Position numbers and translations under genes: made by a program. Positions 1 through 45,334 of a stretch of 45,334 bases of DNA are shown one piece after another. The notes under the pieces were generated by a model. It saw nothing but the letters and a program-made list of their open reading frames with translations, had not been told where the DNA came from and did no database searches. Source of the stretch: Candidatus Obscuribacterales bacterium (GTDB taxonomy: Bacteria; Cyanobacteriota; Vampirovibrionia; Obscuribacterales; Obscuribacteraceae); NCBI GenBank assembly GCA_020050685.1, contig JAGVKG010000066.1, positions 1-45,334 of the forward strand, read 5' to 3'. Numbering within the stretch: position 1 is the stretch's first letter; every line of letters starts with the position of its first letter.

Positions 1-227
1 GCGGGCGCTTGGATGGTTTTTGGGAAACCAAACTTGCACCGTGGGATTTAGCGGCGGGCACTCTCATTGTCACCGAAGCTGGTGGCATGGTGACAAATTT
101 GTCTGGTGGTAAATTTGATATTAATAGCGGTTATGTGCTGGCGACTAACGGTTTGATTCACAGACAAACAATTGATTGTTTGTCGAAGGTCAAAGAAAAA
201 CTTCAGGGAGCGGGGATACAAGCGTGA
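1..227 (+). CDS. Inositol monophosphatase family protein, C-terminal part
   Basis: This is the 3' end of a gene whose start lies left of the window; the reading frame is open from base 3. The visible residues GRLDGFWE followed by WDLAAG and then EAGG are the C-terminal signature of the inositol monophosphatase/SuhB family, in which the Asp of WDxAAG binds catalytic Mg2+. The family hydrolyses inositol phosphates or related sugar phosphates in the cytoplasm; the exact substrate cannot be told. The stop codon overlaps the GTG start of the GH57 gene by four bases (GTGA), so the two are probably translated from one mRNA. Confidence 0.85.
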   Translation, partial: GRLDGFWETKLAPWDLAAGTLIVTEAGGMVTNLSGGKFDINSGYVLATNGLIHRQTIDCLSKVKEKLQGAGIQA

Positions 228-1909
228 CAGAAAAACTTTCCGTTTGCTTCATTTGGCATATGCATCAGCCACTCTACAAGGACAGATTGAGTGGGCAATA
301 TTTGATGCCTTGGGTGCGTTTGCACGCGATCAAAGATTATTTGGACATGGCTTTGATTCTCAAGGACTATCCGCGAGTCAAACAGACTTTCAATTTAGTT
401 CCTTCGCTAATGGAACAACTGAACGACTATGGCTGGCACAATGCTGTCGATGATCAATTGAAGTGGACTTGCAAGCACGCCTCCGAATACACGCAGCAAG
501 ACAAGATTGGCATTCTGGCTTCTTCTTTCCATAGCAATTTAGAGCGGCAGATTAAGCCGAACAAGCCGTATTATGAACTGTGGGCAAAACGCCAACATCT
601 TTTAGATCGCGGGCACCATGCGGCATCCATGGTCAAGGAATTTTCCGACCAAGAATATGCGGACATGTGCACATGGATGAACCTGGCATGGTTTGATCCC
701 ATGTGGTATGAAAAAATGGACGAGCTGAAAAGCTATCTCACGCAAGGGCGCGAATTTCATTACGACAAGCGTAATCGCTTAATTGAGATTCAGCGTGAAA
801 TCATTCGCCAAATAATTCCCTCCTACCGCGCTTTGCAAGATGAAGGGCAAATCGAGATCATCACAAGCCCCTACTATCATCCAATCTTGCCTCTCTTAAT
901 TGACACCAATTCGGCAAAAATTTCCGATCCAAACGTGCGCTTGCCAGAGCGAATTTATTTCCACCGCCAAGACGCGCTTGCTCAATTGGAAAAAGGCATT
1001 GCCTATTATGAGGAAATGTTTGGTCGGCGGCCGCAAGGCATGTGGCCATCTGAACTTTCTGTCAGTCCGGCCGCGCTTGAATTGATTTCTCAAGTTGGCA
1101 TTAATTGGGTTGTGCTTGATGAAGCACTGCTGAGCAAAACCATTCATGCGCCAATTTTTAGAGACGATCACGGCAACCTCAACAGTCCCGAGTTTATCTG
1201 CCAGCCTTATCGCTTGCAGGCCGGTGATTACAATATCAACTTGCTCTTCCGCGAAGTTGTCACCTCAAACGAAATCGGATTTTCATTTGGCGGGCGTTCA
1301 CCGCAAGAAGCAGCAACCGCGCTTTGCATGCGTCTCAAATACATCCAACAGAAATTATTCAATTGGGAAAGAGAAGGCATGGTAGTTATTGCCTTGGATG
1401 GAGAAAACTGCTGGGAAACTTATGAGAATGATGGCAGGCCATTTTTGCAGGAGCTCTATCATCGTCTCTCGGAAGATTCTTCCTTCAACGTTTGCACAGT
1501 TTCCGATTATCTCAAGCGCAATCCGTCGTCTGCCGAAATGCACAACATTCACAGCGGCTCTTGGATCAATTCCGACTTTCACATCTGGATCGGCGACCCA
1601 GTAAAAAACAAAGCTTGGGACTTGCTCTCTCGCACTCGTCACTTCTTGGCCGCGGCATTCCGCCACGGCACCCATCCACCGGAAGATCTGCACCGCGCCT
1701 GGGAAGAAATTTACACCGCTGAAGGATCCGATTGGTTCTGGTGGTTTGGCGAACCAAACAATTCGCATGATGATGCCATATTTGATCACCAATTCCGCCT
1801 GCGCCTGCAAAACGTTTACACCTTGCTTGGCCAGCCATATCCGAAGGATTTGGACTTTCCTATGGATCAGCATGCTTATGAAAGAGAAAAGATCCCCGAG
1901 CTATTGTAA
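224..1909 (+). CDS. GH57 family glycoside hydrolase (alpha-glucan active)
   Basis: The 561-residue protein has the hallmarks of glycoside hydrolase family 57, retaining enzymes acting on alpha-glucans (amylase, amylopullulanase or 4-alpha-glucanotransferase types). HMHQP (residues 12-16) is motif 1. SPYYHPILPLL (215-225) is typical of the amylopullulanase-like branch. The probable nucleophile is Glu277 in WPSE, and the probable acid/base is Asp392 in LDGENCWE. There is no signal peptide, so it should act on cytoplasmic glycogen-like polymer. I chose GTG at 224 because it overlaps the preceding stop as GTGA and has a purine-rich GGAGCGGGGA upstream; an in-frame ATG-less extension to 176 is less likely. 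The last 31 codons are duplicated at 2735-2830. The precise reaction is not determinable. Confidence 0.9.
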   Translation: MTEKLSVCFIWHMHQPLYKDRLSGQYLMPWVRLHAIKDYLDMALILKDYPRVKQTFNLVPSLMEQLNDYGWHNAVDDQLKWTCKHASEYTQQDKIGILASSFHSNLERQIKPNKPYYELWAKRQHLLDRGHHAASMVKEFSDQEYADMCTWMNLAWFDPMWYEKMDELKSYLTQGREFHYDKRNRLIEIQREIIRQIIPSYRALQDEGQIEIITSPYYHPILPLLIDTNSAKISDPNVRLPERIYFHRQDALAQLEKGIAYYEEMFGRRPQGMWPSELSVSPAALELISQVGINWVVLDEALLSKTIHAPIFRDDHGNLNSPEFICQPYRLQAGDYNINLLFREVVTSNEIGFSFGGRSPQEAATALCMRLKYIQQKLFNWEREGMVVIALDGENCWETYENDGRPFLQELYHRLSEDSSFNVCTVSDYLKRNPSSAEMHNIHSGSWINSDFHIWIGDPVKNKAWDLLSRTRHFLAAAFRHGTHPPEDLHRAWEEIYTAEGSDWFWWFGEPNNSHDDAIFDHQFRLRLQNVYTLLGQPYPKDLDFPMDQHAYEREKIPELL

Positions 1910-1965
1910 ACGCTCATCTCGCTTCAAGTTCTGCTTTTGACTTCAGAGATGACTTAGATTGGCTA

Positions 1966-1993
1966 TTGACACATTATATCAATTTGATATAAT
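1966..1993 (+). promoter_or_regulatory. higBA promoter with palindromic operator
   Basis: TTGACA (1966-1971) and TATAAT (1988-1993) are both perfect consensus boxes with a 16-bp spacer. An inverted repeat with 10-bp arms (ATTATATCAA and its complement) and one central base spans 1973-1993 and contains the -10 box. A repressor bound there would block RNA polymerase, as expected for HigA or HigBA autoregulation. The promoter lies 32 bp before the higB start. Confidence 0.8.
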
Positions 1994-2024
1994 GCATAGG
2001 TGTCAGTATCTTGGAGTCTGATTT

Positions 2025-2306
2025 ATGCAAATCGTCAGACAGGAAGCTATTGACGCCTTCACAAACAGACATACAGACTCTCACAAACCATTTCAAAGGT
2101 GGATACAGATAGTCCAGCTAGCTGAGTGGAAAAACATTCTTGATGTGCAGTCCGTGTTCCAGACTGCTGAGGATGTAAAAGGAAAAGTTGTCTTCAATAT
2201 CAAAGGCAACCATTATCGCTTGATCACGGCAATTGATTATCGTGCACAACAAGTTTTTATTCTAGATGTATTAACGCACGCTCAATATGATAGGTGGACA
2301 CCATGA
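2025..2306 (+). CDS. higB: HigB-type toxin (RelE-superfamily mRNA interferase)
   Basis: The 93-residue protein matches the HigB toxin family in length and sequence: a central W-x-x-x-x-D-V segment, then VFNIKGNHYRLI and a final THAQYDRW, the typical HigB ending. The family cleaves mRNA on ribosomes. A GGAG ribosome-binding site lies 8 bases before the ATG. The stop overlaps the antitoxin ATG by four bases (ATGA), the toxin-first order characteristic of higBA. It has its own consensus promoter. The cassette sits between the GH57 gene and a diverged duplicate of the GH57 tail, which suggests it arrived by insertion. Confidence 0.9.
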   Translation: MQIVRQEAIDAFTNRHTDSHKPFQRWIQIVQLAEWKNILDVQSVFQTAEDVKGKVVFNIKGNHYRLITAIDYRAQQVFILDVLTHAQYDRWTP

Positions 2307-2725
2307 GTACAGCACTCAAATTTGATCGCGACTATATGAATCTGATTGTTAGGTTTCCTCTTGTGCCGATTCGCTCTAAGGAACAAAGCAAAAAGGCCTC
2401 AAGCCTAGTGCGTGAATTAGCAAGTCGCTTGACCGAACTTACTCCGGGTGAACGGGATTATCTTAACGTCCTGGGCAACTTATTGGCAGAGTATGAAAAG
2501 AAGACTTGTAAATTATTGGTAGAACGCATGTCACCATCTGAAGCCCTGGCATATTTACTGGAACAGTCCGGGCGAAGCCAGTCTGATATTGTACGAGCCA
2601 CCGGCATAAAACAGCCCAATCTTTCAGCTTACTTATCCGGCACTCGCTTGGTCTCTAGAGATGCTGCCGTCAAATTAGGAAAATACTTCAAGGTTTCAGT
2701 TGAGCTGTTCTTGCCTAGATCATAA
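2303..2725 (+). CDS. higA: HigA-type antitoxin with XRE helix-turn-helix
   Basis: The 140-residue protein has a Cro/C1-type helix-turn-helix in its C-terminal half (about residues 82-137), with QSDIVRATGIKQPNLSAYLSG as the recognition region. The N-terminal part resembles the long HigA antitoxins. It should neutralise HigB by binding and repress the operon at the palindrome overlapping the -10 box. I place the start at ATG 2303, which overlaps the higB stop and has AGGTGG five bases upstream; a GTG at 2294 would add three residues and sits inside that ribosome-binding site. The stop codon is directly followed by the duplicated GH57 tail. Confidence 0.88.
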   Translation: MSTALKFDRDYMNLIVRFPLVPIRSKEQSKKASSLVRELASRLTELTPGERDYLNVLGNLLAEYEKKTCKLLVERMSPSEALAYLLEQSGRSQSDIVRATGIKQPNLSAYLSGTRLVSRDAAVKLGKYFKVSVELFLPRS

Positions 2726-2726
2726 A

Positions 2727-2830
2727 CAAAAATGGTTTACACCTTGCTTAGCCAGCCCTATCCAAAAGATCTGTACTATCCCCTCGATCAACACGCTTAC
2801 GAAAGAGAACGGATCCCAGAACTTTTGTAA
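2727..2830 (+). pseudogene. Remnant/duplicate of GH57 3' end
   Basis: Bases 2735-2830 align without gaps to 1814-1909, the last 31 codons plus stop of the GH57 gene. I count 78 of 96 identical bases and 26 of 31 identical residues. Eleven of the 18 differences are at third codon positions, and both copies end in PELL-stop. This copy was therefore under coding selection while it diverged and is not a decayed local duplicate. It has no ribosome-binding site or remaining gene body and should be non-functional. It marks the right boundary of the higBA insertion. Confidence 0.85.
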
Positions 2831-2858
2831 GCGTTGTTCCTAGGCATTAGCAGCTGGA

Positions 2859-4166
2859 TCATTTTGCCTGAAGCTCGTGGATTCTCCTCCGGCATTCTTG
2901 GGCAGCAAATTTGCGGTTCTGTTTATCAAAGAGCTCGGCAGCAGTTTGCAAATCTCTAATTGCTAACTGCGGGTTGCCAAGCCTCACACGTATACCGGAT
3001 CTTTCCATATAGAGACCAGCATCATTCGGATGCTCAGCCAACCACTTGCTTAGAGAAACATCAGCACCTGCCAAATCTCCCATCTGTTCACTAAGCCTGG
3101 CATAATTCAGTGGGGTATCCATATTTTTAAGCTGAAGAATGTGGCGCAGATCTTCTCTTGCTCCCTGCCAGTCACCAATCTTTTGCCTGAGCTTGGCGCT
3201 TTCCTGATAACAATCCCGATTGTCCGGTCTTAAAGACAAACATTTTTTCAAATCATCAAGCGCACCATTCAGTTCACCAGATTTGATTTTGGTCTTGGCT
3301 CGCCAATAGTAGGCAAAGTAATCGTCCGGGGACAGCTGTATAGCCATGTCACAATTTTGGAGGGCTCTTTGGTAATCGGAGTTGCAATAATAAATGTAGG
3401 CACTAACCGCAACTGGTGCAGACCATTTTGGACTTAACCTCTGAGTTTCCTGCATAGCCTCAATTGCCTTAACACGTTCATCTAGCACCAAAAGGACCAC
3501 CCCACTAAAGAATTTGATAGGAGAATAGACAAAAGCTAATTTCTGCTTGATTTGAACCTGTTCCAAAGTGCTTTTCAGTGGCGGGGTCAAGTAAATAAGG
3601 ATCCCGCAAATCAAAAGTACAAATGCGATACGCTGTCGCAATTTATTTTCCGTCGTTATACACAAAGATGCATCACGGTCCCAACTCGTACCTTTATTCT
3701 TGTAATATTTTATTAGTTGTATAAAGAGAGCGATATCCTGTATGTACATAATCCCCAGCGCATAAGCCCTCAACCAAATTCGGAAACACCTGATGCAAGC
3801 ACCTGAAAAACTGAGTATAGTGCCATCATCCCGGCGTACAGAGATAGCTAACAACCACTTTCCTGGAGTCCAGCCAAGCCTCGAGAGCAACAATGCCTCC
3901 AGAGCAATCCAGACAATGGGCCAAACTACCAAATCAAGAACACTGTGAGTGATCAGCAGCCAAATGGCAGGGGAACAAAATTCGCCGGCTGTTCTCGAAC
4001 TCAAAAACGAAATCAGGAGATCATATTTGGCACAGACAGCCCAAATCACCACTGCCCCTTGAGCCCAGCCATAGAGGCACATATCCATACTTCGAGCAGC
4101 AGCACGCACCCATGCACTCGGTAAATCACGGGACAAAGTGGCCACCTGATTAGCGTTGTGCAACAT
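2859..4166 (-). CDS. RDD-domain membrane protein with C-terminal TPR repeats
   Basis: The 435-residue protein begins with an RDD-type membrane domain: RAAARSMD at residues 21-28, then SRLGWTPGKWLLAISVRRDDG at 95-115. There are about four to five hydrophobic segments, the last at about 180-195. Residues 250-435 are a run of tetratricopeptide-like repeats (for example YWRAKTKIKSGELNGALDDL), which usually mediate protein binding. RDD proteins are poorly understood membrane proteins. The gene is last in a three-gene operon; only six bases separate it from the preceding stop, and its AAAGGTGA ribosome-binding site overlaps that stop. The partner is unknown. Confidence 0.75.
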   Translation of the reverse strand: MLHNANQVATLSRDLPSAWVRAAARSMDMCLYGWAQGAVVIWAVCAKYDLLISFLSSRTAGEFCSPAIWLLITHSVLDLVVWPIVWIALEALLLSRLGWTPGKWLLAISVRRDDGTILSFSGACIRCFRIWLRAYALGIMYIQDIALFIQLIKYYKNKGTSWDRDASLCITTENKLRQRIAFVLLICGILIYLTPPLKSTLEQVQIKQKLAFVYSPIKFFSGVVLLVLDERVKAIEAMQETQRLSPKWSAPVAVSAYIYYCNSDYQRALQNCDMAIQLSPDDYFAYYWRAKTKIKSGELNGALDDLKKCLSLRPDNRDCYQESAKLRQKIGDWQGAREDLRHILQLKNMDTPLNYARLSEQMGDLAGADVSLSKWLAEHPNDAGLYMERSGIRVRLGNPQLAIRDLQTAAELFDKQNRKFAAQECRRRIHELQAK

Positions 4167-4172
4167 AATTGT

Positions 4173-5768
4173 TCACCTTTGATCAGTTCTAATGAACAGA
4201 GCCGATGCTTGATCTTCTGCCGCTAGCTTCCAGCCTGGCGTGATTTTCAATTCCGCTTCCAAGCGCCCACCCTTGGGAGTTAGTACCCAGTTGATCTTGT
4301 GGTTGTCCAATTCTTCTTGCCAGCCGGGCAGAACTGTATTTATCTTGGCGTAGAGAAGATAGAATTTGACTGGATAGAAGTCGGCGCGATCATCAATGAA
4401 GACTCGCTTGTCGAGTTGATAGCGCAAGTAGCCGCCCCAATTGTCCAAATTGAAACCATGAGCCGGATCAAGATTATTCTCGCGTATATAAGTTAGTGTC
4501 TTGGTTGGCAAACGTTTGGCATCAAAACCAATTTCTTTGATGAAAGTTGAATTGGCCACGCTCGGGATTGCTGTCATCGCCAGCAAAACAACAGACGTCA
4601 AAGCCGGGACAAGGTGCATGTTGCATGACTTTTCTGTTGCGTCGACCGTATCACCTAGGCGTTGATACCAGTCCACAAGTTTCTGCCACCAGACAAGCGG
4701 TTCTGATCCAAAATTATTTTGCAGTGACTCTTGACCAGGCTCCGATTGACCCGATAAAAGAAATCCGATGAATGGCACAGCAACAATGACAAACATTGGA
4801 CCACCACGGACAGCAAACAAAGCCAGATGTCCGAAGGCTAGAACGGAAAGCAGTTGTGGGAGCGACGGTTTCTTCTTACAGACAAGCACACCAACTACCA
4901 CAAGAGCAAACAATATTTCCAAACATGATTGTTGCAATTGCCCATGAAAAACCGGCGACTGAAATTCTTCTGTAGCATTTATCACCACATTTGCATGTGA
5001 GTAATGGAGAATGTATTTATAAAGTCCGATGCCGTAGGGATTAACCAGCGTGGCTAACAACACGCAACCAAAGGCTAGGGCATAATCACGCAGGCGACTA
5101 AGTGCGCTTTGCTTGCGCAATTGATCCTTCGCAAACACAGCAATTAACAAATCAGAAACAAAATATATAGAGAGCAACACAAAGCCAATCACAAATGCTG
5201 GGTGCACATTCACCCATATCAGCATTGCGATAGTCAATACTGCAAACAATTTCATTCTGCCCACAGTGCCCCGCCGATATTTCTCCAACATTCTGGAAAA
5301 GACATAAATGCCGAAATAAACAAACAAGTGTGGTCTGGCCAACCAATGAACAGACGAGGCAATCGCGCCAATAATTGTAATCGTCAATGCTAAGACAAAG
5401 TGACAACCCTCAGCGCGACAGTCTTCATAAAGCAAAAGAAATAGCCAAGCAATTGCCAGCGAACAAGCAACTGCTAATGCCTGCACACCACCAATCTGAA
5501 CAAACACTGCCATGACTAAATCGGACAACCATTCATAAGCAACCCAAGCGGCTTGCGGAAATGTTGCCGAGATCAAATCTTGGTGCGGAATTGAAAGTGT
5601 CTTTAAAATGTATTGCCCGCTGACAATATGCCAACCAGTATCACCATCGGCAAGTACATAACCAGGCAATGTCAGAACTAGAAGTTGCAAAACAAATAAA
5701 AAGAGAATGTCACCAATATCCGGCAACGGATTACGTTTGGCAATTGCTGATTGTTCGGTCACACTCAT
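4173..5768 (-). CDS. Polytopic membrane protein, GT-C glycosyltransferase-like
   Basis: The 531-residue protein has roughly ten hydrophobic segments and a soluble C-terminal domain of about 110 residues. The first periplasmic loop carries DGDTGWHI (42-49), an acidic motif placed as in GT-C enzymes, which use lipid-linked sugar donors. Immediately upstream in the same operon is a GT2 enzyme of the type that makes polyprenyl-phosphate sugars, so a donor-synthase/transferase pair is a reasonable inference. I cannot name the family firmly; it could also be an uncharacterised membrane protein. AGGTTGG lies eight bases before the ATG, and the gap to the upstream gene is 12 bases. Confidence 0.6.
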   Translation of the reverse strand: MSVTEQSAIAKRNPLPDIGDILFLFVLQLLVLTLPGYVLADGDTGWHIVSGQYILKTLSIPHQDLISATFPQAAWVAYEWLSDLVMAVFVQIGGVQALAVACSLAIAWLFLLLYEDCRAEGCHFVLALTITIIGAIASSVHWLARPHLFVYFGIYVFSRMLEKYRRGTVGRMKLFAVLTIAMLIWVNVHPAFVIGFVLLSIYFVSDLLIAVFAKDQLRKQSALSRLRDYALAFGCVLLATLVNPYGIGLYKYILHYSHANVVINATEEFQSPVFHGQLQQSCLEILFALVVVGVLVCKKKPSLPQLLSVLAFGHLALFAVRGGPMFVIVAVPFIGFLLSGQSEPGQESLQNNFGSEPLVWWQKLVDWYQRLGDTVDATEKSCNMHLVPALTSVVLLAMTAIPSVANSTFIKEIGFDAKRLPTKTLTYIRENNLDPAHGFNLDNWGGYLRYQLDKRVFIDDRADFYPVKFYLLYAKINTVLPGWQEELDNHKINWVLTPKGGRLEAELKITPGWKLAAEDQASALFIRTDQR

Positions 5769-5780
5769 CTAATGACCAAC

Positions 5781-6542
5781 CTATCGTGAAGAAGACGAAC
5801 TTGCTTGGCGCTTGTATCGCCCAAACGCCGCAGCCACTGCCACTGTAAGAACTTCCCATAACATAATGGGCGAATCTATTAAGACGTGAACTTTCGAGCC
5901 TGTAACGTTAGTCCAATTAATTGGCACTTCGGCAATTTTGTAACCACGCAGTTTGGCGATATAAAGCACTTCCACATCAAAAGCGAAGCCATCGATTCGA
6001 TTTGAAGAAAAAAGATCGATTGCCGTATCACGCTTGAATAACTTGAAGCCGCATTGCGTGTCGAAAAATCCTGGCAACAAAAGTGTCTGCACAATCACAT
6101 TGAATGTATTGCCGATAAACTTTCGGGAAAACTTTGCCTTAACCATACGACTAGTATCCGGCTTGGCTCGCGAGCCTATTGCAATATCAGCACCATTGGC
6201 AATCGCATCTTCGAGACGACTGACTTCCTCAATCGGTGAAGCCCCGTCAGCATCATCAATCAAAAGATACTCACCGCGCGCTGCCAGCATTCCGGAACGA
6301 ACCGCATAGCCTTTACCTTGATTGGGGCTGTAGGCAATCAGACGAACATCCTTGCCATCCTGCTTATTATGTGTGGCAAACTCTTCCACAATTTCAATTG
6401 TGTGATCCATACTGCCGTCATCGACAACAATGATTTCAAAGCTGCGCCCGGATTCATGCAAAAAATTGAAAACGGATGCCAGCGTCGACGGCAATCGACG
6501 TTCCTCGTTATAGGCGGGGATAATCACTGATAGATCAAGCAT
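5781..6542 (-). CDS. GT2 family glycosyltransferase (dolichyl/polyprenyl-phosphate glucosyltransferase-like)
   Basis: The 253-residue protein has the GT-A fold signature SVIIPAYNEERRL (5-17), VVDDGSMD (39-46), NQGKGYAVRSGM (74-85) and the metal/donor motif DDADG (96-100). The pattern, including a late QCGFKLF motif and a SPIMLWEVL segment near the C-terminus, resembles Alg5-like enzymes that move a hexose from a nucleotide sugar to a polyprenyl phosphate at the inner face of the membrane. It is the first gene of an operon with a GT-C-like protein and an RDD/TPR protein. The sugar is unknown. Confidence 0.85.
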   Translation of the reverse strand: MLDLSVIIPAYNEERRLPSTLASVFNFLHESGRSFEIIVVDDGSMDHTIEIVEEFATHNKQDGKDVRLIAYSPNQGKGYAVRSGMLAARGEYLLIDDADGASPIEEVSRLEDAIANGADIAIGSRAKPDTSRMVKAKFSRKFIGNTFNVIVQTLLLPGFFDTQCGFKLFKRDTAIDLFSSNRIDGFAFDVEVLYIAKLRGYKIAEVPINWTNVTGSKVHVLIDSPIMLWEVLTVAVAAAFGRYKRQASSSSSR

Positions 6543-6587
6543 TTATCCAGTATAGGATACTTGCAATTTCGTCAAAGTTATCAGCCA

Positions 6588-9500
6588 CTATTCGCCCTGA
6601 GCGGCAAGCTGTTGTCTTTCGCCTTCTTGCAAAGCATTCACATAATACTGAGCAATAGCTGAACTATCACGAGTACCGAGGATTGGAATTGTCGCTGCTG
6701 CCTGAGCCGCAGTTTCCCAGTTTCTGGTTACAGCATGAGCGTTGGCCGGGAACTTACTTTCAAAGGCACTGAATCCAGATCCAACCTTACTGCCTATCCA
6801 CGAGGACCCAGGAACAAATTTGGATACTGTACTACCTGCCTTACCAATTCCCGATGCAACTCCTTCGTACATGTTACCAAGCCCGGGAGCCATTTTGCCT
6901 ATTCTGGCTCCAAGAACTGTACCTACGACAGTATCAACTGCAGCACCACTAGCCAATTCACCAGCGGTATACTTATGTCCATCTAACGGACTAACTGAGC
7001 CGAAAGCGAAGTCACCTACTGCACGTGGAACATTGTACGATGCCGATGCAGCCAAGTATGGAACGCTATCAACCACAAATTGTTTGTAAAATGGAATAGC
7101 TACAGCAGCCGGATTCTTAGCCATTTCTGCAGTCAGCCAGCGCGCACCCACGGTCTGCATTGGTGTTTTCGCCAAGCCGTAAGCACCAAATGGTATGGCG
7201 TTGATTGGCGCTAACCAAAGATTATCGTTCTCGCCACTGTGCGTGGCGGTATTGAACACATATTTAGTGCCTAGGGATGCAAGTGCACTTACTCCTGCTG
7301 CCAGCAAACAGGTTCCAGCAATAGGCAGGGCAACTGCAGCATCCATGCCACCTGTTGCAGGAATAGATGCCAATGCTCCACCGGCGATAAGCATGAAAGT
7401 GTTCGAGCCTACCACACCAGTAAGAACATTGCCGCCCAGTTGGAGACCAGTGTCGCTAACTAAGTGCAAAGCGTCTTTTTGACCGGCTGGCATTGTTTTG
7501 AACAAAGCATCCTGGACTGCTTTAGCGTTATTGATATTCGCTTGTTTCAAGTCTTCATCGGATACTGTTTGACCTTTTGCGTTCCTTTGATCTAATAATG
7601 CCAAAGTTGTGCCTTTCATTGCTTCCGGATATTTGCTTGAAATTTCCTTGAGCACATCCTGTGAAGCTTTAAAGTCACCAGCTTTATTTAGAGAGCGCGC
7701 ATAATCAGTACGAACTGCAATTGCTGGATCGGAGGCAATTGTAGCTGCAATGTCGTTCTTGAGCATGATTTGTTTCTGTTGCTCACTTACCACGTGACCT
7801 TGCTCTTTTAGCTTCACGCATCTCTCGTCAAGATCTTTTTTCGCTTGAGCAATCCCGGTCTCAACCGAGGTACCTTTTACCGTGCCAACTGATTCTAGTG
7901 CAGCCTTGTAGAACGGTTTCGCTACTTCTATACCGAAGTTAGGATCATCGCTAAAACTGCTAGCTTTCGCAACAAGATTCACAGCCAATGCTGCACGCGA
8001 GACGCCGAGCGAGTCAGACATTTCCAGGAAAGACTTTTGTTTCTTTTCTGCATCTCCTACTTTGGAAACCAATTCCGGATTGCAAATTGCCGCCGCCAAG
8101 ATTTTCTGTTGAGCTAGAGTCTTATCATTTGGATCTTTCGATTGAGCTAACGCATATCCGTAAGCCATATGTGCTTCACCGAGCGCTTTGTCCGTCTGAC
8201 TCCACACCTTGTTGCTCAACTCAGAATATTGTTTTCTGACAGGCTCAATTTCTTTCTCAGTAAAATTCTTGAGCGACTCCATTTTTTCATTCTTGTTTTT
8301 CGTTGCGGATTTCAGCTCAGCCTCGGCCTTTGCAAGCTCAGATGCTTTATCTTGTTTGTCGTTCCAAGTCTTGTGGAAAAAGTCACCGACTTGCTCTACG
8401 ATATTTTCCTTCTCGATATTCTTTTTTACTTGCTCAACTTTGGCTTGCTGTTCTCTTTCCTTGGTAGAGAATTCTTGAATCTCTTTCGCATAGGCAGCAG
8501 CGGTTGTAGTCTTTGTCTTCAGAGTTTCTTCCAACTCTTTGAGTCTTGCTCTTGGTGCTTCCACAGAAGCTCCAGCATCGTCAACTGCTTTGCCAAAGTT
8601 AAGACGCGCAGTATCAGTCAACTCGCCTTTCTGCATCCACTCAGTCACGGCAGCTTTCAGGTGAGCATTGATTTCAGAAGGGGCCGACGTTGTCGCTGCT
8701 TGACCTTTCAATTCTTGCAACTTGTTAGCTTCAATATGCATTAGATTTGCAAAGGCATTAACCTGCGCAGTCTCTCTCTTTTTAGTATCTGCACCGATCG
8801 CTTCTTTTGTAGCTTTCTCGCTAATTTGTTGCTTCTTTCCGGCCAGGTCAAGCAAAACATCCGTATCGAATAAGTCTTTCGCTTCTGGAAATTGCTTATT
8901 AACATCGGCAAGTACTGCCTTTGCTTCATCATGCTTGCCGGCATTATTCAAAACGGTAGCATAAATCACTCTACTTACAACCGGTGCCAGAGGTATCGAA
9001 GCAGCAACCAGAGCACCAGCCAGTGCTTCTTTCTCACTTAACTTTTTGCCTGTCCGCGGATCAACAGCTTTGTCCACGGAAGATCCAAGTGTTGCCAACT
9101 TTTCGCGAATTTTTGCACCATCAAGCGGTCCGGAAAGTTTTACAGCCTCTTCCAGTTTTGGCAATGCAGCCGCATCACCTGATTTAGCTCTGACTTCCTC
9201 TGCTTCCACCATAGTCGTGATAGCCTTCATGTCTTGTTCAACTTTCTTTTGGATGGCTTCGACAGAAGTTTGCTTCTCATCGCTTGTAGCTTTTTGTTTG
9301 TCGCTTACAGCTTGCTGCTTGTCGCTTGACGCTTGTTGCTTATCGCCGACTACTTGTGACTTCTCAACAGATCCTTTGTGAGCCTGGTTTGAAACAGCGG
9401 CCTCAGAAGATGGTTTTGAATGTTTAGCTTGCACATTATGATTGGCTTCCATGGACTTCAATCCAGGGATGACCAAATGTTGACCTGTCATTATCTTGTT

Positions 9501-10823
9501 CAAGTCTTTAATGTTATTGGCTGCGCCAATGTCGTGCATCAATTTTTGATTGCCGCCGGCGATCTTATATAAGGTATCGCCTTTCTTAACGGTGTAATTG
9601 CCTTTTTCTGCGGAGCCGGCTCCAGCGGAACTACGTCCATCGCCGGTTGACGATGGCATGCGTCCTTGAGCAAGAGCCTGTTGGTCGGCGTCGGAAATCT
9701 TTTGACCTTTACTGGAACGTTCCTTGATCAAACGAGCCAGCGGATCTTTATCTAGAACTTCTTTTGGCAATTCGTTGATTAGTCTGAGCGCACCTTTGTG
9801 ATCACCATTTTTGTTATAGATAGTAGCCACTGTTTCGCGAGCCGCTATTGGTGCCATGGCCAGCATCTGAGCCACTGGTGCAAGGCGTCTAGCTTTTTCT
9901 TGATCGATTTGCACTTCACCTTTAGCAGGATCAATTGAGACACCGGCTTGTTGTAGGTTGTGCAATAAGTTCTTTTGTATTTGTTCTTGGTTAACTGGTC
10001 CTGCCAAGGCAATGGCTCTTTCGAAGCTCGGTTTGGCGAGAGCCAAGCCTTTGCCATCAGCCATAAGCTTCATGCCTTGTTGAATATTTTGCATCGACTG
10101 ACTGCCAACCATGTTGCGCGTATCAGACATCATTTGCTTCATCATCTGTTCGGCTTGTGCATCAGACGGTTTTCCGGGCATTCTGCCAGCTTGCTCCGGT
10201 GAAACACCGGCTTGCTCTGGCACGCCATAAGTCTGACGTTGCAAGTCAGCTGGTTGAGCTTGCGGCATTTGCGCTTGTTGCAATTGTCCTTGCTCTGCGG
10301 CCTGCACCATACCTTGCGGCAAACTCGCGCGCATTGCTTCTTGCAATTTGGCTTGCTTGCTTGGATCGTTGACTATCTCCGGATTGTCTTGCGCAGCTTG
10401 ACGCAACAACATATCAGCACCGAGAATCACATCTTTGTTCTTGAACTTGAGACCAAAACCAAGCGCAGAAACTGCTACATCGAATTCAATTTCTGCACGC
10501 ATTTTGTGCATCATGTCATAAATCTTCTCTTGCGGCACATTGGCCTTTTTCAATTCCTTTCTGAGCGCCTTATATAAGGTCTGCTCGTCTAGTTTGTAAG
10601 CAGCATTAATGGCGTTCTGATATTCGTCAGCAGCCGCATAGACACCTTTTTTAAGCAAAAGCTCGTTGGCTTTGGCAACATTATCAAATGGATCGTCTCT
10701 CTTCGAGAGATGCCCCTTCATTGGCTTAGTACCGCTATCCGCCTGCAGTCTTGCGGTAGCATCTTGGTTTCTATTTGATGCCTGTGCATCCATGGCCAAC
10801 AAGTTCTCTTGATCTATAGACAT
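6588..10823 (-). CDS. Giant LysM/TPR-like protein of unknown function
   Basis: This 1411-residue protein belongs to no family I recognise. Residues 43-75 form a DDPF...A..L...G.Y.AA..E module shared with the neighbouring gene. A Gln/Pro-rich linker lies at 168-235. Three related ~145-residue TPR-like repeats lie at about 243-388, 530-677 and 947-1096. One LysM domain (NYTVKKGDTLYKI...VIPG, 409-454) would bind peptidoglycan or chitin-like glycan. Four tandem 7-residue units lie at 493-520, and a probable coiled coil at 755-880. A hydrophobic Gly/Ala-rich stretch (1131-1185) precedes a tail resembling the neighbour's. No N-terminal signal peptide is visible, which is odd for a LysM protein unless it is exported another way or acts after lysis. 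Confidence 0.8.
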   Translation of the reverse strand: MSIDQENLLAMDAQASNRNQDATARLQADSGTKPMKGHLSKRDDPFDNVAKANELLLKKGVYAAADEYQNAINAAYKLDEQTLYKALRKELKKANVPQEKIYDMMHKMRAEIEFDVAVSALGFGLKFKNKDVILGADMLLRQAAQDNPEIVNDPSKQAKLQEAMRASLPQGMVQAAEQGQLQQAQMPQAQPADLQRQTYGVPEQAGVSPEQAGRMPGKPSDAQAEQMMKQMMSDTRNMVGSQSMQNIQQGMKLMADGKGLALAKPSFERAIALAGPVNQEQIQKNLLHNLQQAGVSIDPAKGEVQIDQEKARRLAPVAQMLAMAPIAARETVATIYNKNGDHKGALRLINELPKEVLDKDPLARLIKERSSKGQKISDADQQALAQGRMPSSTGDGRSSAGAGSAEKGNYTVKKGDTLYKIAGGNQKLMHDIGAANNIKDLNKIMTGQHLVIPGLKSMEANHNVQAKHSKPSSEAAVSNQAHKGSVEKSQVVGDKQQASSDKQQAVSDKQKATSDEKQTSVEAIQKKVEQDMKAITTMVEAEEVRAKSGDAAALPKLEEAVKLSGPLDGAKIREKLATLGSSVDKAVDPRTGKKLSEKEALAGALVAASIPLAPVVSRVIYATVLNNAGKHDEAKAVLADVNKQFPEAKDLFDTDVLLDLAGKKQQISEKATKEAIGADTKKRETAQVNAFANLMHIEANKLQELKGQAATTSAPSEINAHLKAAVTEWMQKGELTDTARLNFGKAVDDAGASVEAPRARLKELEETLKTKTTTAAAYAKEIQEFSTKEREQQAKVEQVKKNIEKENIVEQVGDFFHKTWNDKQDKASELAKAEAELKSATKNKNEKMESLKNFTEKEIEPVRKQYSELSNKVWSQTDKALGEAHMAYGYALAQSKDPNDKTLAQQKILAAAICNPELVSKVGDAEKKQKSFLEMSDSLGVSRAALAVNLVAKASSFSDDPNFGIEVAKPFYKAALESVGTVKGTSVETGIAQAKKDLDERCVKLKEQGHVVSEQQKQIMLKNDIAATIASDPAIAVRTDYARSLNKAGDFKASQDVLKEISSKYPEAMKGTTLALLDQRNAKGQTVSDEDLKQANINNAKAVQDALFKTMPAGQKDALHLVSDTGLQLGGNVLTGVVGSNTFMLIAGGALASIPATGGMDAAVALPIAGTCLLAAGVSALASLGTKYVFNTATHSGENDNLWLAPINAIPFGAYGLAKTPMQTVGARWLTAEMAKNPAAVAIPFYKQFVVDSVPYLAASASYNVPRAVGDFAFGSVSPLDGHKYTAGELASGAAVDTVVGTVLGARIGKMAPGLGNMYEGVASGIGKAGSTVSKFVPGSSWIGSKVGSGFSAFESKFPANAHAVTRNWETAAQAAATIPILGTRDSSAIAQYYVNALQEGERQQLAAQGE
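9264..9347 (-). repeat. Four 21-bp tandem repeats inside the LysM gene
   Basis: Four in-frame 21-bp units encode GDKQQAS, SDKQQAV, SDKQKAT and SDEKQTS. They form a charged, Gln-rich linker between the LysM domain and the second TPR-like repeat. Copies are imperfect, so the tract is not freshly expanded but could still change length by slippage. Confidence 0.8.
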
Positions 10824-10852
10824 AATGCCCTGTCCTCGATTGATTGGGGTTC

Positions 10853-10875
10853 CGCCTAGTCGTTACTACTAGGCG
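10853..10875. promoter_or_regulatory. Inverted repeat upstream of the LysM gene
   Basis: CGCCTAGT (10853-10860) and ACTAGGCG (10868-10875) form an 8-bp dyad with a 7-base spacer, 30 bp before the start of the 1411-residue gene. No T-run follows on the minus strand, so it looks more like an operator or 5'-UTR hairpin than a terminator. Confidence 0.45.
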
Positions 10876-10944
10876 ATAGATTAATGTTTGGCGAGACTTC
10901 CGTAACTGGGGAAACTACGAATTAAAACTTGCCTCCAAAAAAAT

Positions 10945-12372
10945 TTAAGGAACCCCGAATTTCTTGTAATAATCTTCGTCTTTAGCAAATCGCTCAAGAG
11001 CCGTTTTGCTCGTCTGCCAATTGTTCAAAGTCGCCATTCCATCATTATGTAAAGGTGCAAGCAAAGCAAGGTTAAAGGCTGCTGGACCCAAAACCTGCAC
11101 CCGTCCAAGCGTAGCCAACGAAATATTGATGAAGCCTTCGTCCTGCATCACGCGTCGATAACCATTGTTCCAAGCATCACTAGGAGTAACTACCTTTCCG
11201 CTCTCAGGATCCACTTTGCCAATTTTTACTGCTTCTCGTGGACTGCGATAAAGACTGGAAGAAGTAACCATCGATACCCAGTTAATGCCAGGCGGGCTCA
11301 AGAATCTCCAGGCATCATAGCCAGCCGTCAGCTGACTAGTCGCTTCCTGGGCTACCTGCTTAGGCATTTGCTCGGCTAACTTTCTAGCAACGTCCACATG
11401 CGTGTGCATGTCCTTAAGCGCTTGCTTAGGAAGGATACCGCCGGCTTGAGCCAGCTTACCGGCATCCTTTAGACTATCGACATGAGCTTGTGCCAGTAGA
11501 CCGACTTCCCTGATTTTTTCTGCTTGTAGAGCATGACCACTAGCTTCCGCCGCTTTGGTCGCACTGGCAATTACTTTCGGAGCTTGATTAACCAAATGAG
11601 TATCAAGGTGAGCAGTCAGCACATTCCTTAAATAGGCGCCACTGCCACCGGAAAATCCATTCCAGGCACCCCAAAGAGAGTCGCTAACCACATCCTGTTT
11701 GCGCATGTGAAGAAACATATTAGTAGTTGGCTTCATCACCATGCCACATGCTACTGCAGCGACCAGTGTCGGCACCGGTTGCAACTGAAAAAACTTAGGG
11801 GCGACTTGAGTAGCCACTAGACCAGCCAAAAAGGAAGTACCATCGGAAATACTTTGCTTAAAAGCTCTACGGCGAATATGCACCAAGGAGGCCGTTTTCA
11901 ATTCACGGAAATCTTCACGTGAAACACCTTGCGGAAAAGCCACCATGGCTGCTTCAATGTCATCGGCAACTTTTTCTGCGTGATCATATTTAGCATCAAG
12001 GGCTCCCGCCTTCATATGTATGTTGAAGAGTGTCTCCGCAGCGTTTGTATGCAGCTTGCGCTCTTGATTTATAGCGAGACGCTGATCTTCCTTCTTTTCC
12101 GCATCCCACTCAAATGCAGCCACATGCCTTTGCGGGAAAAGCAAATCCGGATACGGATCTGGTCTAATAACGCCTTTCGCTAAAGCCTTTGCTTTATCCA
12201 ACTCACCTTCGGCATCGCTATAACGTCCTTGGTCATCCAGCCGCATAGCTTCTCTCACATGATTATACGGATCGTCTGCCGGCAAGCACGATTTTGCTTG
12301 CGGCTTTTCCTGAGCCACATCTTTCAATGGCGAGATTTTTTGCAGATCTTCGAACATGGACATAGCGAACAT
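10945..12372 (-). CDS. Hypothetical protein, paralogous at both ends to the LysM/TPR giant
   Basis: The 475-residue protein has no family I recognise. Near its N-terminus DDPYNHVREAMRLDDQGRY (33-51) matches the pattern at residues 43-62 of the downstream giant. Near the C-terminus the segment SSSLYRSPREAV..GKVDPESGKVVT (371-396) parallels SASYNVPRAV..GSVSPLDGHKYT there, and both have an NW(E/Q)T motif near the end. A hydrophobic Gly/Ala-rich region (about 178-212) suggests membrane insertion, but there is no signal peptide. The two genes are in the same direction, 121 bases apart, and probably work together. ATG codons at 12363 and 12357 are alternative starts; AGGTAGG lies just before 12372. 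Confidence 0.7.
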   Translation of the reverse strand: MFAMSMFEDLQKISPLKDVAQEKPQAKSCLPADDPYNHVREAMRLDDQGRYSDAEGELDKAKALAKGVIRPDPYPDLLFPQRHVAAFEWDAEKKEDQRLAINQERKLHTNAAETLFNIHMKAGALDAKYDHAEKVADDIEAAMVAFPQGVSREDFRELKTASLVHIRRRAFKQSISDGTSFLAGLVATQVAPKFFQLQPVPTLVAAVACGMVMKPTTNMFLHMRKQDVVSDSLWGAWNGFSGGSGAYLRNVLTAHLDTHLVNQAPKVIASATKAAEASGHALQAEKIREVGLLAQAHVDSLKDAGKLAQAGGILPKQALKDMHTHVDVARKLAEQMPKQVAQEATSQLTAGYDAWRFLSPPGINWVSMVTSSSLYRSPREAVKIGKVDPESGKVVTPSDAWNNGYRRVMQDEGFINISLATLGRVQVLGPAAFNLALLAPLHNDGMATLNNWQTSKTALERFAKDEDYYKKFGVP

Positions 12373-12507
12373 GCCTACCTAGTTAAGCGGATTCCAGGCC
12401 TAAATTTTCTTCAATTAAATTCGCACCGGCGCCAGTTTAAGCTAGATTTACAAAATCTGTCTTCGGGGAAAACACGTAGATAGCAACTAATCCGATGAAT
12501 TCTAAGG

Positions 12508-14919
12508 CTAGTTAATCTCTACAACAGTGACACCATCGCCACCTTCATAAAGTTCGCCAGGGCGGAATTTGCTTATGAAAGAACATTCGCGCAAATAATC
12601 TCTTGTCGCTGATTTAACCGCGCCAGTTCCGTGCCCATGAATGATCATGGCGGGCGAAATGCTTTGCATAACACAAGTATCAAGAAATCTGTCCAGCATC
12701 TGCAATGCCTCATCGACTCGTTTGCCTCTCAAGTCGAGCGTATTGAGCATGGTGCGGACAAAAACATTTTCGACAACGTCGTGCTTATTGCGAGCAGAAA
12801 CAGGAACCTGCTTCTTTTGTTCAACCTTCGCTTGTATCTTTGCCTTCTCGCGCGCCACAAACTGCAAATCGCCCACTGCAACTTTCAAGCGCAGGCTGCC
12901 CGCTTGCACGGTAGCTTGCCCTTTGGGATTCTCCAAATAATCTGGTGGAAGTTGCTCAACTCGTGCCTGGCGATTGAGAGAAGTAATATTTACGAGGGCG
13001 CCAATTGTCAGTTTATCCGGTGAAGTCGCCTCTTTTGGCTCAGCCAGCCAATTGAGATCCTTGCGCACCTCTTCCATTTCCGTTTTAAATTTTTCTGCCT
13101 TTTGCAAACTCGGCTGTTTCTGCAGATCAGATATCAATTTGCGCAATTGCTCGCGTGCTTGTTTGAACTCCGATTCCATTTCGGAAACCATTTTGCCATG
13201 CAGCTTCTCTTGAGCAACAGTCACTTCCGAGAGTTTGCTTTCCGCTAATTGTTCCTTGGCTTTGGCACGCGCCTGTGAATCACTCAAATCTTTTTCCAGC
13301 GCCGCAATTTCCTCAAGCTTTGCTTCCAGCTTTTCAATTGTCTGTTGCACGTCCTGATCCTGGGCTTGCATAAGTGTTTCGGCTTCTGCCACCACATTTT
13401 CATTTAGTCCCAAACGGCGAGCAATCGTGGTCGCCTTTGAGCCACCAGGAATACCGATGCGCAAGCGGAAGGTGGGCGACAAAGTCGCTTCATCGAATTC
13501 CAAACTAGCGTTGACAAAGCCTTCTTGCAAATAAGCCAGCGTCTTAAGCTCACCAAAGTGCGTCGCTGAAATCGTATAGGCACCAGACTCATTGAGATGG
13601 TTGAGAATTGCCCGCGCAAGGGCCGCCCCTTCGCGTGGGTCCGTACCAGCACCAATTTCATCCATGATCACCAAACTACCGGAACGAGCATTGTTGACAA
13701 TCTCGATAATGTTTTTCATATGAGAGGAAAATGTGGACAAGCTCTGTTCAATAGATTGTTCATCACCAATGTCGGCGTAAACATCGGTGAAAATTACCGC
13801 AGTTGAGCCCGGCTCAACCGGCAAGAGCATGCCGACTTTCAGCATCAAAGCCAAAAGCCCGGCTGTTTTTAACAAGACTGTTTTGCCACCAGTGTTTGGA
13901 CCTGTGACAATAATTGTTTTGACTTTCGCATCTAAAATAATATCGTTGCCAACCACCGACTTGCCATACATTTGCAAAGCCAAAAGCGGGTGACGCGCTT
14001 TGCGCAAATCCAATTGGCCAGACATTGAAATATCCGGTCTTTCACCTTTGTATTTTTGAGAAAGCCGGGCACGGGCAAAAATGCAATCAAGTTCAATCAA
14101 AGTACTGTAACTCGTCTTGATCTTCTCCAGGTCCAAATGCGCTTGAGCAGACAGTTCCGTCAGGATTCTGACAATCTCATGCTCAATGGCATTTTCCTTC
14201 ATGCGCATGTCGTTACCCAGCTCAACAACCTTTGCCGGTTCAATATAAACCGTCAAACCGGAAGAAGAACTGTCATGCACGATGCCGACCAGACTTGTAC
14301 GAGAATTAGCATTGACTGGCAATACATAGCGCCCGTTGCGCTGTGTATAAATTGGCTCTTGCAATATTTTAGAAACGGAAGCAGAGTGAATTAGCTTATT
14401 CAGTTCGTCTTTGATCTTATGATCAATTGTTCGCACTTCCCGCCTGAGTTGATGCAACTGCGGGCTAGCCGAATCTTTCACTTCACCGGTTTCATCAATT
14501 GCCGTATCAATTGCAGACGCCAAAGATTCCAACGCATGCAAGTTGCCGACAAATTTTGTCAGCTGGGGAAAGTCCTTGCTGTCCAAGAGCGAAAGTCCGC
14601 CTCTCACTCGGCGCGCCACAACCAGCACCGTATACAAATGCAAAAACTCTGCCGGACTAAGGCAAGCACCGGCAGCCAACCTTGCCAAAATTTCTCTCAG
14701 TTCAGGCAGATTGTTGAAAGACAAAGGCGTGTTTGCTTGCAGCAAGCTCACCGCTTCTTGCGTCTCATCCAACAATTGAGCAACAACTAGTGTTTCATTT
14801 GCCGGCTCGATTGCTAAAGAAAGTTCGCGAGCCCAGTGAGTCTCAGCTTCAAGAGCCAGACATTCTTTTAGCTTTTCCCATTCCAGAGCCCGATACGATC
14901 GCAAAAGCGATTGCGACAT
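12508..14919 (-). CDS. mutS2: MutS2 family ATPase/endonuclease with Smr domain
   Basis: The 803-residue protein has the MutS2 layout: core and lever helices without the mismatch-recognition domain, an ABC-type ATPase with Walker A GPNTGGKT (about 340-347) and Walker B IMDEIGAGTDP (about 413), a coiled-coil region rich in Glu/Lys, and a C-terminal Smr nuclease domain with LDLRG and HGHGTG. MutS2 proteins suppress homologous recombination or act on collided ribosomes, depending on the organism; they are not mismatch-repair MutS. AAGGA lies five bases before the ATG, and only 16 bases separate it from the preceding gene, so the two are likely co-transcribed. Confidence 0.95.
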   Translation of the reverse strand: MSQSLLRSYRALEWEKLKECLALEAETHWARELSLAIEPANETLVVAQLLDETQEAVSLLQANTPLSFNNLPELREILARLAAGACLSPAEFLHLYTVLVVARRVRGGLSLLDSKDFPQLTKFVGNLHALESLASAIDTAIDETGEVKDSASPQLHQLRREVRTIDHKIKDELNKLIHSASVSKILQEPIYTQRNGRYVLPVNANSRTSLVGIVHDSSSSGLTVYIEPAKVVELGNDMRMKENAIEHEIVRILTELSAQAHLDLEKIKTSYSTLIELDCIFARARLSQKYKGERPDISMSGQLDLRKARHPLLALQMYGKSVVGNDIILDAKVKTIIVTGPNTGGKTVLLKTAGLLALMLKVGMLLPVEPGSTAVIFTDVYADIGDEQSIEQSLSTFSSHMKNIIEIVNNARSGSLVIMDEIGAGTDPREGAALARAILNHLNESGAYTISATHFGELKTLAYLQEGFVNASLEFDEATLSPTFRLRIGIPGGSKATTIARRLGLNENVVAEAETLMQAQDQDVQQTIEKLEAKLEEIAALEKDLSDSQARAKAKEQLAESKLSEVTVAQEKLHGKMVSEMESEFKQAREQLRKLISDLQKQPSLQKAEKFKTEMEEVRKDLNWLAEPKEATSPDKLTIGALVNITSLNRQARVEQLPPDYLENPKGQATVQAGSLRLKVAVGDLQFVAREKAKIQAKVEQKKQVPVSARNKHDVVENVFVRTMLNTLDLRGKRVDEALQMLDRFLDTCVMQSISPAMIIHGHGTGAVKSATRDYLRECSFISKFRPGELYEGGDGVTVVEIN

Positions 14920-14935
14920 ATTATCCTTGGTCCAC

Positions 14936-15385
14936 TTAGTTCAGATCGCCATTTACCGGACTGGCAGGATCTGGCGGCGTAAGGGGCGGCATTACAGATT
15001 CAAGAGTTGGTGCAACTGGTGTCGACAAGGGTGCTGGCAATGGCGCAAGCGGAATTGTCGGCATAACTGGTGACGGCATAACTGCTTGCACTGAAACTTG
15101 CGTAGCAACTGGTGACGGCATCGGTGCCGGTGCTGGAGCTGGCACTTGAGCCAAAGATTCAATACCAATTGAACCCATGAGTTTCTTCAAGCGAATTTTT
15201 TGCAGTTCATAGCAGCGGTTGTTGCGCTTATGAACAATACCAATACGCTCAAGTTGCTTAATGGCGTCAAGATGATCGGAAGGGACTTCCGCAACCTCAA
15301 CGGTACCTTTCGAATCCAACCAAGTAATTGTTGGAGAAAGTATTTGCAACAACTTGATCATTGGCTGTTCATATAAAGGGGCCAT
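14936..15385 (-). CDS. Small protein with winged-helix-like N-terminus and Pro/Ala/Val-rich tail
   Basis: I do not recognise a family. The first ~75 residues are compact and charged (KLLQILSPTITWLDSKGTVEV, then VPSDHLDAIKQLERIGIV), compatible with a small winged-helix-like fold. Residues 81-149 are a low-complexity tail of Pro, Ala, Val and Thr (PAPAPAPMPSPV and similar), probably disordered. I choose ATG 15385 because GGAGG lies nine bases upstream; a TTG at 15403 would add six residues without such a site. A TATAAT on the minus strand at 15413-15418 may be its -10 box. The gene is 16 bases upstream of mutS2. Confidence 0.65.
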   Translation of the reverse strand: MAPLYEQPMIKLLQILSPTITWLDSKGTVEVAEVPSDHLDAIKQLERIGIVHKRNNRCYELQKIRLKKLMGSIGIESLAQVPAPAPAPMPSPVATQVSVQAVMPSPVMPTIPLAPLPAPLSTPVAPTLESVMPPLTPPDPASPVNGDLN

Positions 15386-15571
15386 AAAGACGATCCTCCG
15401 CAAGGTTCATTAATTATATCTTCTTGACATCAAAAATTGCACGCCCAGAGCTTGCACGATGATGATCGTTATGCTTGGTTTTGCGGTTCTTGAGAACTGT
15501 AGGCGCCTTCCGGGAATTTCCAAACGTGTTTGTCAGAATTTCCGCTGAAAATCTAACACTGCCCAAAACGC

Positions 15572-16252
15572 TTAGTAGGCTGCCTTCGCGGGCTCTTTGC
15601 GACCAACGATTGCCACGCCAGCTGATGTGCCAATTCGGGTTGCACCGGCATCAATTAATGCTTTTGTTTTGTCATAATCGCGAATTCCGGCCGAAGCCTT
15701 AATTCCCAACTTAGAACCAGCAATCGTCTTTTTGATCAGGGCAATGTCTTCCACTGTGGCACCCTTGCCATCCTTAACGAAGCCAGTCGAGGTCTTAACC
15801 ATGGCGGCATTTGCCTTAACGCAGGCTTGAGCAGCTGCCACTTTTTCCTCATCGGTGAGAAGATCGCATTCAATAATCACTTTCACCGGTCTATCGCCGG
15901 CAATTTTGACAATTGCCTTAATCTCGTCAGTTACATAGTCAATTTCACCATCTTTGAGAGCGCCGATGTTAATCACCAAATCAATTTCTTCCGCCCCTTC
16001 AGCAATCGCTCTTTGGGCTTCGGCAATTTTGATGTCCGGCAAATTGGCTCCCAGAGGGAAACCAACTACGCAGGCCACTGCCACATCGCTTGAGGAAAGC
16101 TCGCGTGCGGCAAAACGCACTTGATATGGGTTAACGCAAACAGAATAAAAGCCGTGCTCCTTGGCCTCATCACAGAGTTTCTTGATTTCGGCTTTAGTAG
16201 CATTGGGACTCAAAAGAGTATGGTCAATGTACTTGGCAATTTCTTTGTCCAC
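15572..16252 (-). CDS. deoC: Deoxyribose-phosphate aldolase
   Basis: The 226-residue protein is a standard-length DeoC, which splits 2-deoxyribose 5-phosphate into glyceraldehyde 3-phosphate and acetaldehyde in the cytoplasm during deoxynucleoside breakdown. Visible signatures are YIDHTLL (8-14), VVGFPLG, EIDLVINIGAL, the Schiff-base lysine in VKTSTGF and the second active-site lysine in GIKASAGIR. The start is GTG with TAGGAGAG upstream. No other deo gene is adjacent. A perfect 22-bp palindrome with an extra half-site lies about 140 bp upstream and may control it. Confidence 0.95.
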   Translation of the reverse strand: MDKEIAKYIDHTLLSPNATKAEIKKLCDEAKEHGFYSVCVNPYQVRFAARELSSSDVAVACVVGFPLGANLPDIKIAEAQRAIAEGAEEIDLVINIGALKDGEIDYVTDEIKAIVKIAGDRPVKVIIECDLLTDEEKVAAAQACVKANAAMVKTSTGFVKDGKGATVEDIALIKKTIAGSKLGIKASAGIRDYDKTKALIDAGATRIGTSAGVAIVGRKEPAKAAY

Positions 16253-16373
16253 GGCTTTCTCTCCTAAAATAGGTTCAGACGGTCAATTATAGCCCTGGCG
16301 AGCCTTTCAGACATTTCGTTGACTTAATAGTATGCCCATCGCCCACCCTCGTGTCGAGGACCTCGTTTTGCCG

Positions 16374-16415
16374 TGATAACCTATACGCCGTCATTGATAA
16401 CCTATAGGTTATCAA
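16374..16415. promoter_or_regulatory. Perfect 22-bp palindrome with an extra direct half-site
   Basis: Bases 16394-16415 are identical to their own reverse complement (arms TTGATAACCTA / TAGGTTATCAA). A further copy of TGATAACCTATA lies at 16374-16385 in direct orientation, 21 bases from the matching bases of the palindrome, which is two helical turns. This looks like a binding site for a dimeric regulator with a secondary site. It sits between the carB stop and the deoC start, 142 bp upstream of deoC. No T-run follows on either strand, so it is not a standard terminator. Confidence 0.6.
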
Positions 16416-16479
16416 CCAAATCGGACATGCACCACCGACACCGTCCGCAGCTCTCTCATCGCTGGATTTCCCGAACTGC

Positions 16480-19400
16480 CTAAATGACAGAAAAGTTGCG
16501 ACTCGCCTGTTCCCAGAATGCGATACGACTGTGATATTCCTGCAGACTCTTCACACCCAGTGTTCCATGTTGCAAGGCAGCAATGGCTGGCACGGTTGCT
16601 TTGGCACCAGACAATGTCGTGATTACCGGCACATTGTAATTGATTGAGGCACGGCGAATTTCTTGATCGTCTAAATGGGTTGTGCGACCGGATGGAATAT
16701 TGATCACAAGTTGAATCTCACCGTTTTTTATTCGGTCAATCAAGTTTGGTCGTCCTTCAGAAATCTTCTTCACCAGCATAACTGGAATGCCACCAGCACG
16801 AATCACTGACGCCGTTCCCTTGGTGGCAACAATTTCAAAGCCCAACTGATACAAACTTTGCACAATCGGCACAATGTCTTGCTTGCAGAAATCAGAAACA
16901 CTTATATAGATGCGGCCGGACTTTGGCAAATCGTGACCGGCTCCCAATTGCGCTTTAGCAAATGCCAAACCAAACTGCGAAGCAATGCCCATCACTTCGC
17001 CAGTCGAGCGCATTTCCGGACCAAGCGAAATTTGCGTGCCAGGAAAACGCTTAAAAGGAATCACTACAGATTTGACTGAAACATGTGGTGGTATCAAACG
17101 ATTAGCCAGACCGAGACTGGCAATTTTTGTTCCAACCATAACTTTAGCGGCCAGCTTTGCCCATGGCACACCAGTGGCTTTGGAAACAAATGGCACAGTG
17201 CGGCTAGCGCGTGGATTGACTTCTAATATGTAAACCAAATCATCTTTAAGAGCAAATTGAATGTTCATCAAGCCAATCACTTTTAGCTCACGCGCTAAAT
17301 CAATTGTTGCTTGGCGGATTTCTTCGATTGCCACCAAGGGAATTGTCTGAACTGGCAAGACACAAGTTGAATCACCAGAGTGAATGCCTGCTTGTTCGAT
17401 GTGTTCCATGATGCCGCAAATGATCGTTTCTTCTCCATCAGAAAGTGCATCAACATCAATTTCAATCGCATTTTCTAAAAACTGATCGATCAAGACTGGC
17501 TTTTCCGGCTCGACTTTAAAAGCCGATCCCATCCAGCGTTCTAATTCTTCGACTGAATAGAGAATTTCCATGGCCCGTCCACCCAAAACATAGCTTGGAC
17601 GGACAAGCACCGGGTAACCAATCTCATTGGCAATGCGCATTGCATCGTCTGGCGTATAAGCAATTGCACCTTCTGGTTGCCGCAATTTCAGTTTGTTGAT
17701 CAGTTCGCCAAAGCGCGCCCGATCTTCAGCAATATCGATAGACTCAGGCGAAGTGCCCAAAATCTTGATACCGCGTGATTCAAGCCCTTTTGCCAACTTC
17801 AATGGTGTTTGTCCACCCAATTGCACAATCACGCCCAGTGGTTTTTCCACCATGGCAATGTTTGTCACGTCCTCTAATGTCAGAGGCTCGAAGTATAATC
17901 TATCAGACACATCATAATCGGTGGAAACTGTTTCCGGATTGGAATTAACCATGATTGATTCAAAACCGGATTCACGCAAACCCATGCTGGCTTGCACACA
18001 ACAATAATCAAACTCGATGCCCTGCCCAATGCGATTTGGTCCACCACCAAGAATCATCACTTTCTGGCGATCAGATGGCGGCACTTCCGACTCAGACTCA
18101 TATGTAGAATACATATAAGGAGTGCTGGCCTCAAATTCTGCTGCACAAGTGTCGACGGTCTTGTAACTCGGGAAAAGTTTCAGCTCAGTGCGCTTAGCAA
18201 ATACATCGTTTTCAGTGACAGTCTTCTCTGGTTTGGACAAATAATTGGCAATTTGTTGGTCACTAAAACCTTGCTGCTTCAATTGGAAAAGAATATCGCG
18301 ACTGATACTTTGCAAATCGAGATTGGCTTCAATAAGCGCGCAAGATTTTTGCCAAATCTCAAAGAGATTATCGATGAACCAAGGATCAATTGCCGTCAAA
18401 TCTTCAATTTCTTCTTTGGCAATTCCAGCTTCGAAGGCACCAAAGATATCGGTTAAGCGATGATGACTAGGAATGGAAAGTCTGCGCCGCCACTCAGTGG
18501 AATCAGCCTTGGCCCGCACTGCTACTTTGGTGAAGCCAGTCAAGCCGAGCTCTAAACCACGCAAGGCCTTTTGCAATGATTCTTGAAACGTACGACCAAT
18601 TGCCATCACTTCACCCACAGATTTCATCTGTGTCGTCAGCGTGCTATCAGCACCACGGAATTTTTCAAAATTGAAACGGGGAATTTTTGTCACAACATAA
18701 TCAATCGTCGGCTCAAAAGAGGCGGGCGTTAACTTGGTTATGTCGTTCGGAATCTCATCCAAGGTCAAACCGACAGCAAGCTTGGCAGCAATTTTGGCAA
18801 TCGGATAGCCGGTGGCTTTCGAGGCCAAAGCCGACGAGCGCGAGACGCGCGGATTCATTTCGATCACAACTAAGCGACCATTTTGCGGACTCAAGCCAAA
18901 TTGCACATTCGATCCGCCCGTCTCAACCCCGATGGCACGGATGATCTTTGCCGCAGCATCGCGCAACATTTGAAATTCTTTGTCAGAAAGTGTCTGCACC
19001 GGCGCAACAGTAATCGAGTCACCAGTGTGGATTCCCATTGGATCAAAGTTCTCAATACCGCAAATAATCACGACATTATCCAACCGGTCGCGCATCACTT
19101 CAAGCTCGATTTCCTTCCAACCGAGAACACTTTCCTCGAGCAAAATTTCATGCACCGGGCTGGCATTCAAACCGGTTTGGGCAATTTCAATCAATTCTTC
19201 TTGGTTATAAGCAATGCCACCACCGGCGCCACCAAGGGTAAAAGCCGGACGAATAATAATCGGGAAACCAATGAAGCTGGCAATTTCATCAACTTCACTC
19301 AACTTGCGCACAATGCCGGACTTGGGCACATCCAAACCAATTTCCAACATCTTGCTTTTGAAAAGCTCGCGGTCTTCTGCCATTTTAATTGCCGGCAACT

Positions 19401-19755
19401 TGGCGCCAATCAATTCCACTTTATATTGATCGAGAACACCCGATTCCGCCAACTCAACGGCCACATTTAAACTTGTCTGCCCGCCCATGGTCGGTAGCAT
19501 TGCACATGGACGCTCTTTAGCAATCACTTCTTTGACGACTTGAGCAGTTACCGGTTCGATATACGTTCGATCCGCCACATCCGGGTCCGTCATGATCGTT
19601 GCCGGATTGGAATTGACGAGAACAACTTCAAAGCCTTCTTCGCGCAAAGCTTTGCATGCTTGCGTGCCCGAATAGTCAAATTCGCAGGCTTGGCCAATTG
19701 TGATTGGACCAGCACCGAGCACAAGTATCTTTTTGATATCTGTTCGCTTTGGCAT
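16480..19755 (-). CDS. carB: Carbamoyl-phosphate synthase large subunit
   Basis: The 1091-residue protein is full length for CarB, which with CarA makes carbamoyl phosphate from glutamine, bicarbonate and 2 ATP for arginine and pyrimidine synthesis. It starts with the canonical [20 protein letters not shown] and has two homologous ATP-grasp halves (EFDYSGTQA near the N-terminus and EFDYCCVQA about residue 580), each with an EMNPR or EVNPR metal-binding motif, and a C-terminal MGS-like regulatory domain. I choose ATG 19755 with AAGG upstream over GTG 19776, because the family normally begins at MPKRT. No carA is in the window. Confidence 0.96.
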
Positions 19756-19889
19756 GGCGGCCTTATTAAAGTTCACTGCTAATTGTAATCGAAAATAAAA
19801 GAAAGTGTTTAGGAATTAGAGGTTTGTTGGTACATAGCGAGTACGGGATTTTGACGTCTGGCGGTGTGGGCTTCAATAGGATGATTGCG

Positions 19890-20897
19890 ATGGGACTAGA
19901 ATTGACTCGGTTGTCAATAGCCGCTGGACTGATCTTTACTCTCAACACTTCCTGGTTATCAGCATCCCCTGCTGCCAAAGCCGACGTTCTTCATACTGAT
20001 AACGGTCAGCTCACCTCAAGTTTGAAAACTCCAATTCACGAATGGGGCGATCCACAAGTTGCACCCAAGGGAATTGTGATTGCCGTTCACGGCCTAATGA
20101 AACACGGTGGAGTATTTGACACACTCGGGCGGCGCTTGGTCGCCTCCGGTTACTCTGTTGTAGCACCGGACCTGCGCGGCTATGGCCATTGGTGTACTGA
20201 TGGCAGACCAAAGTGCGACCGGCGAATTTCCTATAAAAAGAGCTACGAGGATCTGGTCAGCCTGACTGAGCACCTGCACAAAAAGCATCCGAACTTACCC
20301 ATATTTTTAGTCGGAGAAAGTTTGGGCGCCGATCTAACTATTCATCTTGCCGCCGAACATCCGGAGCTTGTGCGCGGTCTTGTGCTTTCGGCTCCAGCTA
20401 TCAGACACTTCCATTCCGTTTTGCCCATCATGATCAGCGACATGATGTTAGTGGCTGCCAAACCAAATCGCCAGATCGATATGCGTCCATTTATTACTAC
20501 GTTTACTTCCAACGATCCCAGAGTGATCAACGAAAGTCTCAAAGATCCACTTTCACGCAAGACACTTTCATTTGGCGATTTGCTGCAAAGCCGCAAAATG
20601 ATGAAGTCAACTTTGAAATATGCCGATCACGTGCCAGCAACTATTCCAGTCTTGATAGTTCATGGTTCCGGCGATCGCTTGATCAAATCCAGCTCAGTAA
20701 TCGTCTTGATGATGCACTTACACTCGACCGATCAAACAGTCAAATGGTACGACCAAAAAGGTCATATCTTGCTCGAAACCGCTTTTGCGCCTGAGGCAAC
20801 ATTGGAGGCAATCGACAGTTGGTTGCATAGCCACATGCCAAACAAAACCATCTTTCAAGCTTTGCTGCCCCAAGAAAGCCCAACCAAAAACGACTAA
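19890..20897 (+). CDS. Secreted alpha/beta hydrolase (lysophospholipase/monoacylglycerol lipase-like)
   Basis: The 335-residue protein has a probable signal peptide (hydrophobic LSIAAGLIFTLNTSWL, cleavage after SPAAKA) followed by a serine-hydrolase fold. It shows AVHGLMKHGG (65-74) near the oxyanion hole, VAPDLRGYGHW, the nucleophile Ser144 in VGESLGAD, a likely acid Asp262 in HGSGDRLI and catalytic His292 in KGHILLE. This resembles PldB/monoacylglycerol lipase enzymes; the substrate is uncertain. I choose ATG 19890 with TAGG nine bases upstream; the frame is open from a TTG at 19824, but that would bury the signal peptide. It diverges from carB and converges with the DKP-repeat gene. Confidence 0.8.
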   Translation: MGLELTRLSIAAGLIFTLNTSWLSASPAAKADVLHTDNGQLTSSLKTPIHEWGDPQVAPKGIVIAVHGLMKHGGVFDTLGRRLVASGYSVVAPDLRGYGHWCTDGRPKCDRRISYKKSYEDLVSLTEHLHKKHPNLPIFLVGESLGADLTIHLAAEHPELVRGLVLSAPAIRHFHSVLPIMISDMMLVAAKPNRQIDMRPFITTFTSNDPRVINESLKDPLSRKTLSFGDLLQSRKMMKSTLKYADHVPATIPVLIVHGSGDRLIKSSSVIVLMMHLHSTDQTVKWYDQKGHILLETAFAPEATLEAIDSWLHSHMPNKTIFQALLPQESPTKND

Positions 20898-20936
20898 CGC
20901 TTTGGCTTTAGTGGTCAGTTGAAATTTCAGCGCGCC

Positions 20937-22223
20937 CTATTTTGCTCTGGGCTTAAATTTGCCGCCGCCGGATTTGCCTGCGCTGGATCGGCCTGCACCG
21001 GATCTACCTGCACCAAACTTGCTGCCTGATTTAGCGCCAAACTTTCCCGCTGGTTTTCCTGCGCGTTTGAATCTACTAGCCGGGCGAGACTCGCCACCTT
21101 CACTTGATGCCCGGCTAAAAGAACCAGCTGGTTTATCGGAGCCAAACTTGCTTCTGCCGTATCCGCCCGATGGTTTGTCCGCGCCATATTTCTTTCTCGC
21201 ACCATACTCACCGGCTGGTTTATCAGAACCGAACTTGCTTCTGCCATATCCGCCCGATGGTTTGTCGGAGCCGTATTTCTTTCTCGCACCATACTCGCCG
21301 GCTGGTTTGTCAGAACCGTATCTCGCGCGTCCGCCTTCCTCACCGGATGGTTTGTCGGAGCCATATCTCTTTCTCGCACCATACTCGCCGGCTGGTTTGT
21401 CGGAACCGTATCTCTTTCTTGCACCATACTCACCGGCTGGTTTATCGGAACCGAATTTGCTTCTGCTGTATCCGCCCGATGGTTTATCCGAACGATAGCG
21501 ACTGCCACCGCCCTCTCCATCAGCTGGTTTGTCGGAGCGGAATTTGCTTCTCGTACCATATTCACCGGCAGGTTTGTCGGAGCTGAACCTTCTCTTGTCG
21601 CCAAAACCACCAGAGGGCTTGCCGGCACCAAATCTGCTACGCGTACCAGAAGATCCTCTATCCGAGCCAAAATTACTGCGCGGGCGTGATTGGCTTGTGT
21701 CACCAAATCGACTACGTGGACGAAATTCTCGAGCCTCACCTTCGGCAGATTCGCCTTCTTCATCACCACGAGCTTCGTCATCTTTACGTGACTGACGATC
21801 CTTGCTCCAGGAAGATACTTTCTTTTCTTCTTGGTTGGTGAATTCCACAGTGAACTCATGCTTGGCTGATACATCAAGATGCTTGCTGTGCACAGTGATC
21901 ACTTGTGTTAAAGCTTTGGCTAGGTACGCTCGCAAAGAAAGTCCTGACTCCTGCGCCAGCTTATCTGCTAAACGCAACATGCGCGGATTGAGATGCATGC
22001 TGACGTTGTCTTCCTGCGGGGCACGACGCGCACCGCCTCTCTTAGAATCAAAGCTTCGTCCTTCGCTTGATCTATAGCTTGGTCTTTCACCAGATTCCGA
22101 TCCGGAAGCTGATTCCTCGCGCGAGCGACGATCGGATCTAAATCTATCTTGTGAATCTGAGGACATTCTGTTAGCGCGCGGTTTTTGACTGCCGCCGGAC
22201 CGCGAATCTGTTTTTCTTACCAT
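20937..22223 (-). CDS. Disordered DKP-repeat protein with ribbon-helix-helix-like segment
   Basis: The 428-residue protein is almost entirely low complexity and basic. Residues 1-70 are rich in Ser/Arg. The only compact-looking part is 71-112 (EDNVSMHLNPRMLRLADKLA then SGLSLRAYLAKALTQVI), which looks like a CopG-type ribbon-helix-helix. About eleven 14-15-residue repeats centred on SDKP follow (about 200-368), alternating an AGEYGARK(K/R)Y type and an SGGYGRSKF type, then a Gly/Ser/Lys tail. Such proteins often bind nucleic acid or condense, but no function is known here. TAAGGA overlaps the stop of the upstream permease gene, so translation is coupled. Other open frames across this region are repeat artefacts. 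Confidence 0.75.
   Translation of the reverse strand: MVRKTDSRSGGSQKPRANRMSSDSQDRFRSDRRSREESASGSESGERPSYRSSEGRSFDSKRGGARRAPQEDNVSMHLNPRMLRLADKLAQESGLSLRAYLAKALTQVITVHSKHLDVSAKHEFTVEFTNQEEKKVSSWSKDRQSRKDDEARGDEEGESAEGEAREFRPRSRFGDTSQSRPRSNFGSDRGSSGTRSRFGAGKPSGGFGDKRRFSSDKPAGEYGTRSKFRSDKPADGEGGGSRYRSDKPSGGYSRSKFGSDKPAGEYGARKRYGSDKPAGEYGARKRYGSDKPSGEEGGRARYGSDKPAGEYGARKKYGSDKPSGGYGRSKFGSDKPAGEYGARKKYGADKPSGGYGRSKFGSDKPAGSFSRASSEGGESRPASRFKRAGKPAGKFGAKSGSKFGAGRSGAGRSSAGKSGGGKFKPRAK
21120..21626 (-). repeat. Tandem 42-45-bp coding repeats (SDKP units)
   Basis: About eleven tandem units of 42 or 45 bp encode the SDKP repeats of the disordered protein. Some neighbouring copies are nearly identical at the DNA level (two adjacent AGEYGARKRY units), implying recent expansion or gene-conversion. 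Unit length stays a multiple of three, so the frame is selected. Confidence 0.85.
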
Positions 22224-22231
22224 GATATTCC

Positions 22232-23830
22232 TTAGTTTTCTCCGTCCACGGCAACTGGTATTTCACTAGTAGCCAATTGTCCATACCCTACCGTCGGCGT
22301 CAGTGGCACAAGTTTCATCAATATATAGTAGGAAACAAATGAAACTATAAATCCGACAAACCAACCATACTCAAATAAAGGCTTCAAAGCTGGAATTACT
22401 ACTCCGCCCCAAGCAATGCCGCAACCAAGCAAGGTTGCTGTCACTGCCCGCCAATTCCAACCATTGTTGAACGTGTAAGCGCCTTTGGTGCGATACAAAT
22501 CGGGTAATACCAAATCCTTCTGGTTAATCACCCAATAATCAGCAATTAAAACACCGGCAATTGATCCCAGTCCACCGGAATAACCAAGCAACCAAGTGAA
22601 GATGTAACCGGATGGATCAGCAAGCAATTTCCACGGCTGCAGGAAGAGTCCGAGAATGCCTGTTATCAATCCACCACGCTTGAAGGAAATCCAACGCGGA
22701 AAAGCATTAGCAAAATCGTTAGCTGGTGAAACAACGTTGGCGGCAATATTCACAGACAAGGTTGCCACCACAACTGTGAACATGGCAATCGCCACAATTA
22801 CTGGATCTTTGAACTGACCAATTAGTTTAATCGGATCCCAAAGCTCGCTCATTTTCATGTGTGGATAAATCACAACGGCTGCCGATGTAATCACCACGCC
22901 CATCAAAGAATAGACGGTCATTGCCGACGGCAATGCCACCACTTGTCCGATCATTTGTCCGCGCTGACTTTCACCAAAGCGCGTAAAGTCAGGCATGTTC
23001 AAAGAAAGTGTTGCCCAGAAGCCAATCATGGCCGTAAGCGAAGGAACGAAGATTGGCATGAATTCGGCAACCGTGTGGAACTTGCCTGCGTCGTGCAAAA
23101 TATTTCCTAGTCCATGCGCATTGGTGATTGCCCAGTAGACTAAAAGGCCGGTCATGCCAAAAACAAATGGTGCGGCAAATCCAGCCACCTTACGCACCAA
23201 GTCCATGCCGTTGTAAATCACAAAAATGTTCAAGCCCCAGAAGGCGGCAAAGCAAATCCATTCCGAAGGAGCATGTCCATCAATCGGTGCACCAAGCATG
23301 GTCGGAAAACCAGGCATCACTGCTGTAACCAAGGTGTAAAGCGCCTGTCCACCAATCCAAGCTTGAATACCAAACCAACCGCATGCGGCCAAGGCGCGCA
23401 TGATGGCAGGCAAGTTCGATCCATATGTTCCATAACTCGCTCTGGCAAATACTGGAAATGGAATGCCGTATTTTGTACCAGGGTGCGAATTGAGCAAAAT
23501 TGGAATCAAGACAATCATGTTGCCGAGCAAAATCGTAAAGAGCGCTTGCCACCAATTCATTCCTGAGGCAATCAGACCAGAAGCAAGCATGTAAGTCGGA
23601 ATATTTGCCGACATTCCCATCCAAAGCGCTGCGTAATTGTAAGTTGTCCACTTCCGCTCGGAAAGCGCAACCGGCGCCAGGTCGTGATTATAAAGCGGGC
23701 TATCGGAAATCAAAGACTGCGAGGCAAGCTCGACTCTGCCATCTGGGTGATTAATAACTTCTTTCGCGAGTACTTCTACCTTATTTGTTTGCACAATAGT
23801 TTGAGGATTCGACATTGGTTGATTCGACAT
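22232..23830 (-). CDS. NCS1 family nucleobase/allantoin:cation symporter
   Basis: The 532-residue protein has about twelve membrane segments and NCS1 signatures: WTTYNYAALWMGMSANIPTY at the first helix, GMNWWQALFTILLGN, HPGTKYGIPFPVFARASYG and SPANDFANAFPRWISF late in the protein. This family imports nucleobases, hydantoins or allantoin with Na+ or H+; WTTYN...MGMS is most like the allantoin/uracil members. AGGG lies eight bases before the ATG. It is transcribed with the DKP-repeat gene that starts eight bases after its stop. An inverted repeat in the leader may regulate it. Confidence 0.88.
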   Translation of the reverse strand: MSNQPMSNPQTIVQTNKVEVLAKEVINHPDGRVELASQSLISDSPLYNHDLAPVALSERKWTTYNYAALWMGMSANIPTYMLASGLIASGMNWWQALFTILLGNMIVLIPILLNSHPGTKYGIPFPVFARASYGTYGSNLPAIMRALAACGWFGIQAWIGGQALYTLVTAVMPGFPTMLGAPIDGHAPSEWICFAAFWGLNIFVIYNGMDLVRKVAGFAAPFVFGMTGLLVYWAITNAHGLGNILHDAGKFHTVAEFMPIFVPSLTAMIGFWATLSLNMPDFTRFGESQRGQMIGQVVALPSAMTVYSLMGVVITSAAVVIYPHMKMSELWDPIKLIGQFKDPVIVAIAMFTVVVATLSVNIAANVVSPANDFANAFPRWISFKRGGLITGILGLFLQPWKLLADPSGYIFTWLLGYSGGLGSIAGVLIADYWVINQKDLVLPDLYRTKGAYTFNNGWNWRAVTATLLGCGIAWGGVVIPALKPLFEYGWFVGFIVSFVSYYILMKLVPLTPTVGYGQLATSEIPVAVDGEN

Positions 23831-23841
23831 TGAAAAGCCCT

Positions 23842-23916
23842 AAACAGGTGACAATAAAATTGCTGGACGCCAAAGTTCAGTCCAAATAGTTAGACAGAAT
23901 AAATAATCACCTGTTT
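23842..23916 (-). promoter_or_regulatory. Long-range inverted repeat in the permease leader
   Basis: AAACAGGTGA (23842-23851) and its exact complement TCACCTGTTT (23907-23916) are 55 bases apart. In the mRNA of the permease gene they could pair as a closing stem around an internal hairpin (UGGAC...GUCCA), with the ribosome-binding AGGG directly after the stem. The enclosed sequence does not match the purine riboswitch core I know. It may be an uncharacterised leader or two protein-binding sites in opposite orientation. Confidence 0.4.
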
Positions 23917-24024
23917 TATTAAATAGAACAAGCTTATTTAGTTAATACGCGCTTGATAAGTATACTCGAGAAGGCACCCGCTTACTAGAGCTTAGTTAGA
24001 AGCAATTGGTGCGTTAAGACATGC

Positions 24025-24237
24025 TCAGTCGCCTTGTCCCCAATCGGCTTGCGAATACATTTCTTCTTCGTCCGCATCATCTTCGATATACAAGGGCACC
24101 AAATCTTCTGCTTTGCTGTTGCCGCATCCCACACAGCACATGGCACCAGCTGTGTGCAGGATTCTTGCTTCACACCGCAAACAGAGATATTCGCCAGCAT
24201 CCCTTACTTGTTCTTCTTGAGGCATTTTGTATCGCAT
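24025..24237 (-). CDS. Small acidic zinc-ribbon protein
   Basis: The 70-residue protein has CLRC (19-22) and CVGC (35-38), the spacing of a four-cysteine zinc ribbon, followed by a strongly acidic tail (EDDADEEEM). I know no specific function. I choose the ATG at 24237 because AGGGA lies seven bases upstream; the ATG at 24252 has no such site. Opposite-strand frames over the same bases lack any motif. It is upstream of the permease gene by about 190 bases and downstream of the gdhA terminator, so it is probably its own unit. Confidence 0.6.
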   Translation of the reverse strand: MRYKMPQEEQVRDAGEYLCLRCEARILHTAGAMCCVGCGNSKAEDLVPLYIEDDADEEEMYSQADWGQGD

Positions 24238-24371
24238 GTTTGTTTCCCTCATTCAAATTCGGTGCAACACCAGCGCTTCCAATGTAAGACATAAATCTCA
24301 AAAGTGAATTTAGCCCCTCGATCATCTAGAACCATCATAGCTCTTAAACCAAAATCGGGAGAGTTTAATGA

Positions 24372-24407
24372 AACAAAACAAAAGGCAGGGATAAACCCCG
24401 CCTTTTT
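24372..24407 (-). terminator. Rho-independent terminator after gdhA
   Basis: On the minus strand AAAGGCGGGG and CCCTGCCTTT pair around a five-base loop (one G-T wobble), followed by TTTTGTTTTG. It begins about 33 bases after the glutamate dehydrogenase stop codon. Confidence 0.8.
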
Positions 24408-24439
24408 CATTAGTTGCCAGCGCCAGCCAACAAACTAAG

Positions 24440-25723
24440 TTATGGATAAAGTCCGCGCAGCTTCTTCGCTTCTGCCAAACGTCCGACGGCAATTCTCAGT
24501 GCCGACATCCGTGGTCTGAGACCAGTCTTGGCTGTCATTTCGAAGACTTGATCGCAAGCCCTGCCCATAATTTCTTCCAAGCGGTGGTTAACTTCTTGCT
24601 CGCTCCAGAACAAATGCATTAATCCTTGCACCCATTCAAAGTAACTAACTGTTACGCCACCAGCATTGGCAAGAATGTCCGGCACAACCAGGATGCCCTT
24701 CTCATGCAGAATTTTATCAGCCTCTGGGCTGGTTGGTCCGTTGGCTCCTTCCACGACAATCTTGCACTTTAAGTCATGGACATTTTCTACCGTAATTTGA
24801 CCGGCAAGAGCGGCAGGAATCAAGACATCGCAAGGCAGTGCCAAGAGTTCTTGGTTGGAAATATCTTTGGAGCCAGGAAATCCGCTAACTTTGCCCATTT
24901 CCGACAAGTAAGCTTGCAGGCGTGGAATGTCCAAGCCTTCTGGATTATAAATGCCACCATGCACATCAGAAACAGCAACAATTGTGTAACCGGATTCATG
25001 CAAGAGTCGGGCAGCAATTGCACCGACATTGCCGAAGCCTTGTACAACTACAGTTGGTGACTTGGTGGTCAAGCCAACATACGACGCAGCCCGGCGTACA
25101 CAATAAGCTACGCCACGTCCGGTTGCCTCAAAGCGACCAAGTGAACCACCGACTGAAACCGGTTTGCCGGTAACGACAGAAGGAACCGTGTGACCGACAT
25201 TGATTGAATAGGTGTCCATGATCCAAGCCATGGTCTGTTCATTCGTATACATGTCTGGTGCGGGAATATCTTTGTCCGGACCAATCAAATTGATAATCTC
25301 GGATGTATAGCGTCGGGTCAGACGCTCAAGTTCATTTTGGGAGAGCTTCCATGGCTCACAACGAATGCCGCCCTTTGCCCCGCCGTATGGCAGATTCATC
25401 AGTGAGCATTTCCAGGTCATCAACATGGCCAAGGACGAGACTTCGCCAAGATTTACTTCTGGATGAAAACGGATGCCACCTTTGGCTGGTCCAAGCGTCA
25501 CATCGTGCTGCACGCGATAGCCGGTGAAGGTCTGAACTGTGCCATCGTCCATTTTGATCGGAATAGTAACAATTAGGGCGCGCTTCGGGTAACGCAATCT
25601 CTCGTGCAGCTCAGGATCAAGCCCCATTTCCAGGGCAATTTCATCAAGCTGGCGTTGCGCCATCAAAAAGTGTTCGGACTCGCACTCCATCACTGTTTTT
25701 TTGGACGTTTCCAGGGCTACCAT
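24440..25723 (-). CDS. gdhA: Glu/Leu/Phe/Val dehydrogenase (glutamate dehydrogenase)
   Basis: The 427-residue protein is a typical short GDH, catalysing reversible oxidative deamination of glutamate to 2-oxoglutarate with NAD(P)H. It has GPAKGGIRFHP (78-88), the catalytic-lysine motif LPYGGAKGGI (111-120), the Rossmann motif VVQGFGNVG (about 227) and ANAGGVTVSYFEW near the C-terminus. Cofactor preference cannot be read reliably. I choose ATG 25723 because AAGGAGG precedes it by eight bases; an upstream in-frame ATG at 25762 lacks a comparable site. A terminator follows the gene. Confidence 0.95.
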   Translation of the reverse strand: MVALETSKKTVMECESEHFLMAQRQLDEIALEMGLDPELHERLRYPKRALIVTIPIKMDDGTVQTFTGYRVQHDVTLGPAKGGIRFHPEVNLGEVSSLAMLMTWKCSLMNLPYGGAKGGIRCEPWKLSQNELERLTRRYTSEIINLIGPDKDIPAPDMYTNEQTMAWIMDTYSINVGHTVPSVVTGKPVSVGGSLGRFEATGRGVAYCVRRAASYVGLTTKSPTVVVQGFGNVGAIAARLLHESGYTIVAVSDVHGGIYNPEGLDIPRLQAYLSEMGKVSGFPGSKDISNQELLALPCDVLIPAALAGQITVENVHDLKCKIVVEGANGPTSPEADKILHEKGILVVPDILANAGGVTVSYFEWVQGLMHLFWSEQEVNHRLEEIMGRACDQVFEMTAKTGLRPRMSALRIAVGRLAEAKKLRGLYP

Positions 25724-25757
25724 TGCATTACCTCCTTGGGTAAAACTTCCTTGCCAA

Positions 25758-25785
25758 AGCATAGTACATAGCTTTTTATTTTCAA
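25758..25785 (-). promoter_or_regulatory. Putative gdhA promoter
   Basis: On the minus strand TTGAAA is followed after 16 bases by TATGCT, 34 bases before the chosen gdhA start codon. Both boxes are four or five of six matches to consensus, so this is a plausible but not strong sigma-70 promoter. Confidence 0.4.
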
Positions 25786-25965
25786 GACAACCAGACTAAA
25801 CTTGCTTCGTAATTATCCTGGTCAGACCAAAGCCAAGAGATGAAATCTACCTTATCCAGCAAAAGCAAGCCCGACCAACCGATATCTAGTAAGATCGGCA
25901 AATAGGGAAAGAGCACTGCAGTGCACGCTTTCGCCACCCGGACCATCCCACTGGCAACCAAACAC

Positions 25966-26820
25966 ATGCCTGAGCTCCCAGAAGTTGAAACGATCAGAAG
26001 AGGACTCGCGTCCACGCTGCCTGGACGAAAAATTGTCCAGGTTGACGTCCTGCGTGCCGATTCGATTGCTTGCCCTTCTGCCAAACTTTTCGCCAAAAAA
26101 TTGCTCGGGCATAGATTTGAGGAAATCGAGCGGCGCGCCAAATATATTCTTTGTCGTTTGGATCGTGAGGCTGGTTTGGCAATTCACCTGCGCATGTCCG
26201 GTCGAATTTTATTGGTGAAGAAGAAAAAAGCGGACAAGCACTTACGTGTGCGCATTGGGCTGGACAATGGACAAGAGTTGCATTTTGAAGACATGCGTGT
26301 CTTTGGTCGACTCTGGTATGTCGAGCCCGGTCACACATTTGAAGAAGTGATTACAGCTTTGAGCCTGCTTGGTCCGGAACCAGATCAAATCACCAAACAA
26401 AGTGACTTCCACAAAACTTTGGCTAAACGCAATCAAGCAATAAAAACCGCACTGCTTGATCAACACCTGGTCTCCGGCATCGGCAACATTTACGCCGACG
26501 AGTCTTTGTATCTTGCACGCATTCATCCAATGACAAAAGCCAAAGACCTGAGCCCAAAACAAGTGAAAGTCCTAGTGGACAAATCCAAACTTGTCTTAGC
26601 CAAAGCAATTGAACTCGGCGGATCAAGTTTGCGCGACTATCGCTCAAGCGATGGCGTCAATGGTCAATACCAAGGCCAATCACTAGTCTACGGACGCATC
26701 GGTGAACCCTGTACATCATGTAAGACAGCAATTGAAAGGGTAAAAATCGCCGGCCGCTCCTCGCATTTCTGCCCGCGCTGTCAAATCCTTAAGCCAGTAC
26801 ACCCAAGTATACAAAAATAG
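25966..26820 (+). CDS. mutM: Formamidopyrimidine-DNA glycosylase
   Basis: The 284-residue protein is a full-length Fpg/MutM, which removes 8-oxoguanine and related oxidised purines and nicks the abasic site. MPELPEVETIRRGL supplies the catalytic Pro2 and Glu3 after Met removal. HLRMSGRI, LLDQHLVSGIGNIYADE (helix-two-turn-helix) and a C-terminal zinc finger CTSC...CPRC are all present. I place the start at ATG 25966 because the N-terminal proline must follow it directly; a GTG at 25921 would add 15 residues and abolish activity. It is divergent from gdhA. Confidence 0.96.
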   Translation: MPELPEVETIRRGLASTLPGRKIVQVDVLRADSIACPSAKLFAKKLLGHRFEEIERRAKYILCRLDREAGLAIHLRMSGRILLVKKKKADKHLRVRIGLDNGQELHFEDMRVFGRLWYVEPGHTFEEVITALSLLGPEPDQITKQSDFHKTLAKRNQAIKTALLDQHLVSGIGNIYADESLYLARIHPMTKAKDLSPKQVKVLVDKSKLVLAKAIELGGSSLRDYRSSDGVNGQYQGQSLVYGRIGEPCTSCKTAIERVKIAGRSSHFCPRCQILKPVHPSIQK

Positions 26821-26879
26821 TCGGGTTCAAAATGGCAGACAAAGCCCAACAAACGCCTGATTAAGTCCCCAAATTTCAC

Positions 26880-26908
26880 TTGACAACAACTCTTTTCTCG
26901 AATAGGCT
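26880..26908 (+). promoter_or_regulatory. Putative promoter of the subtilase gene
   Basis: TTGACA (26880-26885) is a perfect -35 box with TAGGCT 17 bases later (26903-26908), a weak -10. It lies about 57 bases before the protease start. The strong -35 and weak -10 suggest possible activator dependence, which is inference. Confidence 0.4.
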
Positions 26909-26964
26909 TGTTTTCAGGAACTTACTACCAAACCGAACCAGGGGCATAGACTGGGGAGATATAT

Positions 26965-28338
26965 ATGATAGCCAACCAATTTCAACTGGCAGCTAGTTTC
27001 GCTATTGCAAGAAAGCGCCAAATTTTTGCCGCTTTTAGCTTAAGCCTGGCTGCTGCTCTGATTAATCTTCCGGCTGCCTTTTGCGACCCGCAGCTGAAGA
27101 TGCCGGCCAATCCGAATCAGGTAATCCAAGCCCAGAAGGCCCGTCCATCCTCTTTTGAAGACGACATTATTTTGGTCATGCCAGCAGCCGGTGCCGATCA
27201 AGATGACATCAACCAAGTACTACAAGAAGTACACGGCACCGTAGTCGGTACCATAGGCGAAGGTGCGATGACAGTTTTGAAGATCAAGGCCGAGAAAGGC
27301 AAGCTTGACGAAACAGAACAGAAGCTATCCAAGGATAAAAACTTCAGCACTGTTCAACGCAACTATCGATTCTTTCCCCAGTACCGCAACTTACATATAC
27401 AACGCCGCACTCGCCGCGTTGGAAATCCAGGGGGCGGTTCAACTATAGCACCGCCATCTAACGATCCTTATTACCCGCAAGAGTGGCACCTGCAAGCCAT
27501 CAATGCAGCCCAGGCCTGGCAGGTCAGCAAAGGCGGACCGCAAGCAGTACTTGGACTTCTGGACACCGGAACGAACAACTATATTCCTGATCTAAACGGC
27601 AAATGCTTGCCTGGATTTAACGCTGTGACTTTATCCGATCGGCAAAACGATTCGGAAGGACACGGCACGATGACTGCCACCACATTCGGTGCCATCACCG
27701 ACAATCGTGTTGGCACTGCCGCCTTAGCTCGCAGTTCTCCGATTTATCCAATCCGCATTGTCAGCATACAAGGCTATGCCACTGATGAGGCGCTGATCAA
27801 CGCCATTCGCAAATGCGCCGAGAACAACATCAAAATCATCAACCTCAGTTTCAATGCCGACCCACCATACACTTTGGCAAGCAAACGCTACAACGCCATC
27901 TTGCACAATTATATGAAGTGGTATCACGATGAAAAAGGCGGACTAATCTTCAATTCTGCCGGCAATTCCGGCACAGTCGACACCAATCCGAAAGTCCCAT
28001 ATCTGATTGTCATTTCGGCTGTTGACACCAATCTCTCACCCGCTTCTTTCACAACCTATGGCACACCTGTCTGGTTTACCGGACCAGGAACAAACATTTA
28101 CTGCTCCGATAAAAATGGAGCAATCGTCGCTGTTGCCGGCACATCATTTTCCTCACCAATTTGCGCCTCCGTTGCTGCATTGATCTGGGGTGCCAATCCC
28201 AATTTAAAAAACACCGACGTGGAAAGAGTCCTAATCAACACAACCACACGTGCAAGCAATGGAGCGCAATGGACACCCTACTTCGGCTACGGCATGCCTG
28301 ACGCCTACAAAGCCATCAAAGCCGTCGTCGGCAATTAA
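26965..28338 (+). CDS. Secreted subtilisin-like serine protease (S8)
   Basis: The 457-residue protein starts with a long signal sequence (basic ARKRQ then hydrophobic FAAFSLSLAAALINLPAAF). Residues 65-137 look like an I9-type propeptide ending near NYRFFPQ. The peptidase domain has Asp200 in LLDTGTN, His233 in EGHGTM, oxyanion Asn334 in SAGNSG and Ser394 in GTSFSSP, so the catalytic triad is complete. It should be exported and self-processed. GGGGAG lies seven bases before the ATG. It is followed by a second secreted protease of a different class. Confidence 0.92.
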   Translation: MIANQFQLAASFAIARKRQIFAAFSLSLAAALINLPAAFCDPQLKMPANPNQVIQAQKARPSSFEDDIILVMPAAGADQDDINQVLQEVHGTVVGTIGEGAMTVLKIKAEKGKLDETEQKLSKDKNFSTVQRNYRFFPQYRNLHIQRRTRRVGNPGGGSTIAPPSNDPYYPQEWHLQAINAAQAWQVSKGGPQAVLGLLDTGTNNYIPDLNGKCLPGFNAVTLSDRQNDSEGHGTMTATTFGAITDNRVGTAALARSSPIYPIRIVSIQGYATDEALINAIRKCAENNIKIINLSFNADPPYTLASKRYNAILHNYMKWYHDEKGGLIFNSAGNSGTVDTNPKVPYLIVISAVDTNLSPASFTTYGTPVWFTGPGTNIYCSDKNGAIVAVAGTSFSSPICASVAALIWGANPNLKNTDVERVLINTTTRASNGAQWTPYFGYGMPDAYKAIKAVVGN

Positions 28339-28418
28339 TCACCCTCGTCCAATATTAAATACAGCCTGATGCGAAACTTTGAGCCGCTATAATATTTTTG
28401 TAGGGTGGAAGGTTTTAC

Positions 28419-29717
28419 ATGCAATTCAATATTTCACGCTCCCAATTGCAATGCGTCACTGGCGCCACATTGCATCGAAGAACATTGGAAGCCAGCCTGA
28501 TCCTTGTCTGCATTTTAAATCTGAGCATAACAGGCTATTCACCGTCGTATGGACGGGACGACCAGTCTTTATTAAAAAACGCCATTACGTTATATGACGC
28601 GGGGGATTATCAGCGCTGTAGCGCTTACCTAAATAATTACATTAGATCGAATCACCCACAAGATCCCACCGCATATTGTTACCTAGCCAATTGCTACTTG
28701 CAACTAGGAAACTGGCAATCTGCAATACAAGGCTTCCGGCAAGCAATGCAGCATTCGTCCGATCCTAAGGTGAGAGACTACTGTCAAACCGGTATTCGCC
28801 AAGCGACAGCTGGCCTGTCTCGTACACCATCGAAAACCACCACTTCCGGATTTAGTTTAAAAGCTGGTCCAGATGGAGTCTTTATCAACGGACGGCGGGT
28901 AGCTAGTACATCTGCTCTCAATGCGCCAACTCGTTCAAACAGGAATGCGATTACGGCGAAAGTCACCAATATCGAATCGAACCAGTGGCCCAAGAGCGAG
29001 AAATTGCGATTAAAACAACAAATCCTTGCAACCCCCGGGGATGCGGATCTCTATTTAAGATTGGCCTCTATCTGCGGGGAGATTGGCGACCTAGATGAAG
29101 AGTTGGAGGCATGGCGCCAATTTGTTCAGCGATTTCCCAATCATCCACGATATAAACAAGTATCGGAACAAATTGCTTATTATTCTAGAGACTATCAAGA
29201 AATAGAAACAGCCAAGAAAAATAAGCAAGCAACACCGGATAGTTATCTAGACAGATGCTGGCGCTCGGACGAAATGCCGCTGGGCGTTTATATCGATCGA
29301 AGCGTCAAAGAACCGGGAAACGGTCCTGCTCAGGATTCATATGTTTCGTTATTAAAAAAAGCATTCTCTGATTGGACTAGCGCAAGTCGCGGCAGAATTA
29401 CGTTCACATTTGTCAGCGCTCCCGAAGAGGCGAACATTATTTGTGACCGCGTCGCCGACCAAAGTCAACTTAGTCATTCGTTTGCCATTGGAGTAACTGA
29501 CCCCTCAAACAACAGATATGTTAGACAAACAACTATTCACATAACACATTTAGAACAAAGTGTCTTTTTTGGCACTTGCCTTCATGAAATTGGCCATGCT
29601 CTCGGACTATCACACAGCGTCGATCCAAAAGACATCATGTATCCATCTGGCAATCGGGAAGAGCAAATGGCCCAAGGTGACAAAGATAGAATTTGGCAAC
29701 TTTACTCGCAACAATAA
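28419..29717 (+). CDS. Secreted TPR protein with matrixin-like metalloprotease domain
   Basis: The 432-residue protein begins with a hydrophobic export signal (SLILVCILNLSITGYS). TPR-like helices follow at about 50-130 and 205-255. The C-terminal 150 residues form a metzincin domain: zinc ligands and catalytic Glu in HEIGHALGLSH (389-399) and the Met-turn DIMYP (405-409), as in matrixins (M10). It lacks a recognisable cysteine-switch propeptide, so how it is kept inactive is unknown. TATAAT at 28388-28393 and a GGTGGAAGG ribosome-binding site precede it. The substrate is unknown. Confidence 0.88.
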   Translation: MQFNISRSQLQCVTGATLHRRTLEASLILVCILNLSITGYSPSYGRDDQSLLKNAITLYDAGDYQRCSAYLNNYIRSNHPQDPTAYCYLANCYLQLGNWQSAIQGFRQAMQHSSDPKVRDYCQTGIRQATAGLSRTPSKTTTSGFSLKAGPDGVFINGRRVASTSALNAPTRSNRNAITAKVTNIESNQWPKSEKLRLKQQILATPGDADLYLRLASICGEIGDLDEELEAWRQFVQRFPNHPRYKQVSEQIAYYSRDYQEIETAKKNKQATPDSYLDRCWRSDEMPLGVYIDRSVKEPGNGPAQDSYVSLLKKAFSDWTSASRGRITFTFVSAPEEANIICDRVADQSQLSHSFAIGVTDPSNNRYVRQTTIHITHLEQSVFFGTCLHEIGHALGLSHSVDPKDIMYPSGNREEQMAQGDKDRIWQLYSQQ

Positions 29718-29746
29718 ACAGTTGGTCAGGAATACGACGATCCACT

Positions 29747-30403
29747 TTAGTTACTAGACGGATAGTAGAGATTCTCGTGGCCAGAGCCGGAGGCAGACCA
29801 GAGTGACATTGTGATGTTTGCTCTGAGTGGTTCATCGGGTCTTATTTCGTAAGGGAAGAAATTCATCCGACGTAGTTCTTGGGCGATGACACTATATGAA
29901 GTTTCCGGAGCAATCACGCGGGCTGGCGCTTCTCCCAAAACATAACAGTCAAGCAACAAGCGGCAAATAGCGTTAGCTGCTGCACATGCTTCTCGTTGGC
30001 TGCCGGAACCTTCTTTGTGTGTAACTTTAATTCTACCTGGCAGATCGCGGTCCAAGTCTAGCTCCGTGTAACGGCGACAGCCGACCGGATCACAGCCATG
30101 ATAGTAAAGGTCTTCATACGGCTGTTCGTAAGAGGCTGCCGATTGCGAATCTTTGCCATCTTCGCCCGTCGTGATTTCCCGATAGGTTACGCTCACTTTT
30201 ACAATTGGATAAAAGTTGGAACCGTTATAACTAAGAAAACCTTTGAGTTCCTCAGTGGTGGCAGTCATTTCCCATTCCTTGCGGCCACTGCTAAGCCCAC
30301 CAGATTGAGAATGCGAAGCAAAGGGTCGCAGGGCAATCAAGCCAATTGCCATCACTAAAGCAAACAGCGCGATTCGGCCAAAGAAAACTTTGCGATTACT
30401 CAT
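29747..30403 (-). CDS. Membrane-anchored or secreted protein of unknown function
   Basis: I do not recognise this 218-residue protein. One N-terminal hydrophobic helix (IALFALVMAIGLIAL) follows a basic SNRK start, then a soluble domain with four or five cysteines and an acidic DLDRDLP segment. I choose ATG 30403; a GTG at 30418 would add five residues. It overlaps the end of the TadE-like gene by eight bases, so it is probably co-expressed with it and may be part of the same pilus-like assembly. Confidence 0.6.
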   Translation of the reverse strand: MSNRKVFFGRIALFALVMAIGLIALRPFASHSQSGGLSSGRKEWEMTATTEELKGFLSYNGSNFYPIVKVSVTYREITTGEDGKDSQSAASYEQPYEDLYYHGCDPVGCRRYTELDLDRDLPGRIKVTHKEGSGSQREACAAANAICRLLLDCYVLGEAPARVIAPETSYSVIAQELRRMNFFPYEIRPDEPLRANITMSLWSASGSGHENLYYPSSN

Positions 30404-30938
30404 TGAGGAAATATCCACCCGTCACAGGATTACGACTAAGATTTTCCCAGTTCACCGGCATGTCAATACTCACCTCAAAGGGTGCATTTAAGCCGGGGAT
30501 TTTCTTCCCCCCAATACCAAAGGAAACCAAAGGCCAAATATCAGCTTGCACAGAAAGAACGAGCATATATTGGCACGGACAATTACTTCCGGCCGGCAAC
30601 CAGACTTCCGGCATCGACTTTGGCTTATCCATTTTGAAAGTCTTGCCGGCGTCTTTGTGGCTGACTGCATGAAGAGCTAAACCCTTTGATTTCACTTGCA
30701 TGCCACCAATTTGCGCCAGCGATCCAGAAAGCTCCGGATCGTCAAGAAGCTTGAAAGCCTGAGTAATGTTTTCAGTTAAGGCTAACTTTCTGGCAAACGA
30801 CTCTACCGTAGCCTGAGCAATAAAGTAACGAATCGGTACTATGCCAAGATCAACTAAGGGAATAAAAAATACACAGAGTATAGCTAAGGCAACAGCAAAC
30901 TCGGTAATTTGCTGTCCTCTTTCGCGGGATTTCACCAT
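30396..30938 (-). CDS. TadE-like pseudopilin/assembly protein
   Basis: The protein starts with MVKSRERGQQITEFAVALAI, a short basic leader, then a Glu-containing hydrophobic helix (residues 9-32). That is the TadE/TadG-type pseudopilin N-terminus of Flp (tight-adherence) pilus systems. The rest (about 150 residues) is soluble and probably outside the cytoplasm. I choose ATG 30938, which leaves a 126-bp region for divergent promoters; the frame stays open to a GTG at 31016, which would add a second hydrophobic stretch. No TadA ATPase or Flp pilin gene is visible nearby. Confidence 0.65.
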   Translation of the reverse strand: MVKSRERGQQITEFAVALAILCVFFIPLVDLGIVPIRYFIAQATVESFARKLALTENITQAFKLLDDPELSGSLAQIGGMQVKSKGLALHAVSHKDAGKTFKMDKPKSMPEVWLPAGSNCPCQYMLVLSVQADIWPLVSFGIGGKKIPGLNAPFEVSIDMPVNWENLSRNPVTGGYFLNE

Positions 30939-31064
30939 TCGTCTCAAAGCAGCCAAACTCAGTGATAATAGTAAGCCGTAGCCAATTGCAATAACATGCA
31001 AATCATAACATGTCACTTATTGTAGAATTGATACGACTTGCCACCAAGAAAGGCTTTTCAGTTC

Positions 31065-31973
31065 ATGACAAGACATTATCACCATCCCAAACGTAACCAG
31101 AAAGCCAGCATGCTTTTGATTGGGTTGGGTGCAGCATTTCTTGTCGTATTTGCCATTGCAGTTGCTTTCTTTCTCGCCTTCCCCTTTCTGATGCAAAAGC
31201 GCACGCAAACAACAGCCGATAGTGCCGCACTTGAGCTGGCTGCCAACCTCAATTTGCAAGATCGTGCCGGACAAATGAACAATTTGGTTGTGCTCTGCCG
31301 CAATCTAGTTTACACGTCACGAAAAACCTATCAATCATGCTCTTCCGACTATCAACACCTGGAACCGCTTGCCCGACAATTGATGCAAGAATCGCGTGGT
31401 TCGGCACAAAAGGTAGAGCAAGAGCGCCGGAGCCTGATCAGCTTGACACTCGCCGATCTACGCACAAGTTTTGACAAAACCAAACAGATGGAAGCCTTGC
31501 AAGCAACACTGAAACTACCCGGCATGACTGCAGAGCCGGCCATGGTCGACAATGTGACACTTGGCTCGATCAAGGATATCGAAAGTAACGTCCAAACCGA
31601 ATTGGGCATACCGGATTTGGTGAGCGCCGATCGTGGCGCAGGTTACATTCAAAAAGGCAGCGATCTTTACATGGGCAATATTGATGCCCGCCTGCCGGGT
31701 CAAGATTCCGATTTGATTTTCAAAATTAGTTCTCTACCCGCACCGGTTAGCGGCGAATTAGCGAAAGCCCGCCTGACGCTTGCCAATGTTTTCAAACCAA
31801 TGGCTCTTTTCGTCAAAGGCGGACAAGTTCTGGGTTCTAGCCCAGACTATACGCCGTCAGCACTAAAAGTAGAAATGGTGCATAATCTGAAAACGGAAAT
31901 CAGCAAGGACCCTGGCGCCAATCTCAAAGTTTCCGCTACCGGCACTTGTGGTGGCGGCGGCGTCATGCCTTAA
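31065..31973 (+). CDS. TadG-like protein (Flp pilus assembly family)
   Basis: The 302-residue protein has one N-terminal membrane helix (SMLLIGLGAAFLVVFAIAVAF) directly followed by QKRTQTTADSAALELAANL, the TadG-type signature just after the helix. The remaining domain lacks the von Willebrand-like MIDAS motif I would expect in long TadG proteins, and ends in a Gly-rich tail. I choose ATG 31065; a TTG at 31038 would add nine residues. It is divergent from the TadE-like gene and may form a minor pilus component with it. Confidence 0.7.
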   Translation: MTRHYHHPKRNQKASMLLIGLGAAFLVVFAIAVAFFLAFPFLMQKRTQTTADSAALELAANLNLQDRAGQMNNLVVLCRNLVYTSRKTYQSCSSDYQHLEPLARQLMQESRGSAQKVEQERRSLISLTLADLRTSFDKTKQMEALQATLKLPGMTAEPAMVDNVTLGSIKDIESNVQTELGIPDLVSADRGAGYIQKGSDLYMGNIDARLPGQDSDLIFKISSLPAPVSGELAKARLTLANVFKPMALFVKGGQVLGSSPDYTPSALKVEMVHNLKTEISKDPGANLKVSATGTCGGGGVMP

Positions 31974-31995
31974 AGACAGTAGCTTTGTCGCAAGC

Positions 31996-33090
31996 CTAAC
32001 TACCGGCTTGAGCGGCTGCGGCGTTTTTCTTTTGTGTTGATTGAATGAAAACACAAATGGCTGCTGGTATTGTCGTAATCAAGACAAAGGAAAATGCGTG
32101 CAGGACGGAGGCGAAAGCTAAAGCTTGTTCCTTATCTATATGCGCAATCAAAACTAGCGCCTGGCTAATGAGAAAATGATAGCTGCCAACTGAGCCTGGA
32201 GTGGGAATCAGAACGCCAACCGAACCGATGGTAAAAATAATCAAGGACTGCACAGCGCTGACAGTTTGATTCAAACCGAAGGCGTACAACATGAGATACA
32301 AGTTGAGCCAGTAAAAAAACCATATGCCCAAAGAAGAAATAGCAATTATCGGATAACTGCGCCAATCTTTCAGGCATTGGCAACCCATGCCAAATTCTCT
32401 GGCTAAGCCCGATAACATTTGCACAAATTTTTCTGGCACACGCTTTTGCACAAATTGGCGCGTCAACAACCAATTGATTATGTCGGCTACAAAAGGCAAT
32501 AAGACAAGTCCGACAATAACCATTGCCGCCAACGTGAAACCGGCCGGCATCAGCCAGTCCAGATTACCAAACATACTCTTCGGGAAACTAATTAGGGTAA
32601 TCGCCAAAAGAAAAACCAAAAGAGCAATATCCAGCAAGCGATCGATGAACATAGTGGAAAGCACACCGGCCCATGCCAGTTTTTCCGAACGCACAATTGA
32701 AACCAGACGTGCTACTTCGCCGCCTCGCGGTAATACAACATTGACCGCATAGCCAAGAATCACGGCACAGAAAGAATTAAATAAACTAACTTTCCGGCCT
32801 GCCACCGGCAAAAGCAGTACTTGCCAGCGATAAGCACGCACAAAATGGCTGAGCAATCCGGAAATTGCCAGTGGTATTAAATACAGTGGCTGCATGCGAG
32901 ATACGTAAAACCAAAGTCTTTGCGGATCGACTCCACGAAAAGCCAACCACAAAAACCCAAGCGCAAGCAAAATTCCAACCAGCTGCTTGATCAAAGAATT
33001 GCTTTTCTTTGCCGGCAAATCAGCAGGCAGATCTGCATTTTTTCCGGACAAATTTTCTGACTGGCTCATCTGATGACCCGCAAGATTCAA
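31996..33090 (-). CDS. LPG synthase TM-region/UPF0104 family membrane protein
   Basis: The 364-residue protein has about eight hydrophobic segments after a ~35-residue cytoplasmic start. The conserved elements RAYRWQVLL, GYAVNVVLPRGGEVARL and DRLLDI identify the lysylphosphatidylglycerol synthase TM-region family (AglD/YbhN relatives). Members are thought to be lipid flippases or to help glycolipid transfer. The catalytic aminoacyl-transfer domain of MprF is absent, so a flippase-like role is the better guess. It ends 22 bases from the convergent TadG-like gene. Confidence 0.85.
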   Translation of the reverse strand: MNLAGHQMSQSENLSGKNADLPADLPAKKSNSLIKQLVGILLALGFLWLAFRGVDPQRLWFYVSRMQPLYLIPLAISGLLSHFVRAYRWQVLLLPVAGRKVSLFNSFCAVILGYAVNVVLPRGGEVARLVSIVRSEKLAWAGVLSTMFIDRLLDIALLVFLLAITLISFPKSMFGNLDWLMPAGFTLAAMVIVGLVLLPFVADIINWLLTRQFVQKRVPEKFVQMLSGLAREFGMGCQCLKDWRSYPIIAISSLGIWFFYWLNLYLMLYAFGLNQTVSAVQSLIIFTIGSVGVLIPTPGSVGSYHFLISQALVLIAHIDKEQALAFASVLHAFSFVLITTIPAAICVFIQSTQKKNAAAAQAGS

Positions 33091-33113
33091 CGTCAGCCAT
33101 ATTTTAGCAGCCT

Positions 33114-33482
33114 TTAGCCAATCGAAAGCAGGTCCTTAACATCTTTTGGTAAGGTCATCGGATCAAACGGCTTGGTCAAAACACCACGGGCACCTAGTCT
33201 TTTTAGTTTTTCCACTTCTTGCGTCATGGCTTTGGCGGTGAGAAAAATCACAGGAATGTTTGCTGTCTGCGGATTGTCACGCAGTTTTGCCAAGGTGCTT
33301 GGTCCATCAACATGCGGCATCATCACGTCAAGCAAAATCACATCCGGCATTTCTTGTTCTGCCTTGCTTACACCTTCCTCACCGGAAGCTGAGCCAATTA
33401 CTTCCATACCGCCCACTTTTACTAAGCTCAAAGTGGCAACCCGGCGAATATCATCTTCGTCATCAATGATCAATACTTTCAT
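33114..33482 (-). CDS. Single-domain response regulator (CheY-like)
   Basis: The 122-residue protein is a lone receiver domain. The acidic pair is DDED (7-10), the phosphorylated Asp is Asp52 in LLDVMMP, the switch Thr is T82 in LTAKA and the conserved Lys is K104 in TKPF. With no output domain it probably relays phosphate or signals by protein binding. Its ATG overlaps the stop of the hybrid kinase by four bases (ATGA), so the two are translated together and the kinase is its probable phosphodonor. Confidence 0.93.
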   Translation of the reverse strand: MKVLIIDDEDDIRRVATLSLVKVGGMEVIGSASGEEGVSKAEQEMPDVILLDVMMPHVDGPSTLAKLRDNPQTANIPVIFLTAKAMTQEVEKLKRLGARGVLTKPFDPMTLPKDVKDLLSIG

Positions 33483-36400
33483 TTTTGGCTCCCTACGCTA
33501 CCCGATGTATTTTGTTCCTCGGACTTGAGCAAATCAAAAATCAATTTGCGAAATTCCTCATCACTGGCTTTGGACTTGGTGAGAAACTTAGTTGGACCAA
33601 GATGCAGCCGCCCTTTCTGCTCGGCCGTCAATTCACGTCCGGTGTAAACCAGCAAGGGAATATCTTTGAGATAAGGATTTTGCTTCAACGCCCCAACCAC
33701 ATCAAAACCATCGCCGTCAGGCAGTCCAATATCTAGTACCAAAAGTCCAGGCGTGCTTTGACGTGCCATTTCAATCGCTTGTCTGGCAGTAGTAGCAGAA
33801 CGCACGGCAATGCCTTCTTTGTGCAACTGCTTACTCATGAGCGCCAAAAGCTCTTCGTCATCGTCCACCAAAAGCACATCGAATCCGGCCGATGCTTTGC
33901 AATAGCGAGAAATCACGCTAAGCAATTCATCATCGTTCACCGGCTTGGCCAAAATAACCGCCAAGTGTTCAGAGAGAAATTCCGGCGAAATCACGACTTC
34001 ATCACCAATCAAAATAATTGGCATAGTGGCAAATTGTGGATTGGATCGTATGGATGCAAGGAAAGTATCCTTTTGGCTTTCTACAGCGCCAAGATCAACA
34101 ACCAAGAGCGAGACTTCATTTTTGTCGAGCTGCTCAAGCGCTTCGTTTTCGGAGTTGCATACCAATACCGAATAACCAGCCTTTTGTAAAGTTGCTTCCA
34201 AACTTCTGCTTGTATCGACATTGGGATGACAAATCAAAATCCTCACACTGAGGCTTTGATCCATACCAACTCTCTTTTGCGCTTGCAGAGGAATTCTAAA
34301 CCAAAACGTACTGCCTGAATGCTGGGCGCCTTTGGCATTTTCCACACCAATAGTTCCATGATGCCGTTCAACTATAGTCTTGCAAATTGCCAAACCCAGA
34401 CCAGTACCGCCCTTTTCGCGCGAGTCTGAGGCTTCTACTTGATGGAAGCGTTCAAAAATTGCTTGGCGAAAGCGCTCCGGAACACCGCGCCCTTGATCGG
34501 TAATTCGCACTTCCACCCAATTGGGCTCTTCCTTGATGGCAACTTTTATCGTACTGTCGTCAGGCGAGAACTTCACAGCATTTGATACCAGATTGACCAC
34601 AACCTGAACCAATCGGTCTCCATCAGCAATGATAGAAGCGTCTGTCGAGCCAATATCCAATTTGATGCGATGCTCGTCGCAAAGCGGTCTTACCGTTTCC
34701 ACCGCTTTTTCCACCACAGAAGCAAGCAGAGTTGGGTTAAAGTGCATCTCCAATTGACCGGATTCGAGTTTTTCCAAATCGAGAATGTCGTTAATCAAAC
34801 CGATTAAGCGAATTGTGTTGCGCTCTGCGATAGAAACAACCTCGTCGGCATCTTGACCAAGCTCGCCCATAGCACCGCCGGCTAACAGACTCAAAGAACC
34901 ACGAATCGCCGTCAATGGTGTTCGTAGTTCGTGGCTGACTATTGAGACAAATTCTTTCTTCAAACGATCTACTTCCCGCCGTTCGGAAATATCTCTAATG
35001 CTTACCAAAAATCGCGGCTGCCCTTGCATATCCAAATCGTTCATCGAAATCTCAATTGGAAATGTCTCACCTGTTTTCCGGCGTGCTTCCAATTCCCGCA
35101 CACGACTATAAGCAGTTACCTGCAAACCACGGATGAAACTTTCCGGATCTTCACCAGGAAAAGCGGGAAACAAATCGATAAGATTCGTGCCAATCAAATC
35201 CTCTGCCGACTCAGCAAATATTTTTTCGCAAGCAGGATTAATTGATTCAATTTTGCCATTGGTATCAACCACCATTACGCCAGCCAGCATGTTTTCGATA
35301 ATGGACATGGCTCGCGCTTCAGATGCCTTCCAGGCTTCTTCGGCTTTGCGCCGCTCAATGAATTGGCCAATTTGGCTGCTAATAGATCCCATGAGCGAAA
35401 GCAAGTTGTCGTCCGGCTCGCGAACATCGCGAAAGAAGAATTCCACAATGCCAATCACGCCAGTATCTACCATGAGCGGAAAAGCAAACGCGCCATGCAA
35501 GCCAGCGCTCTTAGCGCCCATAGTGCGCACAGTCTGAATTTCTCGCTCAGCATCTTCACAGCCGGGAATAGTCCAAGCAGCTAGCCCACTTTCCCAGACA
35601 CGTCCGGGCAGACCTTCTCCCGGACCAAGCTTAACCTCGCGACTTTCTTTGACAAAATCTTCCGCGTTCAGATCCGCCACATGTGAAAGCGCGGCTAGAA
35701 CAATAACGTCATGTTCTTTGTCCACCATCCAAACAGCGCCAAAGTCCCAGCGCATCTTTTCGCAAACAAAGCGCAGAATCTCCACCATGGTGTCATTGAC
35801 AGTATAGGCACCGGCCAAAATCTTACTAATGCCATATTGAATCGAGCGCCTGTGCTCTGCTAATTTGCGTGCTGTAATATCGTGGGCAACACAAAATAAT
35901 GAGCCTTCCGAAGCAGACCAGAAAACAGACCAGAGCACATAGACAAGTGAGCCATCTTTGCGAATACAACAATTTTCATAAGTTAGGCGCGACTTGGCAG
36001 AGGTGCCGGTAATCGCTTCCCGCAAAAGTTTTTTCGTCTTCGCTTGATCATCCGGTGCGACAATGTCCAGATAGTTACGCCCCTCAAGCTCTTCGGGCGA
36101 ATAACCGAAAACCGTAGCCGAGGCTGCACTGACCTCCAAGAACTTATTGTCCGGATTGATCAAGCAAATCACATCCAGTACATTTTGCAGTACAGTACGT
36201 TGCTTGCGATAGACTTCACTCAACTCAGCTGCCACTTGGTGAAACACAGCATCAAGCTGCGAAATTTCATCTGATTCAGGCAAAGCCGGCAAAAGCGGTT
36301 CGCCCTTAGCTAAACGCATGGCATTGTCGGTAAGTATCTTTAAACGCCTTGTAATACGACTGGAGAAGAAAACGGCAAGACCAAAGGAACTGGCAAAAGT

Positions 36401-36994
36401 TATGACAATACCAAACACGAGAAACTGAGCAAAAAACAAACGCGACTCATTGGAAGCTTCCTGGCGCTCCAAGTCAAGTTTGTTTTCCACGACCAAGAAA
36501 TCTTCCATCACGTGACGAAATTCATCCATCATGCCATCGGTGCCTAAAGCTTGCACTTTAGCAATTGCTTCTTGTCGTTTGCCTTTATCAACCAGCGAAA
36601 CCAGTTGGCGTTGCGTACTTAGTTCCTGTGTAGCAATGTTCTCCAAATCCATGGCTCGACCGGCTTGCTCGGCATTATCCTGAACCAGGGCCTCCAGTCT
36701 TCGTAGTTCTGGTTCCAGTTGCCTATAGGCTTGGTCGAAAGGATCACGAAATGCCGCGTTGCCAGTCAGGATGTAACCAGACGCACCAGTTTCCAAATCG
36801 GACATCAAGCTTTCCAAACGATTAGCCTGGGCCATAACCACCTTGCTATGGTTTTCCCACCAATCGTTACGATCAATGGTCTTCTTATGCTGAGCCAAGG
36901 CATAGATAAAACCAAGTTGCAAAAGCAAAGGCACGGCAATCAAAATCAAGCCTTTTTGCATTAAGGACAATCTTAGATGCATTGCAGTGCGCAT
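33479..36994 (-). CDS. Hybrid sensor histidine kinase: CHASE3-HAMP-PAS-GAF-PAS-HisKA-HATPase-REC-REC
   Basis: The 1171-residue inner-membrane kinase has helix 1 (13-34), a CHASE3-like extracytoplasmic domain (40-180), helix 2 (188-211), HAMP (211-263), PAS (about 265-380), GAF (385-548) and PAS (560-675). The dimerisation domain carries phospho-acceptor His688 in VSHELRTPL. The ATPase domain shows NLVSNAVKFS, DQGRGVP and GGTGLGLAI. Two C-terminal receivers follow. The second is intact (DDD at 1044-1046, Asp1088, Lys1140). The first (917-1030) has CHPN in place of the acidic pair but keeps Asp967 and a KP lysine, so it may not be phosphorylated normally. It overlaps the response regulator gene. 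Confidence 0.93.
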   Translation of the reverse strand: MRTAMHLRLSLMQKGLILIAVPLLLQLGFIYALAQHKKTIDRNDWWENHSKVVMAQANRLESLMSDLETGASGYILTGNAAFRDPFDQAYRQLEPELRRLEALVQDNAEQAGRAMDLENIATQELSTQRQLVSLVDKGKRQEAIAKVQALGTDGMMDEFRHVMEDFLVVENKLDLERQEASNESRLFFAQFLVFGIVITFASSFGLAVFFSSRITRRLKILTDNAMRLAKGEPLLPALPESDEISQLDAVFHQVAAELSEVYRKQRTVLQNVLDVICLINPDNKFLEVSAASATVFGYSPEELEGRNYLDIVAPDDQAKTKKLLREAITGTSAKSRLTYENCCIRKDGSLVYVLWSVFWSASEGSLFCVAHDITARKLAEHRRSIQYGISKILAGAYTVNDTMVEILRFVCEKMRWDFGAVWMVDKEHDVIVLAALSHVADLNAEDFVKESREVKLGPGEGLPGRVWESGLAAWTIPGCEDAEREIQTVRTMGAKSAGLHGAFAFPLMVDTGVIGIVEFFFRDVREPDDNLLSLMGSISSQIGQFIERRKAEEAWKASEARAMSIIENMLAGVMVVDTNGKIESINPACEKIFAESAEDLIGTNLIDLFPAFPGEDPESFIRGLQVTAYSRVRELEARRKTGETFPIEISMNDLDMQGQPRFLVSIRDISERREVDRLKKEFVSIVSHELRTPLTAIRGSLSLLAGGAMGELGQDADEVVSIAERNTIRLIGLINDILDLEKLESGQLEMHFNPTLLASVVEKAVETVRPLCDEHRIKLDIGSTDASIIADGDRLVQVVVNLVSNAVKFSPDDSTIKVAIKEEPNWVEVRITDQGRGVPERFRQAIFERFHQVEASDSREKGGTGLGLAICKTIVERHHGTIGVENAKGAQHSGSTFWFRIPLQAQKRVGMDQSLSVRILICHPNVDTSRSLEATLQKAGYSVLVCNSENEALEQLDKNEVSLLVVDLGAVESQKDTFLASIRSNPQFATMPIILIGDEVVISPEFLSEHLAVILAKPVNDDELLSVISRYCKASAGFDVLLVDDDEELLALMSKQLHKEGIAVRSATTARQAIEMARQSTPGLLVLDIGLPDGDGFDVVGALKQNPYLKDIPLLVYTGRELTAEQKGRLHLGPTKFLTKSKASDEEFRKLIFDLLKSEEQNTSGSVGSQK

Positions 36995-37053
36995 GATTAG
37001 CCCGACCCTTCGATGCTCCCATGCGCATTATGCCAATTTGCCGCTCTGGTCTA

Positions 37054-37740
37054 TCACTTGCCCGGGTTGGATATTACATTCGGCTTTGAACATTTTTGCC
37101 AGGCATTTCGCACAGCGCCTGATAATTCCACAAATTTCGGGCCAAAGTAGTATTTGCGCATTTCGCGATAAGCCTGATTGTAGTCAAAGTTGTCGCGGCT
37201 GACCCGCCAAATACCAACCATCGAGCCCGTTCTATCCGAGCCATGAGCACAGTGAACAAATACGGCTTCCGGCTTATCGCCGACTTGCTCTCCTTTGTCA
37301 TACTTGGCTTTTGCGTGATCGACTTTCTCCATAAAGATCTTTACTTGTTTATCAGTCGGCGCTTTGCTGGACATGACCAAATTGATATAGGTAAATCCCA
37401 TTTTCTTTGCTGCTTCTGGCTCGGCAAATTTCATTTCCGAGGGGGCTCGCAAATCGATAATGGTCTTCACACCCATAGACTGCAGTTGCTCGATTCCCTT
37501 CAGGGTTGGTTCTCCGCCTCGATAGAGGAAAGGATGCACCTGATGAAAGTTCGGCAAATCCTCAATTTTTTTGACTGCTTGCGTATCAGGTGGCACCGTG
37601 CGCGTTACTTCCGTGCGCTTCAGTGCGGCTTCTGCCTGGCTCTCGGCTTGTGCCGGTTCGAGAACTTGCCCCTGGACTAGCAGGCAAAGGAAGCCCAAGC
37701 TTATAAGAAATAGACTTTTTTCTACTGACGACTTAGACAT
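37054..37740 (-). CDS. Secreted dual-specificity/tyrosine phosphatase-like protein
   Basis: The 228-residue protein has an N-terminal signal sequence (FLISLGFLCLLVQGQV) and a phosphatase domain with the P-loop HCAHGSDRTG (163-172), the CX5R motif in which Cys164 forms the phosphocysteine and Arg170 binds phosphate. A possible general acid is Asp97 in IIDLRAPSE. YRGGEPT and the early IIDLR motif match the SiW14/DSP3-type group, which can act on inositol pyrophosphates as well as phosphoproteins. An extracytoplasmic location is unusual. It is divergent from the ECF sigma gene. Confidence 0.85.
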   Translation of the reverse strand: MSKSSVEKSLFLISLGFLCLLVQGQVLEPAQAESQAEAALKRTEVTRTVPPDTQAVKKIEDLPNFHQVHPFLYRGGEPTLKGIEQLQSMGVKTIIDLRAPSEMKFAEPEAAKKMGFTYINLVMSSKAPTDKQVKIFMEKVDHAKAKYDKGEQVGDKPEAVFVHCAHGSDRTGSMVGIWRVSRDNFDYNQAYREMRKYYFGPKFVELSGAVRNAWQKCSKPNVISNPGK

Positions 37741-37902
37741 ATACTGGCAACTATACCCCTCTGGTGTCTCTTGTAGTGTCTTTTATTCTATCGAAATCTG
37801 TCCCAAACTTAGCTTTGATTAATTTTGCCAAAATGATTGAACTTTTTTGGGGGGTCGAGCGTCTTTAATATATAGCCCACGTGTTGGCTATGGAGAAACA
37901 AA

Positions 37903-38523
37903 GTGAACCTTAGCGACGAGGCGCTGCTCGAAAATTTCCACACTACAAAGGATTTGCAAGTTCTTGCGTCCTTGGTTTCGCGCTATCAAAATCGCGTTCA
38001 CAATATGGCTCTCCGCATGGTTGGCAGCAAGGAGGAAGCAGAAGAAGTGGTTCAGGAGACATATCTGCGTGTGGCCGAAAATCTTGGCAATGTTCGCCGG
38101 CAATCCGCGTTCTCCACTTGGATTTTCCGCATTTGCCAGAATGTCTGCATGGATTGGTTGCGGGCCAAGAGGCGGCGGCAAGAAATGCTTAGCTTCAATC
38201 CGGTATCTGTGGTGGCCGAATCGGATGCTTCCACAGACTCTCTCAGTCAGTATGCAGATGCCAGACCAAATCCCGAGCAAGAATTGCAACAAGGCGAGCA
38301 AGCAGAACTAGTACAGAAATGTCTCGATCAATTACCTGATTCACAAAAAATGGTATTAATACTGCACGATATTGAAGGTTTGTCTTACAACCAAATTGCC
38401 GAAGTCATTGACGCAAATGTCGGCACTGTACGTTCGCGTATACACTATGCCCGAGCCAGATTGCGTGAACTTCTTAGTCCATATTACGCCGGCACAACTC
38501 GGACAGCCAAGTTTCATCCATAA
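37903..38523 (+). CDS. ECF family RNA polymerase sigma factor
   Basis: The 206-residue protein has a region 2 (about 20-92, with SKEEAEEVVQETYLRV and FSTWIFRICQNVCMDWLR) and a region 4 helix-turn-helix (about 140-195, SYNQIAEVIDANVGTVRSRIHYAR). These are the two domains of an RpoE-like ECF sigma factor. The start is GTG with GGAG seven bases upstream. The next gene encodes a zinc-binding membrane anti-sigma factor and the third an LTxxQ periplasmic protein, so the operon probably answers envelope or metal stress. Confidence 0.93.
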   Translation: MNLSDEALLENFHTTKDLQVLASLVSRYQNRVHNMALRMVGSKEEAEEVVQETYLRVAENLGNVRRQSAFSTWIFRICQNVCMDWLRAKRRRQEMLSFNPVSVVAESDASTDSLSQYADARPNPEQELQQGEQAELVQKCLDQLPDSQKMVLILHDIEGLSYNQIAEVIDANVGTVRSRIHYARARLRELLSPYYAGTTRTAKFHP

Positions 38524-38542
38524 GGTAATAACATAAGGTAAT
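38519..38542 (+). repeat. Tandem 13-bp duplication of a ribosome-binding site
   Basis: CATAAGGTAAT occurs at 38519-38529 and again at 38532-38542. The first copy spans the sigma-factor stop codon and the second provides AAGG before the anti-sigma ATG. The duplication could let translation of the second gene be tuned by copy number. Confidence 0.6.
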
Positions 38543-38545
38543 CAT

Positions 38546-39298
38546 ATGAATACGTCTGAAGCTAATTGCAAAAAAATTGAACCACTGCTTGATGCCTTTG
38601 TCGATTCAGAGCTTGAGCCGCCTTTGGTGAAAGAAGTTGAGTCGCACTTGTCGAGCTGTTCTGCCTGCCAGGACAAATTAGCGTCAATCCAAAAGGTTAT
38701 TGCCAGCCTCAAGGCTTTGCCGAAGATTGGACCTACGCGCGATTTGAGTCAGGATCTGGAAAAGCTGATTGCCGCAAAGAAGAAGAAAAAAGTTTTGCCG
38801 CTCAAACGGATTTTTGTGCTCAGTGCTTGCGCCGCTCTTGTATTGTTGATGATCCTGGCAATTTTCTTACAGACAAACAATGCACCTGAGACTGCTCTCA
38901 ATAAAAACCAAGCCAAGCCAAATGTAATTGCGGTGATACCATCTGGCAAAAATATTATTGCCGAAAGTCAAACGGCACAAAGCAATCTACAAACGACAGA
39001 AGAAGATCAATCCCAAAAGGAATTGAACCCCAGGGGAAATCTTTCTCCCACAATTGCTCAGAAGTCTCCAAACCAGTTGCCACCAAAACTCAAGCCGACA
39101 AATATTGAATCGCCTTCTGACAATAAGCCACCGGAAACACCAAACACAAATGACAGTAATTCAAGTAAAGTCAATTCTAAATTTGCTTTACAAGACGAAG
39201 AATTGGAAATTGCCACTTTGAACGAACGAGACAACACAGCCAATCAAATTGGTATTGCCACAGATGAGGACGGTCTATATGCCATCAAGTTACAGTAA
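38546..39298 (+). CDS. Membrane anti-sigma factor with zinc-finger (ZAS/zf-HC2) domain
   Basis: The 250-residue protein has the zinc-binding anti-sigma motif at its N-terminus: Cys8, His34, Cys38 and Cys41 (HLSSCSAC). A single membrane helix lies at about 88-108, followed by a Ser/Pro/Asn/Gln-rich extracytoplasmic region of 140 residues. It should hold the ECF sigma factor at the membrane until released by a signal such as oxidation or proteolysis. It starts 22 bases after the sigma gene and overlaps the next gene by 20 bases. Confidence 0.9.
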   Translation: MNTSEANCKKIEPLLDAFVDSELEPPLVKEVESHLSSCSACQDKLASIQKVIASLKALPKIGPTRDLSQDLEKLIAAKKKKKVLPLKRIFVLSACAALVLLMILAIFLQTNNAPETALNKNQAKPNVIAVIPSGKNIIAESQTAQSNLQTTEEDQSQKELNPRGNLSPTIAQKSPNQLPPKLKPTNIESPSDNKPPETPNTNDSNSSKVNSKFALQDEELEIATLNERDNTANQIGIATDEDGLYAIKLQ

Positions 39299-39998
39299 TC
39301 GCGGATCAAAATTTGCCCTAGCACTTGCCGCACTAAGTTTATTAATGCTGACCGGACAAGCTCAGGCAGAGGCCGAGGATAAACTTCCGCCAGGGCATCC
39401 AAGCGATCAAAATCAAGCAAATGATCCGCCGCCATTTGAAAGGTCAAATGAGCCTGGCGAATTTAGTCCGGAATCTCATCCTCGCATTCATGGTAGCGGG
39501 CAAGAATTCAGATCAAGAATTCAAGATCGAATGAACGAAAGATTGCAAAATCGCCGGCAAGAACGAATGAGAGCGAGAGCCGGTGCTAAATCTTTGGGCA
39601 AATCATTTGCTGGCAGACCGCTTGACTTAAGCATTCTTGGACTGAGCGATGAGCAGAAAGAAAAAATTCAGGGACTGCGCAAAACGCTTGCGCCTAATGC
39701 ACGCAAGATTCGCCTGGAATTGAAAAACAAACGTGATGAGCTGCGCAGCCTGATGTTTGATCCATCAGCCAGTGACTCGGCATTGAAGGCTAAACAGAAA
39801 GAAGTGCATAAGGCGCAAGAGCAACTGGAAAATTTGCAACTCGATGATTTTCTCCAAATGAGATCTGTGCTCACACCCGAGCAAAGACAAAAACTGCCCG
39901 AACTAAAACCAACAAGACCTCAACCTAAAATGCCGCAGGCCAACACCTCACCACAACACAAACCATTGCCTGAGATGCCACCACGCGATTCAATTTAG
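39279..39998 (+). CDS. Periplasmic Spy/CpxP-like LTxxQ protein
   Basis: The 239-residue protein has a signal peptide (FALALAALSLLMLTGQAQA) and two LTxxQ-type elements, LSDEQKEKI (about 121) and LTPEQRQKL (about 197), the mark of the Spy/CpxP family of periplasmic chaperones and heavy-metal sensors. An Arg/Gln-rich helix region lies between and Pro/Lys-rich ends follow. I choose ATG 39279, with GAGG upstream and a 20-base overlap with the anti-sigma gene. Placement in an ECF operon suggests that it senses or answers envelope stress. It is longer than typical Spy. Confidence 0.75.
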   Translation: MPSSYSNRGSKFALALAALSLLMLTGQAQAEAEDKLPPGHPSDQNQANDPPPFERSNEPGEFSPESHPRIHGSGQEFRSRIQDRMNERLQNRRQERMRARAGAKSLGKSFAGRPLDLSILGLSDEQKEKIQGLRKTLAPNARKIRLELKNKRDELRSLMFDPSASDSALKAKQKEVHKAQEQLENLQLDDFLQMRSVLTPEQRQKLPELKPTRPQPKMPQANTSPQHKPLPEMPPRDSI

Positions 39999-40056
39999 TA
40001 ATTCAGCTTAGCCGTTCGCCTGAGCATTTCAGCAAATTGGCCGCCAGTCGCTTCGC

Positions 40057-41172
40057 TTATTTTTTCTTGTCTGCCCAATCGAGCAGGAAGTCATCGCTGC
40101 CGGAAGAACCATGCTCTTCGGGAGCCTCAGATCTCGCCTTCTTAGGTTTAGCTTTTGTTGGTGGACTGGCAGATTGTGCTTGTGGCTGAGCAGCCGGGGG
40201 CGGCGGAGCCATACCAGGATATGCTGGCACCACCGGTGGTGGCGGCGGTATCAAACCACGCGACATACCCTTTTTCGGTTTCAATGTTCCTGCCTTAGCC
40301 CGTAAAGGTACGGCCTTCAGTTCCTTGGGTTCTGCGAGCAGTCCTTCCATTGCCCCGTCCGGCTTGGCCACTTGTTTGGTCAAGCGTGGCTTGCTTGGTT
40401 TTGCTGCCGGTCGCTCGACTTTCTTCACTTTCTTTATCAAAGGCTTCGGCGTCTTCTTAACTTGAACTACTGGCTTTGATGCCTCTACTTTGGCTGGTGT
40501 CTGCGGTTTGCTCAAGCTTGCTGCCGGCAAAGTCTTGAGCACTGCTGCTTGATTGATTGCTTGTTTAGTCGGCTTAGAAACTGCCGGTTCGCTGGTAGCA
40601 TGACTGTGACTTGCTCCACCAGCCGATGGATGCACTGTGATGCGACCACGTTCGGCAACTTTGCCGGCTTTGACAAATTCCTCAATTGCTTTGTATTGAT
40701 TGCCTTGAGTTTGATAGAAGAGCGCAAGTTTTTTGCGAGTCGCTACAGAATTCTCATTCACCGAGAGCGCCTTGAGAATTTGTTGTTTTCTTTCCTGTGG
40801 TCTATCGCGAATCTTGAGCAAGTCAGCCATCTGCAAACGTGCTGATATCGAATTTGGATTGATGGCAATTGCTGCATCATAGGCATCTTCTGCCATTTGA
40901 AACTTACCGGACTCTTGCGCCACAGTGCCCAAATTGAGATAAAGATCGGCAAGGCACCAAGCTCGTTCACCATATTGTTCACGCGACATTGAAATCACTT
41001 TGTTATACAACTCAATGGCAGCTTCATAATTACCACTGCCGGCTGCAGCCATTGCTTGTGCCTTGGTGACTTGCAGCTCGCCACCGGTGGCTTGCGCTTT
41101 ATCGGCAAGACAAAGTGACAAGCAAAAAGCCAGCGACAAATACAGTGCTTGTACATTCTTGGATAGCATCAA
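40057..41172 (-). CDS. Secreted TPR protein with Pro/Lys-rich tail
   Basis: The 371-residue protein has a signal peptide (ALYLSLAFCLSLCLADKAQA). TPR-like repeats follow at about 30-160 (for example GNYEAAIELYNKVISM and GKFQMAEDAYDAAIAINPN). A long low-complexity region rich in Lys, Pro and Ala (about 190-340) includes GLIPPPPPVVPAYPGMAPPPPA. The end is acidic (SDDFLLDWADKKK). It is likely periplasmic or surface-associated, with the TPR part as binding platform. No specific function is recognisable. Confidence 0.75.
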   Translation of the reverse strand: MMLSKNVQALYLSLAFCLSLCLADKAQATGGELQVTKAQAMAAAGSGNYEAAIELYNKVISMSREQYGERAWCLADLYLNLGTVAQESGKFQMAEDAYDAAIAINPNSISARLQMADLLKIRDRPQERKQQILKALSVNENSVATRKKLALFYQTQGNQYKAIEEFVKAGKVAERGRITVHPSAGGASHSHATSEPAVSKPTKQAINQAAVLKTLPAASLSKPQTPAKVEASKPVVQVKKTPKPLIKKVKKVERPAAKPSKPRLTKQVAKPDGAMEGLLAEPKELKAVPLRAKAGTLKPKKGMSRGLIPPPPPVVPAYPGMAPPPPAAQPQAQSASPPTKAKPKKARSEAPEEHGSSGSDDFLLDWADKKK

Positions 41173-41346
41173 GAGTTCCCCAGGCGAGACAAGGCTTATT
41201 TTCTATTTTAGACTCTCAGCGGTTTGTAAGCTGGAAAGCCGGGTAAAAAAACCCAGTAACTGCTAGAATTTAGCCTGTTTTCCCTTAAAATACCCACTTT
41301 CAGAGACAACAAGACAGTTCACAAGAATATTTGTTAGGTAAATTAC

Positions 41347-42243
41347 ATGCGCCGGACCAAACCTCAAAGAACGCGGAATTATCGCGAACGTGATCGTGAT
41401 TCCCACACCAGCCAACCAAGCAAATCAGCCAAGATTTTGGTTGCCCGTGGCTTGGATATCAATACCAACATTGGCGAAGGCTTTGGTCCTTTTCGCGTTG
41501 AAGGGGAAGCCGACATACTGCCATTTGTTACTTCTGCCAACATAGCCTGTGGCGCTCATGCCGGCGATCCTAGTCTCATGGAAGCGGCTCTGGAAGAAAC
41601 TCGTTATTACGGACTAGCGCTTGGCGCTCACATTGGCTATCCGGATTTAGCAGGCTACGGACGGCGCGAAATCCACATGAGCACCTCCGAGCTCCGCGCC
41701 TCGGTGCTTTATCAGTTGGGAGCCTTGTCCGGTCTGGCTAAAACACTAGGCTTTGAAATCACCCAAGTCAGACCGCATGGTTTTCTCTATCGCCAAATGT
41801 CTCACGACCAACGCGTATCAGTAGCTGTGGCTCGCGCCATTTCTGAGTTCGACCGTTGGCTGGTTCTCATTGGCCCAGCCGGCAACAACCTCTTGTCTGC
41901 CGGAGAAAAGTCTGGCATTCGCGTTGCCCAGGAAGCCTGGATCGACCGTGCCTATGACAATCAAGGCAACCTTTTGCCCCACAGTCATCCCAAGGCAGTT
42001 CTCAAAAGCCAACACGAAATTATCAAGCAAGCCGTTAACCTGATCAATCACAAACAAGTGATTGCCCAGGATGGCACGATTGTAAAACTGGATTTCCAAA
42101 GCTTGCACGTCCACGCCGCAATGACGAATGCCAAAACGGTAGCCGAACAAATTCGCGCTATGGTTGTGGATGCCTGCGCGCTGACAGCCGAGCCATTCAG
42201 CCTCGACAAAGACGATCACCGACTTTTGGCTTACGGCGAATAA
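41347..42243 (+). CDS. PxpA/YcsF (LamB/YcsF) family protein with altered motif residues
   Basis: The 298-residue protein aligns across the LamB/YcsF family: SANIACGAHAGD (58-69), GAHIGYPD, VRPHGFLY and DRAYDNQGNL. PxpA proteins form part of ATP-dependent 5-oxoprolinase with PxpB and PxpC. Here the usual DLNxDxGE is DINTNIGE, with Asn in place of the second Asp, and the usual C-x-HGD near the C-terminus is H-V-HAA. No pxpB or pxpC is adjacent. A basic 30-residue N-terminal extension is also unusual. Activity may be changed or lost. Confidence 0.8.
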   Translation: MRRTKPQRTRNYRERDRDSHTSQPSKSAKILVARGLDINTNIGEGFGPFRVEGEADILPFVTSANIACGAHAGDPSLMEAALEETRYYGLALGAHIGYPDLAGYGRREIHMSTSELRASVLYQLGALSGLAKTLGFEITQVRPHGFLYRQMSHDQRVSVAVARAISEFDRWLVLIGPAGNNLLSAGEKSGIRVAQEAWIDRAYDNQGNLLPHSHPKAVLKSQHEIIKQAVNLINHKQVIAQDGTIVKLDFQSLHVHAAMTNAKTVAEQIRAMVVDACALTAEPFSLDKDDHRLLAYGE

Positions 42244-42246
42244 GTC

Positions 42247-42798
42247 CTAAGGCAAGCGTCTGGCTGGCGGGACAATTTCGTCATACCAGCTGCCGTAATA
42301 CTCCGGATAATCTTCACCAGTCGTTGAGGTAATGGTCTTTTCCAGTGCCTTGCGAATCGCCCGGCGGCCACCACGCTTGTAACGGCGCAACCAATCCAAT
42401 TCTTTGGAGTCGACTTTCACTCCAGCTGCCATCAATTCCTTGATGATCAGAATCTCGTGCACAATCGCTTCTGTTTCTTCATCCAGGCAGCGCCCAACGA
42501 ATTCCTTGCGCCCTGTGCGTCCAGGAATCGGATCGACGGTTGGCTTGACCAGGGCATGAACAAATTCATGAGCAATGCTGATTAGCTTGTAATTGCGCGG
42601 ACACCAGCGTCCAATGTAGATAGTGCGTTTTTTGCGGTCGTAATAAGCCCGGCAAGGCCCATCCACCAAGCGAATACGCACACCCTGCACGCGAATCTTT
42701 TCAATATCTTTGACCAGCGTTGGTGACTTTAAAGCAGCCTCTACGAGCCGCTTTCCGAATTGACGTCTAAGATTTTTGACGGAATTACTTAGGTCCAT
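42247..42798 (-). CDS. Putative zinc metallopeptidase (HExxH protein)
   Basis: The 183-residue protein has HEFVH at residues 77-81 after a hydrophobic KLISIA turn, the zincin HExxH motif. Glu109 in LDEETEAIVHE downstream is a candidate third ligand. It has no signal peptide and is basic. I do not recognise the family; the short length and location of the motif recall SprT- or DUF-type small peptidases. It converges on the PxpA-like gene with a three-base gap. Confidence 0.65.
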   Translation of the reverse strand: MDLSNSVKNLRRQFGKRLVEAALKSPTLVKDIEKIRVQGVRIRLVDGPCRAYYDRKKRTIYIGRWCPRNYKLISIAHEFVHALVKPTVDPIPGRTGRKEFVGRCLDEETEAIVHEILIIKELMAAGVKVDSKELDWLRRYKRGGRRAIRKALEKTITSTTGEDYPEYYGSWYDEIVPPARRLP

Positions 42799-43124
42799 AG
42801 ATCACTCAACGCTTATGAAGATATATTAATTCTACAATATGCGGTTATCAAGCAGAAGGGGGCAAAGAGCTAAACTGGTAACGTATTCGCGAAGAATTCA
42901 AGGTTTTGACAATTAGGGGGTGTTAACTTTTTGTAATTGTCAGATCAAATTGATGAGGACTAGGCAATATCGCCTTCAAACTAGTGTCTGAGAATCTATC
43001 AATTGAGCCGGCAAAACCAAAGGTACTGGATTCATTTTAGGCGGCGAAAGTTCCTTTAGGCAACTAGAGAAAGTTGCCCAATCTTGCTATTTATATTTAC
43101 GATTAACTTGGGCAAGATAATTTC
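42799..43124. promoter_or_regulatory. Intergenic region with several inverted repeats upstream of the LuxR-type gene
   Basis: This 326-base stretch has no gene. It holds an inverted repeat TGACAATTA (42907-42915) / TAATTGTCA (42934-42942). It also holds two hairpins that share sequence: GGCAACT (43059-43065) with AGTTGCC (43072-43078), and TTGCCCAA (43074-43081) with TTGGGCAA (43108-43115). The last arm ends nine bases before the start codon of the LuxR-type gene. The hairpins cannot form together, which suggests a switch in the leader. A dimeric regulator site for the first repeat is also possible. Confidence 0.45.
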
Positions 43125-44588
43125 ATGATTGAAAATCAAATCTCTTCAGACCTTCTCAGGCTGATTCAAGAGCTGGCCCATTTGTTTGGCAAGAGTGGGG
43201 AGCACGATAATCAGCTGAGCTTGGCTTGCGAGAAGATAGGCGAGCATTTGAGCTTAAGCCGCTGTTTGCTCTTTGTTTTGTCCGATAACAATCAAGCAAT
43301 TGAAGTTGCTGGGCAATATGCTGATAACGAGTTACCAAAACTTACTACACACAAGTATGCATTTTCTCAGTCAACCAGGCTTTATCAGCTACTTTCCCAA
43401 GGCAAGCCCTTGGTGCTGTCCGAAATCCCCGAAAATCATTTGGAAGCAAGTTACCTTGATCATTTGCTCGCCCACATAGGCCCAAGCGAATCCGAAAAAG
43501 TGATTGTCGTTCCCCTCTATTTGCAAGACAAGTTGATTGGCACTTTGTGCATGCAAGAGCCTGTTAGCCAGCGCGGTGTTCGAGCCGAGCTCAGACAAGC
43601 CGGTGAATCGTTGGCACAAATCATTGCTCTGGCAATTGCTCGCGATCAAGCAAGAACCACCCTGAAAGCCGATCAGCAGATCCAAAACACACCTAACAAA
43701 TTACTTGCTCCCGAACAGCAATTAGCTAAGCACGAGCAGATGGTCTCATCTCTTTCTCGTCAGTTGGCCTGGGAACGAACAGCAAGACAAATAATTTGCC
43801 GACTGCATGCCACTGTAGACAAAGATGCAGTGCTGCAAGCAGCTGTCGATTGTCTTGGACAAGTACTTTCCGTCAGCCATTGCTTGATTGTGCGCACCGA
43901 GGGTTCGATATCGCCTTTGGTGACTCACGAGTACGCCGAAGGTGACAGTTCTCCTTTGGGTTTAGGACGAACAAGCCAGTTTCCCACCTCGGCAATTAGT
44001 TGCTTTAAGCACAAGACCATGGCGATTGGTGAATTAACTGGTCAAATGAAACCAATCGAATTAAGCCGAGAGGATTTAGAGCACCTGTCAGAATCCGGCA
44101 TTCACTCTATGCTTGGTACACCAATTGGTGAAGATGGTGCGCACGGATTGATTATCGTTTTATTCTCTAACCGGGCCCGCAAATGGTCGAACCTGGAAAT
44201 TGAATTGTTGGAGACTGTTGCAAATCAATGTGCGGTTGCCCTTAAACATGCAGAAACGTATGCACAACTAAAAGATCAACTCTTCAAGATGGATGTAATC
44301 GGCAACCTCACGCAACAACTTACAAATGCTTTAGAGCTTGCAGCCCATAGCAACAAAGGCACAGGCGAATTAGAAGCAAAACGCCACGACCCGCCGGCAC
44401 AACTTTCGCAAAGAGAGATGGAAGTTTTGAAATTGATTGCCCAAGGCTTGGCTAATCGCGAAATTGCTCAAAGGCTGTTTCTGACTGAATCAACAGTCGA
44501 ATTGCACGCATCACGCATTCGCAAAAAACTCAAGCTAAAGAGCAGAACCGCACTCGTCAAATACGCCTACGATTATCATCTCGTATAA
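43125..44588 (+). CDS. GAF-GAF-LuxR-type transcriptional regulator
   Basis: The 487-residue cytoplasmic protein has two GAF-like ligand or redox sensor domains (about 20-175 and 225-380), a short coiled coil between (190-215), and a C-terminal LuxR/FixJ-type helix-turn-helix (425-484, LSQREMEVLKLIAQGLANRE then STVELHASRIRKKL). It probably binds DNA as a dimer in response to a small molecule. The leader has two competing hairpins and no strong ribosome-binding site. A terminator-like hairpin follows the gene. Confidence 0.9.
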   Translation: MIENQISSDLLRLIQELAHLFGKSGEHDNQLSLACEKIGEHLSLSRCLLFVLSDNNQAIEVAGQYADNELPKLTTHKYAFSQSTRLYQLLSQGKPLVLSEIPENHLEASYLDHLLAHIGPSESEKVIVVPLYLQDKLIGTLCMQEPVSQRGVRAELRQAGESLAQIIALAIARDQARTTLKADQQIQNTPNKLLAPEQQLAKHEQMVSSLSRQLAWERTARQIICRLHATVDKDAVLQAAVDCLGQVLSVSHCLIVRTEGSISPLVTHEYAEGDSSPLGLGRTSQFPTSAISCFKHKTMAIGELTGQMKPIELSREDLEHLSESGIHSMLGTPIGEDGAHGLIIVLFSNRARKWSNLEIELLETVANQCAVALKHAETYAQLKDQLFKMDVIGNLTQQLTNALELAAHSNKGTGELEAKRHDPPAQLSQREMEVLKLIAQGLANREIAQRLFLTESTVELHASRIRKKLKLKSRTALVKYAYDYHLV

Positions 44589-44595
44589 AAGATCG

Positions 44596-44622
44596 AACCC
44601 CAACCTACTTGAGGTTGGGGTT
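44596..44622. terminator. Convergent terminator-like hairpin
   Basis: AACCCCAACCT and AGGTTGGGGTT pair perfectly (11 bp) around ACTTG. It lies eight bases after the LuxR-type gene stop and 14 bases from the stop of the opposite gene, so it can serve both. The T-run is short on both strands (TTTG, and TTTT about six bases after the stem on the minus strand). Confidence 0.65.
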
Positions 44623-44636
44623 TGAGATCAGTCACC

Positions 44637-45257
44637 TTACTTCGTTTCCAACTCTTTTATGTCACCAGGGTTTTTGAAGTATTGTTTATCAATCTGAGCT
44701 GCATAGAGCGGCTCGCTGCATCTGTCTGAGGTGACCCAAAGATTCAACATTTTTCCATTCAGTTCAAAAGCTTGCGGCATTCCTCTTGAGGAAACAGCAG
44801 CAACTGCTTCTTTGGCACTAAATCCCTTATCGTTTACTTGCAACTTGGAGTTCAACGTAGCTTGGGTTATAACTGATCCATCCTCGTGCTTCAGCCCCTT
44901 GAGAGCAGGAAGCTCTTCTTTGCGATCCATATCTATGAACGGAATTGTTACCGCCCCGAATGGCATCCCTCTTTCAGACAGCGCACGAGGCGTCCCTTCA
45001 TTAGGGGTAAGTAGCTTTACCATGTCTTGTGTTGTGCAACCATCCAACTTCTGGGAACAAGGGCTTGCCCACACGCTTACCGTGTGCTCTTTGCCATCAC
45101 TTCCCTGAGCCTTTGTCTCATAGAGTTTAGCAACATACTTTTTGTCTCCCATATCAAATACTTCCACCGGTTTACATTTCCCTTGGGTATCGTAACCGGT
45201 TACCATAGCAGCGTCGTATCCTTTACCTTTTATGTCTAGCAGGCTGTTGAAAATCAC
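44637..45257 (-). CDS. Hypothetical protein, possibly N-terminally truncated
   Basis: I do not recognise this 206-residue sequence. The segment NSLLDIKGKGYDAAMVTGYD at the N-terminus has the feel of a domain interior, not a start, and the only in-frame start is GTG 45257 without a proper ribosome-binding site. The frame continues upstream without a stop for about 19 codons to a TAA near 45305. A second frame, open to the window edge, ends in TGA overlapping the GTG (GTGA). Either this is a coupled downstream gene or a frameshift separates it from its N-terminal part beyond the window. Confidence 0.6.
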   Translation of the reverse strand: MIFNSLLDIKGKGYDAAMVTGYDTQGKCKPVEVFDMGDKKYVAKLYETKAQGSDGKEHTVSVWASPCSQKLDGCTTQDMVKLLTPNEGTPRALSERGMPFGAVTIPFIDMDRKEELPALKGLKHEDGSVITQATLNSKLQVNDKGFSAKEAVAAVSSRGMPQAFELNGKMLNLWVTSDRCSEPLYAAQIDKQYFKNPGDIKELETK

Positions 45258-45334
45258 TCCCAGTGGTGGCAGATTTCTCCTTCGTCTACAGGAAGAGAGG
45301 CTTGGCTTCTGGTTTTAGAGTGGTCCAGCTTGGA

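Follow-up and report, generated by a model that had tools for sequence, protein, structure and literature searches.

By what route do chromosomal toxin-antitoxin (TA) pairs, which lack transfer genes of their own, pass from one genome to another? The matter is largely open, and one locus in a 4.2-Mb metagenome-assembled genome of the Obscuribacterales/Melainabacteria (70 contigs, 98.7% complete, 3% estimated contamination) raises it in a compact form. In the window, that is, the whole stretch of 45,334 nucleotides analysed (contig C45), a predicted higBA pair lies behind a GH57 glycosyl hydrolase gene, and a direct repeat of 99 bp derived from the 3' end of that gene stands on both sides of the pair (Table 1). 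Diverged tails of this kind beside a TA pair would be a datable footprint, as they mark foreign flanking DNA of a related species, the survival of the target and the sites of the junctions. Why should a TA pair stand between two copies of the end of a sugar-enzyme gene, and where did the second copy come from?

Table 1. Features of the GH57-higBA locus and of the hydrolase case on contig C53; positions are those of the window unless another contig is named.
Feature	Position	Strand	Basis or remark
GH57 glycosyl hydrolase gene (target)	224..1909	+	Intact, ends in tail copy 1; PF03065 E 8.7e-66
Tail copy 1, functional GH57 3' end plus 3 bp	1814..1912	+	Tail alignment
15-bp identical block GTTTACACCTTGCTT, copy 1	1814..1828	+	Longest exact word common to the tails
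Promoter TTGACA-N16-TATAAT (12/12)	1966..1993	+	Perfect sigma-70-type match
10-bp inverted repeat ATTATATCAA-T-TTGATATAAT	1973-1993		Overlaps promoter; read from sequence
higB toxin, 93 aa, RelE-like mRNA interferase family	2025..2306	+	PF09907 E 1.6e-26
higA-type HTH antitoxin, 140 aa	2303..2725	+	HTH_3 E 1.3e-6, above cut-off
Tail copy 2, second GH57 3' end, without upstream gene body	2735..2833	+	Tail alignment; dS 1.29, dN 0.086 against copy 1
15-bp identical block, copy 2	2735..2749	+	Same word as in copy 1
Convergent neighbour, RDD and TPR membrane protein	2859..4166	-	PF06271 and TPR
Alpha/beta-hydrolase gene, contig C53	15277-16137	minus	Last 54 bp duplicated
Hydrolase second tail, contig C53	13424-13477		Beyond hipBA pair; 54-bp repeat

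The final 96 bases of GH57 (1814-1909) are found again directly after higA (2735-2830), as an earlier note on this DNA had described. The two stretches align without gaps, with 78 of 96 nucleotides and 26 of 31 residues identical (27 of 32 with the stop), and the mismatches are distributed 5/2/11 over the three codon positions. A local alignment (BLAST) extends 3 bases beyond the stop codon, to 1814-1912 and 2735-2833 (81% identity, E 4e-22). The 15-bp block GTTTACACCTTGCTT forms the exact 5' edge of the homology, and similarity ends upstream of it; under uniform mismatches, 15 identical bp at this edge have a probability of 0.033. Throughout the 4.2 Mb of this genome, the GH57 tail matches only the two copies. 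The pair scores 94 bits, far beyond chance when set against a comparable search of 1.36 Mb, which returned 16 pairs in direct and 2 in inverted (control) orientation. An in-frame ATG stands just upstream of copy 2, at 2732, and is probably incidental; no ribosome-binding site is seen for it, and for that reason a 33-aa small protein starting there was considered unlikely.

The pair between the tails has the layout of chromosomal higBA loci, including those behind the PD-Lambda-2 models: a HigB_toxin gene (PF09907) followed by an HTH antitoxin gene, overlapping and read from a single promoter. In the window the overlap is 4 bp, and the inverted repeat across the promoter is probably the HigA operator. 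Where the locus differs is in the flanking tail duplication, which is absent from TA family definitions. HigB is further supported by PDB HigB chains (E 4e-5) and by the PADLOC model PD-Lambda-2_A (E 9e-23). For the antitoxin, PD-Lambda-2_B matches with E 7e-9, while the HigA model TIGR02607 remains below its cut-off (E 2.5e-4, 20.8 of 47.7 bits); judged by these profiles, the protein is HigA-like rather than the named equivalog. That the two proteins act as toxin and antitoxin is a prediction from their families. An origin of this HigA in a phage or plasmid was considered and rejected, given that no relatives occur in viral contigs or phages and that plasmid matches stay below 40% identity.

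Was the tail simply duplicated in place? Slippage or unequal crossing-over, with the TA pair later inserted between the two copies and the spare one drifting neutrally, would be the simplest origin for a short direct repeat. The differences between the tails speak against this, with 12 synonymous and 6 non-synonymous changes (dN/dS ratio 0.07). When a neutral in-place copy was simulated, about 0.1% of runs ended without a stop and with no more than 5 amino-acid changes, so neutral drift of copy 2 is rejected (P ~0.001; 0.024 for the hydrolase tail discussed below). Insertion exactly between the copies would moreover require a second event. For GH57, the synonymous excess, as read from the codons, effectively refutes duplication in place, which we regard as most improbable. 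Since drift so rarely reproduces the pattern, the tails diverged while they belonged to functional genes, each in a different lineage. This had been proposed from the predominance of synonymous differences, and the dS/dN estimates, the simulation and a calibration on congeneric species all support it. In that calibration, the proportion of synonymous differences between the tails (pS 0.62) was compared with congeneric pairs from G021, G073 and G031, which give 0.38 and 0.72-0.74; in other genera of the family, silent sites are saturated and the last GH57 residues are unrelated. Because the tails fall within the congeneric range and other genera are saturated, both most likely come from this genus but from different species.

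Had the whole GH57 gene been duplicated in tandem long ago, with the second copy lost but for its last 96 bp and higBA in its place, this would likewise account for divergence of both tails under purifying selection. Relatives within the family and order, however, have GH57 orthologues (58-71% identical) that are always single. No tandem or second close orthologue was found in these relatives, and none of 86 loci has a tail copy downstream of GH57. The earlier note had named two arrangements that would point to such a history, namely relatives with both tails but without higBA and a full second GH57 gene; neither was found among the relatives. In addition, no remnant of a second GH57 gene is present beyond the tail, the deletion would have had to end exactly behind higA, and the hydrolase/hipBA and mazF-like cases described below would be left unexplained. 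We consider this history very unlikely.

The slot behind GH57 is variable among relatives. Three loci from other genera (L032, L033 and L037) have one tail and no insert; the gap between GH57 and the convergent gene is 4 bp in L032, and the two genes overlap in L033 and L037. In two other genera the slot is occupied by unrelated pairs, RelE (PF06296) and HTH in L036, and HTH and nucleotidyltransferase in L039. In L150, a congener of L039, a 65-bp scar (7615-7680) keeps the promoter region of the L039 pair (at 7692-8654). On these comparisons, the GH57 slot both gains and loses TA or TA-like pairs. The convergent neighbour in the window, for which no orthologue was found in the family (best other match 26% identity), is a further lineage-specific gene in this slot.

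Which of the two tails is native? Copy 2 is likely to be the displaced resident tail, a polarity that we infer from its position and from its residues. A gap of 28 bp separates its stop from that of the convergent gene, a spacing that recalls the tight junctions of the uninserted relatives, and G>S and D>Y replacements occur in it at positions that are mostly conserved in relatives.

Two tails from different species could also have been brought together by assembly or binning of two strains into one chimeric genome, an explanation for which the 70 contigs and the 3% estimated contamination leave some room. Against it, the longest exact word of the tails (15 bp) is too short for jumps at usual assembly k-mers, the reading frames, promoter and spacing are all intact, and comparable structures occur at two other loci on other contigs. 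A chimera is thus scarcely credible here.

The comparable structures emerged from a scan of 1.36 Mb (32%) of this genome for short direct repeats 0.3-4 kb apart, with pairs inside two genes excluded. Three of the 16 direct pairs are duplications of protein-gene 3' ends, between 54 and 99 bp in length, and they enclose higBA (behind GH57), hipBA (contig C53) and a TA-like pair (contig C13). The C53 case is located in a control region, picked regardless of TA genes, and its hipBA pair is well identified (HipA_C E 9e-53; HipB TIGR03070 E 6e-19). The two hydrolase tails have 9 differences before the stop codon, and only two codons change the residue (E>D and L>M; neutral P 0.024). From the second tail to the stop of the convergent gene there are 24 bp. 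On C13, in the region 118500-120200, the duplicated tail belongs to a mazF-like gene (PemK E 4e-18), and its second copy follows two small genes that overlap, resemble a TA pair and reach no profile cut-off; the second tail contains a premature stop and lacks the purifying signature. Neither the hydrolase nor the mazF-like case has an identical edge block, and no core is common to the three targets. The suggestion that the mode might recur is borne out to this extent, with two more duplicated gene tails, one pair of them enclosing a TA and the other a TA-like pair, and the pattern is thereby open to systematic search. Taken together, these arrangements suggest that tail duplication is a recurrent route for the spread of TA pairs. 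No flanking duplication is present at seven other HigB loci in this genome, so tail duplication would not be the sole route.

A further unit was observed at G000:C13:52041-54468 (L318), where an AAA_14/DUF4143 ATPase gene and a 119-aa gene lie between near-identical direct repeats of 190-223 bp. This unit looks like a recently moved cassette.

What mechanism would leave one whole gene, a TA pair and a spare tail? We give a probability of roughly 0.55 to the reading that higBA entered from a congeneric species on a fragment with the donor GH57 3' end, through one-sided homologous recombination. The fragment would have carried the donor GH57 3' end and then higBA. Its left end would have recombined somewhere within the GH57 gene body, and its right end would have been attached, with no long homology, immediately ahead of the final ~96 bp of the resident gene. 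This would yield an intact hybrid GH57 with copy 1 as its end, then higBA, and then copy 2, stranded beside its native convergent neighbour. With the target gene kept whole, the insertion would be nearly neutral, and addiction to the TA pair would aid retention of the insert. The donor identity, the native tail, the direction, the junctions, the recombination steps and the addiction are all parts of this reconstruction from the present arrangement.

The results thus support the proposal of the earlier note that a piece carrying higBA entered at the 3' end of GH57 and left the gene intact. Its further idea, homologous recombination in the tail itself, is not established: identity between the tails runs for 15 bp at most, a short stretch for such an exchange and one that makes it unlikely. 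The exchange may have taken place by recombination in the longer gene body, or through an integrase that was lost or acted in trans. Gene-body recombination is favoured because no mobile tyrosine recombinase was found in the genome, and because the three targets are unrelated, without a common core and with duplications ranging from 54 to 99 bp. The lack of a shared core, together with tyrosine recombinases that are XerC/XerD-like only, argues against one or several site-specific systems. Three observations count against entry by gene-body recombination: the 15-bp edge identity, which resembles a site-specific core; the tRNA-Leu arrays described below, which are integrase-type target duplications around TA pairs within the family; and the C13 case, with its premature stop, its missing purifying signature and a cargo unconfirmed by profiles.

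Alternatively, the locus may be what is left of a site-specific element, either decayed or mobilised in trans (CIME-like, att-TA-att), that integrated at the 15-bp core. A GH57 tail in attP would have restored the gene, as e14 does in icd, and all but the TA pair would since have been lost, or the pair would have been moved by functions encoded elsewhere. This is the main rival, although we think it rather unlikely. The 15 identical bp mark the very 5' edge of the repeat, as would be expected; tail-restoring integration is known from e14 and icd (PMC6379469), and decayed att-flanked elements are known as CIMEs (PMC5704250). Relatives encode 3-15 tyrosine recombinases, and integrase-less tRNA-Leu units of 0.7-1 kb with HepT/MNT and HigBA exist in the family. 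Yet the only tyrosine recombinases in this genome, which is 98.7% complete, are XerC/XerD-like; beside them there is a resolvase fragment, and no integrase lies within the higBA unit, in agreement with what had been claimed from the window. No remnant of an element is present besides the TA pair, none of the 86 GH57 loci has a tail copy downstream, and the hydrolase and mazF-like cases, lacking edge block and common core, would call for several lost integrases.

Insertion of restriction-modification (RM) systems with long target duplication was reportedly described by Nobusato et al. in 2000 and by Furuta et al. in 2010. RM systems insert with long and variable target duplications, on the order of 100 bp, according to statements in three sources that concern RM systems and not TA pairs (the review PMC3874152; PMC1643837, with an example; PMC3031569). 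As far as those statements go, the likeness is close: an addiction-type pair, no integrase or IS, and target-derived direct repeats of ~100 bp. Here, by contrast, a TA pair (higBA, hipBA) is carried, gene 3' ends form the repeats, and the copies are as diverged as congeneric species, so that one of them would be foreign. With a TA pair as its cargo, the window insertion is an RM-like variant and not a strict member of the long-target-duplication class. The e14 prophage, inserted in icd of E. coli K-12, provides the gene with a new tail and leaves a 163-bp icd' stranded beyond the insert (PMC6379469). The insertion into a gene 3' end, with a new tail supplied and the old one stranded, is the same in both; e14, however, is a site-specific prophage, whereas the unit in the window is ~0.9 kb long and without a recombinase. 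CIMEs, presented in PMC5704250 as att-flanked ICE/IME remnants (cis-mobilizable elements) that sometimes lie in tandem behind a gene end, are likewise integrase-less units between two target-derived repeats. They differ from the present case, in which no remnant accompanies the TA pair, no integrase-bearing relative occurs at the site and the other targets share no core.

What is new here is the combination of TA cargo, gene-end target and foreign tail; insertion with long target duplication is itself known for RM systems, and the tail pattern extends to TA pairs a mode hitherto described for those systems. It is tempting, though tentative, to suppose that TA pairs in this lineage spread between species as minimal mobile units, which land at protein-gene 3' ends and keep the gene whole by an imported tail with no dedicated recombinase, and that a tail-TA-tail unit could excise and re-enter via its repeats. 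In that case natural recombination would carry TA pairs as self-sufficient passengers.

How often do short direct repeats flank HigB genes elsewhere? Among 88 HigB loci surveyed in the class, four have such repeats across the TA pair, namely the window, L194, L198 and L203. At 1160 control positions no short repeats of that kind were found, only long paralogous segments, at a 60-bit threshold that missed the hipBA case (56 bits) inside a control region. The repeat at L198 (54 bp) is a copy of a dispersed 36-54 bp repeat (TATATAGACGGTCAAGRGGNTCAAAAAGTTCA...) that flanks many different TA or TA-like pairs (L198, L281, L288, L289, L273, L275, L277, L278, L282 and L285, in G031, G073, G021 and the window's own genome). 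It stands on both sides in direct orientation in four cases, and also adjoins some non-TA genes. The dispersed repeat is absent from the window and was rejected as a flank of its higBA pair. An integron attC cassette was rejected as well, since the copies fold differently, no hairpin is conserved and the genome has no integron integrase.

At L194 (1319-2967, G024:C70), a HigBA unit of ~1.6 kb lies between a complete tRNA-Arg(CCT) gene and an orphan copy of that gene's 5' half, with 93% identity over 43 bp. At L203 (3787-6438, G024:C5), integrase-less units of 0.7-1 kb are arrayed in tandem behind tRNA-Leu(CAA), each bounded by copies of the tRNA 3' half; they carry HepT/nucleotidyltransferase, a 160-aa gene and HigBA. 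Such arrangements show that this family does have target duplications of the site-specific type around TA pairs. L222 (2320-3677, G002:C19), where such units likewise stand behind tRNA-Leu(CAA), comes from a species of the same genus as L203; the HepT unit is common to both loci and the HigB beyond it differs.
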